DNA from: a virus
DNA length: 43,774 nucleotides
Direction: 5' to 3' (one strand)
IMG/VR virus record: IMGVR_UViG_3300047174_000108
Coordinates: 1 to 43,774 of that record
In this document: one piece after another, positions 1-43,774 of the stretch
How positions within the stretch are numbered: position 1 is the first letter of the stretch
Layout: each line of letters opens with the position of its first letter
The notes under the pieces: generated by a model
What the model was told of the DNA's origin: nothing
The model's database searches: none
Seen by the model: the letters and a program-made list of their open reading frames with translations, nothing else
Made by a program: the position numbers and the translations under genes

Positions 1-127
1 GTGGTCGTGGAGCCGGCCGCTAGGGTCGCGCCTGTGGTGGAGATCGTACAAGCGGGAGGCGGCGATGAAGCCGGTCCGACGTCGCAGAGTGTACCGTTGG
101 CATATATGGCTAATGCTGCGCTGTTGA
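1..127. repeat. terminal direct repeat, copy 1
   Basis: Bases 1-127 are identical to bases 43648-43774. The tail fibre reading frame continues in phase across the junction. The length of 127 equals a common maximum k-mer of short-read assemblers, so this most likely marks a circular assembly graph and not a physical terminal repeat. Remove one copy to get the 43,647 bp genome. Confidence 0.95.
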
Positions 128-2006
128 CGGTCGGCACCGAAGAGAAATTAAACACGCCCGTGGGTAAGAGTTCAGTAAATCCGGCAGAGTTTGAAATTAC
201 TATTGTGCCGGTTCCAATATTTTGCAGGGTTTGATTTCCGCCCTGCCCAGACAGAGTACTCGTAGAATTTCCGAAGACAAACAAGTTTGGGTTTGCACTG
301 GCCGATCCCCATAGCTCTACATACGCGCCGTTTCCGCTTGTCCCGCCAAAAATGGTATAAGCAGACGAGTTTGAACTAGCGTATATGTTCCCGGCTATTT
401 GCATTCCGTTATTAGCTGCTATTGGCTGGCTAAATGTGGTTGGGCCGGTTACCGTTCCGCCGCCCAGCGACAAAGGCGTGTAGCCCAACGCCGCCAAAAC
501 CTGTGCTGACGTCAGGCCTGTGGCGGCGGCGACGCTGAAGGGTCCGCCGGAGGTAGCCAAACCTCCCGCCGTGTTGACCGCGTTCGCAGCCGCTGTAAGG
601 ACGCCCGAACCTGCCCCCGTGAGGCCTGACAGTGGCGCTCCACTGGCCGTTGTAGCCGTGGCCGCATTGCCGGAAATGCTAATCCCCCACGTACCGCTCG
701 ATCCTGTGCCTGTGGGCGTGGGCGGCGTGTAGCCTAAGGCGCCGGTGATCTGAGACGAAGACAGCGTCAAGCCGCTGTAGGCGCCGCTAAGGCGCCCTGC
801 TGGCACAGTTCCACTGGAAAGGTTGCTAGCGACGCTAGAATAGGCTTCTGCGTTGGACTGAGCAGTCGCCGCCGCGCCGGCTGCATCAAACGCGGTGGTG
901 GGCTGATAAGCGGCCGATTGCAGCCCGAGATAGGACGCCGCGCCTGAGCCCGTCAGGAACCCGCTGGACGTATTGACCCCGTTGGCCGCAGCCGTGAGCA
1001 CGCCCGATCCTGCGCCCGTGAGGCCAGACAGTGGTGCCGTGCTGGCCGTTGTAGCCGTGGCCGCATTGCCGGAAATGCTAATCCCCCACGTACCGCTCGC
1101 TCCGCTTCCCGTGGGCGTCGGCGGCGTGTAACCAAGGGCGCCGGTGACTTGCCCTGAGGACAAGGTGAGGCCTGAATAAGAGCCGCTTAACCGTCCCGAA
1201 GGAAGCGTACCGCTAATTTGGTTGCTGGAATTCGTGCCGACCCCGGCTGCGTCGAAAGCCGTAGTCGGCTGATAGGCCGCCGATTGAAGCCCGAGATAGG
1301 ACGCCGCGCCTGAGCCTGTCAGGAAACCGCTGGACGTGTTGACCGCGTTGGCCGCGCCAGTGGCGAAGCCTGATCCGCTGAGCCCCAAATTGGTGCGCGC
1401 CGTCGCTGCCGACGCAAGATCGCTGAGGTTGTTGGCCTTTTGCAAGCTTGCGGCCTGAGCAGTCGCCGCCGCGCCGGCCGCGTCGAACGCGGATGCGGGC
1501 TGATAAGCGGCCGATTGCAGCCCGAGATAGGACGCCGCGCCTGAGCCCGTCAGGAACCCGCTGGACGTATTGACGGCGTTCGCCGCCCCCGTAGCGAACC
1601 CCGATCCGCTAAGCCCAAGGTTTGTGCGTGCCGTCGCGGCCGAGGCGAGATCGCTGAGGTTGCTGGACTTCTGAAGGCTGGCGGCCTGGGCCGCTGCCGC
1701 CGCGCCGGCTGCGTCGAAAGCCGTAGTCGGCTGATAGGCGGCCGATCCGAGACCTAAAAGCGCTTGCGCGCCGCTTTGAGTGGTCGAGGCCAAGATGTCC
1801 AGGCCAAACGCTCCCGGTGCCGTTCCAAGGCCCCCAGAAACCAATTGAGCAGCTGTAGCTTGCTTCGTGCCACCGGCGTGCCAGACGGCGAGAGGATCCG
1901 TGCTCGAAACCGATCCGGCGACGGGAAGATTTGGAATCGACTGCGCGCGCGCCACGCCGCCAAGCAAAAGTAAAGCGGCTAAGAGACCAAAAAAAAGGGG
2001 TGCCAT
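1..2006 (-). CDS. tail fibre protein, N-terminal part (continues at 43647 on the circle)
   Basis: Long fibre gene starting at ATG 2006 and open to base 1; it continues in the same frame through the terminal repeat to a stop at 42090, giving about 1,187 residues in total. The start is forced: no other in-frame Met follows for several hundred residues. Residues 1-22 look like a Sec signal peptide (hydrophobic LLAALLLLGG core, ARA before Gln). The body is Ala/Gly/Ser/Thr-rich, with repeated segments such as ALGYTPPTPTG, SGRLSGSYSGLTLSS and FLTGSGAASYLGLQSAAYQP, typical of phage fibre shafts. The gene overlaps the preceding one by 28 bases. Role in host adsorption is inferred from composition, length and position. 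Confidence 0.88.
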   Translation of the reverse strand, partial: MAPLFFGLLAALLLLGGVARAQSIPNLPVAGSVSSTDPLAVWHAGGTKQATAAQLVSGGLGTAPGAFGLDILASTTQSGAQALLGLGSAAYQPTTAFDAAGAAAAAQAASLQKSSNLSDLASAATARTNLGLSGSGFATGAANAVNTSSGFLTGSGAASYLGLQSAAYQPASAFDAAGAAATAQAASLQKANNLSDLASAATARTNLGLSGSGFATGAANAVNTSSGFLTGSGAASYLGLQSAAYQPTTAFDAAGVGTNSSNQISGTLPSGRLSGSYSGLTLSSGQVTGALGYTPPTPTGSGASGTWGISISGNAATATTASTAPLSGLTGAGSGVLTAAANGVNTSSGFLTGSGAASYLGLQSAAYQPTTAFDAAGAAATAQSNAEAYSSVASNLSSGTVPAGRLSGAYSGLTLSSSQITGALGYTPPTPTGTGSSGTWGISISGNAATATTASGAPLSGLTGAGSGVLTAAANAVNTAGGLATSGGPFSVAAATGLTSAQVLAALGYTPLSLGGGTVTGPTTFSQPIAANNGMQIAGNIYASSNSSAYTIFGGTSGNGAYVELWGSASANPNLFVFGNSTSTLSGQGGNQTLQNIGTGTIVISNSAGFTELLPTGVFNFSSVPTVNSAALAIYANGTLCDVGPASSPPPACTISTTGATLAAGSTT
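643..700 (-). repeat. 58 bp direct repeat in fibre gene (partner 1042..1099)
   Basis: Positions 643-700 and 1042-1099 are identical over 58 bases, 399 bp apart and so in the same reading frame. They encode the same fibre-shaft segment (TWGISISGNAATATTAS). DNA-level identity in a coding repeat suggests recent duplication or gene conversion. Confidence 0.85.
900..977 (-). repeat. 78 bp direct repeat in fibre gene (partner 1497..1574)
   Basis: Positions 900-977 and 1497-1574 are identical over 78 bases, 597 bp apart and in frame. A third, diverged copy lies near 1266-1343. They encode the segment around SSGFLTGSGAASYLGLQSAAYQP. Unequal recombination between copies would change fibre length without a frameshift. 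Confidence 0.87.
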
Positions 2007-2224
2007 GCGTCGTCCCTCCCATAAAAATAAGGGGTTCCGGGAGCAGTGCCGTCTTCTAGCAAGACAGTCTCCCCCACAGAACCTGTTTCCGGCAGCGCCG
2101 ACACCAAAGTAAAGCCGCTTGAAATCCCTACGATCAGCCCCAGCAAAAAATTGAAATTCGCCAAAAGTTGAGTCACGTCAGCTGGCTGACCGTTAGCTAG
2201 ATCAGGGTAAGGAAGTTCCGCCAT
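1979..2224 (-). CDS. small tail-fibre-associated protein with NG(Q/T)(P/T)AD motif
   Basis: 81 residues from ATG 2224, which overlaps the stop of the upstream gene (TGATG), so translation is probably coupled. Residues 5-25 (PYPDLANGQPADVTQLLANF) match the pattern seen again in the protein at 2715..3314 (YPYVLSNGQTADANQVMADF). This short motif recurs at the start of fibre-type proteins in many phages. Here it has no signal peptide. The gene overlaps the fibre start by 28 bases. It is probably a fibre attachment or linker piece; exact function unknown. Confidence 0.75.
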   Translation of the reverse strand: MAELPYPDLANGQPADVTQLLANFNFLLGLIVGISSGFTLVSALPETGSVGETVLLEDGTAPGTPYFYGRDDAWHPFFLVS

Positions 2225-2715
2225 CAGCAAGGCGTCCCTGTGAAGCTGAGCGTCACAGACACGTTTGCCCGAGCGGTGATGCCCGTCGAAGTATCCGTTG
2301 CAGTTACGGTTGCAGTGTCCAAAACGAGCGTGTTGCTGCACGACACAGCGGCGCTGAAAGTGGTCGTGACCGCTGTAGGGCTTGTGATCGTTGCAACGCC
2401 TCCGTCTGTCCAAGCGTAGGTATAGCTGCCAAGGCCGCCCGAGGCTGTAGCCGTCGAGGGGTTCGACACGGCCACGCCCGCGGTCGCGCGGGACCCGGAA
2501 GCGGACGTCGGAGATGCCGTGACACTCAAAGCCGAAAAGAAGAGCTTGTTGCCCGCAGCAGTACCAATATAGCCGCTTATGGCGGCGTGGTTCACGCCGC
2601 TCTCGCCGACGTAAATCTCCTTGACAATGTGGTTCGTGCCGCTCTCGCCAATGCTAGTGACCTGAGCGCAACAAGGCCCAGCCAGGAGCCACAGCAATGC
2701 GAGAAGCCAGCGCAT
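2224..2715 (-). CDS. exported tail-region protein, Ig-like
   Basis: 163 residues from ATG 2715 (TGATG overlap with the upstream stop). The N-terminus (MRWLLALLWLLAGPCCAQ) is a clear signal peptide with a CCA-Q cleavage candidate; the Cys pair does not fit a lipobox well. Two GESG-N-H repeats follow near residues 23-42. The C-terminal half is Ser/Thr/Val-rich, with beta-sandwich features (YAWT, NTLVLDTATVTATD), resembling PKD/Ig-like adhesion domains. It sits in a chain of overlapping tail genes. An adhesion or receptor-contact role is inferred; I do not recognise a named family. Confidence 0.75.
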   Translation of the reverse strand: MRWLLALLWLLAGPCCAQVTSIGESGTNHIVKEIYVGESGVNHAAISGYIGTAAGNKLFFSALSVTASPTSASGSRATAGVAVSNPSTATASGGLGSYTYAWTDGGVATITSPTAVTTTFSAAVSCSNTLVLDTATVTATDTSTGITARANVSVTLSFTGTPC

Positions 2716-3314
2716 CAGTTGGTCTGCAAATAGATGGCGCCGGTGGCCAGCGTGCCGGGAGCCGACGTCCCATAAGTCACAGACGCCGCACCGCCGTTTG
2801 TCAAATACATCCCTGGCGCAGAATTGATGGTCGTGCCCGAGGGAAAAGCTTGGGCCGCTCCCCAAGTGTTCGCCGCGGCCAGGACCGAAGCTGACACCGT
2901 AGGGTAAACCAAAGCGCCCGCCGCGGCGGCGCTGATCGGAACCGGAACGCCAGCGGATCCGGAGCTGTTGGCGATAAAGGTCTGCGCAGCCTGAGACGCC
3001 AGGGTAGGGTTAGGGTACGTGCCAGCTAGGGCGCCTCCCGCTGCGCCTCCAGTCCCCATGGTGTTGCCAGTACCGCCTTGGGCGATCGACAGCGGAGTCG
3101 AAAGGCCGTTCAGCGACGTGATGTCGCTGTTCGCGCCGTTTGCCGCGCCGCTGTTAACAAAGCAATTCCTGACTAAATTAAAATCCGCCATCACTTGATT
3201 GGCGTCGGCGGTCTGGCCATTGCTCAACACGTAAGGATAAGAAGAGCAAATCCCCGCAAACGCAGGCCGTGTCAGGGCGCTCAATAGTCCAGCAAGGACA
3301 AAAAGCTTCTTCAT
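2715..3314 (-). CDS. exported tail-fibre-type protein
   Basis: 199 residues from ATG 3314, overlapping the upstream stop by ATGA. Residues 1-20 form a textbook signal peptide (MKK, hydrophobic core, AFA-G). The fibre-type motif YPYVLSNGQTADANQVMADF and a Cys follow, then a Gly/Ala/Ser-rich shaft. That shaft includes TYPNPTLASQAAQTF, a pattern common in phage tail fibres. The C-terminus ends in a TGAIYLQTN segment. The start at 3314 is preferred because upstream in-frame sequence is only a shadow of the 719-residue gene. Probable short tail fibre or baseplate appendage. Confidence 0.8.
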   Translation of the reverse strand: MKKLFVLAGLLSALTRPAFAGICSSYPYVLSNGQTADANQVMADFNLVRNCFVNSGAANGANSDITSLNGLSTPLSIAQGGTGNTMGTGGAAGGALAGTYPNPTLASQAAQTFIANSSGSAGVPVPISAAAAGALVYPTVSASVLAAANTWGAAQAFPSGTTINSAPGMYLTNGGAASVTYGTSAPGTLATGAIYLQTN

Positions 3315-5470
3315 ATTCCTGGCCCTTGTGTGAGGAACCCCGTCGGCGAATACTTTATGTACAAGTTCCCGATGGATTGTCCCGGCGAAGAGGTTCCGAG
3401 GACTTCCACGGACATCTGCTTGAAGTCCACCGTGCCGGTCCAATCTATAGGATACTGCACAAATGGTCCAGTCGCGACGCCCCAGTCGAACGTGCCCCAG
3501 CTCACCGCTCCCCAGACCGACCCGCCCAGGCCTTCTCCAGCGCCGTAGTAATTGGCGCGGCCCCACTGAAACTCCCCCCAGAGCGTAGGCTGCTGGACGT
3601 AGCCGTCAATGTAAACCGTATCGAGGGTTTTGCTCGCCTCGTTGAAAGACCGAACCCGCACCGTATCCTGGTCGCCGAGAGCCAGCATGATCGTCGACTC
3701 GACCACTTGGTTATTAGCCATGTCGGCATTGTCCGGCCCTAGCGTCGTCGTGTAGTTCCAAGACAACGCCGCGTTATTTTCAGTGTAGGTTGACGTCGCA
3801 ACAGGGATCACACCCGACTGGTAAAGTGCGGCCGGCGCAGCGACCGGCGCGGCGATGAAACCGCCGCCCGCGCCGCCGATCGGATAAGACCCGATCACGT
3901 TTGCCGCAAAGGTATGCGGCCCTGTCCAAATTTTCAGGTCGAAGTCGTACCAGTATTCTTGGAAGGGCTGACCAGCGGCCAGGGAGTTTTGCAGGCTGAT
4001 CCGCATCACGTCCTGGCCATAGGCTGCGCACATCCGCGACGGATAGAGCGCGTTGATCAAAGGCGTGTTGACGCCTTGGCCGTTAGTGCCGATGGGCTCG
4101 GACACTTGGCCCGTCAGACCAAGGACGCGAAGCCCGTCGGTCGCCACATAGGCCAGGCCAAGCGGCGTGGCGCAGATAGTGCTGGGCGCCAGGGTGCCGA
4201 CCCCGCCGGTGATCGCGTTCTGCTGAAGGTTGCTGGTGGCGGCATCGCCGGTGATCTGGTACTGGGTGCCGGTCCCCTTGAACGCGATCAGCGCTGCGAC
4301 CACGCCTCCTGTCACCGTGTTGGTGTACGGCAGACCTGCCAGGGCTGTGATCGGCTGGTTGTCACCCAAGGTCAGTGCCTGATCGGCGTTGGTGAGCTGG
4401 GTTGGGTTCAGGGAGTCGGAAAAGACCAGGAAGTTGCCGACCCCGTAATAGGCCCGCCCGTTGAACTGACCGACGCACGCCGGCACGGACGACAGAGGAT
4501 AGGTGTTGAGGTTCCCCGCGCCCCAGAGCGGCGCCGCCAGCGTTCCGCCTTCAATCGCCACGGCAACACCGTTAGCGGTCGCCGTGGCGTTTTCAGAAAT
4601 CGTGATCGACCCACCGCCCGAGACGTCTATGGCTACCGCAGACGCTGTCTCGATAGCGTTCTCCGACAAAGTGATCTGCGTCCCGCTATTCACCGAAACC
4701 ACATAAGCGCCCACCGAGAAGGCGGGGGACGCCACGCTCATGCCGTAGGTGATCCCCGCGGTGCTCGAGAGACCTGTGACGACCGGGCTGGCGTTGGTGG
4801 TGTTGCCTGTCAAGTTTGCGCTGAAGGTCCCGTTCGCCGCGGAGACCACCGTCGCGCCTGCGGGTATTCCTGGCCCACTGATCGCTTGACCAGGCTGCAC
4901 GCCGCTCAGGATCGGCGCAGACGTGCCGCTCGGCGTCTGCACGCTGGCGATGACCGGCGAGCCAGCGACGGTGTTGCCGCTGATCGCACCCGCCACAAAG
5001 CTCGAAATGTCAAACCAACCGATGTACGGCCCCGCGCCGCCGGGAAAGCCGGGGTGCGTTACAATGACGCGGCTGGGGAACGCCACGATGGTCGGCGGCG
5101 TCCAATCGCCCACCGTCGGCTGCGTAGCCGGCACGTTGCCAGGAAGAACGCCGCTGACGGGGATGTAAGCGCCGGCTTTCAGGTCGTAGCAAAAGGGCTC
5201 GTCATAACCGGGATTGCGGCTGGTCGAAATCATCCCGTACATGCGCGACCCGACGATGGTAAACGCTGTCACCCCAGTCGGCATGTTGAACGGTGCGAAG
5301 TTCACGATCTCCTGCGCCGCGGGCCGCGGCACGAAAACGCTCTTGGTGGTGGGTGACGGCACGAGGTTCTGCAGCACCAGCATGGCGCCGCTGAAGGTGT
5401 TCGACCCGTCCTGGCTGTCGGACAGGCCGACGGGTCTATGGGTGAAGACCTTTGCGTTCTTGATCGCCAT
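3311..5470 (-). CDS. tail hub / tail stabilization protein (P22 gp10-like position)
   Basis: 719 residues, ATG 5470 overlapping the HNH gene stop. The N-terminus (PVGLSDSQDGSNTFSGAM) is followed by beta-rich sequence, with a repetitive middle (residues about 200-300) of TASAVAI / ATANGVAVAIEGG type. The Trp/Gly-rich C-terminal stretch (WGEFQWGRANYYGAG...WGAVSWGTFDWG) is typical of short-tail hub proteins. By size and position, after the adaptor and before the fibres, it most resembles the large tail hub/stabilization protein of P22- and Bcep22-type podoviruses. Family assignment is inference. Confidence 0.7.
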   Translation of the reverse strand: MAIKNAKVFTHRPVGLSDSQDGSNTFSGAMLVLQNLVPSPTTKSVFVPRPAAQEIVNFAPFNMPTGVTAFTIVGSRMYGMISTSRNPGYDEPFCYDLKAGAYIPVSGVLPGNVPATQPTVGDWTPPTIVAFPSRVIVTHPGFPGGAGPYIGWFDISSFVAGAISGNTVAGSPVIASVQTPSGTSAPILSGVQPGQAISGPGIPAGATVVSAANGTFSANLTGNTTNASPVVTGLSSTAGITYGMSVASPAFSVGAYVVSVNSGTQITLSENAIETASAVAIDVSGGGSITISENATATANGVAVAIEGGTLAAPLWGAGNLNTYPLSSVPACVGQFNGRAYYGVGNFLVFSDSLNPTQLTNADQALTLGDNQPITALAGLPYTNTVTGGVVAALIAFKGTGTQYQITGDAATSNLQQNAITGGVGTLAPSTICATPLGLAYVATDGLRVLGLTGQVSEPIGTNGQGVNTPLINALYPSRMCAAYGQDVMRISLQNSLAAGQPFQEYWYDFDLKIWTGPHTFAANVIGSYPIGGAGGGFIAAPVAAPAALYQSGVIPVATSTYTENNAALSWNYTTTLGPDNADMANNQVVESTIMLALGDQDTVRVRSFNEASKTLDTVYIDGYVQQPTLWGEFQWGRANYYGAGEGLGGSVWGAVSWGTFDWGVATGPFVQYPIDWTGTVDFKQMSVEVLGTSSPGQSIGNLYIKYSPTGFLTQGPGI

Positions 5471-5985
5471 CAGCCAAGCTCACGTTCTAAGTAAGCAACG
5501 ATGGCCTTGAACTCTTCAAGCGAGCCGTTATTTTTAAGGTGGTTTGCCCTATTGGAAATCACCCGAACGTTGCCTTTCACGTAACCCCGCTCAGGCCTTA
5601 AACGGTCTAATGACGGAGAGGTGCGGTTGTGCGATAGCCGCCTTCCTACGTCGCATTCTAGCCTAATGCCTAACACAGGGCAAAGCTCTGGAATTTCTAT
5701 GTCCGTGTCGTTGATATCAAAAGGTAAACCCTGCTCGGCGGCCCTCTTTTTGGCTCGCATCAACAAATATCTATGGGCGTTGTTTTGGATGAACCTTAAT
5801 TGAGTGTCGGCAAACCGCTCCGGGTCTGCGGCCCTTTGCTTAGCCGCCGACACTCTGTTTATTCTCCTATAAAGCTCCGGGTTTTTAGCTTTAACGCGAA
5901 GATTGATTAAATTAACTTTTTCTTTGTTTTTACGCTTCCATTCGCGCATATAAGCGTTTTTGGCAGCGCGCTGTTCTTCCGTCAT
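5470..5985 (-). CDS. HNH / endonuclease VII-like homing endonuclease
   Basis: 171 residues from ATG 5985. The N-terminal third is Lys/Arg/Asn-rich and helical, likely DNA-binding. The C-terminal part carries CPVLGI, then SPSLDRLRPERGYVKGNV and RVISNRANHLKNN, the signature of small phage HNH/recombination-endonuclease-VII-like genes (D-R-x-x-P-x-x-GY-x-x-GNV). It sits between two tail-assembly genes, and is visibly richer in A and T than both. This fits a mobile endonuclease gene inserted in the late operon. It shares its stop with the start of the hub gene, so the insertion leaves downstream translation coupled. Confidence 0.87.
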   Translation of the reverse strand: MTEEQRAAKNAYMREWKRKNKEKVNLINLRVKAKNPELYRRINRVSAAKQRAADPERFADTQLRFIQNNAHRYLLMRAKKRAAEQGLPFDINDTDIEIPELCPVLGIRLECDVGRRLSHNRTSPSLDRLRPERGYVKGNVRVISNRANHLKNNGSLEEFKAIVAYLERELG

Positions 5986-6019
5986 GTGAGCCTCCTACCA
6001 GCCCACGTTACCACTCCAC

Positions 6020-6775
6020 TTAATCCTTACAAGCAGCCCATCCCACTAATTTCGTATTTGGGAGGGTCGAATATGCGCGGCCAAACTGACGGCGATCCAG
6101 CTTGATGGTCTTGGCCCGGTTGCTGTTGTCGTCCTTGAGCTTCAGATACCTGTTCAAAATGCCCTGGGCCCCCATGGGCCCCTCGCCCAGCCACGCATCC
6201 GCCCTGTCGTCGCCCGTAAGGCCCATCAGCTCGCCGGCCAGGCGGCGGCGAAGATAAGCGCTGTTAGGGAACCAAGGTACGGCGGTGGACGTCTGAGGGC
6301 TCGCCACATCCGCCATCTGCGAGTAATAGCGCACCGTCACGGGATAAGCCCCGCTCGGCGGTGCGTAGACGTACATCACCGGAGTCGGATTGTCGCTCAG
6401 CGACAGGTCTGTGGCGAACACGTAGGGGTAAGACTGGATCCCGGGCTGCTGGACGAGATGGTCGAACTCGGCTAGGTCCACCGGGATCATGTCGTACACG
6501 ACGCCCTGCAACGTCCAGAACACCTCGCCCTCAATGGCGCGGAGGTAATCCGCCGGCAGGGGGTACGGCCCCGAGCCGTAGATGCTGTTGCCCTGGGAGG
6601 CGGCTAATCCAGGGTCGAAATTGAAATAGAAGCTCTTCTTGGAGACGTCGAGGTCGTAGGTCTGGTTCAGGTCTTGCAGGATCATCTGGAGCAGCTGACC
6701 GGCCTGGGACATGTACCCAGAGCACTTTGCGTCTTGGGTGGCCAGGACGCAAAGCTGTTGGTAGGTCAGCGCCAC
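6020..6775 (-). CDS. head-tail adaptor / connector protein (P22 gp4-like)
   Basis: 251 residues, ATG 6775. The N-terminus (LTYQQLCVLATQDAKCSGYM) is helical, followed by a Pro/Tyr-rich body with PLPADYLRAIEGEVFW and YYSQMADV. This combination of an early helical segment and PLPADYLR is characteristic of podoviral head-to-tail adaptor proteins. It lies after the capsid genes and before the tail hub gene, where an adaptor is expected. No enzymatic motif seen. Confidence 0.65.
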   Translation of the reverse strand: MALTYQQLCVLATQDAKCSGYMSQAGQLLQMILQDLNQTYDLDVSKKSFYFNFDPGLAASQGNSIYGSGPYPLPADYLRAIEGEVFWTLQGVVYDMIPVDLAEFDHLVQQPGIQSYPYVFATDLSLSDNPTPVMYVYAPPSGAYPVTVRYYSQMADVASPQTSTAVPWFPNSAYLRRRLAGELMGLTGDDRADAWLGEGPMGAQGILNRYLKLKDDNSNRAKTIKLDRRQFGRAYSTLPNTKLVGWAACKD

Positions 6776-6788
6776 AGATTGCTCCTGT

Positions 6789-7367
6789 TCAGGAGGCGAC
6801 CTTCTCCAGGTCTCCGATCTTCTCGTCTAACACCAAAAGCCGCGCTTGACGACGGCTGATCGCGATCTGGATATTGTCGAGAAACTGCTGTCGCTCCGCG
6901 GCGTTCGTTTCCTTGGCCTTCTTGAAGTTCTCGATCTGGGTTTCGACGAGGCGCAAATTGGCTTCGGTCCTGCCCTGCGGCTTGTACGGACCCTGGCCGC
7001 CGCGCTTGGCGTGCGCAGCGTAACCCTCCTTCAAGGTTTCCTCGCGCTGACCATGCATCTCCAGGATCTGCACGTCGAGCTGCGCCTGCTGCTTTTGGAA
7101 GTTGGCCTCGGCCTCGGCAATGTCCTGCTCGGCCTGCGCTACGTCGTCGCGCAGCTTCTGCCGCTCCTCCTTCAGCAGGGGTATCTCGTAAATGCCGCGC
7201 TGGCGATCCGCCAGACGCATGATGCGGTCAAGCCGCGCATTAACCGTGTCGTCGCTCTCGTCCTGCTCGAAATAACCCTGGAAGACGATCTGCCGGTTGC
7301 CATCGACGTTGATTGTCGTGGAGAACCCGATCGCCGGGACTTGAATAGGCTTCGCTTCTTCGGTCAT
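6789..7367 (-). CDS. coiled-coil structural or assembly protein
   Basis: 192 residues, start overlapping the upstream stop (ATGA at 7364-7367). A short beta-rich N-terminus (IGFSTTINVDGNRQIVFQGYF) is followed by two long heptad-type helices, residues about 65-105 (KEERQKLRDDVAQAEQDI) and 135-190. A Gly/Lys-rich linker (KRGGQGPYKPQG) joins them. No known motif. It sits between head and adaptor genes and is conserved in orientation, so a virion or assembly role is likely but unproven. Confidence 0.65.
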   Translation of the reverse strand: MTEEAKPIQVPAIGFSTTINVDGNRQIVFQGYFEQDESDDTVNARLDRIMRLADRQRGIYEIPLLKEERQKLRDDVAQAEQDIAEAEANFQKQQAQLDVQILEMHGQREETLKEGYAAHAKRGGQGPYKPQGRTEANLRLVETQIENFKKAKETNAAERQQFLDNIQIAISRRQARLLVLDEKIGDLEKVAS

Positions 7368-7990
7368 GACGCCATCGCTTGAGGAGAATTGGTGATGCCC
7401 TTGACCGGCGACAGACCGGTCTGGCGAGCGCGCTGATAGTGCTCGCTCAAAGTCTTGCCATCGATCTCGTCCTGGTGCCGCCAGCCGCGCTGCTGAATCT
7501 CACGCAGGGTCTCGGCGACGTGGCGCGGAACCGTGTAGGTTTGCGCGTGGTAGTAGGGCCGGTGGTTCAGGACCACGAACGGCGAGTGCGGCGCCAAGTC
7601 CAGGGTGATCCGCACCATCTGGTCCTTGACCCCATCGCCCGTGGACATGCCGCCCTCTGTGCGAAGGCGCTGCATCTCGTCGGCAATGATCTTCTTCTTG
7701 GCCGCCTTGGTTTGCTCGGCCAGAAGTTGCTTGCGCGCTTCCTCGCGCGCCGCCAGCACTTCCTCGTTGGTCAAGAGCGGGTGCAAGCGATCTGGGTCAA
7801 CCGGCGCGGGCTCGTCGAAGTCCTCGGGCTCCTGCGCTACCGGCGCGCGAGCGCGGCGTGTCTTGGGCTTGTTCGGCTCGATGGGCGTCGCAGCTTCCGC
7901 GGCGATCTCGCCTGTCAGGGACGTCGGACCTGAAAGGTCTTCGACCTCGCCCAGCAATTCCGCCGCTGTGGGCGTGTCGTTCTCGGACAT
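7364..7990 (-). CDS. hypothetical virion-assembly protein
   Basis: 208 residues from ATG 7990. The N-terminal 70 residues are acidic and Pro-rich, with a basic KPKTRRARAP patch. The middle is a charged helix (AAREEARKQLLAEQTKAAKKK). The C-terminal part (residues about 125-185) is more globular, with PFVVLNHRPYYHAQTYTVPRHVAETL. I do not recognise the family. Its place between the capsid gene and the adaptor gene suggests a head-associated role. Confidence 0.62.
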   Translation of the reverse strand: MSENDTPTAAELLGEVEDLSGPTSLTGEIAAEAATPIEPNKPKTRRARAPVAQEPEDFDEPAPVDPDRLHPLLTNEEVLAAREEARKQLLAEQTKAAKKKIIADEMQRLRTEGGMSTGDGVKDQMVRITLDLAPHSPFVVLNHRPYYHAQTYTVPRHVAETLREIQQRGWRHQDEIDGKTLSEHYQRARQTGLSPVKGITNSPQAMAS

Positions 7991-8037
7991 GCAACTTTCC
8001 CCGCAAAACGGTTTGGAAAGTTAAACCTATCCGACGA

Positions 8038-8346
8038 TCAGGTGTGTGTCCAGCTTGTACCGCCTAAAGCGATCGAATAGGCGGAGACCACGATCGGCCA
8101 ACCCGCGGCGTCCACACCGACGTAATCGCCGGGCGCCAGCTTGATGAAACCCTTCTTCTCGGGAAGGTACAGCACACCATCGGCGGTAAACCGGGAACCT
8201 ATCATTTCCGAAGAAGGGTTCTGGCCCCTGATCGCGTTGTTGATCGTGGCGATGTCGGCCGCCGCCATACCGCTGTTGTAGCCAGGAAGGAAAGGCAGGG
8301 CGGTTAGGGAATTGGTGGCGTTGGTGCCTAAAGTTCTTGTTGCCAT
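8038..8346 (-). CDS. small head protein, possible decoration protein
   Basis: 102 residues from ATG 8346, with a stop at 8038. It is Ala/Gly/Thr-rich and lacks signal peptide or membrane segments. The C-terminal half is beta-rich, with LAPGDYVGVDAAGWPIVVS. It follows the capsid gene, separated by a strong hairpin, a common position for capsid decoration or head completion proteins. Function inferred only from position. Confidence 0.6.
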   Translation of the reverse strand: MATRTLGTNATNSLTALPFLPGYNSGMAAADIATINNAIRGQNPSSEMIGSRFTADGVLYLPEKKGFIKLAPGDYVGVDAAGWPIVVSAYSIALGGTSWTHT

Positions 8347-8374
8347 GATGCGCTCTCTAAAAGCTTGAGAATGC

Positions 8375-8392
8375 CCTCCGCCGAAGCGGAGG
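8375..8392 (-). terminator. UUCG-capped hairpin after capsid gene
   Basis: On the minus strand the sequence reads CCTCCGC-TTCG-GCGGAGG: a 7-bp GC stem with a C(UUCG)G tetraloop, 14 bases beyond the capsid stop. There is no T-run after it, so it may stabilise the capsid mRNA end or attenuate transcription and not fully terminate it. Confidence 0.6.
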
Positions 8393-8406
8393 ACTAACTG
8401 AAGCTC

Positions 8407-9750
8407 TTAGCCGAAGGCGGTAGTGAAGGCAGAGACGCTTTCAATACGGGCAAAGAACTGCTGATTCTCCAAAAGTGTGCCGTAAAAACATTTCCACCCA
8501 ACCACGCGCAACTGGTTGAGGGGGTCTGATTTATCGGCGTCCTTCAGATAAGTGAATTTGGCGTCGTCCAGAACCACTTGCCCGTATGCGCCGCGACCCA
8601 GAACGAACGTCGGATAAACGGTCAGGCCGGTGGCCGGCGCCGCGGGCGGAACTTGCGCCAAGCCCAGAGCGGTGATCACCACTGTGGTGTTCGGCGTCAA
8701 CTGCGTGGCTTGGCCCGCCAGGGGGCCGCCAAGGGGGCCAGAGGCGGAAAGGCCGAGGTTGGCCGGGCTGGCGGTGGTGCCGACATAGACGTTGAAGGTG
8801 TAGCCGACGATGTTGGGCAGCGTCACGCTGATCGAGCCGTTGGGGCCGGTGACGGCGATCGCGCCGGACACTTGGTAAATGCGGCTCTCGTACTGGTTCT
8901 GCGTGTCGGAAGCGGTGACGGTGATGTAGTAGTTGCCGGTCGCCAAGGAGCCCGCCGTGCCGGCCGTGCCCGAGAGCTGGGCCACGCCCGTGAAGGACGG
9001 GACCATGTTGGACTTACAGAAGCGGATGCCCGACCACTCGCCGGCCTCGTAGTTGTAGAGGCGGTTCAAGTCGGAGTAGGTCCAGGCCTGGATCACGGTG
9101 GCGTTCTGGCGGAAGTCGGCCACGACCAGGGTGTGGATGATGGCGGCGTAGTGCGGCATAGCGCGAGGATTGGACGACGCCTTGGCGCCGCCGGCATCCG
9201 CGTCGATCTTCATGTCCGTGCGCTCGTCGCCCATGTAACGCGGCGCGCCCAGCGTTTCGAGGGCAGCGTCGGTGCGAATCACGGTGGTGGTGTCGAGCAC
9301 GTCGCCCGCCACCAGAGCGGCGCGCGAGCCGCGAGAGTTGACGTAGTTCACCTGGGTGCCGGCCATGAGGGTGTTCATGGTGTTGCGTTCCAGGGTTTCC
9401 GCCAGCTGCAAGGCGACCAGCTCGGTCGCTTTCTTGAAGAGCGGGTGCTTGATGGTCATCTCGCCGACGTCGGTGATCGTCACCTTGTCGCCCCACTGGA
9501 GCGCGGTGGCGGACACCTGGGCGATAGTCATGGTCTCGCCGATGGGCGGCACGCCTTCGGAAAGCGGCGCGAAAGGCAGAGGAAGGCGGTTGTAACGAGT
9601 GGCGGTGTAGGTAGTGCCGCGGCCTTTAGGCAGGGTCAGCGGGTCGCCGAACTGATAGGCGACGAGCTGGCGCCGCGCGAGAGGCAACGTCTCGTCGGCG
9701 ATATAATTTTCGATGTCAGAGGCAAACGGACCCGCAGTATTGATAGGCAT
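8407..9750 (-). CDS. major capsid protein, N4 gp56-like, with Ig-like insertion
   Basis: 447 residues from ATG 9750, preceded by GGGAG. Conserved N-terminal features include TLPKGRGTTYTATRYNRLP, PLSEGVPP and ALQWGDKVTITDVGE, as in the N4 gp56 major capsid family; the C-terminus resumes with VLGRGAYGQV and LNQLRVVGWKCFYG. Between them, roughly residues 250-375, lies a Thr/Ser/Val-rich segment with GNYYITVTASDTQNQYESR and GYTFNVYVGTTAS, which looks like a fibronectin/Ig-type beta-sandwich. This makes the protein longer than a bare HK97-fold core. It is flanked on both sides by stable hairpins, as expected for the most abundant virion protein. Confidence 0.88.
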   Translation of the reverse strand: MPINTAGPFASDIENYIADETLPLARRQLVAYQFGDPLTLPKGRGTTYTATRYNRLPLPFAPLSEGVPPIGETMTIAQVSATALQWGDKVTITDVGEMTIKHPLFKKATELVALQLAETLERNTMNTLMAGTQVNYVNSRGSRAALVAGDVLDTTTVIRTDAALETLGAPRYMGDERTDMKIDADAGGAKASSNPRAMPHYAAIIHTLVVADFRQNATVIQAWTYSDLNRLYNYEAGEWSGIRFCKSNMVPSFTGVAQLSGTAGTAGSLATGNYYITVTASDTQNQYESRIYQVSGAIAVTGPNGSISVTLPNIVGYTFNVYVGTTASPANLGLSASGPLGGPLAGQATQLTPNTTVVITALGLAQVPPAAPATGLTVYPTFVLGRGAYGQVVLDDAKFTYLKDADKSDPLNQLRVVGWKCFYGTLLENQQFFARIESVSAFTTAFG

Positions 9751-9757
9751 GGACTAG

Positions 9758-9779
9758 GCTCCCGCTGTTGCGCGGGAGC
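9758..9779 (-). promoter_or_regulatory. hairpin upstream of capsid gene
   Basis: GCTCCCGC and GCGGGAGC (8 bp) flank a 6-base loop between the scaffold stop and the capsid start. The GGGAG of the right arm is also the likely capsid ribosome binding site as read on the minus strand, so folding could control capsid translation. Confidence 0.55.
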
Positions 9780-9792
9780 AAGTCGGCCCCCG

Positions 9793-10617
9793 CTAGATGC
9801 TCATGTTCTCCAGCCGGCGAGCGCGCTGCTCCTTCTCAGAGCCACCGCGGCGATTGCCTGCTGGCACGTCGCTAGTGGACGAAGACGGACGCGCCTGCTG
9901 GCGGGTTCGATTCGTGGCGGCGGTGCGCTCTTGCTTGGCTTTGGCCTTGGAGGCGCCAGCAAGGGCCTTCTCGCCGATGACGTACTTCAAGACCGTCTCG
10001 CGCGGGGAGTTGAAGCCTAGCTGCCGAAGGCGCTGAAGCTCGCTCTCCACCTCGTCCTTGTATCGAGCGGCGACCGTATTGCGGGCGCACATCCCCTCGA
10101 AGGCCGTTCGATCCGCGCTGTCTTGCGACTGGAACTGGATCTGGTTGAGTTGGTCTTGGAATTTTCGGCCCTGCTCATTGAGCAGGTATTCGGTCCGCTG
10201 ATCGGGATCCATGTTCGCCAGGCGCTGGGCGCGCTGCTCGGCGGTCTCTGGAGGCGGACGGTTTTGGTTCTGACGGAGAGCTTCAAGTTCCCGTTTAGCC
10301 GCGGCGGCTTCCGCCTTGGCCTCTTTGGCCTCTCGCGCGATGACCGCAAGGCGGCCTTCTTTGCGAGAAGTCTTCGCGCTTACTTGACGCGATCGGTCTT
10401 CTTGCCCTTCATCCTCTCCGTCATCGTCGTCTTCGACGAGATCGGTTTGCTCTTCGCCTTCGTACCCGTCGCCGGCATCATCTTGCCCTTCATCATCTTC
10501 GACGCCATCGGAGCCTTCTTCTTGGTCTTCAAAGTCGCCTCCGTTATCATCTTCGGGTGAATGCAGGGCTTGAGACCAGGATGAGGTCGCAAGCAAAAGC
10601 CTCTTGAGAGGATCCAT
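9793..10617 (-). CDS. capsid scaffolding protein
   Basis: 274 residues from ATG 10617, preceded by AGGAG. Residues about 20-75 are extremely acidic (GDFEDQEEGSDGVEDDEGQDD). Next come Lys/Glu/Ala-rich coiled-coil helices (residues 85-120), a Gln-rich segment and a basic C-terminal tail. An acidic disordered N-terminus, helical middle and basic capsid-binding tail directly upstream of the capsid gene is the standard scaffold arrangement. No protease motif is visible, so it is probably not autocleaved. Confidence 0.8.
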   Translation of the reverse strand: MDPLKRLLLATSSWSQALHSPEDDNGGDFEDQEEGSDGVEDDEGQDDAGDGYEGEEQTDLVEDDDDGEDEGQEDRSRQVSAKTSRKEGRLAVIAREAKEAKAEAAAAKRELEALRQNQNRPPPETAEQRAQRLANMDPDQRTEYLLNEQGRKFQDQLNQIQFQSQDSADRTAFEGMCARNTVAARYKDEVESELQRLRQLGFNSPRETVLKYVIGEKALAGASKAKAKQERTAATNRTRQQARPSSSTSDVPAGNRRGGSEKEQRARRLENMSI

Positions 10618-10686
10618 CAGCTTCTCCTAGTCGGTAACGCCGACCGCTCGCAAAGGGTGGGTAACGCCACACCACTCGGAGCTTGA

Positions 10687-10715
10687 ACAAAAACACAGCC
10701 TAAGCCGTTTGTCAA
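10687..10715 (-). promoter_or_regulatory. candidate promoter for scaffold/capsid transcript
   Basis: Minus strand TTGACA at 10715-10710, then 17 bases, then TTTTGT at 10692-10687. The -35 is perfect and the -10 is poor. It lies in the 100-base gap between portal and scaffold genes, the largest gap in this part of the late operon. Confidence 0.3.
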
Positions 10716-10717
10716 AA

Positions 10718-12826
10718 TCACATTTTCCTCGGCATCCCGACAGCGCCGGCCGCGGGCAGTCGATCGGCATGAATCATACCGGGTGGCCCCTTCTGAACGG
10801 ACGGGCCGGCCTGGGCTCCGCCTTTCGGCGAACCCGCCACGCCTGGCCCCGCGCCGCCCGGCGCGCCGGGCAAGCCGCCTTGCTGTTGCTGTTGGGCCAT
10901 GTTTTTCTGCGCCTGCTGCTGGGAGTGCAGCATCAGATGGTAGCGGAAAGTGCCGTGCGGATCGCCGCCGGCCTGCATCGCCTGCATGTGAACCTGCATG
11001 TGCTCGGCGTCGTTGTCAGGCGGGTGGACCGGAAGGTTGAAGCCTTCCGCCAACATCTCGTTCTCCTGGTCGGGCGGAACGGAAATCTGCTTGGCCATGT
11101 CCTCAAAGATCAGCGGCGCCAGGCGCGGGCCGAACGCAGCCTCGACCATCTGCATGATCATCGGCGCCAGCTTCAACTGGTAGCCCTGGTACATCTGCGG
11201 CGGGATGCCCTTGATCACGTTGACCATGGCGATCTGCTGCTGGATCATCGCCGCGTTGCGCGCGGCTTCCACCCCGAACCACTTGAACTGGTAGCGGTGG
11301 TTCATCTGCAGTGGCTCGACCTCCTCCATCTGGGCCTTCAGGCCCATCTCCCCGAAAGAGCGGATCATGATCGGCTCATCGCGGAACTGATGGTCGTAAG
11401 CGGCGACGCGCTGCAGCAGCGGCGTGAGGATGCCTTCTTCAATGTTGATCACGGCGTCGGCGGTGGTGAGGATGTCCACCTGTTGTTCGGTGGCCATTTC
11501 CGCTTGGTTGCGTTTCTTGGCGCCGCCGGTGGACTGGGGGATCATCGAAGGGTTGACGCCTAGGGTCTGAAAGATCTGCACCTTGATGGCCTCGGCGCGC
11601 TCCTGCGCCGACTTCCAGAGATCGGGAAACTGGGCGAACTTGGTATCGTTCGGGCTAGTCTCCCACACCGCGCCCAAGCCCATGATCATGGTGCCGACCT
11701 TGGGGTTCTTCTCCGGGTCGGTCATGGTGATCGGCATGGCGGCGAAGTGCGCAGTGTCGGCGCCCTCGTTGATGGTGTCGTTGGCGAACACCTGCATGTC
11801 GATCACTTTGGAGATCGGCGCCACGCCCTTGGACACGCCGGCCAGTTTGCGCACGGGCACGCTCAGGATCGGGACTTCGTCACACCAGTAAGGGTTCAGC
11901 TTGGCCCCGAGCACTTGGCTCTCGCCGCCGAAATAGGCGCGACACAACCGCTCCTCGCCTTCGACTTTCAAATGGCCCCACGCCTCATAGACCAAGGCGA
12001 ACTTGCCCTTGGCCTTGATTCCGGCGTCGGTGGCCAGTTCCTTCGACACGTCCTTCGCGTCGTCCTTGGTAGCCTTGTTCATCGAGTCGATAAGGGCTTC
12101 GCCCTCCTTCTCGACGATGTCACCGCGCTTCATCAAATCGCGAATCTTGGTCTTGGTCCAACGGCGGATCACCACGACCCAGCCGCCCGCAGCAATCGCC
12201 TCTTCAACCGAATTGGAAGTGGCGGGCAGGATCAAGACGTCGGCGTCGTGCAACACCTCGATGTCGGGCATTCCACGTTTGATGGTGATCTGATCAATGT
12301 CTTCGACTTCGCCCAGCGCCTCTTGCTCCAGGCCCGCCGCCTTGACAGGCTTCTTGACCCGAGAGGCCAGGGTCTTTTTGACTTCCTTCCACCCAACGTA
12401 AACGGACATCTGCCCTTCGGCGTCAGCTGATCGGCAGAGCGCCGGCACGATCTGCGTGCGCAATTTGGCCTGGCCGACGTAATGCTCCAGCAGCGCCATG
12501 GTGGCGTGGGGAATGTCGCCGTTCTCGGTGGTGACTTCGACGTAGCGGCCCGACTGGGGGAAGAGCTGGTTGGTGAAGCGGGTCTGGCGCGCTTCGACGG
12601 CGTCGTAGACAAAAGGCAGATATATCTGCGACGTGCCGGAATAGTACTGGCGTTCACCCAATTTGCATTCGTAGGCGTCCCAGTAGTCGAGGATGTCGTC
12701 CACGCGGTCGCGCTGATTGACGAAGCCCTCTTGGATGTCCTTGTAAACTTCTAGCAAGCGGTCTCGCGTCTTAGCGTTGGTGGACAGCTCCTTGTTCCGT
12801 TCGGGCGGGAGCTTGGTCTTCGCCAT
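10718..12826 (-). CDS. portal protein (P22/Bcep22-like)
   Basis: 702 residues, ATG 12826, 2 bases after the terminase stop. The N-terminal helical region (RDRLLEVYKDIQEGFVNQRDRVDDILDYWDAYEC) and YSGTSQIYLPFVYDAVEARQTRFTNQLFP match the P22 gp1-type long portal. The distal part has IFQTLGVNPSMIP, QQVDILTTADAVINIEEGIL and Gln/Gly/Pro-rich C-terminal tail after residue 640. It forms the dodecameric DNA channel at one capsid vertex and docks the terminase encoded just upstream. Length is typical for P22-like portals. Confidence 0.87.
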   Translation of the reverse strand: MAKTKLPPERNKELSTNAKTRDRLLEVYKDIQEGFVNQRDRVDDILDYWDAYECKLGERQYYSGTSQIYLPFVYDAVEARQTRFTNQLFPQSGRYVEVTTENGDIPHATMALLEHYVGQAKLRTQIVPALCRSADAEGQMSVYVGWKEVKKTLASRVKKPVKAAGLEQEALGEVEDIDQITIKRGMPDIEVLHDADVLILPATSNSVEEAIAAGGWVVVIRRWTKTKIRDLMKRGDIVEKEGEALIDSMNKATKDDAKDVSKELATDAGIKAKGKFALVYEAWGHLKVEGEERLCRAYFGGESQVLGAKLNPYWCDEVPILSVPVRKLAGVSKGVAPISKVIDMQVFANDTINEGADTAHFAAMPITMTDPEKNPKVGTMIMGLGAVWETSPNDTKFAQFPDLWKSAQERAEAIKVQIFQTLGVNPSMIPQSTGGAKKRNQAEMATEQQVDILTTADAVINIEEGILTPLLQRVAAYDHQFRDEPIMIRSFGEMGLKAQMEEVEPLQMNHRYQFKWFGVEAARNAAMIQQQIAMVNVIKGIPPQMYQGYQLKLAPMIMQMVEAAFGPRLAPLIFEDMAKQISVPPDQENEMLAEGFNLPVHPPDNDAEHMQVHMQAMQAGGDPHGTFRYHLMLHSQQQAQKNMAQQQQQGGLPGAPGGAGPGVAGSPKGGAQAGPSVQKGPPGMIHADRLPAAGAVGMPRKM

Positions 12827-12828
12827 CG

Positions 12829-14805
12829 TTATCTCCGCGGGAGCGTGCTGACGTAGCGCCGCCCATCCGCCGCCACGGCATAGTTTCTACCATCGTTTTC
12901 GTCATCTGGCGACCCGACCGAAAGCCGCCCAACAAAGCTCTCCAGCCCCTCGATCAACACACGGTAGGGTCCCTCTTCGGCATAAGCCGCCAACTGGCCC
13001 TGCTTCAGCAGCGCGCGGCAGTAGCCGCCCGAGAAAGCGTTCAAGGCCCACCGCGCCTCGGACGACACCATGACCATAGGCATGGACTGCTTCTCGCGCT
13101 GAAGGAGCGACATCAGATAGGGCCGGCCCTTCTCAGGCGGCGCGCCGCGCTGCAACTCGATCTGATGGCGCCCCAGCATCTGGCGCAGGCCCACGTTGTT
13201 GTACTGGTCGAAATGCAGTGGGCCTCCCAACACGCGCACGGTACGGCCCGCGTCGAGCTGCGCCTGGGCGACCATGTCCACGCCGACGGTGGCGGGGTCG
13301 CCTTCGCGCACGTAGTCGGCGAAGATGCGAATCGACCCGTCGAGCACCTGCAGCAGGACGCCGGTGGTGCAAATGCGGTTGGCGTTCATGCAGAGCCAAG
13401 CGGGCTGGCCGCGGAGCGGCTGCAGCTCCTCGGCGATGTGGCGCATCCCGAAGTCTTCGTAGAGCGGCAGGCCTGGGCGCATCTTCAGCGCATAGGCCAA
13501 GGCGTTAGGCACGTCAATCTCGCCGGTGGGGAAGCCCAGGAACTGCTCTTCCACCTCGGCCATGGGTTTGACCCACTCGACTTCTCTGGCGTGGAAGAAG
13601 GGCTGCAGCGCCTTGATGAACTCAGTCTTGTGCCGCGGGGCGCGCATGGGCTCGACGGGAATGGAGGTGGCGCGCTTGACCTGCTCCTGGCGAATCGGCT
13701 GCATCAAAAACTCGTTCAGGCCGTCTTCTTCCACGCCGATCTTGATGGGGTGGAACTCGTCATGGCAGTCGAAGATGGCGTCAGTGATCTCGTTGGGCAT
13801 CAGGCGCTTGCCCCAAGCGTCCCACACAACCAGCTTAGGTCCGACCCAGGACCAACAGGCATAGCCGGTGGTGGCCGACGTCGCCTTCACCGTCCGCGCG
13901 GGGTCGAACATGGCGTAGCAGGCCTGCCAGGTCCGCACGCGCGGCTCGATACGGAACATGTCCTTCTTGAACGCCTTGCTCTCGGGCGCTTCGGCCTCGC
14001 ACATGTATTCAGCCCTCCAGCCCTGATACTGGCCGCGGCGCTTGGCGCTGGCTTCGCTCTTGTCGATCCAGCTCATGGGGAAACGCTCTGGCCAGCTCGA
14101 CGTCCGCTCGCCGGTTTCGGGGTGCAAGAAGTAGATCGGGAACTTGTGGACCAGCCATTCGGGATCACGCATCAGGCGCATGGGAAGCGCGTCGGGGTGC
14201 AGCGGCGTCGCGGCCATGCGTTCGACGTAAGACGGGTCCGCCGCGGGGACCAGGTCGAAGTCATGCCAATCTCGGATCTTCTGCCGGGCCTCGGGTTTCA
14301 CCATGTCGAGACGGTTTTCCAGGTCGTCCGCAAAGATCAAGTCTGGGCGCTGGTCCAGCTCCTTGATCCCGCGCAGAGACTGCCCTTTGCCCAAGGCTTG
14401 AATCACAATGCCGGTGGACAACTCGATCTTGTCGTCGCCCCACGGCCGGCCGCGCAGATCGCCGTACAGTTCGCGGATCAGCTCGTTGCCTTCGAACTCG
14501 CGACGGATGGCGTGGAGGCGGGCGGCGGCGCGATCAAACGTTTCGCCTACGATCAGGCAGTTCTTGAACTCGCGGTAGCAGGCTTTGATGGTGATCGCCT
14601 CTTCGGCGATGGTGGACTTGGCGCCGCCGCGGAACACCATGTCGAGGATGTTCTTTTGTGGGCTGTGCCAGTCCTCGATCAGCTGCCGGTGGAAGTAGGG
14701 CGTGCGCTGCGGGTGGCGATGGGCGAAAAGAGTCTGGTGGGCGAGAAGGCGATCCAGGCCCAAAAGCAGCGCCGTTTGTTCGCGCGGCGTTAAGCCTTCC
14801 GCCAA
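12829..14805 (-). CDS. terL: terminase large subunit
   Basis: 658 residues. ATPase domain: Walker A-like FRGGAKST near residue 58 and Walker B LIFADDLEN near residue 155; an AMFDPART segment near residue 305 begins the RNase H-like nuclease domain. It packages DNA into the prohead through the portal encoded next. The start is TTG 14805, because a stop lies five codons upstream and no ATG or GTG is available in that frame; an in-frame downstream start would cut into the ATPase domain. It overlaps the 37-residue gene upstream by 16 bases. No obvious small subunit is adjacent. Confidence 0.88.
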   Translation of the reverse strand: MAEGLTPREQTALLLGLDRLLAHQTLFAHRHPQRTPYFHRQLIEDWHSPQKNILDMVFRGGAKSTIAEEAITIKACYREFKNCLIVGETFDRAAARLHAIRREFEGNELIRELYGDLRGRPWGDDKIELSTGIVIQALGKGQSLRGIKELDQRPDLIFADDLENRLDMVKPEARQKIRDWHDFDLVPAADPSYVERMAATPLHPDALPMRLMRDPEWLVHKFPIYFLHPETGERTSSWPERFPMSWIDKSEASAKRRGQYQGWRAEYMCEAEAPESKAFKKDMFRIEPRVRTWQACYAMFDPARTVKATSATTGYACWSWVGPKLVVWDAWGKRLMPNEITDAIFDCHDEFHPIKIGVEEDGLNEFLMQPIRQEQVKRATSIPVEPMRAPRHKTEFIKALQPFFHAREVEWVKPMAEVEEQFLGFPTGEIDVPNALAYALKMRPGLPLYEDFGMRHIAEELQPLRGQPAWLCMNANRICTTGVLLQVLDGSIRIFADYVREGDPATVGVDMVAQAQLDAGRTVRVLGGPLHFDQYNNVGLRQMLGRHQIELQRGAPPEKGRPYLMSLLQREKQSMPMVMVSSEARWALNAFSGGYCRALLKQGQLAAYAEEGPYRVLIEGLESFVGRLSVGSPDDENDGRNYAVAADGRRYVSTLPRR

Positions 14806-14903
14806 TGCCCCGGACTTTCATAAAAACGGCCACCGCACTTATCGCACGGCGCTTTCTTTTTAGGGTCAAAGCTTTTGTAGGGGTGCGGGTCTGAAGGTTT
14901 CAT
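14790..14903 (-). CDS. 37-residue putative zinc-binding protein
   Basis: Runs from ATG 14903 (TGATG overlap with the KTSC gene stop) to a stop at 14790. Contains CDKCGGRFYESPGHW, a C-x2-C...H knuckle that could bind zinc, after a Lys/Pro-rich N-terminus. Too short for a standard ORF cut-off but coupled on both sides to real genes. Function unknown. Confidence 0.6.
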   Translation of the reverse strand: MKPSDPHPYKSFDPKKKAPCDKCGGRFYESPGHWRKA

Positions 14904-15127
14904 CAGCTTTGCTCGAACGAGTAACGACCCTTGATCTGACGATGAAAGTACTGGCCGGCCGAAGACGCAAGCGTCAGCCCGCGGTACGTCTCAGGGGGCA
15001 CGTTGGAGTAGGTGTAACTGCCGCCGCTCTGAAACTCAATCGTTAGGGTCTGCTCGTCAGGATCGTAGCTCGCCGACGAGAGGTTAGACGAAGACCGGAA
15101 GATGAAGGTCTCGGCCACCAGGGTCAC
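14903..15127 (-). CDS. KTSC-domain protein
   Basis: 74 residues. Residues 10-70 fit the KTSC fold: SSNLSSASYDPDEQTLTIEF, then SGGSYTYSNVPPETY and SSAGQYFHRQIKGRY. KTSC domains are small, found alone in phages and attached to nucleases or lysyl-tRNA synthetases in bacteria; their role in phages is not established. Placed just before the terminase, where some phages encode a small terminase subunit, but it does not look like one. Confidence 0.82.
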   Translation of the reverse strand: MTLVAETFIFRSSSNLSSASYDPDEQTLTIEFQSGGSYTYSNVPPETYRGLTLASSAGQYFHRQIKGRYSFEQS

Positions 15128-15131
15128 GAGG

Positions 15132-15425
15132 TTAGAGCTTCAACCCGTGGGTGAAGCTGCCGATGGCGTTGTAGAAGGCGACCACGTCGTTGACCACGGC
15201 TTCGACGTCCGCGGCGATGGTGGTGAAATCCCCTTCCCATTCCGGCGCGATGCTCTTCAGGAACAGCTCGAACTCGTTCAGCACCTGGGTCAGCTTGTCT
15301 GCCCCGCTGAGCGTGGTCGATTCGGCGGTCGCAATGGCGTTGATAAGGAACGTGCCGGCCGCCATGACCTTGGGGAAGTCGCCGACGATCGTGGTCAGCA
15401 ACGTGAGAAGGTTCATGATGTTCAT
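15132..15425 (-). CDS. hypothetical late protein
   Basis: 97 residues from ATG 15425, overlapping the upstream stop. Moderately hydrophobic N-terminus (NLLTLLTTIVGDFPKVMAAGTFLINAIA), then an acidic helical C-terminal half (LNEFELFLKSIAPEWEGDFTTI). The N-terminal hydrophobicity may indicate membrane association with the holin-like neighbour. Family not recognised. Confidence 0.55.
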   Translation of the reverse strand: MNIMNLLTLLTTIVGDFPKVMAAGTFLINAIATAESTTLSGADKLTQVLNEFELFLKSIAPEWEGDFTTIAADVEAVVNDVVAFYNAIGSFTHGLKL

Positions 15426-15934
15426 GGCAGACCTGCGGGCTTGAAAACGGTGGAAGCTGTCGATTGCGGGGTCGAAGGTATGGCCGACGCCCCGAAGGTG
15501 AGGGGCGGCGGAAACTGCGCCACTTCCGCCTCGCCAAGGCCCACAAGCTTAGGCGCGGTAACCGCCGACGGAACAGGCGGCGACACGGACACACCAGGGG
15601 CGGCAATTTCGGCCGGCGCCGTCGGAACGGCCGCAGTACTCGGCAGGGCGTTGAGGATCGCCGGCAGCAGTTTGCCCGCGGCTTCCTCCACCGTCATGGT
15701 TCCCGCGACTGGAGTGGCCAGGGCTTGTTGGACCTGCTTCTTCTGCAGCTCCTTCTGGATGATCGACCATACGAGAGCCCCCAAGGCCAGGATCGCCGCG
15801 GCGCCGGCGTCCTCAAACGCCCCCGTGGTCGTGGTGGACAACAAGCCATGCTGCGCCAGGTACCCTGCGGCCAGGGCCATGGCCCAGCGGGCGGCGGCGG
15901 TGAGCTTCGGTTTGATGTCAGTGTCGAAGTCCAT
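15422..15934 (-). CDS. holin-like membrane protein with long Pro/Ala tail
   Basis: 170 residues. The first 65 residues resemble small phage holins: AARWAMALAAGYLAQHGLL, then AGAAAILALGALVWSII, followed by a charged KELQKK stop. The remaining ~100 residues are Pro/Ala/Val-rich and probably disordered. Two hydrophobic segments with a charged end fit a class II-type holin, but the lysozyme gene is far away on the same transcript (40111), so lysis function is an inference. Confidence 0.55.
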   Translation of the reverse strand: MDFDTDIKPKLTAAARWAMALAAGYLAQHGLLSTTTTGAFEDAGAAAILALGALVWSIIQKELQKKQVQQALATPVAGTMTVEEAAGKLLPAILNALPSTAAVPTAPAEIAAPGVSVSPPVPSAVTAPKLVGLGEAEVAQFPPPLTFGASAIPSTPQSTASTVFKPAGLP

Positions 15935-16605
15935 CAGGACAACAGATCAGCTTGCTCAGCGGGCGCGCTGACCAGGGGCTGGGGCACGACGGCGATCTGC
16001 TCGGGCGGGCCTTGGCTCGGCGCGGGGTTGGGCGCCGCCACGGCGGTCTCGACGCTCTGGCCGACTGACGGCAAGGCCACGGGCTGCGGCGTTGCGCTGG
16101 TCTGCAGCTTGACGCTGGGGACCGGCTGGCTCTGGGGCGCAGTCACTTCGACCAGGGGCGACGACGTCACGCCTGCGCCTTCCTTGGCGGCCGGCACGGC
16201 CACATCGGGATTGAGGTGGGCGGCCAACTGCGCCTGCTCGACGGGATTGTTGGGTTTGGAATCGGCCATCTCGTCCCGCGGTTCGGAAAGGTCTTCCCCT
16301 TCGCCGATGCCGGCCATGTAGTTTAGCAAGGCGCTGGTGTAGGCCACGAGCGAATTATGCACGGCCATAAGCGCCATGCCCTGCACCCCGCCCGCCCGAA
16401 GCGCCGTGGTTTTGATCCCGTCTAGGATTGGTTCCAGGCGGGCTTTGCCTTTGGTCACGAAACTGGTCGTGGAATCGTCCGCGTCGGCAGGACGCTGTTT
16501 GGCCTGGTCCGGCCAGTCTGCGTCGGGATAATACGCCGCGGGTTCGTGGTCAACGGCTGCGCCTCGGTTGCGCTCAGCGTCGTCGCGAAGGATGTCAGAG
16601 GCCAT
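15934..16605 (-). CDS. first late-operon gene, unknown function
   Basis: 223 residues from ATG 16605. The N-terminal half is helical (RARLEPILDGIKTTALRAGGVQGMALMAVHNSLVAY region, about residues 50-95). The C-terminal half is Pro/Gln/Val-rich and disordered. No recognisable domain. It is the promoter-proximal gene of the minus-strand unit and overlaps the next gene by one base. A regulator or terminase accessory role is possible but unsupported. Confidence 0.6.
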   Translation of the reverse strand: MASDILRDDAERNRGAAVDHEPAAYYPDADWPDQAKQRPADADDSTTSFVTKGKARLEPILDGIKTTALRAGGVQGMALMAVHNSLVAYTSALLNYMAGIGEGEDLSEPRDEMADSKPNNPVEQAQLAAHLNPDVAVPAAKEGAGVTSSPLVEVTAPQSQPVPSVKLQTSATPQPVALPSVGQSVETAVAAPNPAPSQGPPEQIAVVPQPLVSAPAEQADLLS

Positions 16606-16636
16606 TGTTTTTGGTCCTGGCTAAAGCGCAGTTGCG

Positions 16637-16667
16637 GCAAAATGGCGGAAGCGTCCAGGGCTGTCAA
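16637..16667 (-). promoter_or_regulatory. candidate late promoter
   Basis: Minus strand TTGACA at 16667-16662, with ATTTTG (18-base spacer) or TTTTGC (19) as -10 candidates, 31 bases before the first late gene. It lies just past a minus-strand terminator. The -10 is weak, so an activator may be needed. Confidence 0.4.
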
Positions 16668-16675
16668 GCACTCAC

Positions 16676-16718
16676 AAAAAAAAAGCCTCGACGTCGCCGC
16701 TCAGAGCGCCATCGAGGC
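16676..16718 (-). terminator. rho-independent terminator on minus strand
   Basis: GCCTCGA and TCGAGGC arms, with additional pairing in the 20-base interior, followed on the minus strand by nine T (plus-strand A-run 16676-16684). It would stop leftward transcription coming from 16720-17400 just before the candidate late promoter, separating the two controls. Confidence 0.75.
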
Positions 16719-16834
16719 AAGTTGTGGGGTCACGTGGTGCTGGGCGTATGCCGCGAAATGGCGATGCAGTCAAGCGGCAAAGCGCAGTGATCTAAAAAGA
16801 TCAATGTTTTCAAAGTGATACGGGTTTTAGGATG

Positions 16835-16859
16835 GGAGGTCAAAAAATTTTTTGCCTCC
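16835..16859. promoter_or_regulatory. 25-base near-perfect palindrome
   Basis: GGAGG, one unpaired T, CAAAAAA, then TTTTTTG and CCTCC: 12 paired positions on each side, axis between 16847 and 16848. The A6/T6 centre is a candidate protein-binding or bent-DNA site, or a bidirectional terminator. Confidence 0.5.
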
Positions 16860-16940
16860 GTTCCACTACCCCTTTTCCCCGGAATGCCTTTACGCCTCAA
16901 CGCCTTAGGGTCTTGGCCAGGGGGCGATCAGCTGTGCAGC

Positions 16941-16955
16941 GTTTAACATTGTAAG
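16941..16955 (+). promoter_or_regulatory. GTTTAACATTNTAA motif, copy 1
   Basis: Same 14-base motif as at 20167 and 23920, where it overlaps the -10 of good promoters. Here no TTGAC-type -35 lies 16-19 bases upstream, so it may need an activator or may serve another purpose. Confidence 0.45.
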
Positions 16956-16996
16956 CCGATATGGCGATGCGGGAGTATGTTCGTCGGTGAGCAGTA

Positions 16997-17110
16997 ATGG
17001 CAGGGAGGTTTATCGATAATCGATGCGGGTTTATCGATTATCGATGTGATAAAGATATAAGGATATGTGCATGTCCTTATCCGCGCGAACGAAACGACTG
17101 TTCGGCTTGA
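16997..17110 (+). CDS. possible 37-residue Cys-rich peptide
   Basis: ATG 16997 to TGA 17110. Contains five Cys and a repeated FID-x-RC pair encoded by the ATCGAT repeats. GGGAGG lies inside the frame and not before it. It may simply be a frame across operator repeats; listed with low confidence. Confidence 0.2.
   Translation: MAGRFIDNRCGFIDYRCDKDIRICACPYPRERNDCSA
17007..17046. repeat. two phased ATCGAT repeat units (operator or iteron)
   Basis: Units at 17007-17025 and 17028-17046, GGTTTATCGATWATCGATG, differ by one base and are 21 bp apart, two helical turns. Each unit has two ATCGAT boxes separated by one base and is nearly palindromic. Two same-face binding sites are implied. Confidence 0.7.
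17056..17079. promoter_or_regulatory. inverted repeat ATAAGGATAT / ATGTCCTTAT
   Basis: Ten-base arms with a four-base centre (GTGC), 9 of 10 positions pairing. It lies right after the ATCGAT repeats and may be a regulator site. Confidence 0.45.
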
Positions 17111-17223
17111 CAGCGCTTAGACCAGGGGCCGAGCCGCAACGCCGGCCTTCCCTTTCGGCCATGGCCGCCCACAACGGCGCAAAGCCGCCCCGCCGCCTTG
17201 GCGAAGCCGCTCTTGCATATTCT

Positions 17224-17232
17224 TGCTATGAT
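17224..17232 (+). promoter_or_regulatory. extended -10 promoter candidate for first early gene
   Basis: TGC-TATGAT is an extended -10 element; no good -35 is seen near 17204. A start near 17239 would place the 86-base hairpin in the mRNA leader. Confidence 0.4.
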
Positions 17233-17264
17233 GATAGGGAAGCGTGCTGATATACCAGGGCGGC

Positions 17265-17350
17265 GACAGTTAGAAGCCCGTATAGTAGTGGCGAGACGCT
17301 TCCATCCCTCGAAGGGGCTCTCGCCTCTACCATACTGCGGTCTAACTGTC
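17265..17350 (+). ncRNA. 86-base three-tier hairpin, structured leader or small RNA
   Basis: Outer stem GACAGTTAGA (17265-17274) with TCTAACTGTC (17341-17350), perfect over 10 bp. A symmetric 5x5 internal loop follows. The inner stem GTATAGTAGTGGCGAGA (17280-17296) pairs with 17319-17335 with two mismatches. The apex carries CCCT-CGA-AGGG. It ends 53 bases before the first early start codon. Too regular to be chance; it may be a leader switch, a small RNA or an origin structure. Confidence 0.65.
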
Positions 17351-17403
17351 AACCCCCTGAAGGATCAGCCGAAACCCTGCACTTGCAGCCTTTTGAGGGG
17401 AAA

Positions 17404-18006
17404 ATGTCTAACAAACTGAAGATAGACCTGCGTCTCGACCCTAAGCCTCACGGCTTCAAAATCTGGGACAAGGGCTTCCTGTATGAGCTGGCCGACTCCA
17501 AGCCGCACACTGACCGGAACAACAATCCGACCCTGGTCACCTATTGGACGTGCGAATGCGCCGAGGGCGGCCACAAATTCACGCATGTGACGGGAGCGGC
17601 GATTTACAATCTCCCGCGTCGCTGCACGGAACACGCTAAGGGCAAAGGGTGGGGAGCTGTGGCGCCACACACCTACCACGCCGCGAGCGAGGCGGACCTA
17701 AACGCGACGGAGGAAGGATCCAGGTCCGAGCGGCAAAGCCTGGTCTATGAAATTGAAAACATGAAGCGTCTTTTAGGGCTGGCGCTAGCCGGCGGGGGGC
17801 GCTTGACGATAGAGCAAGCCCGCGAGATCGTATGGGCCGAACAGCGCGACGCCTTAGAGGGATCGTCCAAGGAAGCCTTAAGCGCGCTCGAGGACTTGGT
17901 TATAGCACACAAGGACCTGGTGTATGAGCGCGGCCGGCAGGCAGTCAAAGCCGAGCGGAAGACCCTGGCCGCCCTGAAGCCGAGCCCCGAGGACCTGCTA
18001 AGCTAG
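17404..18006 (+). CDS. first early protein, unknown function
   Basis: 200 residues from ATG 17404, preceded by GAGGGG at 7 bases; an upstream in-frame ATG at 17383 lacks such a site. Residues 45-80 contain WTCECAEGGHKFTHVTGAAIYNLPRRC: spaced Cys and His residues that could hold a metal. The C-terminal 100 residues are charged helices (QSLVYEIENMKRLLGLAL, LEDLVIAHKDLVYERGRQ). No family recognised. First gene after the structured leader, so an early host-takeover role is plausible. Confidence 0.75.
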   Translation: MSNKLKIDLRLDPKPHGFKIWDKGFLYELADSKPHTDRNNNPTLVTYWTCECAEGGHKFTHVTGAAIYNLPRRCTEHAKGKGWGAVAPHTYHAASEADLNATEEGSRSERQSLVYEIENMKRLLGLALAGGGRLTIEQAREIVWAEQRDALEGSSKEALSALEDLVIAHKDLVYERGRQAVKAERKTLAALKPSPEDLLS

Positions 18007-18010
18007 GCCC

Positions 18011-18059
18011 GTGGTGCGTGGTAGCCCTGTGGTGAATACCACGCCTTACCACATACCAC
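18011..18059. repeat. triple GTGGT / triple ACCAC inverted array
   Basis: Three GTGGT boxes (18011, 18018, 18029) mirror three ACCAC boxes (18038, 18048, 18055) with gaps 2, 6, 4, 5, 2. GCGTGGTA and TACCACGC pair over 8 bp. It sits just after the first early stop. It may terminate that transcript or bind a multimeric regulator. Confidence 0.6.
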
Positions 18060-18079
18060 GCCAAGGAGGAAAAAGCCGC

Positions 18080-18108
18080 TTGACATTACTGTTCAGCCAT
18101 GAACACTT
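18080..18108 (+). promoter_or_regulatory. promoter with overlapping operator
   Basis: TTGACA at 18080-18085 is a perfect -35; the -10 near 18103-18108 (ACACTT) is weak. In the spacer lies TGTTCA-GCCA-TGAACA (18090-18105), a perfect 6-base inverted repeat of operator type. The gene at 18145 follows. Confidence 0.45.
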
Positions 18109-18144
18109 ACAGACGGCGGGCTCAGCCGCAATGGGGACAAGACC

Positions 18145-18324
18145 ATGGTCGAAAAGCTTATAATACAGACAAACGCCTTTAACGGTAAAATCGAAGGCGG
18201 ATACGTCAGCCTGTTTCAATGCAGAAAGTTCTTGAAGAGGGTAAGCGAAATGATGACGGTTGCGGAGGTGGGCGCGCACATCGTGGAGCACCCAGACATG
18301 CCGATCTGCGTTCTGGCCTGCTAA
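18145..18324 (+). CDS. 59-residue early protein, unknown
   Basis: ATG 18145 to TAA 18324. It has two Cys-bearing ends (LFQCRKFLKR and ICVLAC) and a short acidic middle (VAEVGAHIVEHPDMP). It follows a promoter/operator candidate and is followed by the first hairpin module. Just under common ORF length cut-offs and easily missed. Confidence 0.6.
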   Translation: MVEKLIIQTNAFNGKIEGGYVSLFQCRKFLKRVSEMMTVAEVGAHIVEHPDMPICVLAC

Positions 18325-18342
18325 ATTTGAGCGCCTCGATTA

Positions 18343-18384
18343 GCCTCCGCTGCGGCGGGGGCATTTCCAGGCGCTCAGGCCTGA
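18343..18384 (+). promoter_or_regulatory. intergenic hairpin module, copy 1
   Basis: GCCTCCGC-TGCG-GCGGGGGC stem (18343-18362), then the conserved AGGCGCTCAGGCCT (18369-18382) and a Shine-Dalgarno AGGAG. The stem sequence differs from copies 2-4 but the architecture is the same. Confidence 0.65.
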
Positions 18385-18398
18385 CTAGGAGAATGACC

Positions 18399-18641
18399 AT
18401 GGGAAAAGCTAAGCCCTACCTGGGCCACCCATCATGGAACGCATGGAACGTGTCGCTGTGGCTCAACAACGATGAAAACTTGTATCGCCTCGGCATGGAC
18501 CAATTACAGAGCTGCAAGGGCAACCTCAAGCAAGCAGCGGCGGCCTTTTACCTCAAATACTTGACCAACGAGAAGACGCCTGACGGTGCGCCCTACACCT
18601 TGACCAATGTCCGCCGCGCAATGCGCGAATGGGGCTTATGA
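18399..18641 (+). CDS. small early protein, unknown
   Basis: 80 residues from ATG 18399, 8 bases after AGGAG; an ATG two codons upstream is too close to that site. Contains HPSWNAWNVSLWLNNDENLY near residues 9-28 and LTNVRRAMREWGL at the C-terminus. This pattern (helical, Trp-rich, ends in RRAMREW) is typical of small accessory proteins of GC-rich phages. Function unknown. Bounded on both sides by hairpin modules, as a separate expression cassette. Confidence 0.72.
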   Translation: MGKAKPYLGHPSWNAWNVSLWLNNDENLYRLGMDQLQSCKGNLKQAAAAFYLKYLTNEKTPDGAPYTLTNVRRAMREWGL

Positions 18642-18656
18642 CCTTGAACCCCGCTT

Positions 18657-18704
18657 AAGCCCCATCGCCAAGCGCGGTGGGGCTTTCCAGGCGCTCAGGC
18701 CTGA
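18657..18704 (+). terminator. intergenic hairpin module, copy 2
   Basis: Twelve-base-pair stem AAGCCCCATCGC / GCGGTGGGGCTT with a five-base loop (18657-18685), then AGGCGCTCAGGCCT (18689-18702) and AGGAG. It looks like a weak terminator followed by a translation start module for the next gene. Confidence 0.72.
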
Positions 18705-18719
18705 CAGGAGACAAGACTT

Positions 18720-18956
18720 ATGCCAGCCACCAAAACCGCGATCCTAGCCACTTATCGTGAGCTATTGAAAGTTTACCCCTGGGCTTCGGACGAAGCGAAG
18801 CTAGACAAGTTCATGGCCGCTGCGCGCGAAACCCTGGACGGCGGCAACGCCATAGACCGCACAGGCCATACTTGGCTACGCGCCTTGGAGCTCAATGGGA
18901 TTTTTTCACGTAAAGGCCAAACGCTTAAGGCGCTGCACGCATTGCCAGAAAGCTGA
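18720..18956 (+). CDS. small early protein, unknown
   Basis: 78 residues from ATG 18720, 10 bases after AGGAG. It is helical, with TYRELLKVYPWASDEAKLDKF in the first third and a C-terminal HTWLRALELNGIFSRKGQTL. No cysteine or known motif. Flanked by hairpin modules 2 and 3. Confidence 0.7.
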   Translation: MPATKTAILATYRELLKVYPWASDEAKLDKFMAAARETLDGGNAIDRTGHTWLRALELNGIFSRKGQTLKALHALPES

Positions 18957-18972
18957 AACTTGAACCCCGCTT

Positions 18973-19018
18973 AAGCCCCATCGCCAAACGCGGTGAGGCT
19001 TTTGAGGCGCTCAGGCCT
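18973..19018 (+). terminator. intergenic hairpin module, copy 3
   Basis: Stem AAGCCCCATCGC / GCGGTGAGGCTT with a single C-A mismatch (18973-19001), followed by TTT, then GAGGCGCTCAGGCCT (19004-19018) and AGGA before the next ATG. Confidence 0.72.
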
Positions 19019-19032
19019 CCAGGAACAAAAAC

Positions 19033-19779
19033 ATGACCGTTTCGATAACCCGTGACCAGCTGGTCGCTATGAAGCCTTGCGATCTCGAAAGCCGCCTTGC
19101 TTTATTCGGCGATCGCGAAACCCTTACCGTTGCAGACGCATTGGCGGCCGGCGTGCCGGTCTACGATCTGCTTTGGGTCGCCGCCCGCCTCGACATGAAG
19201 CGCCAATGCGTCCGATTCGCTTTAGAGTGCACCCAGCGTGTCGCGCACCTCAATCCAGATCCTCGCGTTCAAGGCGCCTTGGACGCCACGCAAAAATGGC
19301 TCGACGCTGATACGGGCGTAACCGAGGCCGCCGTCGGGGCCGCCAGGGCCGCCAGGGCCGCCAGGGCCGCCGCCAGGGACGCCGCCAGGGACGCCGCCAG
19401 GGATGCCAGGGACGCCGCCAGGGATGCCAGGGCCGCCGAGGCCGCCTGGACCGCCGAGGCCGCCTGGGCCGCTGCCAGGGCCGCCGCCAGGGCCGCCGAG
19501 GCCGCCAGGGCCGCCAGGGCCGCCGGGGCCGCCGCCTGGGCCGCCGGGGCCGCCGCCAGGGCCGCCGAGGCCGCCAGGGCCACCGCCAGGGCCGCCGCCT
19601 GGGCCGCCGGGGCCGCCGGGGCCGCCGCCTGGGCCGCCGGGGCCGCCGCCGAGGCCGCCGGGGCCGCCGCCGAGGCCGCCGGGGCCGCCGGGGCCGCCGG
19701 GGCCGCCGGGGCCGCCGGGGCCGCCGGGGCCGCCGAACAAGAGGCGCAGCGCGAAATTTTCCTTAAGATATTCGCATGA
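19033..19779 (+). CDS. Ala-rich helical repeat protein
   Basis: 248 residues from ATG 19033. Residues 1-95 are a normal globular domain (DQLVAMKPCDLESRLALFGDRETLTVADAL..., LLWVAARL, CVRFALECTQRV), seen with such tails in many phage and bacterial small proteins. Residues 96-235 are almost purely Ala with Arg, Glu, Trp, Gly and Asp, in a near nonapeptide/tripeptide pattern. The C-terminus returns to a mixed EQEAQREIFLKIFA. The repeat is encoded by GCCGCC(A/G)GG-type triplet blocks that can slip without frameshift. Function unknown; the family is sometimes labelled putative immunity protein. Confidence 0.72.
   Translation: MTVSITRDQLVAMKPCDLESRLALFGDRETLTVADALAAGVPVYDLLWVAARLDMKRQCVRFALECTQRVAHLNPDPRVQGALDATQKWLDADTGVTEAAVGAARAARAARAAARDAARDAARDARDAARDARAAEAAWTAEAAWAAARAAARAAEAARAARAAGAAAWAAGAAARAAEAARATARAAAWAAGAAGAAAWAAGAAAEAAGAAAEAAGAAGAAGAAGAAGAAGAAEQEAQREIFLKIFA
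19339..19735. repeat. GCC/GCCAGG low-complexity tandem repeat
   Basis: Imperfect 6- and 9-base units (GCCGCCAGG, GCCGCCGGG, GCCGCCGAG) over about 400 bp inside the Ala-rich gene. All unit lengths are multiples of three. Expect length differences between isolates and assembly uncertainty here. Confidence 0.85.
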
Positions 19780-19868
19780 TGCGCGCCGCCGTCTTCATGC
19801 TCAACCTAGCCGGCGCCCTGGCTTTCTACGCGATCGCCTTCGGCGCCATCGTTCTACTCTCACACTGA
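19776..19868 (+). CDS. 30-residue single-pass membrane peptide
   Basis: ATG 19776 overlaps the preceding TGA (ATGATG); stop 19868. Residues 5-29 form one hydrophobic helix (VFMLNLAGALAFYAIAFGAI). It is coupled to the Ala-rich gene, so the two may act together. Its translation is not proven. Confidence 0.5.
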   Translation: MMRAAVFMLNLAGALAFYAIAFGAIVLLSH

Positions 19869-19877
19869 GCTTCGCTT

Positions 19878-19924
19878 AAGCCTCACCGCCAAGCGTGGTG
19901 AGGTTTTTGAGGCGCTCAGGCCTT
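19878..19924 (+). terminator. intergenic hairpin module, copy 4
   Basis: Stem AAGCCTCACCGC / GTGGTGAGGTTT-type (19878-19906), followed by TTTTT, then GAGGCGCTCAGGCCT (19909-19923) and AGGA. Relative to copy 2, a C-G pair has become T-A, a compensatory change keeping the stem. Confidence 0.72.
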
Positions 19925-19935
19925 TAGGAAAAACC

Positions 19936-20148
19936 ATGAACCTCCTAGCTGAAGTCAAAGACGCCACAGGCTGGCCGGACGTAGATATCGCCGACATGGT
20001 AGGGCTGACCAGAATCACCGTGAACCGCGCGTCGCACGGCGCTAACGTGCGGATGCGCGACATGAAAACCGAGCATCTGCGCGACGCCCTGGTCGAGCTG
20101 CGCGACAAGCTGCAAACGCTAATCGACTATATCGACCTGACCAGTTGA
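19936..20148 (+). CDS. small helix-turn-helix DNA-binding protein
   Basis: 70 residues from ATG 19936, preceded by AGGAAAAACC. Residues 14-38 (DVDIADMVGLTRITVNRASHG) have the shape of a Cro/CI-like HTH with the turn at VGL; the rest is an amphipathic helix (LRDALVELRDKLQTLIDYI) suited to dimerisation. Plausible early regulator, possibly of the TGTTCA or ATCGAT sites in this genome. Its own gene ends inside the -35 of the RusA promoter. Confidence 0.65.
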   Translation: MNLLAEVKDATGWPDVDIADMVGLTRITVNRASHGANVRMRDMKTEHLRDALVELRDKLQTLIDYIDLTS

Positions 20149-20174
20149 CGCCGAACGGGAAAGGCGTTTAACAT
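20145..20174 (+). promoter_or_regulatory. promoter for RusA gene
   Basis: TTGACG (20145-20150), 18-base spacer, TAACAT (20169-20174), inside GTTTAACATTTTAA. Same geometry as at 23898. The expected transcription start falls at or next to the RusA ATG 20182, predicting a leaderless mRNA. Confidence 0.65.
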
Positions 20175-20181
20175 TTTAAGC

Positions 20182-20589
20182 ATGATCACTTTCACCGTCA
20201 TGGGTGCGCCGCGCGGCTGGGCTAGGACCGGCCAGCGCGGCGCCGTGCGTTTTGTCGATAAGGCGACCGCGAGCTACGAAAACAAGGTAGCGCACTTGGC
20301 TAGCCTAGAGATGAAGGGGACCGCGCCATGGGAAGGTCCTGTCTCTGTGCAGATCGAGATCACTTATGATGTGCCTGAGTCCTGGTCGAAGAAGCGCCGC
20401 GCCACGGCGCCAGGATCGCCAGCGCCCAAGAAGCCCGACATCGACAACTGCGCCAAGATCATCCTCGATGGTCTGAACGGCGTCGCGTTCAAGGATGACT
20501 CCCAAGTCACGGATCTTCGCGTGATTAAACGGTACGGCGAAACGGCCGAGACCTACGTCGTGGTCTCCAAAATGGAGCTTTTGTCATGA
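20182..20589 (+). CDS. rusA: RusA-family Holliday junction resolvase
   Basis: 135 residues. RusA signature in order: PVSVQIEITYDVPESWSKKRR (residues 50-72), KPDIDNCAKIILDGLNGVAF (about 76-97), DDSQVTDLRVIKRYG (98-113). The Asp residues in PDIDN, LDG and DDSQ match the catalytic acidic residues known for RusA. It cleaves four-way DNA junctions formed in replication and recombination, before packaging. Length is normal for the family. There is no Shine-Dalgarno in front of ATG 20182, in line with leaderless translation. The stop overlaps the next start. Confidence 0.9.
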   Translation: MITFTVMGAPRGWARTGQRGAVRFVDKATASYENKVAHLASLEMKGTAPWEGPVSVQIEITYDVPESWSKKRRATAPGSPAPKKPDIDNCAKIILDGLNGVAFKDDSQVTDLRVIKRYGETAETYVVVSKMELLS

Positions 20590-20590
20590 C
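20566..20590 (+). repeat. 25-base translation-start repeat, copy 1 (copy 2 at 21688..21712)
   Basis: TCCAARATGGAGCTTTTGTCRTGAC-type sequence, 23 of 25 identical to 21688-21712. In both copies GGAG serves as Shine-Dalgarno and RTG as the start of the next gene (ATG 20586; GTG 21708). Copy 1 also encodes the RusA C-terminus. Confidence 0.75.
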
Positions 20591-21374
20591 CCACCCTAAC
20601 CCTACCGGGGAGGACGCGGCGCTGATCGAAGAGGCGCGCTCGGCGCTTCAACGCTACGGCCGAATGTTGAATAGTAACGGCTACCTTGATGGACCGGGCT
20701 TTTTAAGCGTCTGTTCTCTAATTGAACCCCACGCATTGGCAACCTTTTCCCTCGCCCCCAAAGGAGAGCGCATGATGTCCAAGCCAATTCTCTGCGTAGA
20801 TTTTGACGGCGTGATCCACAGCTACACAAGCGGATGGAAGGGCGAAACTGTCATTTCAGACCCGCCGGTTAAAGGCGCTATTCAGTTTCTGTGGCGCGCA
20901 ACTGAGTTTTTCGATGTTCAGATTTATTCGTCGCGGTCAAAAAATGCTGAGGCTCGCATGGCGATGAAGGTTTGGCTCTGCACTTACGCTGCTTATGAAT
21001 TCGAGCGTGGCCACCCTATGGTAGAGCCGGAAGAAAATTATCCTATAGGCTTTGCTGCTGAAAAGCCGCCCGCTTTTCTTACAATAGATGATCGTGCCAT
21101 CTGCTTTGACGGCGTGTGGGCAGACAAGAACCCAGCCGATTTGCTCAACTTCCAACCCTGGAATAAGCGAAAAATTGGCGCGACGGGAAAGTTTCCAAGT
21201 GGCGTTTTGAACGATGAAGACGAGGGCGAATTGGCGCTAGGCGTGGCGCGCGATTCAGTTGACGGTCTGGTGCATTTGAACTTCGGAAAGTCGGTCGCGT
21301 GGCTCGCGCTTCCGCCAGAAACCGCCGCATCGCTTGGCCGGCTGCTTTTGAAACACGCGGGCAGCAGCCGATGA
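20586..21374 (+). CDS. HAD-superfamily phosphatase-like protein
   Basis: 262 residues from ATG 20586. HAD motif I is ILCVDFDGVIHSY (Asp72, Asp74), motif II is likely VQIYSSRS near residue 118, and a late IDDRAICFDG segment fits motif III/IV. The 65 residues before this are helical and look like a separate piece. A strong internal site (AAAGGAGAG before ATG 20772) may give a shorter product starting at MMSKP. The C-terminal 55 residues form another small domain (VDGLVHLNFGKSVAWLALPPETA). Comparable phage proteins are annotated as HAD hydrolase or polynucleotide phosphatase; substrate unknown. Confidence 0.78.
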   Translation: MTHPNPTGEDAALIEEARSALQRYGRMLNSNGYLDGPGFLSVCSLIEPHALATFSLAPKGERMMSKPILCVDFDGVIHSYTSGWKGETVISDPPVKGAIQFLWRATEFFDVQIYSSRSKNAEARMAMKVWLCTYAAYEFERGHPMVEPEENYPIGFAAEKPPAFLTIDDRAICFDGVWADKNPADLLNFQPWNKRKIGATGKFPSGVLNDEDEGELALGVARDSVDGLVHLNFGKSVAWLALPPETAASLGRLLLKHAGSSR

Positions 21375-21499
21375 CTGATCAATCCGACCCCACCACCGAA
21401 CACGCCGACCTGATCGCGCGGCTACGGCCGACGATGAGGTTGGCGACGGCGTCAAGGTCGAAGTGTGTTTTTGTAACGTGCGGGACGGCAGCTTATTGA
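21371..21499 (+). CDS. 42-residue truncated accessory protein
   Basis: ATG 21371 overlaps the HAD gene stop (ATGA). The start MTDQSDPTTEHADLIARLRP matches the opening of longer phage accessory proteins with ADLIARLR, but it stops early after a Cys-bearing tail. Possibly a frameshifted remnant or a genuine micro-protein. Confidence 0.4.
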   Translation: MTDQSDPTTEHADLIARLRPTMRLATASRSKCVFVTCGTAAY

Positions 21500-21542
21500 T
21501 GCGCCATCCTCGCTGCGGACGGAATTGCCGAGGGCTGGGCCG

Positions 21543-21686
21543 ATGGGTGAGCCGCAAGAAGAGCGCTGTCACGCCAACCGAGACGGCGAGTGCTACCACG
21601 CGAACTGCCCTCAATTACACGATGGCGAGCCGGAAAGAACGGGGCGTCACTGCCCTCTAGATACGGGGGATGAAGACGATGAGTGA
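21543..21686 (+). CDS. 47-residue Cys/His-rich protein
   Basis: ATG 21543 to TGA 21686. Pattern: ERCHANRDGECYHANCPQLH followed by GRHCPLDTGDEDDE, four Cys and four His in 30 residues, suggesting a compact zinc-binding fold. This is a recurring small protein of GC-rich phages by my recollection of the pattern; function unknown. It lies between the HAD and winged-helix genes and is below usual ORF length limits. Confidence 0.65.
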   Translation: MGEPQEERCHANRDGECYHANCPQLHDGEPERTGRHCPLDTGDEDDE

Positions 21687-21687
21687 G

Positions 21688-21712
21688 TCCAAGATGGAGC
21701 TTTTGTCGTGAC
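21688..21712 (+). repeat. 25-base translation-start repeat, copy 2
   Basis: Second copy of the 20566-20590 element; supplies GGAG and GTG to the winged-helix gene. It also encodes the residues SKMELLS in a short leader frame, the same seven residues as the RusA end. Confidence 0.75.
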
Positions 21713-22097
21713 GAAAACCTATGAAGAACTAGAAGAAGAGCTGGCGTATTTCAAGCAAGCCTTAAAAGTCGAGCAGTCAGAAAAACGATTGGCGAAACTG
21801 TCCAAGGTTTTCGGCTTTACACCGTCTCAAGCCAAATTAGCTCTGGCGCTTTATGATCGCGCAGGGGGAATGCTAACCAAAGGATTTGCTCTTGACATTC
21901 TTTACCCCAATCCAGACGAAGCGGCAGAGCAAAAGATAATCGATGTGTTTATTTGCAAAATCCGCACCAAGCTAATCTATCGCTGCGGCGATCAGAAGCC
22001 GATCAATACGGTTTGGGGGCGCGGTTATCAGATGTCGCCAGCGGGGATGGCGATCTTCGCCCAAGCGCTGGGTGAGGCGCCGCTTCACAATGGCTAA
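21708..22097 (+). CDS. winged-helix transcription regulator (OmpR/PhoB-type DNA-binding domain)
   Basis: 129 residues from GTG 21708, within the 25-base start repeat. An N-terminal coiled coil (YEELEEELAYFKQALKVEQSEKRL) leads to FTPSQAKLALALYDRAGGMLTK, then KIIDVFICKIRTKL and INTVWGRGYQM, which are the recognition helix and wing of OmpR/PhoB-type winged helices. There is no receiver domain. Likely a phage transcription regulator that dimerises through the coil; possible target is the GTTTAACATTNTAA promoters, but this is speculative. Overlaps the methyltransferase start. Confidence 0.75.
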   Translation: MTKTYEELEEELAYFKQALKVEQSEKRLAKLSKVFGFTPSQAKLALALYDRAGGMLTKGFALDILYPNPDEAAEQKIIDVFICKIRTKLIYRCGDQKPINTVWGRGYQMSPAGMAIFAQALGEAPLHNG

Positions 22098-22563
22098 GCA
22101 CGAAAAACCCGGAAAGTCTGATGAATGGTACACGCCTCCCCGCGTTTTCGACGCATTGGGGGTGCGTTTTGACATCGATGTTGCTTACCCTTGGTATGCC
22201 GAGCCGGACGTCCCCGCGGATAGGTTTATATGCAAGGGGGGCCTAGAAGCCGATTGGACGGGTTTTGTTTGGATGAACCCGCCCTTTGGCGGTCGTAACG
22301 GTATAAAGCCTTGGCTCGACAAGTTTTTTGCGCACGGTAACGGCGTGGCGCTGACGCCTGACCGGACTTCGGCGCCATGGTGGCAAGAAGCGGCGACCAA
22401 AGCCGATTTGATTTTGTTCGTCAACGGCAAGATACGTTTTATCCCCGGCCCTGGCGTTAAAGAAAGCTCGCCTGCCCAAGGTACGAGTCTCATGGCTTCA
22501 GGCGCTCGCGGAGTTAAGGCCCTCAGGACCGCTGCTGAGAATGGTTTAGGTCTGTGCCGTTAG
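22090..22563 (+). CDS. phage Dam-type DNA N6-adenine methyltransferase
   Basis: 157 residues from ATG 22090. Matches the phage Dam family (DNA N-6-adenine-methyltransferase) in order: SDEWYTPPRVFDALG, FDIDVAYPWYAEPDVPADRF, WMNPPFGGRNGIKPWLDKFF, GVALTPDRTSAPWWQEA, LILFVNGKIRF. The NPPF tetrapeptide is the catalytic DPPY-type motif for adenine methylation. Methylates host-like sites in phage DNA, probably as protection from restriction; target sequence not predictable here. It overlaps both neighbours, so it is co-translated with the helicase gene. Confidence 0.88.
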   Translation: MAKHEKPGKSDEWYTPPRVFDALGVRFDIDVAYPWYAEPDVPADRFICKGGLEADWTGFVWMNPPFGGRNGIKPWLDKFFAHGNGVALTPDRTSAPWWQEAATKADLILFVNGKIRFIPGPGVKESSPAQGTSLMASGARGVKALRTAAENGLGLCR

Positions 22564-23891
22564 ACCTTTTCCCTTATCAGCACGAAGGCGCGGCGTTCCT
22601 GGCGGGAAAACGCTTGGCCTGCCTTTACGATGATATGGGCGTCGGGAAGAGCGCCCAGGCCATCGGCGCTTTGGATGCCGCAAAAATCAGGCGGGCGATC
22701 ATTGTCTGCCCGGCGAGCGTGCGGGAGGTATGGCGGGGCGAGTTTCGCAAGTTCGGCCGCCTGCCGCGGAAAATCCTCAAGGCCAAGAAGATTGATGATC
22801 TCGACCTATGGCTGAAGGACAAGGTGGACGTCCTGCTAGTCTCTTATGAGATGGCGGTGAAGTGGGCGCCGCGTTTGAGCGGCGACGTCATCGAGGCGCT
22901 GATCTTCGACGAGTCGCATTACATGATGAACGACGGCTCGCAGCGCACGGTCGCCCTCTTGGGGCCGAACTGCGACGGCAAGGGCGGGCTGGCCTATTGG
23001 GCGGCCAAGGTATGGTTCTTGACAGGAACACCTATGCCGAACGACCCCTTGGACATTTGGCCGATGCTGCGCTTCACCGGCGCCACGCTGCTGGACAAGT
23101 CTAAGTTCAAGTCGCGCTATTTCACGAGCCGGAATGGATCGTACGCCAGCCGCCAGACGCCGCGGGAAGAGATGGTTCCCGAGCTACGCCAGGTCATCAG
23201 GAGCGTGTCCCTGCGGCGCACGAAGGAGCAGGCCGGCTTGCAGCTGCCGCCGATCTTCCTGACCACCCAGACCGTGGACGGCGACACCGCCGAGATCAGG
23301 GCGCTTCTGAGCGAGCATCCTGGCATGGAGCAGGCGGTGCTAGACGCGGTGGAGAAGGGCGGCCTGTCGTTCCTGGACGCCCAGCATATCGCAACCCTTC
23401 GCCGCCTGGTCGGCGAGGCGAAGGCCCCTGCCTTTGTGGAGCTGTTGAAAGAGGAGCTGGACAATGGGCTCGAAAAGGTGGTGGTCTTCGGCATTCACAA
23501 AAGAGCCCTCTCTGTCATTTCAGACGCTCTTGGGAATGCACGCATTGACCATGTACGGCTTGACGGGAATACCAACGAAAAGATGCGCGGATCTGGCGTT
23601 GAAAGATTTCAGCGAGACGATGCTTGCAGAGTGTTTCTCGGAAATATCAGAGCCGCCGGAACCGGACTCACGCTTACGGCTGCCTCTGACTTAATCATGT
23701 TTGAGAGCGACTGGTCACCCGGAACCAACGCCCAGGCGATCATGCGCGTGCATCGTGTTGGCCAAACGGAGACGGTGCGCGCTAGGTTCATCTCCCTGGC
23801 CAATTCGATCGACGAGCGCGTCACGGACACCGTGGCGCGCAAGACCGCCGCCATCGGGAAGATCGGTTTCGAGATGGCGGCCATCGCATAA
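22554..23891 (+). CDS. SNF2-like DNA helicase
   Basis: 445 residues from GTG 22554. SF2 motifs: LFPYQHEGAAFL (Q-like), DDMGVGKSAQAIGAL (motif I, Lys at 32), VCPASVREVW (Ia), IFDESH (II, Asp119), FLTGTPMPN (III). In the second lobe, VVVFGIHKRAL (IV), RVFLGNIRAAGTGLTLTAAS (V), and IMRVHRVGQTETVRARFI (VI, Arg fingers). This is the short phage SNF2 form, without extra domains. It likely unwinds or remodels DNA at replication or recombination forks, next to RusA and the methyltransferase. Confidence 0.9.
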   Translation: MPLDLFPYQHEGAAFLAGKRLACLYDDMGVGKSAQAIGALDAAKIRRAIIVCPASVREVWRGEFRKFGRLPRKILKAKKIDDLDLWLKDKVDVLLVSYEMAVKWAPRLSGDVIEALIFDESHYMMNDGSQRTVALLGPNCDGKGGLAYWAAKVWFLTGTPMPNDPLDIWPMLRFTGATLLDKSKFKSRYFTSRNGSYASRQTPREEMVPELRQVIRSVSLRRTKEQAGLQLPPIFLTTQTVDGDTAEIRALLSEHPGMEQAVLDAVEKGGLSFLDAQHIATLRRLVGEAKAPAFVELLKEELDNGLEKVVVFGIHKRALSVISDALGNARIDHVRLDGNTNEKMRGSGVERFQRDDACRVFLGNIRAAGTGLTLTAASDLIMFESDWSPGTNAQAIMRVHRVGQTETVRARFISLANSIDERVTDTVARKTAAIGKIGFEMAAIA

Positions 23892-23897
23892 GAGCGC

Positions 23898-23927
23898 TTG
23901 ACGGCGACGCTGAACACTGTTTAACAT
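23898..23927 (+). promoter_or_regulatory. promoter for replication operon
   Basis: TTGACG (23898-23903), 18-base spacer, TAACAT (23922-23927), within GTTTAACATTCTAA. Same architecture as the RusA promoter. A start near 23935 would leave a short leader with AGGAGG before GTG 23955. Confidence 0.68.
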
Positions 23928-23954
23928 TCTAAACTCTAATCACAGGAGGCCCGC

Positions 23955-24428
23955 GTGGCTAAATTCACGCTGACGATCGAGACCGACGACGCCTATGAGC
24001 TGGCGAACCTGACGGCGGCCCTGGCCGACGAAGCGGGAGAGGTTGCGGCGCCCGCCGACCGCCCTACACCGTCGGCGGACAAGCCCAAGCGCGGCCGACC
24101 CAGCAAGGCGTCTGCCAGCGCTGTGGAGCAGACTGGCGTCGTGGAGAGCCCTGTCGAGAAGCTAGCCCAGCCTTCCCCTTCGACGACTGCATCCCCTTTT
24201 GATTTGAACGTGAAACAGGGCGCCGCGGTCGAGGCTATCAAGGATCCAGGTGCGGCCAAGCTGACCCTGGCCGATGCCAAGAGCGCACTGAACGATCTCA
24301 TCAGCGCTACGGACACCGGGCGGGCGTTGGAGGTGATGAAAGCCATGGGTTTCGAGCGTATCTCCGCGTGCCCTGAGGACAAATACGGCGCCTTCGTCGC
24401 CAAGGTCCAAGAGATCCTAGGGAAATGA
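23955..24428 (+). CDS. hypothetical replication-region protein with AT-hook-like motif
   Basis: 157 residues from GTG 23955, 6 bases after AGGAGGCCC. An N-terminal beta/helix segment (KFTLTIETDDAYELANLTAAL) leads to a Pro-rich linker with KPKRGRPSKA, an AT-hook-type minor groove binder, near residue 45. The C-terminal domain (TLADAKSALNDLISATDTGRALEVMKAMGFERIS) is helical. Probably DNA-associated; it opens the operon of nuclease, SSB and polymerase. Family name not known to me. Confidence 0.7.
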   Translation: MAKFTLTIETDDAYELANLTAALADEAGEVAAPADRPTPSADKPKRGRPSKASASAVEQTGVVESPVEKLAQPSPSTTASPFDLNVKQGAAVEAIKDPGAAKLTLADAKSALNDLISATDTGRALEVMKAMGFERISACPEDKYGAFVAKVQEILGK

Positions 24429-24601
24429 CCGATGAACCCTGCCCTCGGTGCGGCTTTGTGCTGCGGCGCTCTCCTGTGCCTGAGCAGGGTTCAGCCTTTG
24501 CTGCCGAAGCCGCAGCCAAGCAAGAAGCTTACGCCGCCCATCGCAAGGCGTTCCGCGAGGCGAATCCCCTGCGCACAAGAGACGATATGGAGCAAAAGTG
24601 A
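24425..24601 (+). CDS. 58-residue zinc-knuckle protein
   Basis: ATG 24425 overlaps the upstream stop (ATGA); stop 24601. N-terminal EPCPRCGFVLRR is a C-x2-C knuckle; the rest is an Ala/Lys-rich helix ending in DDMEQK. Overlaps the next gene (TGATG). Function unknown. Confidence 0.6.
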   Translation: MTDEPCPRCGFVLRRSPVPEQGSAFAAEAAAKQEAYAAHRKAFREANPLRTRDDMEQK

Positions 24602-24834
24602 TGCTGCCTCCCCGGTACAAACGGAAGATCATCATAGAAGCCTATTCGTATGTGCCCCTGACGCCCAAACTCGTGTCCGGGATGATACAAGGGTTCCGGT
24701 CGTCGATTCTCCAGGCGAGCTTGGAAAGCCCGCTGCGGGATGTGTCGCTGAACCTTTTCGACGTAGAGACGCAGGAGGAGCTACCCGACGATTTCAATCC
24801 AAAAGAGATGTTTCCGAACTGGGGACGGAAATGA
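24601..24834 (+). CDS. small replication-region protein
   Basis: 77 residues from ATG 24601 (alternative GTG one codon upstream). Sequence: basic start LPPRYKRKIIIEAYSYVP, then SGMIQGFRSSILQASLESPLRD, then an acidic end QEELPDDFNPKEMFPNWG. No known domain. Coupled on both sides by overlapping start/stop codons. Confidence 0.62.
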   Translation: MLPPRYKRKIIIEAYSYVPLTPKLVSGMIQGFRSSILQASLESPLRDVSLNLFDVETQEELPDDFNPKEMFPNWGRK

Positions 24835-26093
24835 CAACCAAGCCTCTTCATTCCGAGTTCGGAGGCTCGATCGCCTCTCGCTTCATCAACTGTCCGGGCT
24901 CGACGGCGCTGAACCGCATGGTTCCGCCGATGCCCGAAAGCCCCTATGCCGCGGAAGGGACCCTGGCTCACGAGCTGGCCGCACAGTGTCTGCGCGAGGG
25001 CGTCCGGACCGCCAACGATTTCATCGGCCGCCCGGCGCCGGCGGATCGGCCCGCCATAACCCGCGAGATGACAGACGCCGTTGACGAGTATCTTGACTAC
25101 GTGTTCGGCGTGATCGACGCCCACCCTGACGCGGAATATGTGGTCGAGCACGGCTTCGAGATACCCATCGCCGCGGCGGAGCCCGGCGAGGTGTACGGCA
25201 CGGTCGATTGCCGCATCTACATCCCGTCGCTCAAGAAGCTCATCATCGTGGACTATAAGCACGGTATCGGCGTGAACGTGGACGCCAGCGACAACGCCCA
25301 GGGCAAGTTCTACGCCGTGGGCTCGGCCTTCGCGGAGAAGGTGCCGATAGCCGAAGTCGAGGTGGTGATCGTCCAGCCGCGCGACTGGCGCAATCAATAC
25401 AGTGAGACGTCGGTGCGCTCCTGGACCATGGACACATCGGACTTGCTGGAGTTCAAGGGCGTCTTGGAAGATGCCGTTCGCCTCAACAAGTCCTTCATAG
25501 GCGCCTCTGTTGGGTTGCAAAGCTCGGATAGCGCCTTCAAGCGCGGCCCTTGGTGCAGCTTCTGCGATGCCGCCGCCATCTGCCCCGCTGCCGAATTGCC
25601 TTTCGCAGGAGAGCTTGATTTGCCTGGTCGATCCATCGTGGGCGTGACGCCCGCTACTCTGCCCGATCCCAAAGAGATGGACGTCGAAAAGCTGGCGCGC
25701 GTCCTGGAGGCCGGCGAGGTGCTCCAGGAGTGGCTGAGCCAAGTCCATCAGCGCGTAGAGGCCATCCTGCTGGAGGGCGGCAAGGTGCCCGGTTGGAAGG
25801 TGGTTGACAAGCAGGCCCGCGCCAAGATCACCGGCGAGCCTGCGGACATCGTCTCCTACGTCGATATGGTGTTCGACATTCCGCGCGAGAAGGTGATGAT
25901 CGAGAAGCTCGCCACGCTGACGGAGATCGACAAGGTCCTGAAAGCGGCCGGCGCGACCAAGAAGCAGATCGACGACTTCCGCCTGAAGTTTACGATCAAG
26001 GAAAGCAGCGGGCGAACCATCGCCCGAGCCAGCGACAAGCGGGAGGCGGTAGACGCCGTCGCGACGGACTTCTCGTCCGTTCTCCTGACCTAA
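24831..26093 (+). CDS. DUF2800 nuclease, RecB/Cas4-like
   Basis: 420 residues from ATG 24831, overlapping the previous stop (ATGA). PD-(D/E)XK layout: EGTLAHELAAQCLREG (motif with His), GEVYGTVDCRIYIPSLKKLIIVDYKHG (catalytic Asp, Asp-x-Lys), QGKFYAVGSAF, and a Cys cluster PWCSFCDAAAICPA suited to an iron-sulfur cluster, as in Cas4 and AddB. The C-terminal part (residues 280-420) is a helical domain with KEMDVEKLARVLEAGEVLQEW. Likely 5'-3' exonuclease that works with the adjacent DUF2815 SSB in recombination. Confidence 0.85.
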   Translation: MTTKPLHSEFGGSIASRFINCPGSTALNRMVPPMPESPYAAEGTLAHELAAQCLREGVRTANDFIGRPAPADRPAITREMTDAVDEYLDYVFGVIDAHPDAEYVVEHGFEIPIAAAEPGEVYGTVDCRIYIPSLKKLIIVDYKHGIGVNVDASDNAQGKFYAVGSAFAEKVPIAEVEVVIVQPRDWRNQYSETSVRSWTMDTSDLLEFKGVLEDAVRLNKSFIGASVGLQSSDSAFKRGPWCSFCDAAAICPAAELPFAGELDLPGRSIVGVTPATLPDPKEMDVEKLARVLEAGEVLQEWLSQVHQRVEAILLEGGKVPGWKVVDKQARAKITGEPADIVSYVDMVFDIPREKVMIEKLATLTEIDKVLKAAGATKKQIDDFRLKFTIKESSGRTIARASDKREAVDAVATDFSSVLLT

Positions 26094-26111
26094 CCGAGGA
26101 TACCGAGACCG

Positions 26112-26795
26112 ATGACCGCATCCACCAAAATGACCGCCGATTGGGTTCGACGGACGATCACCGACAACCCTTGCCGCAAACTCGAAGGCGGCAATATCCT
26201 GACCTGTCCCGTCCGCCTGGGCTTCCCGCACTTGGAGAAGCCTCAGAAAGCGATGGAGGAGGGCAAGGCGGACAAGTACTCCACCGTGCTGCTGTTTCAG
26301 CCCGGCTCCGACATATCGTTGATCAAGACCGCGATGGGCGAGGTCGGCGCGGAGAAGTGGGGCGACAAGCTGGCCGCCTACGCCCAGGGCGCCAACTTCC
26401 ACAACCCGATCCAGGACCAAGCGCTCAAGTCGCAGTACGATGGCTTCGTGGCGGGCCTGCCGATGATCACGGCGAACGGCGAGCGCAAGCCGCCAGTAGT
26501 GATGCAGAACCTCGCCCCATACACTGGCCGCATCTACCCAGGCCTTTGGGCGATCTGTGTGGTTCGCCCGTTTACGTTCGAGACCAAGAACAATCAAGGG
26601 GCAGTGCTGAAGCGCGGCCTGGGTTTTGGCCTGCAGAGCGTGATGATCATCGCCGATGACGAGGAGTGGGGCGGCGGGTCGGTCGATCCGCACACCGCCT
26701 TCGCCGGGGTGAAGCTCGAAGCCAACGTCAACCCCTCGGCGATGTTCGAGGGCGCGGCTGCGGCTGCGGCGCCCAAAGCTTCGGACCTGTTCTGA
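26112..26795 (+). CDS. ssb: DUF2815 single-stranded DNA-binding protein
   Basis: 227 residues. Features of the phage DUF2815 SSB family: N-terminal beta strands (RLGFPHLEKPQKAMEEGKADKY), YTGRIYPGLWAICVVRPFTFE, and GLGFGLQSVMIIADDEEWGG. It ends in an Ala-rich linker and ASDLF, an acidic-aromatic tip like the protein-docking tail of bacterial SSB. Coats single-stranded DNA for the polymerase encoded next, which starts inside its stop codon (TGATG). Confidence 0.85.
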   Translation: MTASTKMTADWVRRTITDNPCRKLEGGNILTCPVRLGFPHLEKPQKAMEEGKADKYSTVLLFQPGSDISLIKTAMGEVGAEKWGDKLAAYAQGANFHNPIQDQALKSQYDGFVAGLPMITANGERKPPVVMQNLAPYTGRIYPGLWAICVVRPFTFETKNNQGAVLKRGLGFGLQSVMIIADDEEWGGGSVDPHTAFAGVKLEANVNPSAMFEGAAAAAAPKASDLF

Positions 26796-29653
26796 TGCGT
26801 AGAGCCCACCTTGATTTCGAGACTCGTGCTGTGGTCGACATCAAGGTGGGCCAGCATCGATATGCCGAGGACGAGAATACCGGCATCTGGTGCGCCGCTT
26901 ATCAATTCGATGACGAGCCGGTTCGGCACTGGCGCCTCAATTTTGAGCCTCCTTATGACCTCCGTTGCCATGTTCAAGACGATCTTCCAGTTGTTTCTCA
27001 CAACGCTGGGTTCGAGCGCGCCATCTGGAACGCCAAGTTTCCCGCTTGGCCTCTGAAGATTGAGCAGCAGTCCTGCACCATGGCCAGAGCGGTCTCCATG
27101 GGGCTCCCGGCGTCGTTGGAAGCCCTGGCCGTGGCGCTCCGCACCAACGTGACCAAGGATAAGGAAGGCCGCGCGCTGATGATGCGCATGTGCCGCCCTA
27201 AGAAAATCCACGAAGACGGCACGATCGAGTGGCATGACACCAAAGACCTGCCTCGCCTTGTCGAATACTGCGTCCAGGACGTCCGCACCGAGGCGGCCAT
27301 CGACAAGCTTCTGCCCGAGCTGACGCCCGAGGAGCGCAAGGTCTGGGAGCTGGACCAGCACATCAATGACCGCGGCGTTCAGATCGATGTGCCGATGGTC
27401 ACGGCGGCCACGGCTTGCGCCAAGGAGCTGTTGAAGCGCGCCAACAAGAAGATATGGCTCCTGACCGACGGCTATGTGAAGAGGGTCACTGAGGCGGCCA
27501 AAATCTGCGAGTGGATCCGGTCGCGCGGCATCCCGTGCGAGAGTATCGCCGAGGGCGAGCATGAAGGCCTGATCGTCTGCGCCGACATGTTCGACGACCC
27601 TGTGATCGAAGAGGTGATCCGCCTGCGCGCCGCCAGCGCCAAGGCCTTCAAGTTCCCGGCCATGCTGAACGCTAAGTGCAAGGACGGCCGGGTGCGCGAC
27701 TCGCTTAAGTACGGCGCCACCGTCCAGGGTCGCTGGGCGGGGTCTGGCGTTCAATTCCACAACATGAAGAGGGTTGATACCGATGCGGATGCTAACGACG
27801 TTGGCCTGGCTGTGGATATCGTGCGTAATAGCGATATTCGCGATATCGCTCGTACCGTTGACCGTCTCGAAGCCCTCTTCGACTCGCCCCTCGAAACCCT
27901 ATCTCTCTGCACCCGCGCCAGCGTCATCGCCGCGCCGGGCCATAGGCTCCTAGGCGGCGACTTCTCCAACATCGAGGGGCGGCTGAACGCTTGGTTCGCC
28001 GGGGAAGCCTGGAAGCTAGACGCCTTTCGTGCCTACGACGCAGGGACAGGACCGGACCTGTACAAAGTCACTGCCGGTCGGATCATCGGCTGCGGCCCGG
28101 ATCAGGTGACCAAGGCCCAGCGGCAAGAGCAAGGCAAGGTTCCTGAACTCGCTTGCATGGGCCGTGATACCCGCGTTTTGACAGACCAAGGCATAAAGGC
28201 TATCACGGATGTCGAGTTGAGTGATCTTTTATGGGACGGTGAAGAATGGGTGTCTCACGGCGGCCTTATAGATCGCGGAAAGAAGCCGGTCATGATGCTG
28301 TCCGGCGTATTGATGACCCCGGACCATCAGGTGCTTTGCGGCGGTCAGTGGCAACAGGCCCGGACGGTCGCTTTCAACCCCGGCTGGCGCGCCCGAGCCC
28401 AGGCGACAGGTTTGGACAGCTTGTTGTCACTGCACATGTGGAGACACCTTCGGGCGGTCTTAAAGCAATCCTGGTCGTATGTGACTGCGGATCAGGACCC
28501 TACGAAGTCAATATATCCAATCTCAGAAGCGGACGAAGCACACGTTGCAATACATGCGCAAAGTGCGCTTCGGGATCGACTACAAAGCAGTGGTCCGGAT
28601 ACGCAGGAGTGGTCCCAGACGATTCGCATAGACGCCGCCTCTGCAACCGAATATCCGCCTGTTACAATCGCTGCCATAACCCTAAGGACGCTGGCTATCC
28701 AAATTATGGAGGCCGGGGTATTCATGTTTACGAGCCTTGGCGGAGCGATCGAGCAGCTTTTCTCCGCTACTTGGTCAGCCTTGAAGGCTGGGACGATGCC
28801 GCTCTTGAATTGGACCGAAGGGACGTGGATAAAGGCTACGAGCCCGGCAACCTCCGCTTCGTCTCTCACGCGCGCAATCAGGCGAACCGCCGAAAAATTG
28901 GCGTTTTACAAGCCCGGATCACAGAGCTTGAGGCGCGTCTACGACATTGCAGATGCGGGGCCGCGCAACCGCTTCACAATTATCACAGATGACGGCCCAC
29001 TAATAGTTCACAACTGCGGCTACCAGGGGGCCGCAGGCGCCTTCCGAAAAATGGGCGCCAAATACGGCGTGCGGCTGACTGACGAGATCGTCAAGCGCAT
29101 CGTCGCCCAGTGGCGCGGCGAGAACCCTAAAATCGTAGAGTCCTGGCGCATCCTGCAGGACGCCGCGATCGAAGCCGTCAGCGCTCAGGGCTGCGTTGTT
29201 TCGTGCCTGGACGGCAAGGTTGCCTACGTCTCCAACGGCGACTTTCTGTTCTGCCGCCTACCCAGCGGGCGGGTCATCTCCTACGCCTCGCCCAGCGTCG
29301 CCTGGAAAACGAAAGTGGTGGTCATTGATGGCGACGAAATCGAGTTCAACCGGCGCACCGTTTCTTTCTGGGGGATGCAGAAAGGCTGGCGACAGATCGA
29401 CCTCTACGGAGGGATGCAGTGCGCCCACGTCGTATCTGGCGCCGCACGCGACGTGCTCGTTTCCGCTATGTTTAGGCTGGAGCGAGCCGGGTACCCTCTC
29501 GTGCTCACCGTCCATGATGAGTGCCTATCCGAAGCTCCCATTGGCTTTGGAAGCGCCGACGAGTACCGCGAAATCCTGATGGAAAAGGACTCTTGGTTCG
29601 CCGAGGTGCCGATCGCCGCCACAGCCTGGGAAGGACCGCGCTATGTCAAATAA
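26795..29653 (+). CDS. family A DNA polymerase with an in-frame intein
   Basis: 952 residues from ATG 26795, which overlaps the SSB stop. Proofreading exonuclease: HLDFET (Asp7, Glu9), SHNAGFERAIW, YCVQDVRTEAA. Polymerase motif A is GGDFSNIEGRLNAW (Asp389). Motif B is GKVPELA-CGYQGAAGAF, interrupted exactly before Cys by a 287-residue intein (residues 454-740). Motif C is TVHDECLSEAP (907-909). The extein is about 665 residues, normal for short phage family A polymerases. Activity requires splicing, because the intein splits the nucleotide-binding helix. An upstream reading-frame extension to 26666 is only a shadow of the SSB gene. Confidence 0.92.
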   Translation: MRRAHLDFETRAVVDIKVGQHRYAEDENTGIWCAAYQFDDEPVRHWRLNFEPPYDLRCHVQDDLPVVSHNAGFERAIWNAKFPAWPLKIEQQSCTMARAVSMGLPASLEALAVALRTNVTKDKEGRALMMRMCRPKKIHEDGTIEWHDTKDLPRLVEYCVQDVRTEAAIDKLLPELTPEERKVWELDQHINDRGVQIDVPMVTAATACAKELLKRANKKIWLLTDGYVKRVTEAAKICEWIRSRGIPCESIAEGEHEGLIVCADMFDDPVIEEVIRLRAASAKAFKFPAMLNAKCKDGRVRDSLKYGATVQGRWAGSGVQFHNMKRVDTDADANDVGLAVDIVRNSDIRDIARTVDRLEALFDSPLETLSLCTRASVIAAPGHRLLGGDFSNIEGRLNAWFAGEAWKLDAFRAYDAGTGPDLYKVTAGRIIGCGPDQVTKAQRQEQGKVPELACMGRDTRVLTDQGIKAITDVELSDLLWDGEEWVSHGGLIDRGKKPVMMLSGVLMTPDHQVLCGGQWQQARTVAFNPGWRARAQATGLDSLLSLHMWRHLRAVLKQSWSYVTADQDPTKSIYPISEADEAHVAIHAQSALRDRLQSSGPDTQEWSQTIRIDAASATEYPPVTIAAITLRTLAIQIMEAGVFMFTSLGGAIEQLFSATWSALKAGTMPLLNWTEGTWIKATSPATSASSLTRAIRRTAEKLAFYKPGSQSLRRVYDIADAGPRNRFTIITDDGPLIVHNCGYQGAAGAFRKMGAKYGVRLTDEIVKRIVAQWRGENPKIVESWRILQDAAIEAVSAQGCVVSCLDGKVAYVSNGDFLFCRLPSGRVISYASPSVAWKTKVVVIDGDEIEFNRRTVSFWGMQKGWRQIDLYGGMQCAHVVSGAARDVLVSAMFRLERAGYPLVLTVHDECLSEAPIGFGSADEYREILMEKDSWFAEVPIAATAWEGPRYVK
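28154..29014 (+). other. intein (Hint domain) in DNA polymerase
   Basis: Starts at Cys454 (CMGRDTRVLTDQGIKAI, block A), has block B LMTPDHQVL (T-x-x-H), and ends RVYDIADAGPRNRFT (block F) and GPLIVHN before Cys741 (block G, then the +1 Cys). All catalytic features for protein splicing are present: Cys1, block B His, penultimate His, terminal Asn, +1 Cys. Between about residues 80 and 260 of the intein the in-frame sequence is low-information and matches nothing I know; a different frame there encodes an HNH endonuclease. Confidence 0.92.
28246..28992 (+). CDS. HNH endonuclease in alternate frame inside the intein
   Basis: Frame differs from the polymerase. From about residue 51: SPGDRFGQLVVTAHVE, CDCG...RCNTCAKC (zinc ribbon), RLCNRISACYNRCHNPKDAG, YPNYGGRGIHVYEPW, LELDRRDVDKGYEPGNLRF and ARNQANRR, which is the complete signature of free-standing phage HNH genes; the C-terminus ends in the usual LQARITELEARLRH coil. 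The first 50 residues from ATG 28246 are a shadow of Hint-N, so the real start may be TTG 28336, GTG 28348 or a frameshift from the polymerase frame. The stop lies inside intein block G. Likely the homing enzyme for this intein site. Confidence 0.88.
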   Translation: MGVSRRPYRSRKEAGHDAVRRIDDPGPSGALRRSVATGPDGRFQPRLARPSPGDRFGQLVVTAHVETPSGGLKAILVVCDCGSGPYEVNISNLRSGRSTRCNTCAKCASGSTTKQWSGYAGVVPDDSHRRRLCNRISACYNRCHNPKDAGYPNYGGRGIHVYEPWRSDRAAFLRYLVSLEGWDDAALELDRRDVDKGYEPGNLRFVSHARNQANRRKIGVLQARITELEARLRHCRCGAAQPLHNYHR

Positions 29654-29861
29654 CCTCTACAAAGGTGCAAAAGTGTGGGCCTCCATTCCTAAAAGCAGCA
29701 AATGGATGACTGTAGAAGAAGCTGGGGAAGGCGAAAATAATTGGGTCTGTATAATAGTCGGCATCGATAACGCCGCCTGCACAATTGCAGAAGCCCGAGC
29801 CTTCGCTGCTCATATCATGGATATTGCGAAACGGGTAGAGGACAAGAATGCCGAGTCTTGA
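29643..29861 (+). CDS. small protein overlapping polymerase end
   Basis: 72 residues from ATG 29643, overlapping the polymerase by 11 bases, with GGAAGGA upstream. Contains VWASIPKSSKWMTVEEAG and WVCIIVGIDNAACTIAEARAFAAHIMDIAKR; compact alpha/beta composition. Richer in A and T than neighbours. Function unknown. Confidence 0.62.
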   Translation: MSNNLYKGAKVWASIPKSSKWMTVEEAGEGENNWVCIIVGIDNAACTIAEARAFAAHIMDIAKRVEDKNAES

Positions 29862-30099
29862 TCTCCCGCCCAAGCTCCGTCGGATCTACGACATGATGCC
29901 GTTCGGCCAGGACGTGGCTATAGCCGACATCTTCGACGTGGTGACTGAGGGCCATCTGCCGAGCGACGACCTGCGCTACAAACAGTCCTACCTCGGCTCC
30001 TACATCACCAAGCTAAACCGCCGGCTGAAGAACCACGGGCGCCGCGTCGAGCCAGGGAAGCTGAAGGGCACCTATCGCCTTACGGCCAATGCTCGCTGA
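29848..30099 (+). CDS. small winged-helix-like protein
   Basis: 83 residues from ATG 29848. Layout LPPKLRRIYDMMPFGQDVAIADIFDVV, then SYITKLNRRLKNHGRRVEPGKLKGTYRLT: a helix, a turn, a basic helix and a beta wing ending in YRL. This resembles a winged helix, so DNA binding is plausible. Overlaps the primase gene by 11 bases. Confidence 0.6.
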   Translation: MPSLDLPPKLRRIYDMMPFGQDVAIADIFDVVTEGHLPSDDLRYKQSYLGSYITKLNRRLKNHGRRVEPGKLKGTYRLTANAR

Positions 30100-31996
30100 C
30101 CCGCAGATGGCAGACGAGCCCGCCACCATGCTGGACGCGGCTTTGGCGATGGCCGCGCGCAGGCTGCGCGTGTTCCCCTTGGCGCCAGGGACCAAGGATC
30201 GGCCCTTGATCAAGGACTGGCCCGAGTTCGCCACCACAGACGAGGCGATAATCCGCAAGGTATGGACGCGGTTCCCAGACGCCAATGTGGCGATCCTTTG
30301 CGACGACATGATCGTGATCGACGTTGACGTGAAAGGCGGCAAGCCTGGCATGGCGTCGCTGATCGACCTGGATCTCGATCTCAACACTTTCACCGTCAGA
30401 ACCCCTACAGGAGGGCTGCATGTCTACTTCACCGGACCCAACGTCAAGAACAGTGTTGGTCGAATTGGGCCGGGATTGGATATTCGATCCAGACACGGGT
30501 ATGTGGTCGCTCCAGGTTCCCGAACAGATGCAGGGACGTATACTGTCTCTAACAATTCAGCCATTATGCGTGCTGAACCGGGTCTTCTTGAACGTTGCTC
30601 CGCCGTCGCGCTCACCGTGGTGGAAGGCGGCCTCTCATTGGATGTTTCCGACACCGAGGATGCGATCGCGCGCGCAACACACTTCCTAAGCGTCGAGGCC
30701 GAGCCCGCCATACAGGGCCAAGGCGGAGATGCCAAGACGCTGAAGACCGCCATGGCCCTGAAGGATATGGGCCTTTCCCAGGGCGCGGCCTTCGACTTGA
30801 TGGCGGAGCACTGGAACGATCGCTGCGACCCGCCATGGCTGCTCGACGAGCTGAGGACTAAGGTTCAGAACGCCTACCGCTACGGGCTCTTGCCGCCTGG
30901 CGTGAGCGCGCCTGAGCACCAGTTCAAGACGGTCGCCGTGGAGCAACCCGCCGCGGCGCCATCGCCCTGGTATCACCACGGCGACCCCTGGTCGTTTGAC
31001 TTCTCCTGGCTGTTCCACAAGCTGCTACCCGCCGTCGGCGTGGCTGTCGTCGAGGGAGAAAGCCAAGTCGGCAAGAGCTTCTTCATCCTGGAGCTGGCGC
31101 GCTGCCTCGCGACTGGAACCCCGATATTCGGCACACCGCCCGAGGAGCGCGGCGGCACGCTGCTGCTCTACGCTGGCACGGAGGGAAGCGGGATCGAGGA
31201 GCGCATGATGGCTCTGCGCGAGGCGGACAGGCTCCCCATCGCCTTCCGCGCCATCACGTCCTCCCTGGCCACCGCTGGCGCCCTAGCGGCCCTGCAGGAC
31301 GACATCGAAGCCAAGGCGGCGCAGATGCTGGCGCAGTTCGGCGTCCCGATCCGCATGGTGGTCTTTGAGACCTTGTCGGCCAGTGGTTTGCTGAAGGACG
31401 AGAACGACAACTCTGAAGCCGCTGCGGCGATCGCAATCCTAGGCAACATGTCCAAGCGCATGAACGCCCTCTTCGTCACCACCCATCACCCGCCCAAGGC
31501 CGGAAAAGGCTCCCGCGGCGCGTCGGCGATCCCTAACTCCGCCGACGTGCGGATCGAGATCACGCGCGAGAGCATGGGCTCTGTGCGGGAGGTGGCCCTG
31601 GTCAAGGCGCGCACGGCGCCGCAGCGCAAGCTCGGGAGCTACACCCTGGTCGAGGTGGAGTTGGGCCACGACAAGAAAGACCGTCCCGTGGTTAGCTGCA
31701 CCCTCTCTACCGGCGCGGTGCAGACTTCAAGCCAGAAGGTCGCTGCGCATTCGGAGCTTTTCATGCAGTGCGTCGAGCACGCCACGGTGAACGCCCAAAA
31801 GGAAGACCCCGAAGCGACGATGCCCGAAGAGTGCGACGTGCGGGACATGTTCAACAGCCGCTGCCCGATCGTGGACCGCAGCAATCGCGCCAAGGCGTAC
31901 ACCAAGGTCAAAACCTGGGCCGAACAGATGGGGGCGATTCAGATCATCCTCGACAATCACCGCACCTACATCAAGCAGAAGGAGATCGTGACGTGA
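30089..31996 (+). CDS. primase-helicase: AEP primase/polymerase plus RepA-like ATPase
   Basis: 635 residues. N-terminal bifunctional primase/polymerase domain: RRLRVFPLAPGTKDRPLIKDWPEFATT, catalytic VIDVDVKGG (Asp78, Asp80) and GGLHVYF (His111), and GYVVAPGS. A helical linker (residues 190-270) leads to a RecA-fold ATPase with GESQVGKSFFILELA (Walker A, Lys329), LLLYAGTEGSG, MVVFETLSAS (Walker B-like) and LFVTTHHPPKAGKGSRGAS, matching RepA-like/AAA_25 hexameric helicases. One protein thus primes and unwinds DNA for the family A polymerase. The C-terminal 100 residues may be a loading domain. Confidence 0.88.
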   Translation: MLADPQMADEPATMLDAALAMAARRLRVFPLAPGTKDRPLIKDWPEFATTDEAIIRKVWTRFPDANVAILCDDMIVIDVDVKGGKPGMASLIDLDLDLNTFTVRTPTGGLHVYFTGPNVKNSVGRIGPGLDIRSRHGYVVAPGSRTDAGTYTVSNNSAIMRAEPGLLERCSAVALTVVEGGLSLDVSDTEDAIARATHFLSVEAEPAIQGQGGDAKTLKTAMALKDMGLSQGAAFDLMAEHWNDRCDPPWLLDELRTKVQNAYRYGLLPPGVSAPEHQFKTVAVEQPAAAPSPWYHHGDPWSFDFSWLFHKLLPAVGVAVVEGESQVGKSFFILELARCLATGTPIFGTPPEERGGTLLLYAGTEGSGIEERMMALREADRLPIAFRAITSSLATAGALAALQDDIEAKAAQMLAQFGVPIRMVVFETLSASGLLKDENDNSEAAAAIAILGNMSKRMNALFVTTHHPPKAGKGSRGASAIPNSADVRIEITRESMGSVREVALVKARTAPQRKLGSYTLVEVELGHDKKDRPVVSCTLSTGAVQTSSQKVAAHSELFMQCVEHATVNAQKEDPEATMPEECDVRDMFNSRCPIVDRSNRAKAYTKVKTWAEQMGAIQIILDNHRTYIKQKEIVT

Positions 31997-32100
31997 AGAA
32001 GCCCACACCCAAACCGCCGAAGCCCAAGCCGCCGGCCGAACCCAGCCCCGCCAAGGAAAAGCAGGAGCGCTACGAGCGCCTGAAGGACGTGGACCTGTGA
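31993..32100 (+). CDS. 35-residue Lys/Pro-rich peptide
   Basis: GTG 31993 overlaps the primase stop (GTGA); stop 32100. KPTPKPPKPKPPAEPSPAKEK followed by a charged helix. It may be a short basic accessory peptide. Coupled to both neighbours. Low-complexity, function unknown. Confidence 0.45.
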   Translation: MKKPTPKPPKPKPPAEPSPAKEKQERYERLKDVDL

Positions 32101-32351
32101 CCGATCAATCCAGCACGCCGATCAACCGCTTTCGCGTTTTCATGGTCGATGCGACCAGCTACGACTTTTACCTTGGACCGAACCAAAGCTGGGAAGGATT
32201 CCTGGCGCAGTTGACCTCGACTGGCTGCATGATGACCAATGACATCATGATCATGCGCGACTCGATCGTGAAAATCATGCGGGTCTATGAAGGGCCTGTA
32301 GCGCCGATCGGCAACGTGATCCCGTTCCCAGAACCGAGAGGAAGCGCTTAG
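32097..32351 (+). CDS. last early gene, unknown
   Basis: 84 residues from GTG 32097. Contains FRVFMVDATSYDFYLGPNQSWEGFL and TNDIMIMRDSIVKIMRVYEGP. Alpha/beta composition without known motifs. Its stop overlaps the last minus-strand gene tail to tail, so early and late transcripts meet here. Confidence 0.6.
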   Translation: MTDQSSTPINRFRVFMVDATSYDFYLGPNQSWEGFLAQLTSTGCMMTNDIMIMRDSIVKIMRVYEGPVAPIGNVIPFPEPRGSA

Positions 32352-32566
32352 TTCATTAGCTGAGCGCGCCTCGCCTCTTCCATAGCCGCCAGGACGCGGT
32401 CCATCCCGTCCTCGCCTTTCGACCTGAGCTTGGCGCTCTCCACCCTGGCTGTGGTGGAGAGCACCGAAGCGATCACTGCCTGTTGGGTGGAGAGGATGCG
32501 CATGAAATCCTTGCCGTGCTTGTCGTAGTCCGGCTTGATCTTCATGATGTCGAGCGCCCGCTTCAT
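32348..32566 (-). CDS. last late-operon gene, helical protein
   Basis: 72 residues from ATG 32566. Meaningful sequence continues in frame upstream (VVISDEFEKLRDLAMKRALD), up to about 32600 near the end of the PurD-like gene, but no ATG, GTG or TTG is available there, so the true start is uncertain. Helical throughout (FMRILSTQQAVIASVLSTTARVESAKLR). It has the size and helical character of a small terminase subunit, yet is far from terL; that idea is speculative. Confidence 0.5.
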   Translation of the reverse strand: MKRALDIMKIKPDYDKHGKDFMRILSTQQAVIASVLSTTARVESAKLRSKGEDGMDRVLAAMEEARRAQLMN

Positions 32567-32613
32567 GGCCAGGTCGCGGAGCTTCTCGAACTCGTCGGAG
32601 ATGACGACTTCGG

Positions 32614-33936
32614 TTAGAACGTCATCCCCGTCGCGTAGCCGTGCTTCTGAACTTCGGGCAATTGCTTCTTCAGCCTGCTCCCGATATCCGGCCGCCAGAA
32701 CGGCGACGCCGGAATCTTGATCTTCTCCAAGATCCGGTACGCCTTGTTTCGCGCCTGCTGTACGCTGTCGCCCAGTCCCGTCGCCACCAGCACGTAGTCC
32801 CCCGCCGCCAGGGTCATCTTCTCGCTGACGATTTGCCCGTTCCGCTCTTGCGGCGCGGGTCCTTCCATCGCGCCACACAGGTGGACGTTCTTCTTCAGGG
32901 CCGGGGTCAGTCCGTAGAGGGGCGCCCCCATGATCTTGTCCAGCGGGGTCTTCCCGTAAGGGAACTCCGGGAGCGCCATCACCACCCCGGTCGAGATTTT
33001 GTTTAAGGAGAAGGGCCGACTGTCGCGCCCTTCTGCGAGCGAAGCCAGCCATTCTGCGTGATCTCCCTTGAGCAAGCTCTGCTGGATGTTAAACGTCGGC
33101 CACCCTGGGCGCATGGTGAACTCCAGCGGCCAAGGCGTCCCTTCTTCGTCAATGATACAGTTCACATCGACGTAGCCGCAATAGTCCAGACGCGAGAGGG
33201 CGTCTTCGAGCGGCTTCAGCACCTTGTCGGCCAAGCGCGACCTAGCGACGAAGCGCACCACCGTCCCCATCTCGCCCACGTTTGGGCCGCGGTCGCCGGC
33301 CATCAGCGACTTGAACTCCCAGTTCTCGCACCACCCCTGGCTGAAGCCGTGCGGCCCGAAGAAGGCGCCCACGGCCATCTCGCAGCCCGAGACCTTCTCC
33401 TGCAGGATGAACGCGCCCTTGTGCCGGCCGGCTCTTTTCCACCTCTCCAGCATGAAGATCAGATCGACCGGGGTTTTGGCGACGTAGCTGAGCGACTTGT
33501 CGGCCTCGTCATAGGACGGCTTGGAGACGAAAGCGCGGTTCTCTTTCTTCACGTAGGCGATGGCCGAATCGTAGTCGGAGAACTCCTTGTAGTCGGGCAC
33601 GTCGATCTTGTGCTTTTTGAACACGTCCTGCCCGGTCTTGCGGTCCAGCTCCCACTTAGCCGCCTCCTGAGTGGCGCCGACGATCCGCACGCCGCGGTCC
33701 CGCCAGGCGTCTAACTCGCGCAGGTAGATCGTGTTGTCGGCCAAGAGCACGATGTCGGCCCAGTTGATCGAGGGGCGCCAATCGCTGATGCGCCCTTTGA
33801 CTAGCCCTTTGCCGATGTTCTGGTTGCGCTCGTCCTTGCGGAAAGACCAGCGCACCTCATGACCGTCGGCCTCCATGCGCATGGCGACGCCCAGCATCCC
33901 GTCGCTGCCGTGCCGGTCCAGCAAGAGCACCCTCAC
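32614..33936 (-). CDS. PurD-like ATP-grasp ligase
   Basis: 440 residues from ATG 33936. An N-terminal Rossmann-like segment (MRVLLLDRHGSDGMLGVAMRM) and full ATP-grasp core: VGATQEAAKWELDRKTGQDVF, FVSKPSYDEADKSLSYVAK, GAFILQEKVSGCEMAVGAFFG, FEDALSRL-type linker, GYVDVNCIIDEEGTPWPLEFTMRPGWPTF (metal-binding Glu and Asn/Arg). Layout and length match phosphoribosylamine-glycine ligase (PurD). It could boost host purine synthesis, or ligate another amine substrate, for example in base modification. No other purine gene is present. Confidence 0.8.
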   Translation of the reverse strand: MRVLLLDRHGSDGMLGVAMRMEADGHEVRWSFRKDERNQNIGKGLVKGRISDWRPSINWADIVLLADNTIYLRELDAWRDRGVRIVGATQEAAKWELDRKTGQDVFKKHKIDVPDYKEFSDYDSAIAYVKKENRAFVSKPSYDEADKSLSYVAKTPVDLIFMLERWKRAGRHKGAFILQEKVSGCEMAVGAFFGPHGFSQGWCENWEFKSLMAGDRGPNVGEMGTVVRFVARSRLADKVLKPLEDALSRLDYCGYVDVNCIIDEEGTPWPLEFTMRPGWPTFNIQQSLLKGDHAEWLASLAEGRDSRPFSLNKISTGVVMALPEFPYGKTPLDKIMGAPLYGLTPALKKNVHLCGAMEGPAPQERNGQIVSEKMTLAAGDYVLVATGLGDSVQQARNKAYRILEKIKIPASPFWRPDIGSRLKKQLPEVQKHGYATGMTF

Positions 33937-33949
33937 TGGTCGCTCCTAT

Positions 33950-34252
33950 TCACCTTATGCACTTTTCGTTATAATAAACGGGTCCAAGCTGCTTGATGTC
34001 GTAAGGGTGGACATTGCCCCAAGCTTTATGAACGGGTGTAACGGGTTCATCCCTGCTGGCTATAAAGGGCCTTTTAATAAGCTGAGCACATAACTCTGCT
34101 ATACACATAGCCAATCCTTGTTGTGTGTTTTCTTCTTCAGCTTTCATTGCATAATATTTTCCGCCTTCTTCTATTTGTATGTGGACCTGCACTATTTTAT
34201 TATCTGGGTCTGTTTTGTCTGCTTGGTTTAAAACGTACGCTGAGATTTTCAT
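33950..34252 (-). CDS. AT-rich small gene, unknown
   Basis: 100 residues from ATG 34252 (ATGA overlap with the upstream stop). Contains KISAYVLNQADKTDPDNKIVQVHIQIEEGGKYYAM-type beta sheet and ENTQQGLAMCIAELCAQLI helix. Base composition is much richer in A and T than the genome average, and codons follow that. Likely acquired recently from another source. Family not recognised. Confidence 0.65.
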   Translation of the reverse strand: MKISAYVLNQADKTDPDNKIVQVHIQIEEGGKYYAMKAEEENTQQGLAMCIAELCAQLIKRPFIASRDEPVTPVHKAWGNVHPYDIKQLGPVYYNEKCIR

Positions 34253-34536
34253 TCGATACGTACTCCGTTCTTTGCGTCTATTATCGTAAATTTTAATAGC
34301 ACATCTTCTTTTCCGCATATGCCTATAAATTTTATAGGCTTTTCGTTATGAGTCCCGTGCATAAAACAATCATGTTTTCCTGGGGGGCAAGAATATATTT
34401 CTTCCCCTTTTTCAACAGACGAAATGCTGTATATATCTTCTCCTAAAATTATTTTAAAAGGCGTAAAATTTTCAACAGAAACCCATATTTCATGTAGAGA
34501 TATGACAATAGGTTTTGATACGGCTATGAGTTTCAT
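34249..34536 (-). CDS. AT-rich small gene, unknown
   Basis: 95 residues from ATG 34536, overlapping the stop of the ejection gene by ATGA. Beta-rich: SLHEIWVSVENFTPFKIILGEDIYSI, CPPGKHDCFMHGTH, KFIGICGKEDVLLKFTI. Strongly AT-rich like its downstream partner; the two look like a single inserted unit of about 590 bp in the late operon. Confidence 0.65.
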   Translation of the reverse strand: MKLIAVSKPIVISLHEIWVSVENFTPFKIILGEDIYSISSVEKGEEIYSCPPGKHDCFMHGTHNEKPIKFIGICGKEDVLLKFTIIDAKNGVRIE

Positions 34537-37163
34537 TGAGTGTTATCCGCTTGCCTGTCGTGCTTTAGCTTAGCCTTCCACGCTGCGCTGTCACGCTTTT
34601 TCTTGGACGCTGCCAGAGCTTCTGGTCGCGTGAGGTAGGCGCCGGCAGGCCGGACACCAGTAAAGCGCTCGAAGGGATTAAGCTTTGACCCTGGACGCGG
34701 CTTCGACGATGGCCCCAAAGACATGGGCAAAGCTTCGTCGGCTGCATACTTGCCGACTTCCGCCGCCTGTTCCGTCGCAGATCCTTGCTCGTTGCGGATC
34801 GGGTCGTTGCGAAAGTCCTTGTTGTTGTAAAGCTGCGCCGCTGTCGAAAGAGCGGGGTTGGCCTTGTTCGCGATCTCCTGCCGTGGATCACCTATGGTGA
34901 AGGCCAGGACGTCTTTCATGTAGGAGGGAATGACCGCCCGTTCGGGCTGGCCTTTGCTATCGGTGCCGCCCGTTCGATAAGCGAACCAGTCCATGCCTTC
35001 CGGCATCTGGCCGGTGTGTAAATATGTCGCGATCCCATTCTGAATAGCCGTGAGGCCCACGAGAGCAGCGACATAGGCGGTCTTATCGGTGACGCCTTTG
35101 CCCTCGACCAAGCCTTTCAGCGATTCGGGAATCTGCACGACGCCGCCGCCGATTTCCCGCACGGTGCCGAGGTTCCAGGAGGGTGATAGCATAAGAAGCT
35201 GTGCGATTTGGAAGCCCGATTTGTGCCAGAAGTTATTGTTCACGACCAATTCGCCGAAGCGGTTGTCGATGTTGTCTGCCAACCGCTGGCCGTAGCGCAA
35301 CTGCTCCTGCGGCGTGGCGTTAGGGTTAGCTTGCAGAAAATCCTCCATACCCTTGGCCCAGGCACCGCGCTTCATGTTCGGAACGTAGTGCTCAAAAATC
35401 GGTGCGGCTGCGCTTTGAATGATGTTGCCGGCAAGGTCGATCGATCCTCTGATAGGCTTCTCTTTCACGCCTTTCAGGGCGTCGCCTAGGTCTCGCTTCA
35501 GTGTTCCGCGTAGGGTTGAAGACAGAAGCGACGTGCCGCGCCGCGTCGCATATATCTTGTCCATGTTGAGCCGCTGACCGGATCGTTCGTAAAGAACGTT
35601 GACTTTAGCGTCTAAGCCGCTGATCGGCGCGCGCCCTAAGATCTGGTCTTTCATCTTGGCCCCGCGCATCGCCGTCCGAACCGGCGCGAAAGGCGTGGCT
35701 GCTAGGCTCTTTGCGGCTCCAACAACATCACCGCGCGACCCCTTTTTGATAGCCCTGGCTATCTCGGAGACCATGCCTTCTTCGCCCATCACCGTGGCAT
35801 GGAAGGCTGATAGGCCAAGCTTGAGCTGCACCAAGCCGTTGGAAGCGGCGCGTGCGCCGCGGTAAAAGGGGCCGACGTCACCTTGATCGAGACCCTTGGA
35901 GAGGTGGTTGTTATAGACTCGCGCCGCACCTTCTGGGGCGAAGAGCTGCTTGCCGGGCTGCGATCCTACGACCTTGCCCTTCTCCATAACGCGCACCGCT
36001 GGCTCGGATGTCTTCATACCTTTCAGCGGAACCCAACCTTCAGGTTGCGTCCCCGGCACAAACATCTTGGCCCCGATCTCCTTGGCGCTTTTCATGCCGT
36101 CAAGAATTTCATGTGCGCCGAGGTAGCGAGCCATGTTGTCGGCGTAGGCGGTCATAGCGTCCAGGGGGTTTTTGTAGCGCGGGGTTAGGCCTGCGTTCAG
36201 CCCGTCTTCATAAGTCGGCAAAGAGCGCGTTCGAAGGTTACGACCGGAACCTTGTTTACCGCCATAAATTGCACGCTCGACGTCTTCCGGCTTTTGCTCC
36301 CACATACGCGCGTAATAGTCCTGCACAAAGTTAGGCCCGCCCGTGCTTGAGCTGAATACGGTCTCTATTTGCTTACGATATGCCTGGGCCACTTCGCGTA
36401 TCGCATCAGCCGCCGGCCGTAGTTTGTCGGAAATAGTCGCCTTGCCTGCGCTTCTGTTCTCCACATAGTGAATCAAAGCAAGCTGTTCCTGAGGGGAGGC
36501 GTTGCCGACGACACGCTGGTGCTGGCCAAGGGTGTAGGCGGCCTTATCCGCTTCTAGGCCTCGCTTTCCAAGGATTGACTTGTGCAGCTCGACCGCAGCC
36601 CTGGCGTGATCGTCTACAGTCCCAGGGGAAAAGATCTTCTCTGCTGCACCTGTCGCGCCCTTGGCCGCCCTCAGTGCTTCTTCCGCTGCCTTCGGCGCAG
36701 CCTTGGCCGCCATCTCAGGCCCGAACACGCCCGCCGCAGCGTCAGCCGTGTTGCCTACCAGCCGGCCAGCCACAGAACCTTCGCCGATGGCCTTTTCGAT
36801 GGGCTGGCCCACGACGTTGTGTACCGCGCCGCCGACCGCCGCAAAGGGGTAGCCCGCAACGTCCAGGGTTGTTTTGGCGACGCGCCCGATCTTCTTCCAG
36901 TCCGTTTGACTCTTAGGCCCGGTGAAGTCTTCCTTGATCGCTTCGTTGGCCTGGCGCTGACCTTCGACGGCGGCTTTAGGGATTTCAGCGAAGCGGTCGG
37001 CTACCTTGCCGACGAAGTCCCACACCCCGCCACTGTTCTCCTTGGGTGCCGGTGGCGGCGCTTTGGGCGCTGCAGCAGGTGAAGCGGGCGTACCGACCGA
37101 AGCCCAGGGATCGGCTTTATCAGAAGGGGCAACAGTGCCGATGGCGGCCCACGGATCGGCCAC
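34533..37163 (-). CDS. large ejection / internal virion protein
   Basis: 876 residues from ATG 37163. Begins with a duplicated DPWA(A/S)(I/V)GT motif and Pro/Ala linker, then Ala-rich helices and amphipathic stretches. A charged C-terminus (KKKRDSAAWKAKLKHDRQ) ends the protein. Late position after two Gln/Ala-rich proteins and size fit the largest of the three ejection proteins of P22/T7-like podoviruses, which form a DNA conduit through the cell envelope. Membrane-inserting segments near residues 660-710 (LLMLSPSWNLG, VAALVGLTAIQNGIATYL) support this. No lytic transglycosylase motif seen. Confidence 0.72.
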   Translation of the reverse strand: MADPWAAIGTVAPSDKADPWASVGTPASPAAAPKAPPPAPKENSGGVWDFVGKVADRFAEIPKAAVEGQRQANEAIKEDFTGPKSQTDWKKIGRVAKTTLDVAGYPFAAVGGAVHNVVGQPIEKAIGEGSVAGRLVGNTADAAAGVFGPEMAAKAAPKAAEEALRAAKGATGAAEKIFSPGTVDDHARAAVELHKSILGKRGLEADKAAYTLGQHQRVVGNASPQEQLALIHYVENRSAGKATISDKLRPAADAIREVAQAYRKQIETVFSSSTGGPNFVQDYYARMWEQKPEDVERAIYGGKQGSGRNLRTRSLPTYEDGLNAGLTPRYKNPLDAMTAYADNMARYLGAHEILDGMKSAKEIGAKMFVPGTQPEGWVPLKGMKTSEPAVRVMEKGKVVGSQPGKQLFAPEGAARVYNNHLSKGLDQGDVGPFYRGARAASNGLVQLKLGLSAFHATVMGEEGMVSEIARAIKKGSRGDVVGAAKSLAATPFAPVRTAMRGAKMKDQILGRAPISGLDAKVNVLYERSGQRLNMDKIYATRRGTSLLSSTLRGTLKRDLGDALKGVKEKPIRGSIDLAGNIIQSAAAPIFEHYVPNMKRGAWAKGMEDFLQANPNATPQEQLRYGQRLADNIDNRFGELVVNNNFWHKSGFQIAQLLMLSPSWNLGTVREIGGGVVQIPESLKGLVEGKGVTDKTAYVAALVGLTAIQNGIATYLHTGQMPEGMDWFAYRTGGTDSKGQPERAVIPSYMKDVLAFTIGDPRQEIANKANPALSTAAQLYNNKDFRNDPIRNEQGSATEQAAEVGKYAADEALPMSLGPSSKPRPGSKLNPFERFTGVRPAGAYLTRPEALAASKKKRDSAAWKAKLKHDRQADNTQ

Positions 37164-37168
37164 GGCGC

Positions 37169-38332
37169 TTACCTAACCCAAACCCTAGGATCGTTAGGCT
37201 TTTTAAAGTACGCACCTTTCGGCAAGTTGTTTGCCTCATCAGGGGTTTTGGGAGTGTAAGGGTTGCTTTGAGACCCAAGGCCGCCGGGGTCCTTGCCGCC
37301 TGCGCTTACGGTAGCGGCTCGTACCCGCCCTTCAGCCCCTGTCTGGGCCACACTCTGCGCGGAAGAGCCGCGTACCTTTGCGCCTTCGAGGCTCTTGTCC
37401 GCGGCATACTTCCGGGCGCCGGCATTGGTCCCGGCCACCGCTTCTTGCGCTCCTGCACGGATGCCGGCGGCGCCCACCGTCGCGCCAGCCCGCGTTTTAG
37501 CGGTGCTCTCTTGGGCTTTAGCCCTGGCCGCCTCGACGTCCTTGGCAGCTTGCGCCCGTATATCGGCGATCTTCTGAGCCGATTCGGCGCGGACCTGGGC
37601 GAGCTCCATGGCGTTCTGCGCCTTCTGCGCCGCGATCTGCCCCTCCATGCGAACCTTCATTTCGCCGACTTCGGACTGCATCAAGGCGCGCTGCTCGGGC
37701 TCCAAGCCTTTCATCATCTCAATGCGGTTTTGCACTGCGGCCATCATGACCTGCGGCGTCGCGCCGGGGTTGGCGCGCTGGATGTCCGTCGCGATGGACT
37801 TCAGCGTCTTCTGCATGTCCATGGCGAAGCCTTGGCCGCTGGGCGACGCAATGCCGCTCATGCCATCGGCTTGCGGAGGTTGGCCGCCAGGAGCCCCGCC
37901 TGGGCTGGGCGGCGCGCCTTGCTGCGGCGGGGCCATTGGCGTCGCGCCGGGCATAGGCGTCGGCGTGAGGCCGCCTTGAGGCTGCGGCGGCCCTGCCTGA
38001 GGTGGTGGAGCGGCTTGGGGACCAGGGACACTGGGCTGCCCTGGCGCCGTGGCCTGCGACCCCTGGGGCGCGGCGGGAGGTGGCCCGCCGCCCATGACGC
38101 CTTGCGGCATCGGCGTCGCGCCGGGGATAGGCGGCTGGCCTTGCGGCGCTCCGCCGCCATCGGGCTGCAACAGCGCCTTTAGATTGGCGGCGGCGCCCTG
38201 CTGGGCGGCTATGGCCGCCTGCAGCCTCGTCTTGTTCTCTTGGATCGCTTGCTGCTTTTGACGCAGGTCCGCGCCTTGGGTAGCGCCTTGCGCCGCCCCT
38301 CCAGCAAAAGATCCAATCGTCAGTCCCGGCAT
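37169..38332 (-). CDS. ejection protein, Gln/Pro/Gly-rich
   Basis: 387 residues from ATG 38332. The N-terminus (LTIGSFAGGAAQGA) is followed by a helix (LRQKQQAIQENKTRLQAAIAAQQG), a long Pro/Gly/Gln-rich linker (residues 55-160), then a long Ala/Glu/Lys coiled-coil region (residues 200-290; AQVRAESAQKIADIRAQAAKD) and a Gly-rich end. Composition is typical of podoviral internal virion proteins. Sits between two similar genes. Confidence 0.68.
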   Translation of the reverse strand: MPGLTIGSFAGGAAQGATQGADLRQKQQAIQENKTRLQAAIAAQQGAAANLKALLQPDGGGAPQGQPPIPGATPMPQGVMGGGPPPAAPQGSQATAPGQPSVPGPQAAPPPQAGPPQPQGGLTPTPMPGATPMAPPQQGAPPSPGGAPGGQPPQADGMSGIASPSGQGFAMDMQKTLKSIATDIQRANPGATPQVMMAAVQNRIEMMKGLEPEQRALMQSEVGEMKVRMEGQIAAQKAQNAMELAQVRAESAQKIADIRAQAAKDVEAARAKAQESTAKTRAGATVGAAGIRAGAQEAVAGTNAGARKYAADKSLEGAKVRGSSAQSVAQTGAEGRVRAATVSAGGKDPGGLGSQSNPYTPKTPDEANNLPKGAYFKKPNDPRVWVR

Positions 38333-38338
38333 GGCGTC

Positions 38339-39184
38339 CTAGATGAAAGCGAAGGAAAGGAGGCTGCCGAACGCTTGGCCTAGTCCGGCGGACTGGGCGT
38401 TCGACTGCGCGTTGTTGGTGGCGGCGGCGTTGTCCGCGCCCTGCGTAGCGGACTGGCCGATCTGCAAATAGCTAGCGTCGTTTCCGACCGCCGCTTGGGT
38501 CAGCGCATCAGAAGCGTTGGTGCCGGCCACTTGGTTATTCAGCGCGGTCGCGTCCGCGGTCTGCTGGCTAAGGTACGTCTGGCTGGGCGCGGCGCTGGTC
38601 TGCGCGATCGTGTCGAGGCCCTGGGCGCCCAAGGTGGATGCGCCGAAATAAGCGGAGCCCGCCGTGCCTTCTAGCTGCGACAGCGCCGCGATGGCGGCGG
38701 CCTGGCGCGACTGCTGCTGCTGCTCCCATGTCAGGTTGAAGTTCTGCGTCGCTTGGCCGCTGACGCCTGCAGCAAAAGGCGATCCTGCCACGCCGTTCTG
38801 GGCATTGGCGACATTTTGCTGATCTTGGGTGGCGGTGAGCTGCTGGTTGTAGAGCGCGCTCTGCGGGTCGTACCCTGTGGCCATGGTTGCTGGCGCATAA
38901 GCGGCGGCGAGATTGCCGAGGCCCTGCAGAGATGAAGCGCCCTGGAACTGGCCGGCGGCCACGCCTTGGCCGGCCTGCGCCACCTGCCCCGCGCCGGCTT
39001 GCGCCTGGGCGTAATAAGGATTGCTCATCACGTTGGACGTGATCTGCTGGTACTGAGGCGCGACCTGGGAGTAGAGCGCCTGGCCAGCGCCGCTCAACTG
39101 GCTATTGTCGCTTTGGTAGTTGGCGTCAGCGGCGGCCTGGCCGGTCGGCTGGTACGGCGTCGGGGCGTTTTCTCCGCTGCTCAT
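38339..39184 (-). CDS. ejection protein, Gln/Ala-rich
   Basis: 281 residues from ATG 39184; overlaps the GNAT gene end by 59 bases. It is composed mainly of Ala, Gln, Ser, Asn and Gly, with repeated QAQAGAGQVAQAGQG-like segments and NFNLTWEQQQQSRQAAAIAAL. Ends in a hydrophobic FGSLLSFAFI. First of three consecutive ejection-type genes. No enzymatic motif. Confidence 0.68.
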   Translation of the reverse strand: MSSGENAPTPYQPTGQAAADANYQSDNSQLSGAGQALYSQVAPQYQQITSNVMSNPYYAQAQAGAGQVAQAGQGVAAGQFQGASSLQGLGNLAAAYAPATMATGYDPQSALYNQQLTATQDQQNVANAQNGVAGSPFAAGVSGQATQNFNLTWEQQQQSRQAAAIAALSQLEGTAGSAYFGASTLGAQGLDTIAQTSAAPSQTYLSQQTADATALNNQVAGTNASDALTQAAVGNDASYLQIGQSATQGADNAAATNNAQSNAQSAGLGQAFGSLLSFAFI

Positions 39185-39662
39185 TGACCCCGCCCTTCAT
39201 CCGCACATGCTTGACCTCGGAAGGCCGATAGCCCATGTGGCCGAGTAATCGCCCGAGCGTAGCAGACTTTTTCGCCGCGCCCAAGGGGACGTGAAACTTG
39301 GACGCGATGAAGGTCCGCTTGACGCCGAGCCTGTCCATTTCGCGGTTGATAAAACGCAGAAGCTTCACGCCTGCGGCGCCGCGCGCTTCGGGTTCGACAA
39401 AGAGGCCCTGACAAAAAGCCGTCTTGGTCCTGACGTTGTGCAGCGGCGTGGTGATCATGAAATCCGCGTAGCCAACCAGCACGCCGTTCTTACGCACCGC
39501 GGCGATCCTGAAGATACCGGCCTTCTCCATGGCCAGGGCCTGTGGAACGTCCAGAGCCAAGGGGATAGGCCCCTCTTCAGCCTCCTCGTGATGCTGGATG
39601 GCCAAGTCTTCCAGGCCGTCGCTGATCAGACGACTTAGAGGCTCCCAGCCGACGGTAATCAC
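39126..39662 (-). CDS. GNAT-family acetyltransferase
   Basis: 178 residues from GTG 39662, overlapping the upstream stop (GTGA). Core: FRIAAVRKNGVLVGYADFMIT (strands 1-4), CQGLFVEPEARGAAGVKLLRFINREM (acetyl-CoA-binding R/Q-x-x-G-x-G/A loop, here EARGAAG), GVKRTFIASKFHVPL and LGRLLGHMGYRP. GNAT proteins near ejection genes are frequent in podoviruses; the phage Mu Mom DNA-modification enzyme also has this fold. The substrate is unknown. Confidence 0.8.
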   Translation of the reverse strand: MITVGWEPLSRLISDGLEDLAIQHHEEAEEGPIPLALDVPQALAMEKAGIFRIAAVRKNGVLVGYADFMITTPLHNVRTKTAFCQGLFVEPEARGAAGVKLLRFINREMDRLGVKRTFIASKFHVPLGAAKKSATLGRLLGHMGYRPSEVKHVRMKGGVNEQRRKRPDAVPADRPGRR

Positions 39663-40114
39663 TTCACGTCCAAGACAAGATGGGTACAGGCGTGCTCGCT
39701 GAAGTTCACGATGCTGTAGAGGGCGCGATGATCGACTTGCGTGAGTTGGCCGACCGGCAGGACTGCGCCGGACCCGCCGCTGTAGGTCCAGCAGGAAGGC
39801 GACGGAACGAGGCACAAGTGGTGACGCGCGGTATTGGCTTCCATATCGGCCGCCCAAGGCACGTATCCACCAGGGTCGAGCTGCATAACCGCGACGTCGC
39901 CGAACTCGATAGGCCCGCCGACGTTGAGAGCAGACTTGACCCGCCCGAGCAAGCTTCGGCCGCTTTTCCACTCCTTCAGTACAGGCAAGGGGGTGCCGTC
40001 TTTCATCAGCGGCAAAGTGCGCAGCGGGCTTTCGCCGACGAGCTGCGTCTTGTACTTGGTGATGAACATTGCCGTAAAGAACGAGGCGTCCACGAAACCA
40101 ACAGCTTTGATCAC
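39659..40114 (-). CDS. aspartyl/asparaginyl hydroxylase-like protein
   Basis: 151 residues from GTG 40114, overlapping the lysozyme stop (GTGA). C-terminal half DVAVMQLDPGGYVPWAADME, RHHLCLVPSPSCWTY, VLPVGQLTQVDHRALYSIVNF and HACTHLVLDV follows the strand order of cupin-type Asp/Asn beta-hydroxylases (H-x-D, H-x-x-x-N, R/H-x-H-L-x-x-D). The first metal-binding His is replaced (WAAD), so catalysis is doubtful. May modify a virion or host protein, or bind a ligand only. Confidence 0.6.
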   Translation of the reverse strand: MIKAVGFVDASFFTAMFITKYKTQLVGESPLRTLPLMKDGTPLPVLKEWKSGRSLLGRVKSALNVGGPIEFGDVAVMQLDPGGYVPWAADMEANTARHHLCLVPSPSCWTYSGGSGAVLPVGQLTQVDHRALYSIVNFSEHACTHLVLDVK

Positions 40115-40584
40115 GACGACCAAAGCTCCGTCTCGGCTTGCCTGCGCTCCACAAGTCCCTCTAGGACTTCCTCATGACCGCCAACTTCGCCATAAATCCA
40201 ACGGTCGAACTGCGTCGCGACCTGGTCGATCTGACCCTGGTTGAGAAGGCGCAGCAGCATGGATTTGAGCAGCCGGCCGATACCTTCGTTGTAGGTGAAG
40301 TCGATCAAGGCGGCGTACTGGTTGTCGTTCAGGCTGGCCAACACGGATGGGTGCAGGACGCTACAGAGCGGCTGCGCGCCGTCGATCAGGAGGTCCCGGA
40401 GAAGGAGCGCATCCGCGTCGGCCAAGGCCATTGGCTTAGTGCGGTAGGTGTCAGGATCGGCGCCGGTGATCTTGTGACCAAAACCGATGGTCAAAAAGCC
40501 GTCAGGGTCCGGTGCCGCTTTTGGCACAAAGCCTTCGAACCGCTTGACGAACAGCGGCAAGCAAGCAGGGATCGGCCGCGTCAC
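40111..40584 (-). CDS. endolysin, GH24 lysozyme (T4-type)
   Basis: 157 residues from GTG 40584 (overlaps the upstream stop). The catalytic triad fits E-x8-D-x5-T: Glu17, Asp26, Thr32 in FEGFVPKAAPDPDGFLTIGFGH. Also NQYAALIDFTYNEGIGRLLKSMLL near residues 90-113. Hydrolyses peptidoglycan between MurNAc and GlcNAc to release progeny. No signal peptide or anchor, so it needs a holin; hydrophobic candidates are the 81-residue protein at 40739 and the protein at 15422. Length is usual for the family. Confidence 0.9.
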   Translation of the reverse strand: MTRPIPACLPLFVKRFEGFVPKAAPDPDGFLTIGFGHKITGADPDTYRTKPMALADADALLLRDLLIDGAQPLCSVLHPSVLASLNDNQYAALIDFTYNEGIGRLLKSMLLRLLNQGQIDQVATQFDRWIYGEVGGHEEVLEGLVERRQAETELWSS

Positions 40585-40739
40585 GCAGTCCTCGGGCCGA
40601 GGGTCTTGGGGGTCGGCGCCACGCCGCTGCGCGTCGGGTCACTGTTCACGCTGCCCTTAGGCGGGCGCATCCCTGAGTCGCCAGGGGGCGACATGTTCTT
40701 CATGCCTTCGTGCATGTAACCTTTGCCGCTCTTGGCCAT
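40581..40739 (-). CDS. 52-residue Gly/Pro/Lys-rich protein
   Basis: ATG 40739 (TGATG overlap with the previous gene) to stop at 40581. Sequence features: KSGKGYMHEGMKN, PPGDSGMRPPKG. Low-complexity and basic, disordered. Similar tiny proteins occur in phage lysis or virion clusters. Coupled to the lysozyme gene. Confidence 0.55.
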   Translation of the reverse strand: MAKSGKGYMHEGMKNMSPPGDSGMRPPKGSVNSDPTRSGVAPTPKTLGPRTA

Positions 40740-40984
40740 CACTTGTCCCTCACGTACTGAGCGGTGGTCCCTGTGGGCACCGGGTGCGCAACATTGCCGT
40801 AAAGCTGAACCAAAGCCCAGCCCGCCACTGCGATCATGACGCCGAGCACCATTTTGTTCAAGGTGGATATGGCGGATTTCATTTCCGCCATGGTTTCCCG
40901 GATAGCCCCCCACCGCTCAGCGCACACAGCTTCGTGCTGACTGATCGAGCTTTCTGCTTTTTTGGCGACTTCCATGGCGTCCAC
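40739..40984 (-). CDS. membrane protein with N-terminal coiled coil, holin-like
   Basis: 81 residues from ATG 40984. Residues 1-42 are a charged helix (EVAKKAESSISQHEAVCAERW...), 45-65 one membrane segment (MVLGVMIAVAGWALVQLYG), then a short polar tail. The layout (coiled coil, one membrane helix) matches XhlA-like or other holin-accessory proteins. Two genes before the lysozyme, so lysis is the likely role. Confidence 0.65.
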   Translation of the reverse strand: MDAMEVAKKAESSISQHEAVCAERWGAIRETMAEMKSAISTLNKMVLGVMIAVAGWALVQLYGNVAHPVPTGTTAQYVRDK

Positions 40985-41016
40985 CCGGCCCTCTCCCTTA
41001 TCAACGTTTAAGGCGC

Positions 41017-41364
41017 TTAGAAGTTTTCGGCTTCGGTCACCACGGCCGTGGACGACGCCACCACGCCGTAAATAGCAGCCGAACTGGTAAGAGTGATGCT
41101 GGAGCCCGGAGAACCTGCAGCGGCCAAGTATAGTCCTGTAGCCGTAGTGACGCCCGCCGGCCCCAGGTAAACTGCCGATGTCCCCGTATTGGCGATCGTG
41201 ACGGAGCCTCGATTTTGGCGATAGGCAACGATAAGAGTCGCCGTCGTGCCGACCGTCGCTTGAGCCGCAACAAAGTTCGTCGGTGTCGGGCCAGAGCTTT
41301 GCGCATTAGCAAAAGAAGCGCCGGCAAAAGCTAGCAACGCCAGGGCTAAAAGTATGCGCTTCAT
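41017..41364 (-). CDS. exported structural protein, beta-rich
   Basis: 115 residues from ATG 41364. Clear signal peptide MKRILLALALLAFAGASFANA-Q. The mature part is beta-rich with GSVTIANTGTSAVYLGPAGVT and AAGSPGSSITLTSSAAIYGVV, typical of small phage surface or decoration proteins. Start context AGGAGAGCAGC. Follows the fibre gene and belongs to the exported set. Confidence 0.72.
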   Translation of the reverse strand: MKRILLALALLAFAGASFANAQSSGPTPTNFVAAQATVGTTATLIVAYRQNRGSVTIANTGTSAVYLGPAGVTTATGLYLAAAGSPGSSITLTSSAAIYGVVASSTAVVTEAENF

Positions 41365-41373
41365 GCTGCTCTC

Positions 41374-41655
41374 CTAAGGCTTTTTGTCCGCTTTGGCCGC
41401 CGCCTGCAACTTGGCCACGGCATCTTGCTCTTGTTTGCTGATCGCATCAATCACCGGATCGGCTTCGGCGCCGGTGTAATCCTTGTGGAAAGCCTGCTTG
41501 GCGGCTTCAAGCACGCCGATAGACAAGGTGACTGTAATTTCGGTTTGCGCGGTGATTTGCGGCGCAGCGGCTGCCTGGGTGGGCGGGGCGGGTTTGGTCG
41601 CGGGCGCCGGGGCTGAGGCGGCGAGGGCTGCGGCGGCGATAAGAGCGGAGATCAT
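41374..41655 (-). CDS. small exported protein with Ala/Pro N-terminus
   Basis: 93 residues from ATG 41655. MISALIAAAALAASA is a probable signal sequence, followed by a Pro/Ala linker and a short globular domain (EITVTLSIGVLEAAKQAFHKDYTG...). Ends in KKP. Function unknown; clustered with other exported tail-region proteins. Confidence 0.65.
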   Translation of the reverse strand: MISALIAAAALAASAPAPATKPAPPTQAAAAPQITAQTEITVTLSIGVLEAAKQAFHKDYTGAEADPVIDAISKQEQDAVAKLQAAAKADKKP

Positions 41656-41698
41656 GATGTGTAGTCCTTTCTAATGATTGATAAGCAGGTGCAAAAAT

Positions 41699-42079
41699 TT
41701 AGGGAGCCGTCACCGCGCACAGGAAATCACCCTCAGGGTCGGTAACCCCTACGGCGCATTGCCCGCTGGGTGTGGACGCTAAGGCTGTGGCGATAGCGTC
41801 GCGGCGGGGCTTTTCCACCTCACCAATGAACCCAATTGGAGCGCCCTTCGCAATAATGGCTGCGGCTTCAGCGGCCTTATCCGGAGATAAAGCAGACATC
41901 CCCTGGGCACGGGCGGCTCTAATACGTTCCGCATGCCCCCAGTACAGGCACGCCATGCGCCCGGTCTTCGGATCATTGACCGATATTTTGCACGGCGGTC
42001 TCAGATCCTGGGGTGTGTCCTGCGGAAGCCATTCTACGGGCGCGAGCATCAATGTCGCCGCGGCTAAAAATGCAAGCAT
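41699..42079 (-). CDS. exported Cys-containing protein
   Basis: 126 residues from ATG 42079, 10 bases after the fibre stop. N-terminal hydrophobic MLAFLAAATLMLAPVEWL; mature part with four Cys (PPCKISVNDPKTGRMACLYWG, GQCAVGV, FLCAV), which could form disulfides in the periplasm. This would suit an exported protein. Not a recognised family. Confidence 0.68.
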   Translation of the reverse strand: MLAFLAAATLMLAPVEWLPQDTPQDLRPPCKISVNDPKTGRMACLYWGHAERIRAARAQGMSALSPDKAAEAAAIIAKGAPIGFIGEVEKPRRDAIATALASTPSGQCAVGVTDPEGDFLCAVTAP

Positions 42080-42089
42080 GATAAGGCCT

Positions 42090-43774
42090 TTATTTTACGT
42101 TGGGGGTATAAATGCCGGTAGTCGTTCCGGTTGGCACCGTGAACGTCCAGCCTTTGGCGATGTTGTTATTAACTACGTGATTTCCATCCGCATAGATACT
42201 GACGAAAGTTCCCGAACCAACGCCTACAGTGGGGCTTATGTAGTTGTAGTCTAAACGCAGGGAGACGCCCGAAGATGTAGTTTGGTATACAGGAGTCGTA
42301 AAGGTTTCAGCGTTCGTGGAAGTGACGGACGTAACGTGCGCCACTTCCGCTACAGTCGCCGCCCCCCCAACAGAAACCTGCGTCCGGTCTCCTACGTTGC
42401 GGTAAACTGAGCCGCCCGTCCATTCAAAGTTAGTTGTGCCGTTGGTATCAGTAAGGCTAATCTCAGGTGTGCTGCTCGAATTGCCGTCAAATACGAAAAA
42501 TGAGCCTAGCGTCCAACTTCCGGCAACTTCGTTTATTGCTGAAGTGGTCCCTGATGCTAAAGACGCGTAGCCGCTGGCCAGGGTCACCTGCGGATTGTTT
42601 CCGTAACTGCATCCCGTTCCGGCTGAAGACGAGATTCCAACTGCGCCGGTGCTTGGCTCCAGCCCGAAAGATGACATAAACAACGACTGCCCCGCTCCGG
42701 CATTTGTAGAGCTAGCCGAGCATATTAACGCGATGGGGGTTCCAGCGTCAGCAAACCAATTAGACAAAAGCATACCGCTTACGCCCCCAATGCTAAGCCC
42801 TATGGTACCTGAGCTAAAAAAGATAGTTTCTTGATTGGCCGTAAGCGCCGCTGGCCAAATGTGTACGTTTTGTTGATAAACCGTGTCGTAAGCGCCATCT
42901 ACTAAAATATTTCCCCCGCCAGAAGACGTCGTTCCAAGGCAGGACATCAAAACATCGTCTAAAATTAATTGTCCATCGTTACCTCTTGCGTCGAGACAAA
43001 CTATGCCCGCGAATTCTCCCACCCCTGTTAATTTCATCGCCGGGACGTTTTGAGCGTAAATTAGCGGCACCCAGTTAGTCAAAGATGATCTTGTAGCCGT
43101 GTCAACTTGTTGCACTTGAATGGCAAGGTCCTTGATCACGGGTCCTGCTAAACCACTGGTGTTTACGTAAAGAAGTCCATGCGTAAACCCTGAATTTGAC
43201 GCAGCGTATATCGTAGAGCCGTGTCCGGCCGCCGAAGTTATTGAGTAGGGGGCGCGACCCTGCCCCCTAATTATTTGCGAAGGTGTGGTTTGAATTAAGT
43301 CACTTGAGATTAAGGCGCAGCCAAAAAACACCACTGATTTTCCAGTAGCCAGCCCGGCGTTAAAGATGGTCGTATCGTCAGCGCCGCAGGTGGTGTTGAA
43401 GCTAGGGTTTTCGTTCAAGCAAACCTCTGCGGAAGTGGTCACACAGCTCGAATAAATCGCGTTCGCCGCTGTCGTTAAGCCCGTAATTGTTGGGCTAGTC
43501 ATAGAGAGCGCGCCGGCCGTCCCCCCGTAGGTCACCAACCCACCAGACGCATTGGGCGTGGCCGTCAACGATATCCCGCTGCCAAGCGTTAGCGGCTGAA
43601 CGTACGTGCCGTCGCTGTAGAGCAGTTGCCCCGCGCTAAACCCGCTCGTGGTCGTGGAGCCGGCCGCTAGGGTCGCGCCTGTGGTGGAGATCGTACAAGC
43701 GGGAGGCGGCGATGAAGCCGGTCCGACGTCGCAGAGTGTACCGTTGGCATATATGGCTAATGCTGCGCTGTTGA
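42090..43774 (-). CDS. tail fibre protein, C-terminal part
   Basis: Continuation of the fibre begun at 2006; real gene boundary on the circle is 2006 through 43647 to 42090. This part is beta-rich: LTLGSGISLTATPNASGG, TIFNAGLATGKSVVFFGCALISSD, RGQGRAPYSITSAAGHGSTIY, GLLYVNTSGLAGPVIKDLAIQ, MKLTGVGEFAGIVCLDARG. Spacing of such segments resembles a right-handed beta-helix, as in tailspikes and pectate lyase folds. The last ~180 residues (ATVAEVAHVTSVTSTNAETF...) form a C-terminal tip. Clearly richer in A and T than the fibre N-terminus, suggesting a separately acquired receptor-binding part. A depolymerase function cannot be confirmed. Confidence 0.82.
   Translation of the reverse strand, partial: NSAALAIYANGTLCDVGPASSPPPACTISTTGATLAAGSTTTSGFSAGQLLYSDGTYVQPLTLGSGISLTATPNASGGLVTYGGTAGALSMTSPTITGLTTAANAIYSSCVTTSAEVCLNENPSFNTTCGADDTTIFNAGLATGKSVVFFGCALISSDLIQTTPSQIIRGQGRAPYSITSAAGHGSTIYAASNSGFTHGLLYVNTSGLAGPVIKDLAIQVQQVDTATRSSLTNWVPLIYAQNVPAMKLTGVGEFAGIVCLDARGNDGQLILDDVLMSCLGTTSSGGGNILVDGAYDTVYQQNVHIWPAALTANQETIFFSSGTIGLSIGGVSGMLLSNWFADAGTPIALICSASSTNAGAGQSLFMSSFGLEPSTGAVGISSSAGTGCSYGNNPQVTLASGYASLASGTTSAINEVAGSWTLGSFFVFDGNSSSTPEISLTDTNGTTNFEWTGGSVYRNVGDRTQVSVGGAATVAEVAHVTSVTSTNAETFTTPVYQTTSSGVSLRLDYNYISPTVGVGSGTFVSIYADGNHVVNNNIAKGWTFTVPTGTTTGIYTPNVK
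43648..43774. repeat. terminal direct repeat, copy 2
   Basis: Exact second copy of bases 1-127. It lies inside the tail fibre gene, so the window ends were cut at an arbitrary point and not at a biological terminus. Whether the packaged DNA is circularly permuted (headful) or has defined ends cannot be read from this. Confidence 0.95.

Follow-up and report, generated by a model that had tools for sequence, protein, structure and literature searches.

Signal Peptides on Tail Fibre-Like Proteins Suggest a Periplasmic Route of Fibre Maturation in Tailed Phages

A module of seven consecutive genes, which lies across the ends of a circular phage contig, encodes signal-bearing proteins that look like tail fibres and may be part of the virion. 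Judging from their sequences, export and disulphide formation of these fibres are well supported. The fibres are probably finished outside the cytoplasm and added late, a route undescribed for tailed phages in the open-access literature searched, which likewise yielded no mention of tail fibres with signal peptides. We lean toward the reading that the module encodes fibres made as Sec precursors, oxidised in the periplasm, and attached to virions at lysis. Signal peptides, a conserved cleavage register, a shared locus, fibre domains, and paired cysteines are features of the sequences themselves; that the proteins are really exported and oxidised, and that they attach at lysis, is what we infer. 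The preference for virion fibres that mature via the periplasm is based on the indirect evidence of the locus and the domains.

Fibres set the host range of phages and are generally assumed to be built in the cytoplasm. If the proposed route exists, exported and oxidised fibres would alter the relationship between virion assembly, lysis, and host range, and such phages would depend on the Sec and disulphide machinery of their hosts. In this case, trimming these N-termini during annotation, or expressing the proteins in the cytoplasm, may yield misfolded fibres.

Genomic Context of the Module

The window, i.e., the whole stretch of viral DNA analysed here, is a contig of 43,774 bases with a 127-base direct terminal repeat (positions 1-127 equal 43648-43774). 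The repeat is exactly 127 bases long in the relatives G012 and G015 too, and it probably reflects a k-mer overlap that the assembler left on a circular contig, not biological ends. The two ends thus join, and the fibre ORF crosses the junction: its first part (1..2006, minus strand) starts at 2006 and runs to position 1, and the remainder (42090..43774, minus strand), which overlaps the repeat, resumes at the other contig end and extends to 42090, giving 1187 aa without a stop. The original prediction had placed the start of this fibre correctly, whereas the protein is larger than it had stated. Because the ORF spans the junction, the genes at 2.0-3.3 kb directly adjoin the three located at 41.0-42.1 kb. 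According to the automatic gene calls, the order on the minus strand is 3311..5470, 2715..3314, 2224..2715, 1979..2224, the fibre, 41699..42079, 41374..41655, and 41017..41364, followed by a gene (40739..40984, minus strand) for an 81-aa protein with a hydrophobic segment, a short ORF, and the endolysin gene (40111..40584, minus strand) at the downstream end of the run. Between the 81-aa gene and the endolysin gene, the minus strand at 40581-40739 encodes a conserved basic protein of ~50 aa with the C-terminal motif PKTLGPRxA, which is also found in several relatives. The genome contains genes for a terminase, head-tail adaptor, major head protein, DNA polymerase, primase, and endolysin.

Directly upstream, the module is anchored by a conserved tail protein gene without a signal peptide (3311..5470, minus strand), which has 39 relatives in IMG/VR. 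By its position the product is a candidate nozzle-like protein; no solved nozzle matched it.

Signal Peptides in the Window

Signal peptides were called with a hand-made, rule-based caller that recognises OmpA, MalE, DsbA, and PhoA. By these rules, five of the seven module genes display the n-, h-, and c-regions and the small residues at -3/-1 expected for Sec export and signal peptidase I, whereas none of the remaining 43 window genes does (Fisher p=1e-5), and a chance origin of these signals was rejected. The protein encoded at 2715..3314 (minus strand; 199 aa) carries a 20-aa Sec signal (3314..3255) with a predicted cut between MKKLFVLAGLLSALTRPAFA and G. In the next protein (2224..2715, minus strand; 163 aa, two cysteines in the mature part) the cut between MRWLLALLWLLAGPCCA and Q was judged by eye, and the caller puts it a few residues later. 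The signal of the 1187-aa fibre (2006..1944) is MAPLFFGLLAALLLLGGVARA, with the predicted cut before Q. On the far side of the junction, the 115-aa protein at 41017..41364 (minus strand; no cysteine) has a clear signal, MKRILLALALLAFAGASFANA before Q (caller score 10.4), and the 93-aa protein at 41374..41655 (minus strand; no cysteine) a weaker signal-like N-terminus (caller score 8.3) in which no A-x-A precedes Q or G. The N-terminus of the 126-aa protein at 41699..42079 (minus strand; four cysteines) is hydrophobic, and this borderline signal lacks an acceptable cleavage site and was not called. The seventh gene (1979..2224, minus strand), located between the gene starting at 2715 and the fibre starting at 2006, encodes an 81-aa protein, MAELPYPDLANGQPADVTQLL, that has neither a signal nor a cysteine.

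The original prediction, whose coordinates were correct, had read export signals on six proteins in a row, most of them with A-x-A before Gln or Gly. Five are called as Sec signals; the protein at 41699..42079 stays borderline, its neighbour at 41374..41655 lacks the A-x-A pattern, and the row is interrupted by the signal-less 1979..2224 gene. The central proposal that part of an adhesion module is exported is strongly supported by the occurrence of the same domains with and without signals, by the matching N-terminus after the predicted cut, and by the paired cysteines described below.

The starts of the module genes appear sound, because the start at 3314 forms an ATGA overlap with the stop of the preceding gene, those at 2715 and 2224 have the form TGATG, and the start at 2006, which overlaps the upstream gene, is preceded by GGAGGG. 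A 97% identical relative (L002) retains all three signals of the 2.0-3.3 kb region. Its fibre signal has diverged (MARFFLGFLVTALLFGGAARA compared to MAPLFFGLLAALLLLGGVARA), yet the start of the mature protein has hardly changed, as would be usual for a signal peptide; no signal was called in its counterpart of 41374..41655. Transmembrane anchors instead of signals are possible for a few of the listed proteins, not for the fibres.

Similarity to Tail Fibres

Among PHROGs, the 2715..3314 protein matches tail-fibre families (8.9e-10), and such matches also occur among the signal-bearing proteins. Behind the signal it carries a domain of the form C..YPYVLSNGQTADANQVMADFN..C, with cysteines at positions 23 and 51, and the fibre motif NSDITSLNGLSTPLSIAQGGTG. 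With an unexported relative of this domain as query, the segment past the domain matched the solved tail fibres SU10 gp12 (7z47) and gp47 of 8vbx. A Phage Tail Collar domain was present in eight of ten signal-bearing relatives tested. The module proteins resemble SU10 gp12 (PDB 7z47) and Collar-domain (PF07484) fibres in the motif NSDITSLSGLTTPLSxxQGGTG and in the Collar domain of relatives, and they share with the fibres of cultured phages an N-terminal domain combined with variable C-terminal parts. Unlike these, they bear a signal peptide in front and paired cysteines within. The signal-less 1979..2224 protein contains the same kind of domain (PYPDLANGQPADVTQLLANFNF) as the 2715..3314 protein; similar genes exist in two relatives (L003 and L004), and the protein is a candidate cytoplasmic counterpart or docking piece. 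Searches for relatives of the fibre C-terminus and of the 41017..41364 protein found none, and structure models (pLDDT 33 and 51) gave no significant match in a fold search.

Conserved Cleavage Register in Two Domain Families

The upstream tail gene occurs in 39 loci fetched from IMG/VR, and in many of these the genes downstream of it encode signals. The domain behind the signal of the 2715..3314 protein (NGT domain) was gathered more widely by a DNA pattern for NGxxADAxQVxA[ND][FY]N, which yielded 119 viral and 16 bacterial loci. The 116 distinct N-termini are bimodal: 40 begin at the domain, 75 are extended, and one is ambiguous. In 74 of the 75 extended forms the extension is called as a signal, and the predicted cut lies 11 residues before the motif in 54 of these 74; the unexported forms show the same distance of 11 between Met+1 and the motif in 21 of 40 cases. 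Two loci (L071 and L082) even encode nearly the same domain, one with and the other without a signal. Since unexported members work without a signal, export is not required by the domain itself.

A second domain, DNTTGxITPxxLR, is unrelated to the NGT domain and behaves alike. A signal was called in all 18 extended forms and in none of the 77 short forms, with a distance from cut to motif of mostly 16 and from start to motif of mostly 16-17. Hence, in two unrelated fibre N-terminal domains the predicted cut of the signal-bearing form would leave the N-terminus of the unexported form, and this shared register indirectly supports the predicted removal of the signal in the cell. Cultured siphophages carry the DNTTGxITPxxLR domain, with no signal ahead of it, in a gene whose annotation reads neck protein. 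The example from Guernseyvirinae (RP180 ORF13) shares the domain with the exported forms and is encoded by a cultured phage within its virion-structure region; it differs in lacking a signal and in belonging to a siphophage, and "neck protein" is an annotation name only. One signal-bearing DNTTGxITPxxLR fibre gene (L247:5111-6646) is located among sheath/baseplate-like genes, as named by eye, so that the exported-fibre trait may extend past one lineage. Another (L327:4896-5558) has neighbours similar to those of L247.

Both NGT forms occupy the same locus: 48 of 54 exported and 24 of 28 unexported genes lie within -60 to +300 bases of the tail gene stop. In exported forms, ATGA coupling of the start to the stop upstream is the commonest arrangement; the start of the unexported forms adjoins the same stop, and hence neither form conceals the other. 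The original prediction had named starts placed downstream in homologues as an observation that would count against it; this coupling in both forms led us to reject downstream starts as well as hidden upstream signals. A frameshift fusion to the upstream tail gene is unlikely because the distance varies, from -26 to +262 in most cases. In 12 of the 74 signal-bearing NGT genes, the signal is followed by an in-frame start that has a fair ribosome site, and such starts would suit dual targeting, whereby an internal start or escape from export feeds virions in the cytoplasm and the exported part acts otherwise. We regard dual targeting as improbable, as the other 62 genes lack such a start and the paired cysteines suggest that the oxidised fold is the functional one.

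In INPHARED, no cultured phage matched the N-terminal NGT domain and the tail gene had no relative; a comparison of the tail gene with ~680 genomes of the same order and class as a Bradyrhizobium genome gave one weak partial match.

Paired Cysteines

Cysteines flanking the NGT motif occur as a pair in 51 of 75 exported forms compared to 0 of 40 unexported forms (p=2e-14), and a single flanking cysteine was seen in only one of the 75. Across proteins of these phages, the ratio of even to odd cysteine counts is 108:12 in the mature parts of signal-bearing proteins and 259:426 in the others, values that are inflated by relatedness. The test to rely on uses one representative per cluster (40 clusters of signal-bearing proteins) and gives 31:3 versus 50:78 (p=4e-8); the three clusters with odd counts resemble membrane or lipoprotein cases. 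Within the NGT family the ratios are 37:5 for exported and 7:15 for unexported forms. The module in the window, aside from 1979..2224, has cysteine counts of 2, 2, 10, 4, 0, and 0, the 10 being the total of the 1187-aa fibre. A tree-based independent-pairs test of signal against cysteine pair in the short domain contained too few supported pairs; the cluster-level parity test is independent of that tree. Even cysteine counts would be the trace expected of disulphide formation outside the cytoplasm, an interpretation that is well supported by these comparisons.

Together with the two domain families, the exact register, and the coupled starts, the cysteine parity also contradicts the view that the hydrophobic N-termini reflect chance or an artefact of start annotation. 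This view could draw on the use of a hand-made caller, which also called six of 170 spurious ORFs, and we consider it highly improbable.

A Possible Route to the Virion

In the route that we favour, tail-fibre and tail-appendage proteins would be synthesised as Sec precursors, pass the inner membrane, and lose their signal peptides. Folding and disulphide bonding of the mature fibres would take place in the periplasm, while the head and tail tube, which lack signals, would assemble in the cytoplasm. At lysis, holin and endolysin would join both compartments, and the waiting mature fibres could then attach via the N-terminal domain that is used by their unexported relatives. In extracts, finished particles of P22 and T4 can acquire their tailspikes and fibres, and late attachment is thus feasible. 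A broader proposal, on which we are evenly divided, is that these phages form a tailed-phage lineage with two-compartment virion finishing and lysis-triggered fibre attachment, whose relatives gain or lose the route by in-register addition or removal of the signal.

Virion proteins made with signal peptides are known from filamentous phages, where the coat proteins of inoviruses assemble in the membrane during extrusion. As a phage of the terminase/portal/major-head type, with a head-tail adaptor and an endolysin, the window genome stands outside this membrane-extruded class. Another precedent for export is the T4 protein Spackle (gp61.3), a phage-encoded periplasmic protein that has a cleaved Sec signal and interacts with a tail protein (PMC7650644). 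Spackle differs from the module proteins in being a 97-aa lysozyme inhibitor, not a fibre; no shared domain was seen, and no Pfam or PHROG match linked the module to a Spackle-type family.

That an exported phage protein acts in the periplasm would also be in line with a different fate of the module proteins. They could be exported without ever joining the virion and function in the periplasm or at the cell surface in receptor masking, superinfection block, as decoys, or in the degradation of surface polymers. Exclusion, receptor masking, and assembly at the envelope, all proposed in the original prediction, are thus no more than candidate functions. Signals and paired cysteines fit such a role equally well, and host chromosomes bear exported NGT-domain proteins next to RHS-repeat genes, apparently outside prophages. 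Still, we deem a non-virion role rather unlikely, because the signal-bearing genes sit where unexported fibre genes sit, mostly in translational coupling to the tail gene, and their products still have the N-terminal domain, as well as Tail Collar domains. Moreover, several relatives appear to lack any other fibre candidate: in six of 43-47 kb, no large fibre-like protein without a signal was seen with a simple motif pattern and by eye, an approach that an unrecognised signal-less fibre could escape. These observations favour virion fibres that mature via the periplasm.

The chromosomal NGT proteins of Alphaproteobacteria (Bradyrhizobium, Bosea, Reyranella, Mesorhizobium) resemble the phage forms in having a signal peptide and mostly flanking cysteines, and differ in their location beside RHS-repeat and transglutaminase-like genes with no evident prophage. 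Exchange with host surface proteins is therefore a possible origin of the exported forms. In eight of these chromosomal loci (L167, L168, L169, L171, L173, L174, L175, L176) the exported NGT protein is encoded beside a small RHS-repeat (YD) protein, and some add a large RHS/transglutaminase-like protein, forming a recurring neighbourhood. Elsewhere in the window, ahead of the replication genes, the minus strand at 19222-19740 contains a putative coding ORF that consists of a long Gly-Pro-Gly repeat (GGPGGPGGPGG...).

Follow-up and report, generated by a model that had tools for sequence, protein, structure and literature searches.

What does a PurD-like ATP-grasp ligase do when its gene lies among the late genes of a virus? 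The window, the whole stretch of DNA analysed here, is IMG/VR virus record IMGVR_UViG_3300047174_000108 at its full length of 43,774 bases. The ligase gene (32614–33936, minus strand) has a GTG start and an intact frame encoding 440 amino acids. In a Pfam scan, the product scored 43.9 bits against GARS_A (cut-off 27) and 29.3 bits against GARS_C, below the cut-off of 34.8, and GARS_N was not matched. Its best solved relatives by sequence are PurD proteins, with the alignment beginning at about residue 75; PHROGs yielded no family and a single chance-level match (E = 0.054). The late-operon placement proposed in the preliminary description fits by gene order: the ligase gene shares its strand with those for terminase, portal, capsid, tail and lysozyme, and replication is encoded on the opposite strand (RusA, Dam, SNF2, DUF2800, ssDNA-binding protein, family A polymerase and Prim-Pol/AAA). 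A promoter and terminator scan gave a result at chance level. The same description had noted a lack of other purine genes. This was borne out in a partner search of 35 records (the window, 33 IMG/VR records and MW202796), in which neither the PurM/PurL family (AIRS_C) nor the PurA/PurZ family was present in any record.

An AlphaFold2 model of the ligase, built with 50 family members, reached a mean pLDDT of 92.5 and a pTM of 0.91. GAR synthetases took the first 13 places among the PDB entries of the VIA list, at Z 35.7 to 31.3, ahead of PurT as the next family (Z 24.4), and Foldseek was in agreement. Against 2yw2_A, 394 residues were aligned with an r.m.s.d. of 3.1 (Z 35.7), indicating a PurD fold across all domains. 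Since GAR synthetases top the fold list, the N terminus, which the sequence search had left unaligned, corresponds in shape to a PurD-type N domain. Among the predicted viral models listed by Foldseek, none had the whole PurD fold (best TM 0.44). The fold, the ATP-binding lysines and the acidic metal ligand, with K139 and E272 invariant, place the protein in the ATP-grasp superfamily. With its intact frame, its GARS_A score and its full PurD fold, the ligase is as complete as had been claimed.

The substrate side of the protein departs from PurD. Its score against TIGR00877, the NCBIfam PurD equivalog, was 101.9 bits, versus a cut-off of 288. We compared residues in 36 phage rows, 58 rows of cellular paralogs and 17 true PurDs; the last were picked from 22 loci by their GGREHA motif, which is why that motif is conserved among them. 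The equivalents of K139, E186, K209, G217, G221, G224, E272, R276, G278, R415, D417 and I418 are constant in all rows, and that of K147 is kept in 92 to 100% of rows (92% of the phage rows). By contrast, the N-domain motifs GGREHA and GPExPL are absent from the 36 phage rows, KADG of PurD is KPSG-like in the phage and cellular paralog family, and RFGDPE is replaced by R-x-G-W/Y-P. Every phage and cellular row (100%) has Thr (T274) for the invariant Asn of EFN, the GGMGA loop reads GE-x-GT, and a Tyr and a Gly of PurD have become Asp257 and Asn259 (GYxDxN). The signature EFT, GYxDxN and GE-x-GT is fixed in the 36 phage and 58 cellular rows and differs in the 17 PurDs. In the window, all on the minus strand, it comprises the loop G217–T225 (GPNVGEMGT; 33262–33288), which stands for GPNTGGMGA of PurD; D257-V-N259 within GYVDVN (33160–33168), whose PurD counterpart is Y-A-G; and E272-F-T274-M-R276-P-G-W-P280 (33097–33123), the counterpart of EFN-x-RFGDPE. 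The replaced positions are those that we take to bind phosphoribosylamine, glycine and metal in PurD, and Asp257 presumably aligns with the acidic metal ligand of D-Ala-D-Ala ligase. Judged by these residues, the ATP-grasp engine looks alive and its substrates look different from those of PurD.

Because the PurD substrate residues are replaced and the score falls far under the equivalog cut-off, we are highly confident, from sequence, that the window ligase is not a GAR synthetase; true PurD was rejected, and the earlier doubt about simple purine supply is upheld. An ordinary GAR synthetase supplying purines would have the top sequence and fold matches in its favour (TIGR00877; PDB 2yw2, 2qk4 and 1gso; whole fold, Z 31–36 at 20–24% identity); PurD and the ligase also share the ATP-grasp lysines, the Glu272 and Arg276 equivalents and the C-terminal RxDIG. 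Passages of two papers also list viral purD under purine metabolism (PMC11097641, PMC12043954), genes that may or may not belong to this family. This reading is nonetheless barely credible given the lost motifs, the low score and the lack of purine genes near the window ligase. Moreover, a true PurD above the cut-off is encoded in 21 of the 31 genomes that carry a paralog or prophage copy, including 3/3 Paraburkholderia strains, and several of the genomes without one are small or probably incomplete.

The ligase and its relatives form a separate family. In a 112-row tree, made by a quick method and accompanied by long-branch warnings from the tool, the true PurDs were set apart at support 100. 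Two further branches, at support 98 each, hold respectively the 58 rows of cellular paralogs and the phage group; the phage branch consists of the 36 phage rows and L090, which is a short contig of an Armatimonadota MAG. The phylogeny against bacterial PurD proposed in the preliminary description thus keeps the phage group separate. The cellular paralogs are drawn from widely different phyla (Woeseiaceae, Acidobacteriota, Micrarchaeota, CPR and others; L091–L152). They share EFT, GYxDxN and GE-x-GT with the phage proteins and form the sister branch, but differ in identity (about 30–34%), gene neighbours and some distinct residues (for example V185, P201 and F206). A BesA/PGM1-like ligase adjoins the cellular paralog in six loci, with other ATP-grasp and glycogen genes, and a DapF-like gene does so in four CPR loci. 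The gammaproteobacterial loci L098, L109, L112, L117, L123 and L131 show a cluster of BesA/PGM1-like ligase, ATP-grasp genes and the PurD-like paralog, which also contains glycogen synthase-like genes and, in some, a GlgC-like gene. A nanoarchaeal contig (L132:7825–10946) carries tandem PurD-like genes, the second with a fused GNAT domain (601 amino acids).

The phage branch is abundant and under constraint. Searched with the family alignment, IMG/VR yielded at least 579 coding stretches. Matches in the phages collection came from 19 records: MW202796 at 44% identity, where the gene is unannotated, and 18 others at 22–29%, some labelled purD in Acinetobacter or Salmonella records, which are probably host DNA. 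Across 16 pairs, dN/dS ranged from 0.03 to 0.34, with dS partly saturated. The gene is interrupted in frame in two records, G066 and G074, whose ligase homologue carries an intein (L499:6815–9088). The insert in G066 is 322 amino acids long, lies between GPN and CGE in the conserved loop equivalent to G217–T225, has Cys1, a terminal Asn and Cys+1, and matches LAGLIDADG_3 at 24.2 bits (cut-off 22.5). Conserved motifs of important proteins are the usual sites of inteins, and the intein in this loop, together with the purifying selection, argues that the ligase is functional.

The position of the gene gives a second line of evidence. On the minus strand of the window, a GNAT gene (39126–39656; PF00583, 21.5 bits; phrog_1249), which matches the GNATs of Pseudomonas phage PfAn1 and MW202796, is followed by a gp14-like candidate (38339–39184) and a gp15-like candidate (37169–38332), both assigned by order only, and by a candidate for the large gp16-like ejection protein (34533–37163, 876 amino acids). 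The last is assigned from the order in the window, its relatives and PfAn1; the protein had no direct match in the phages collection. Then come two small ORFs (the 33950–34252 frame, and 34249–34536; minus strand) between the gp16-like gene and the ligase. Their GC content is 0.375, versus about 0.60–0.66 in the neighbours, and no homologues were found in 80 relatives; being present in the window only, they are likely a recent insertion. Downstream of the ligase lies a small gene (32348–32626, minus strand; delimited by a family profile, with its start undefined) that is a small-terminase candidate by position and size and matched neither Pfam nor PHROGs. Many hits of its profile lie within the ligase gene, on overlapping frames, and were excluded from gene counts.

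In the relatives the order is likewise GNAT, 38339 family, 37169 family, large gp16-like protein, ligase and 32348 family. Tail-tube genes immediately precede the GNAT gene in the MW202796 clade, and in Paraburkholderia prophages, too, the ligase gene lies behind an ORF that takes the gp16 position. An upstream ORF of at least 400 codons runs into the ligase gene in 58/102 distinct loci, its stop overlapping the ligase start by 4 nt in 51 of them and by 1 nt in 7. A GNAT gene followed by three internal virion protein genes is the arrangement of the T7-like ejection module (T7 gp13–gp16), with sequence similarity for the GNAT alone; the ligase gene holds a fixed place at its end. In PfAn1, genes for two internal virion proteins and a transglycosylase directly follow the GNAT gene, but a tail protein gene stands after gp16, where the window has the ligase. 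T7, too, has a tail protein gene after gp16 and is not known to carry an ATP-grasp ligase there. In PMC6775973, such a GNAT is suggested to be the counterpart of T7 gp13. The GNAT had been presented as lying on the same transcript as the ligase. It does share the ligase's strand, some 5 kb upstream, but there is nothing special in its pairing with the ligase: its match is the GNAT that sits beside internal virion proteins in a T7-like phage, and it belongs to the ejection module where the ligase is lacking too, as in G077, which has the GNAT and no ligase.

How general is the arrangement? A portal query returned six relatives only. Sampling by the tail-tube protein of the MW202796 clade placed the ligase in 31/80 loci, and in 18/18 of those with more than 7.5 kb downstream; this sample is not independent, as the query and many of the contigs come from ligase-bearing phages and overlap with earlier contigs. 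With the tail-tube protein of the window's clade, 28 of the 32 records of 30 kb or more, among 80 loci, contained the ligase, one such record possibly having been missed. In G067 and G068, which are the same sequence where compared, the gp16-like gene runs straight into the 32348-family gene; G077 retains the ejection module and lacks the ligase; and the record of G073 ends before the region. The cases of G067/G068 and G077 are real losses. The gene is therefore common and old, yet it can be cleanly lost; an obligatory role was rejected, and the ligase is dispensable in some lineages.

The slot occupied by GNAT is filled by other enzymes elsewhere. Of 75 loci in which the tail-tube gene is followed by a complete gene, many of them near-copies, 37 have the GNAT; the other 38, assigned by reading, comprise 16 cupin+SET, 11 cupin-like, 3 Asp/Asn-hydroxylase-like, 3 second GNAT-like and 5 empty slots. 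On representatives, Pfam backs these assignments unevenly: the SET domain exceeds the cut-off in L287 and L330 and is slightly below it in L357; every cupin match is below the cut-off, and the slot proteins of L346 and L358 had no Pfam support. In part of the MW202796 clade, the gene immediately behind the tail-tube gene encodes not the GNAT but the cupin+SET protein (L287:3165–4028, L330:5313–6218 and relatives). PF05118 matched at 47.6 bits in L039, of the window's clade, above the cut-off, and at 20.6 bits in L343, below it. Of a hydroxylase-like protein, which had been described together with the GNAT, Pfam found none in the late ORFs of the window that were scanned (all but a few, such as the capsid ORF 8407–9750); what held is its presence in the relative L039 at the equivalent place. 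Most families in this slot are able to modify amino-acid side chains, a circumstantial reason to favour a protein target.

The gp16-like N termini (for example in L171, L030 and L018, and in the window at 34533–37163) often contain two or three tandem copies of a short motif that varies between phages. After near-copies and short proteins were dropped, 70 of 82 gp16-like proteins were tested, and a repeat score of 6/8 or more was reached by 34/70 N termini, versus 5/70 internal stretches and 16/1400 shuffles. A BLAST of one motif against the phages collection gave weak matches only. By eye, two phage lineages that lack the ligase have such repeats too, and PfAn1 and MW202637 have none. They do not track the ligase gene, and we rejected them as its substrate.

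We assign a probability of roughly 0.4 to a PurD-derived, neofunctionalised ATP-grasp family of which the window ligase is a member, repurposed as an amide ligase with an ejection or other virion protein as its target. The enzyme would use ATP to activate a carboxylate, forming an acyl phosphate, and then join it to an amine. It would be made late, in step with the ejection proteins, and may act alongside GNAT and the other gp13-slot enzymes, most likely conjugating an amino acid or amide to a protein of the ejection module or to another virion protein. A virion component as target, as the preliminary description had suggested, is a candidate compatible with all the data, and the narrower assignment to a protein of the ejection module is tentative. 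More speculative, and rather unlikely in full, is a PurD-fold enzyme turned protein ligase within an ejection-protein modification set with an exchangeable GNAT, SET, cupin or hydroxylase member, the cellular paralogs having comparable chemistry. We know of no protein-modifying enzyme with a PurD fold. Against a protein target stand the losses of the ligase where the ejection module stays (G067/G068 and G077), gp16-like repeats that do not follow the gene, and several slot-enzyme assignments under Pfam cut-offs. The paralog contexts (BesA-like ligase, glycogen genes, DapF-like gene) support amino-acid or amide chemistry but suit a small-molecule product equally, and our confidence is therefore split between these readings.

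A small-molecule amide ligase would make an amino-acid amide, a dipeptide or a similar metabolite for late infection, perhaps for the envelope, as an osmolyte or in counter-defence, and its location would only secure late expression. This is a serious contender, if on balance a doubtful one: the folds of PurD, PurT, PurK and biotin carboxylase act on small molecules, the paralogs adjoin BesA/PGM1-like (six loci) or DapF-like (four) genes, and clean losses suit an accessory metabolic function, but no further metabolic gene accompanies the ligase in phages, and its fixed position and frequent overlap with the gp16-like gene count against this reading. The same position and overlap would suit a non-catalytic scaffold or chaperone that reuses the PurD fold in assembly of the ejection module, as would replacement of the metal-ligand Asn (T274 in 36/36 phage rows). 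We consider this improbable, since the conservation of K139, E186, K209, E272 and R276 throughout, and of K147 in 92% of the phage rows, points to catalysis, and cells have the identical signature well away from phage modules. A further candidate is a late enzyme that adds an amino-acid or glycinamide-like group to a base before packaging. The late position of the gene and the Dam-like methylase of the window speak for it, but of the families searched in the 35 records, thymidylate synthase/hydroxymethylase and PurA/PurZ, the hypermodification partners, occurred in none and Dam in only four, the window included. The DNA-modification role raised earlier was rejected on these counts and is highly improbable.

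The purine-metabolism label for viral purD is very probably wrong, at least in this abundant environmental lineage, and the signature EFT, GYxDxN and GE-x-GT permits re-annotation of viral purD look-alikes, besides pointing to an uncharacterised cellular ATP-grasp family across bacteria and archaea. Among open-licence papers, we found none on a PurD-like ligase in ejection modules, on phosphoribosylamine-glycine ligase with phage and ATP-grasp, or on ATP-grasp with ejection protein and virion; if ejection proteins are modified, this would open a chemistry of DNA-ejection machines. Phage ATP-grasp ligases are otherwise represented by the ATP-grasp/amidoligase set of LUZ24-like phages, which, unlike the window ligase, lies in an early module according to part of the report on UFV-P2 (PMC3890496), and by the R2K ligases, for which a protein-modifying role is predicted in passages of PMC7824862 and PMC4431377.

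MW202637, a phage whose capsid protein is related but which lacks a PurD-like gene, encodes an Amidoligase_2 protein (L307:10638–12692, 62.7 bits) among genes on the strand opposite the structural ones. In the window, directly upstream of the terminase gene, lies a gene for a small KTSC-domain protein (14903–15127, minus strand; 84.3 bits). The family A DNA polymerase (26666–29653, plus strand), part of which is recognised by Pfam, contains an apparent in-frame intein, identified by eye, that starts with CMGRDTRVLTDQG and ends ...IVHN before CGYQG.
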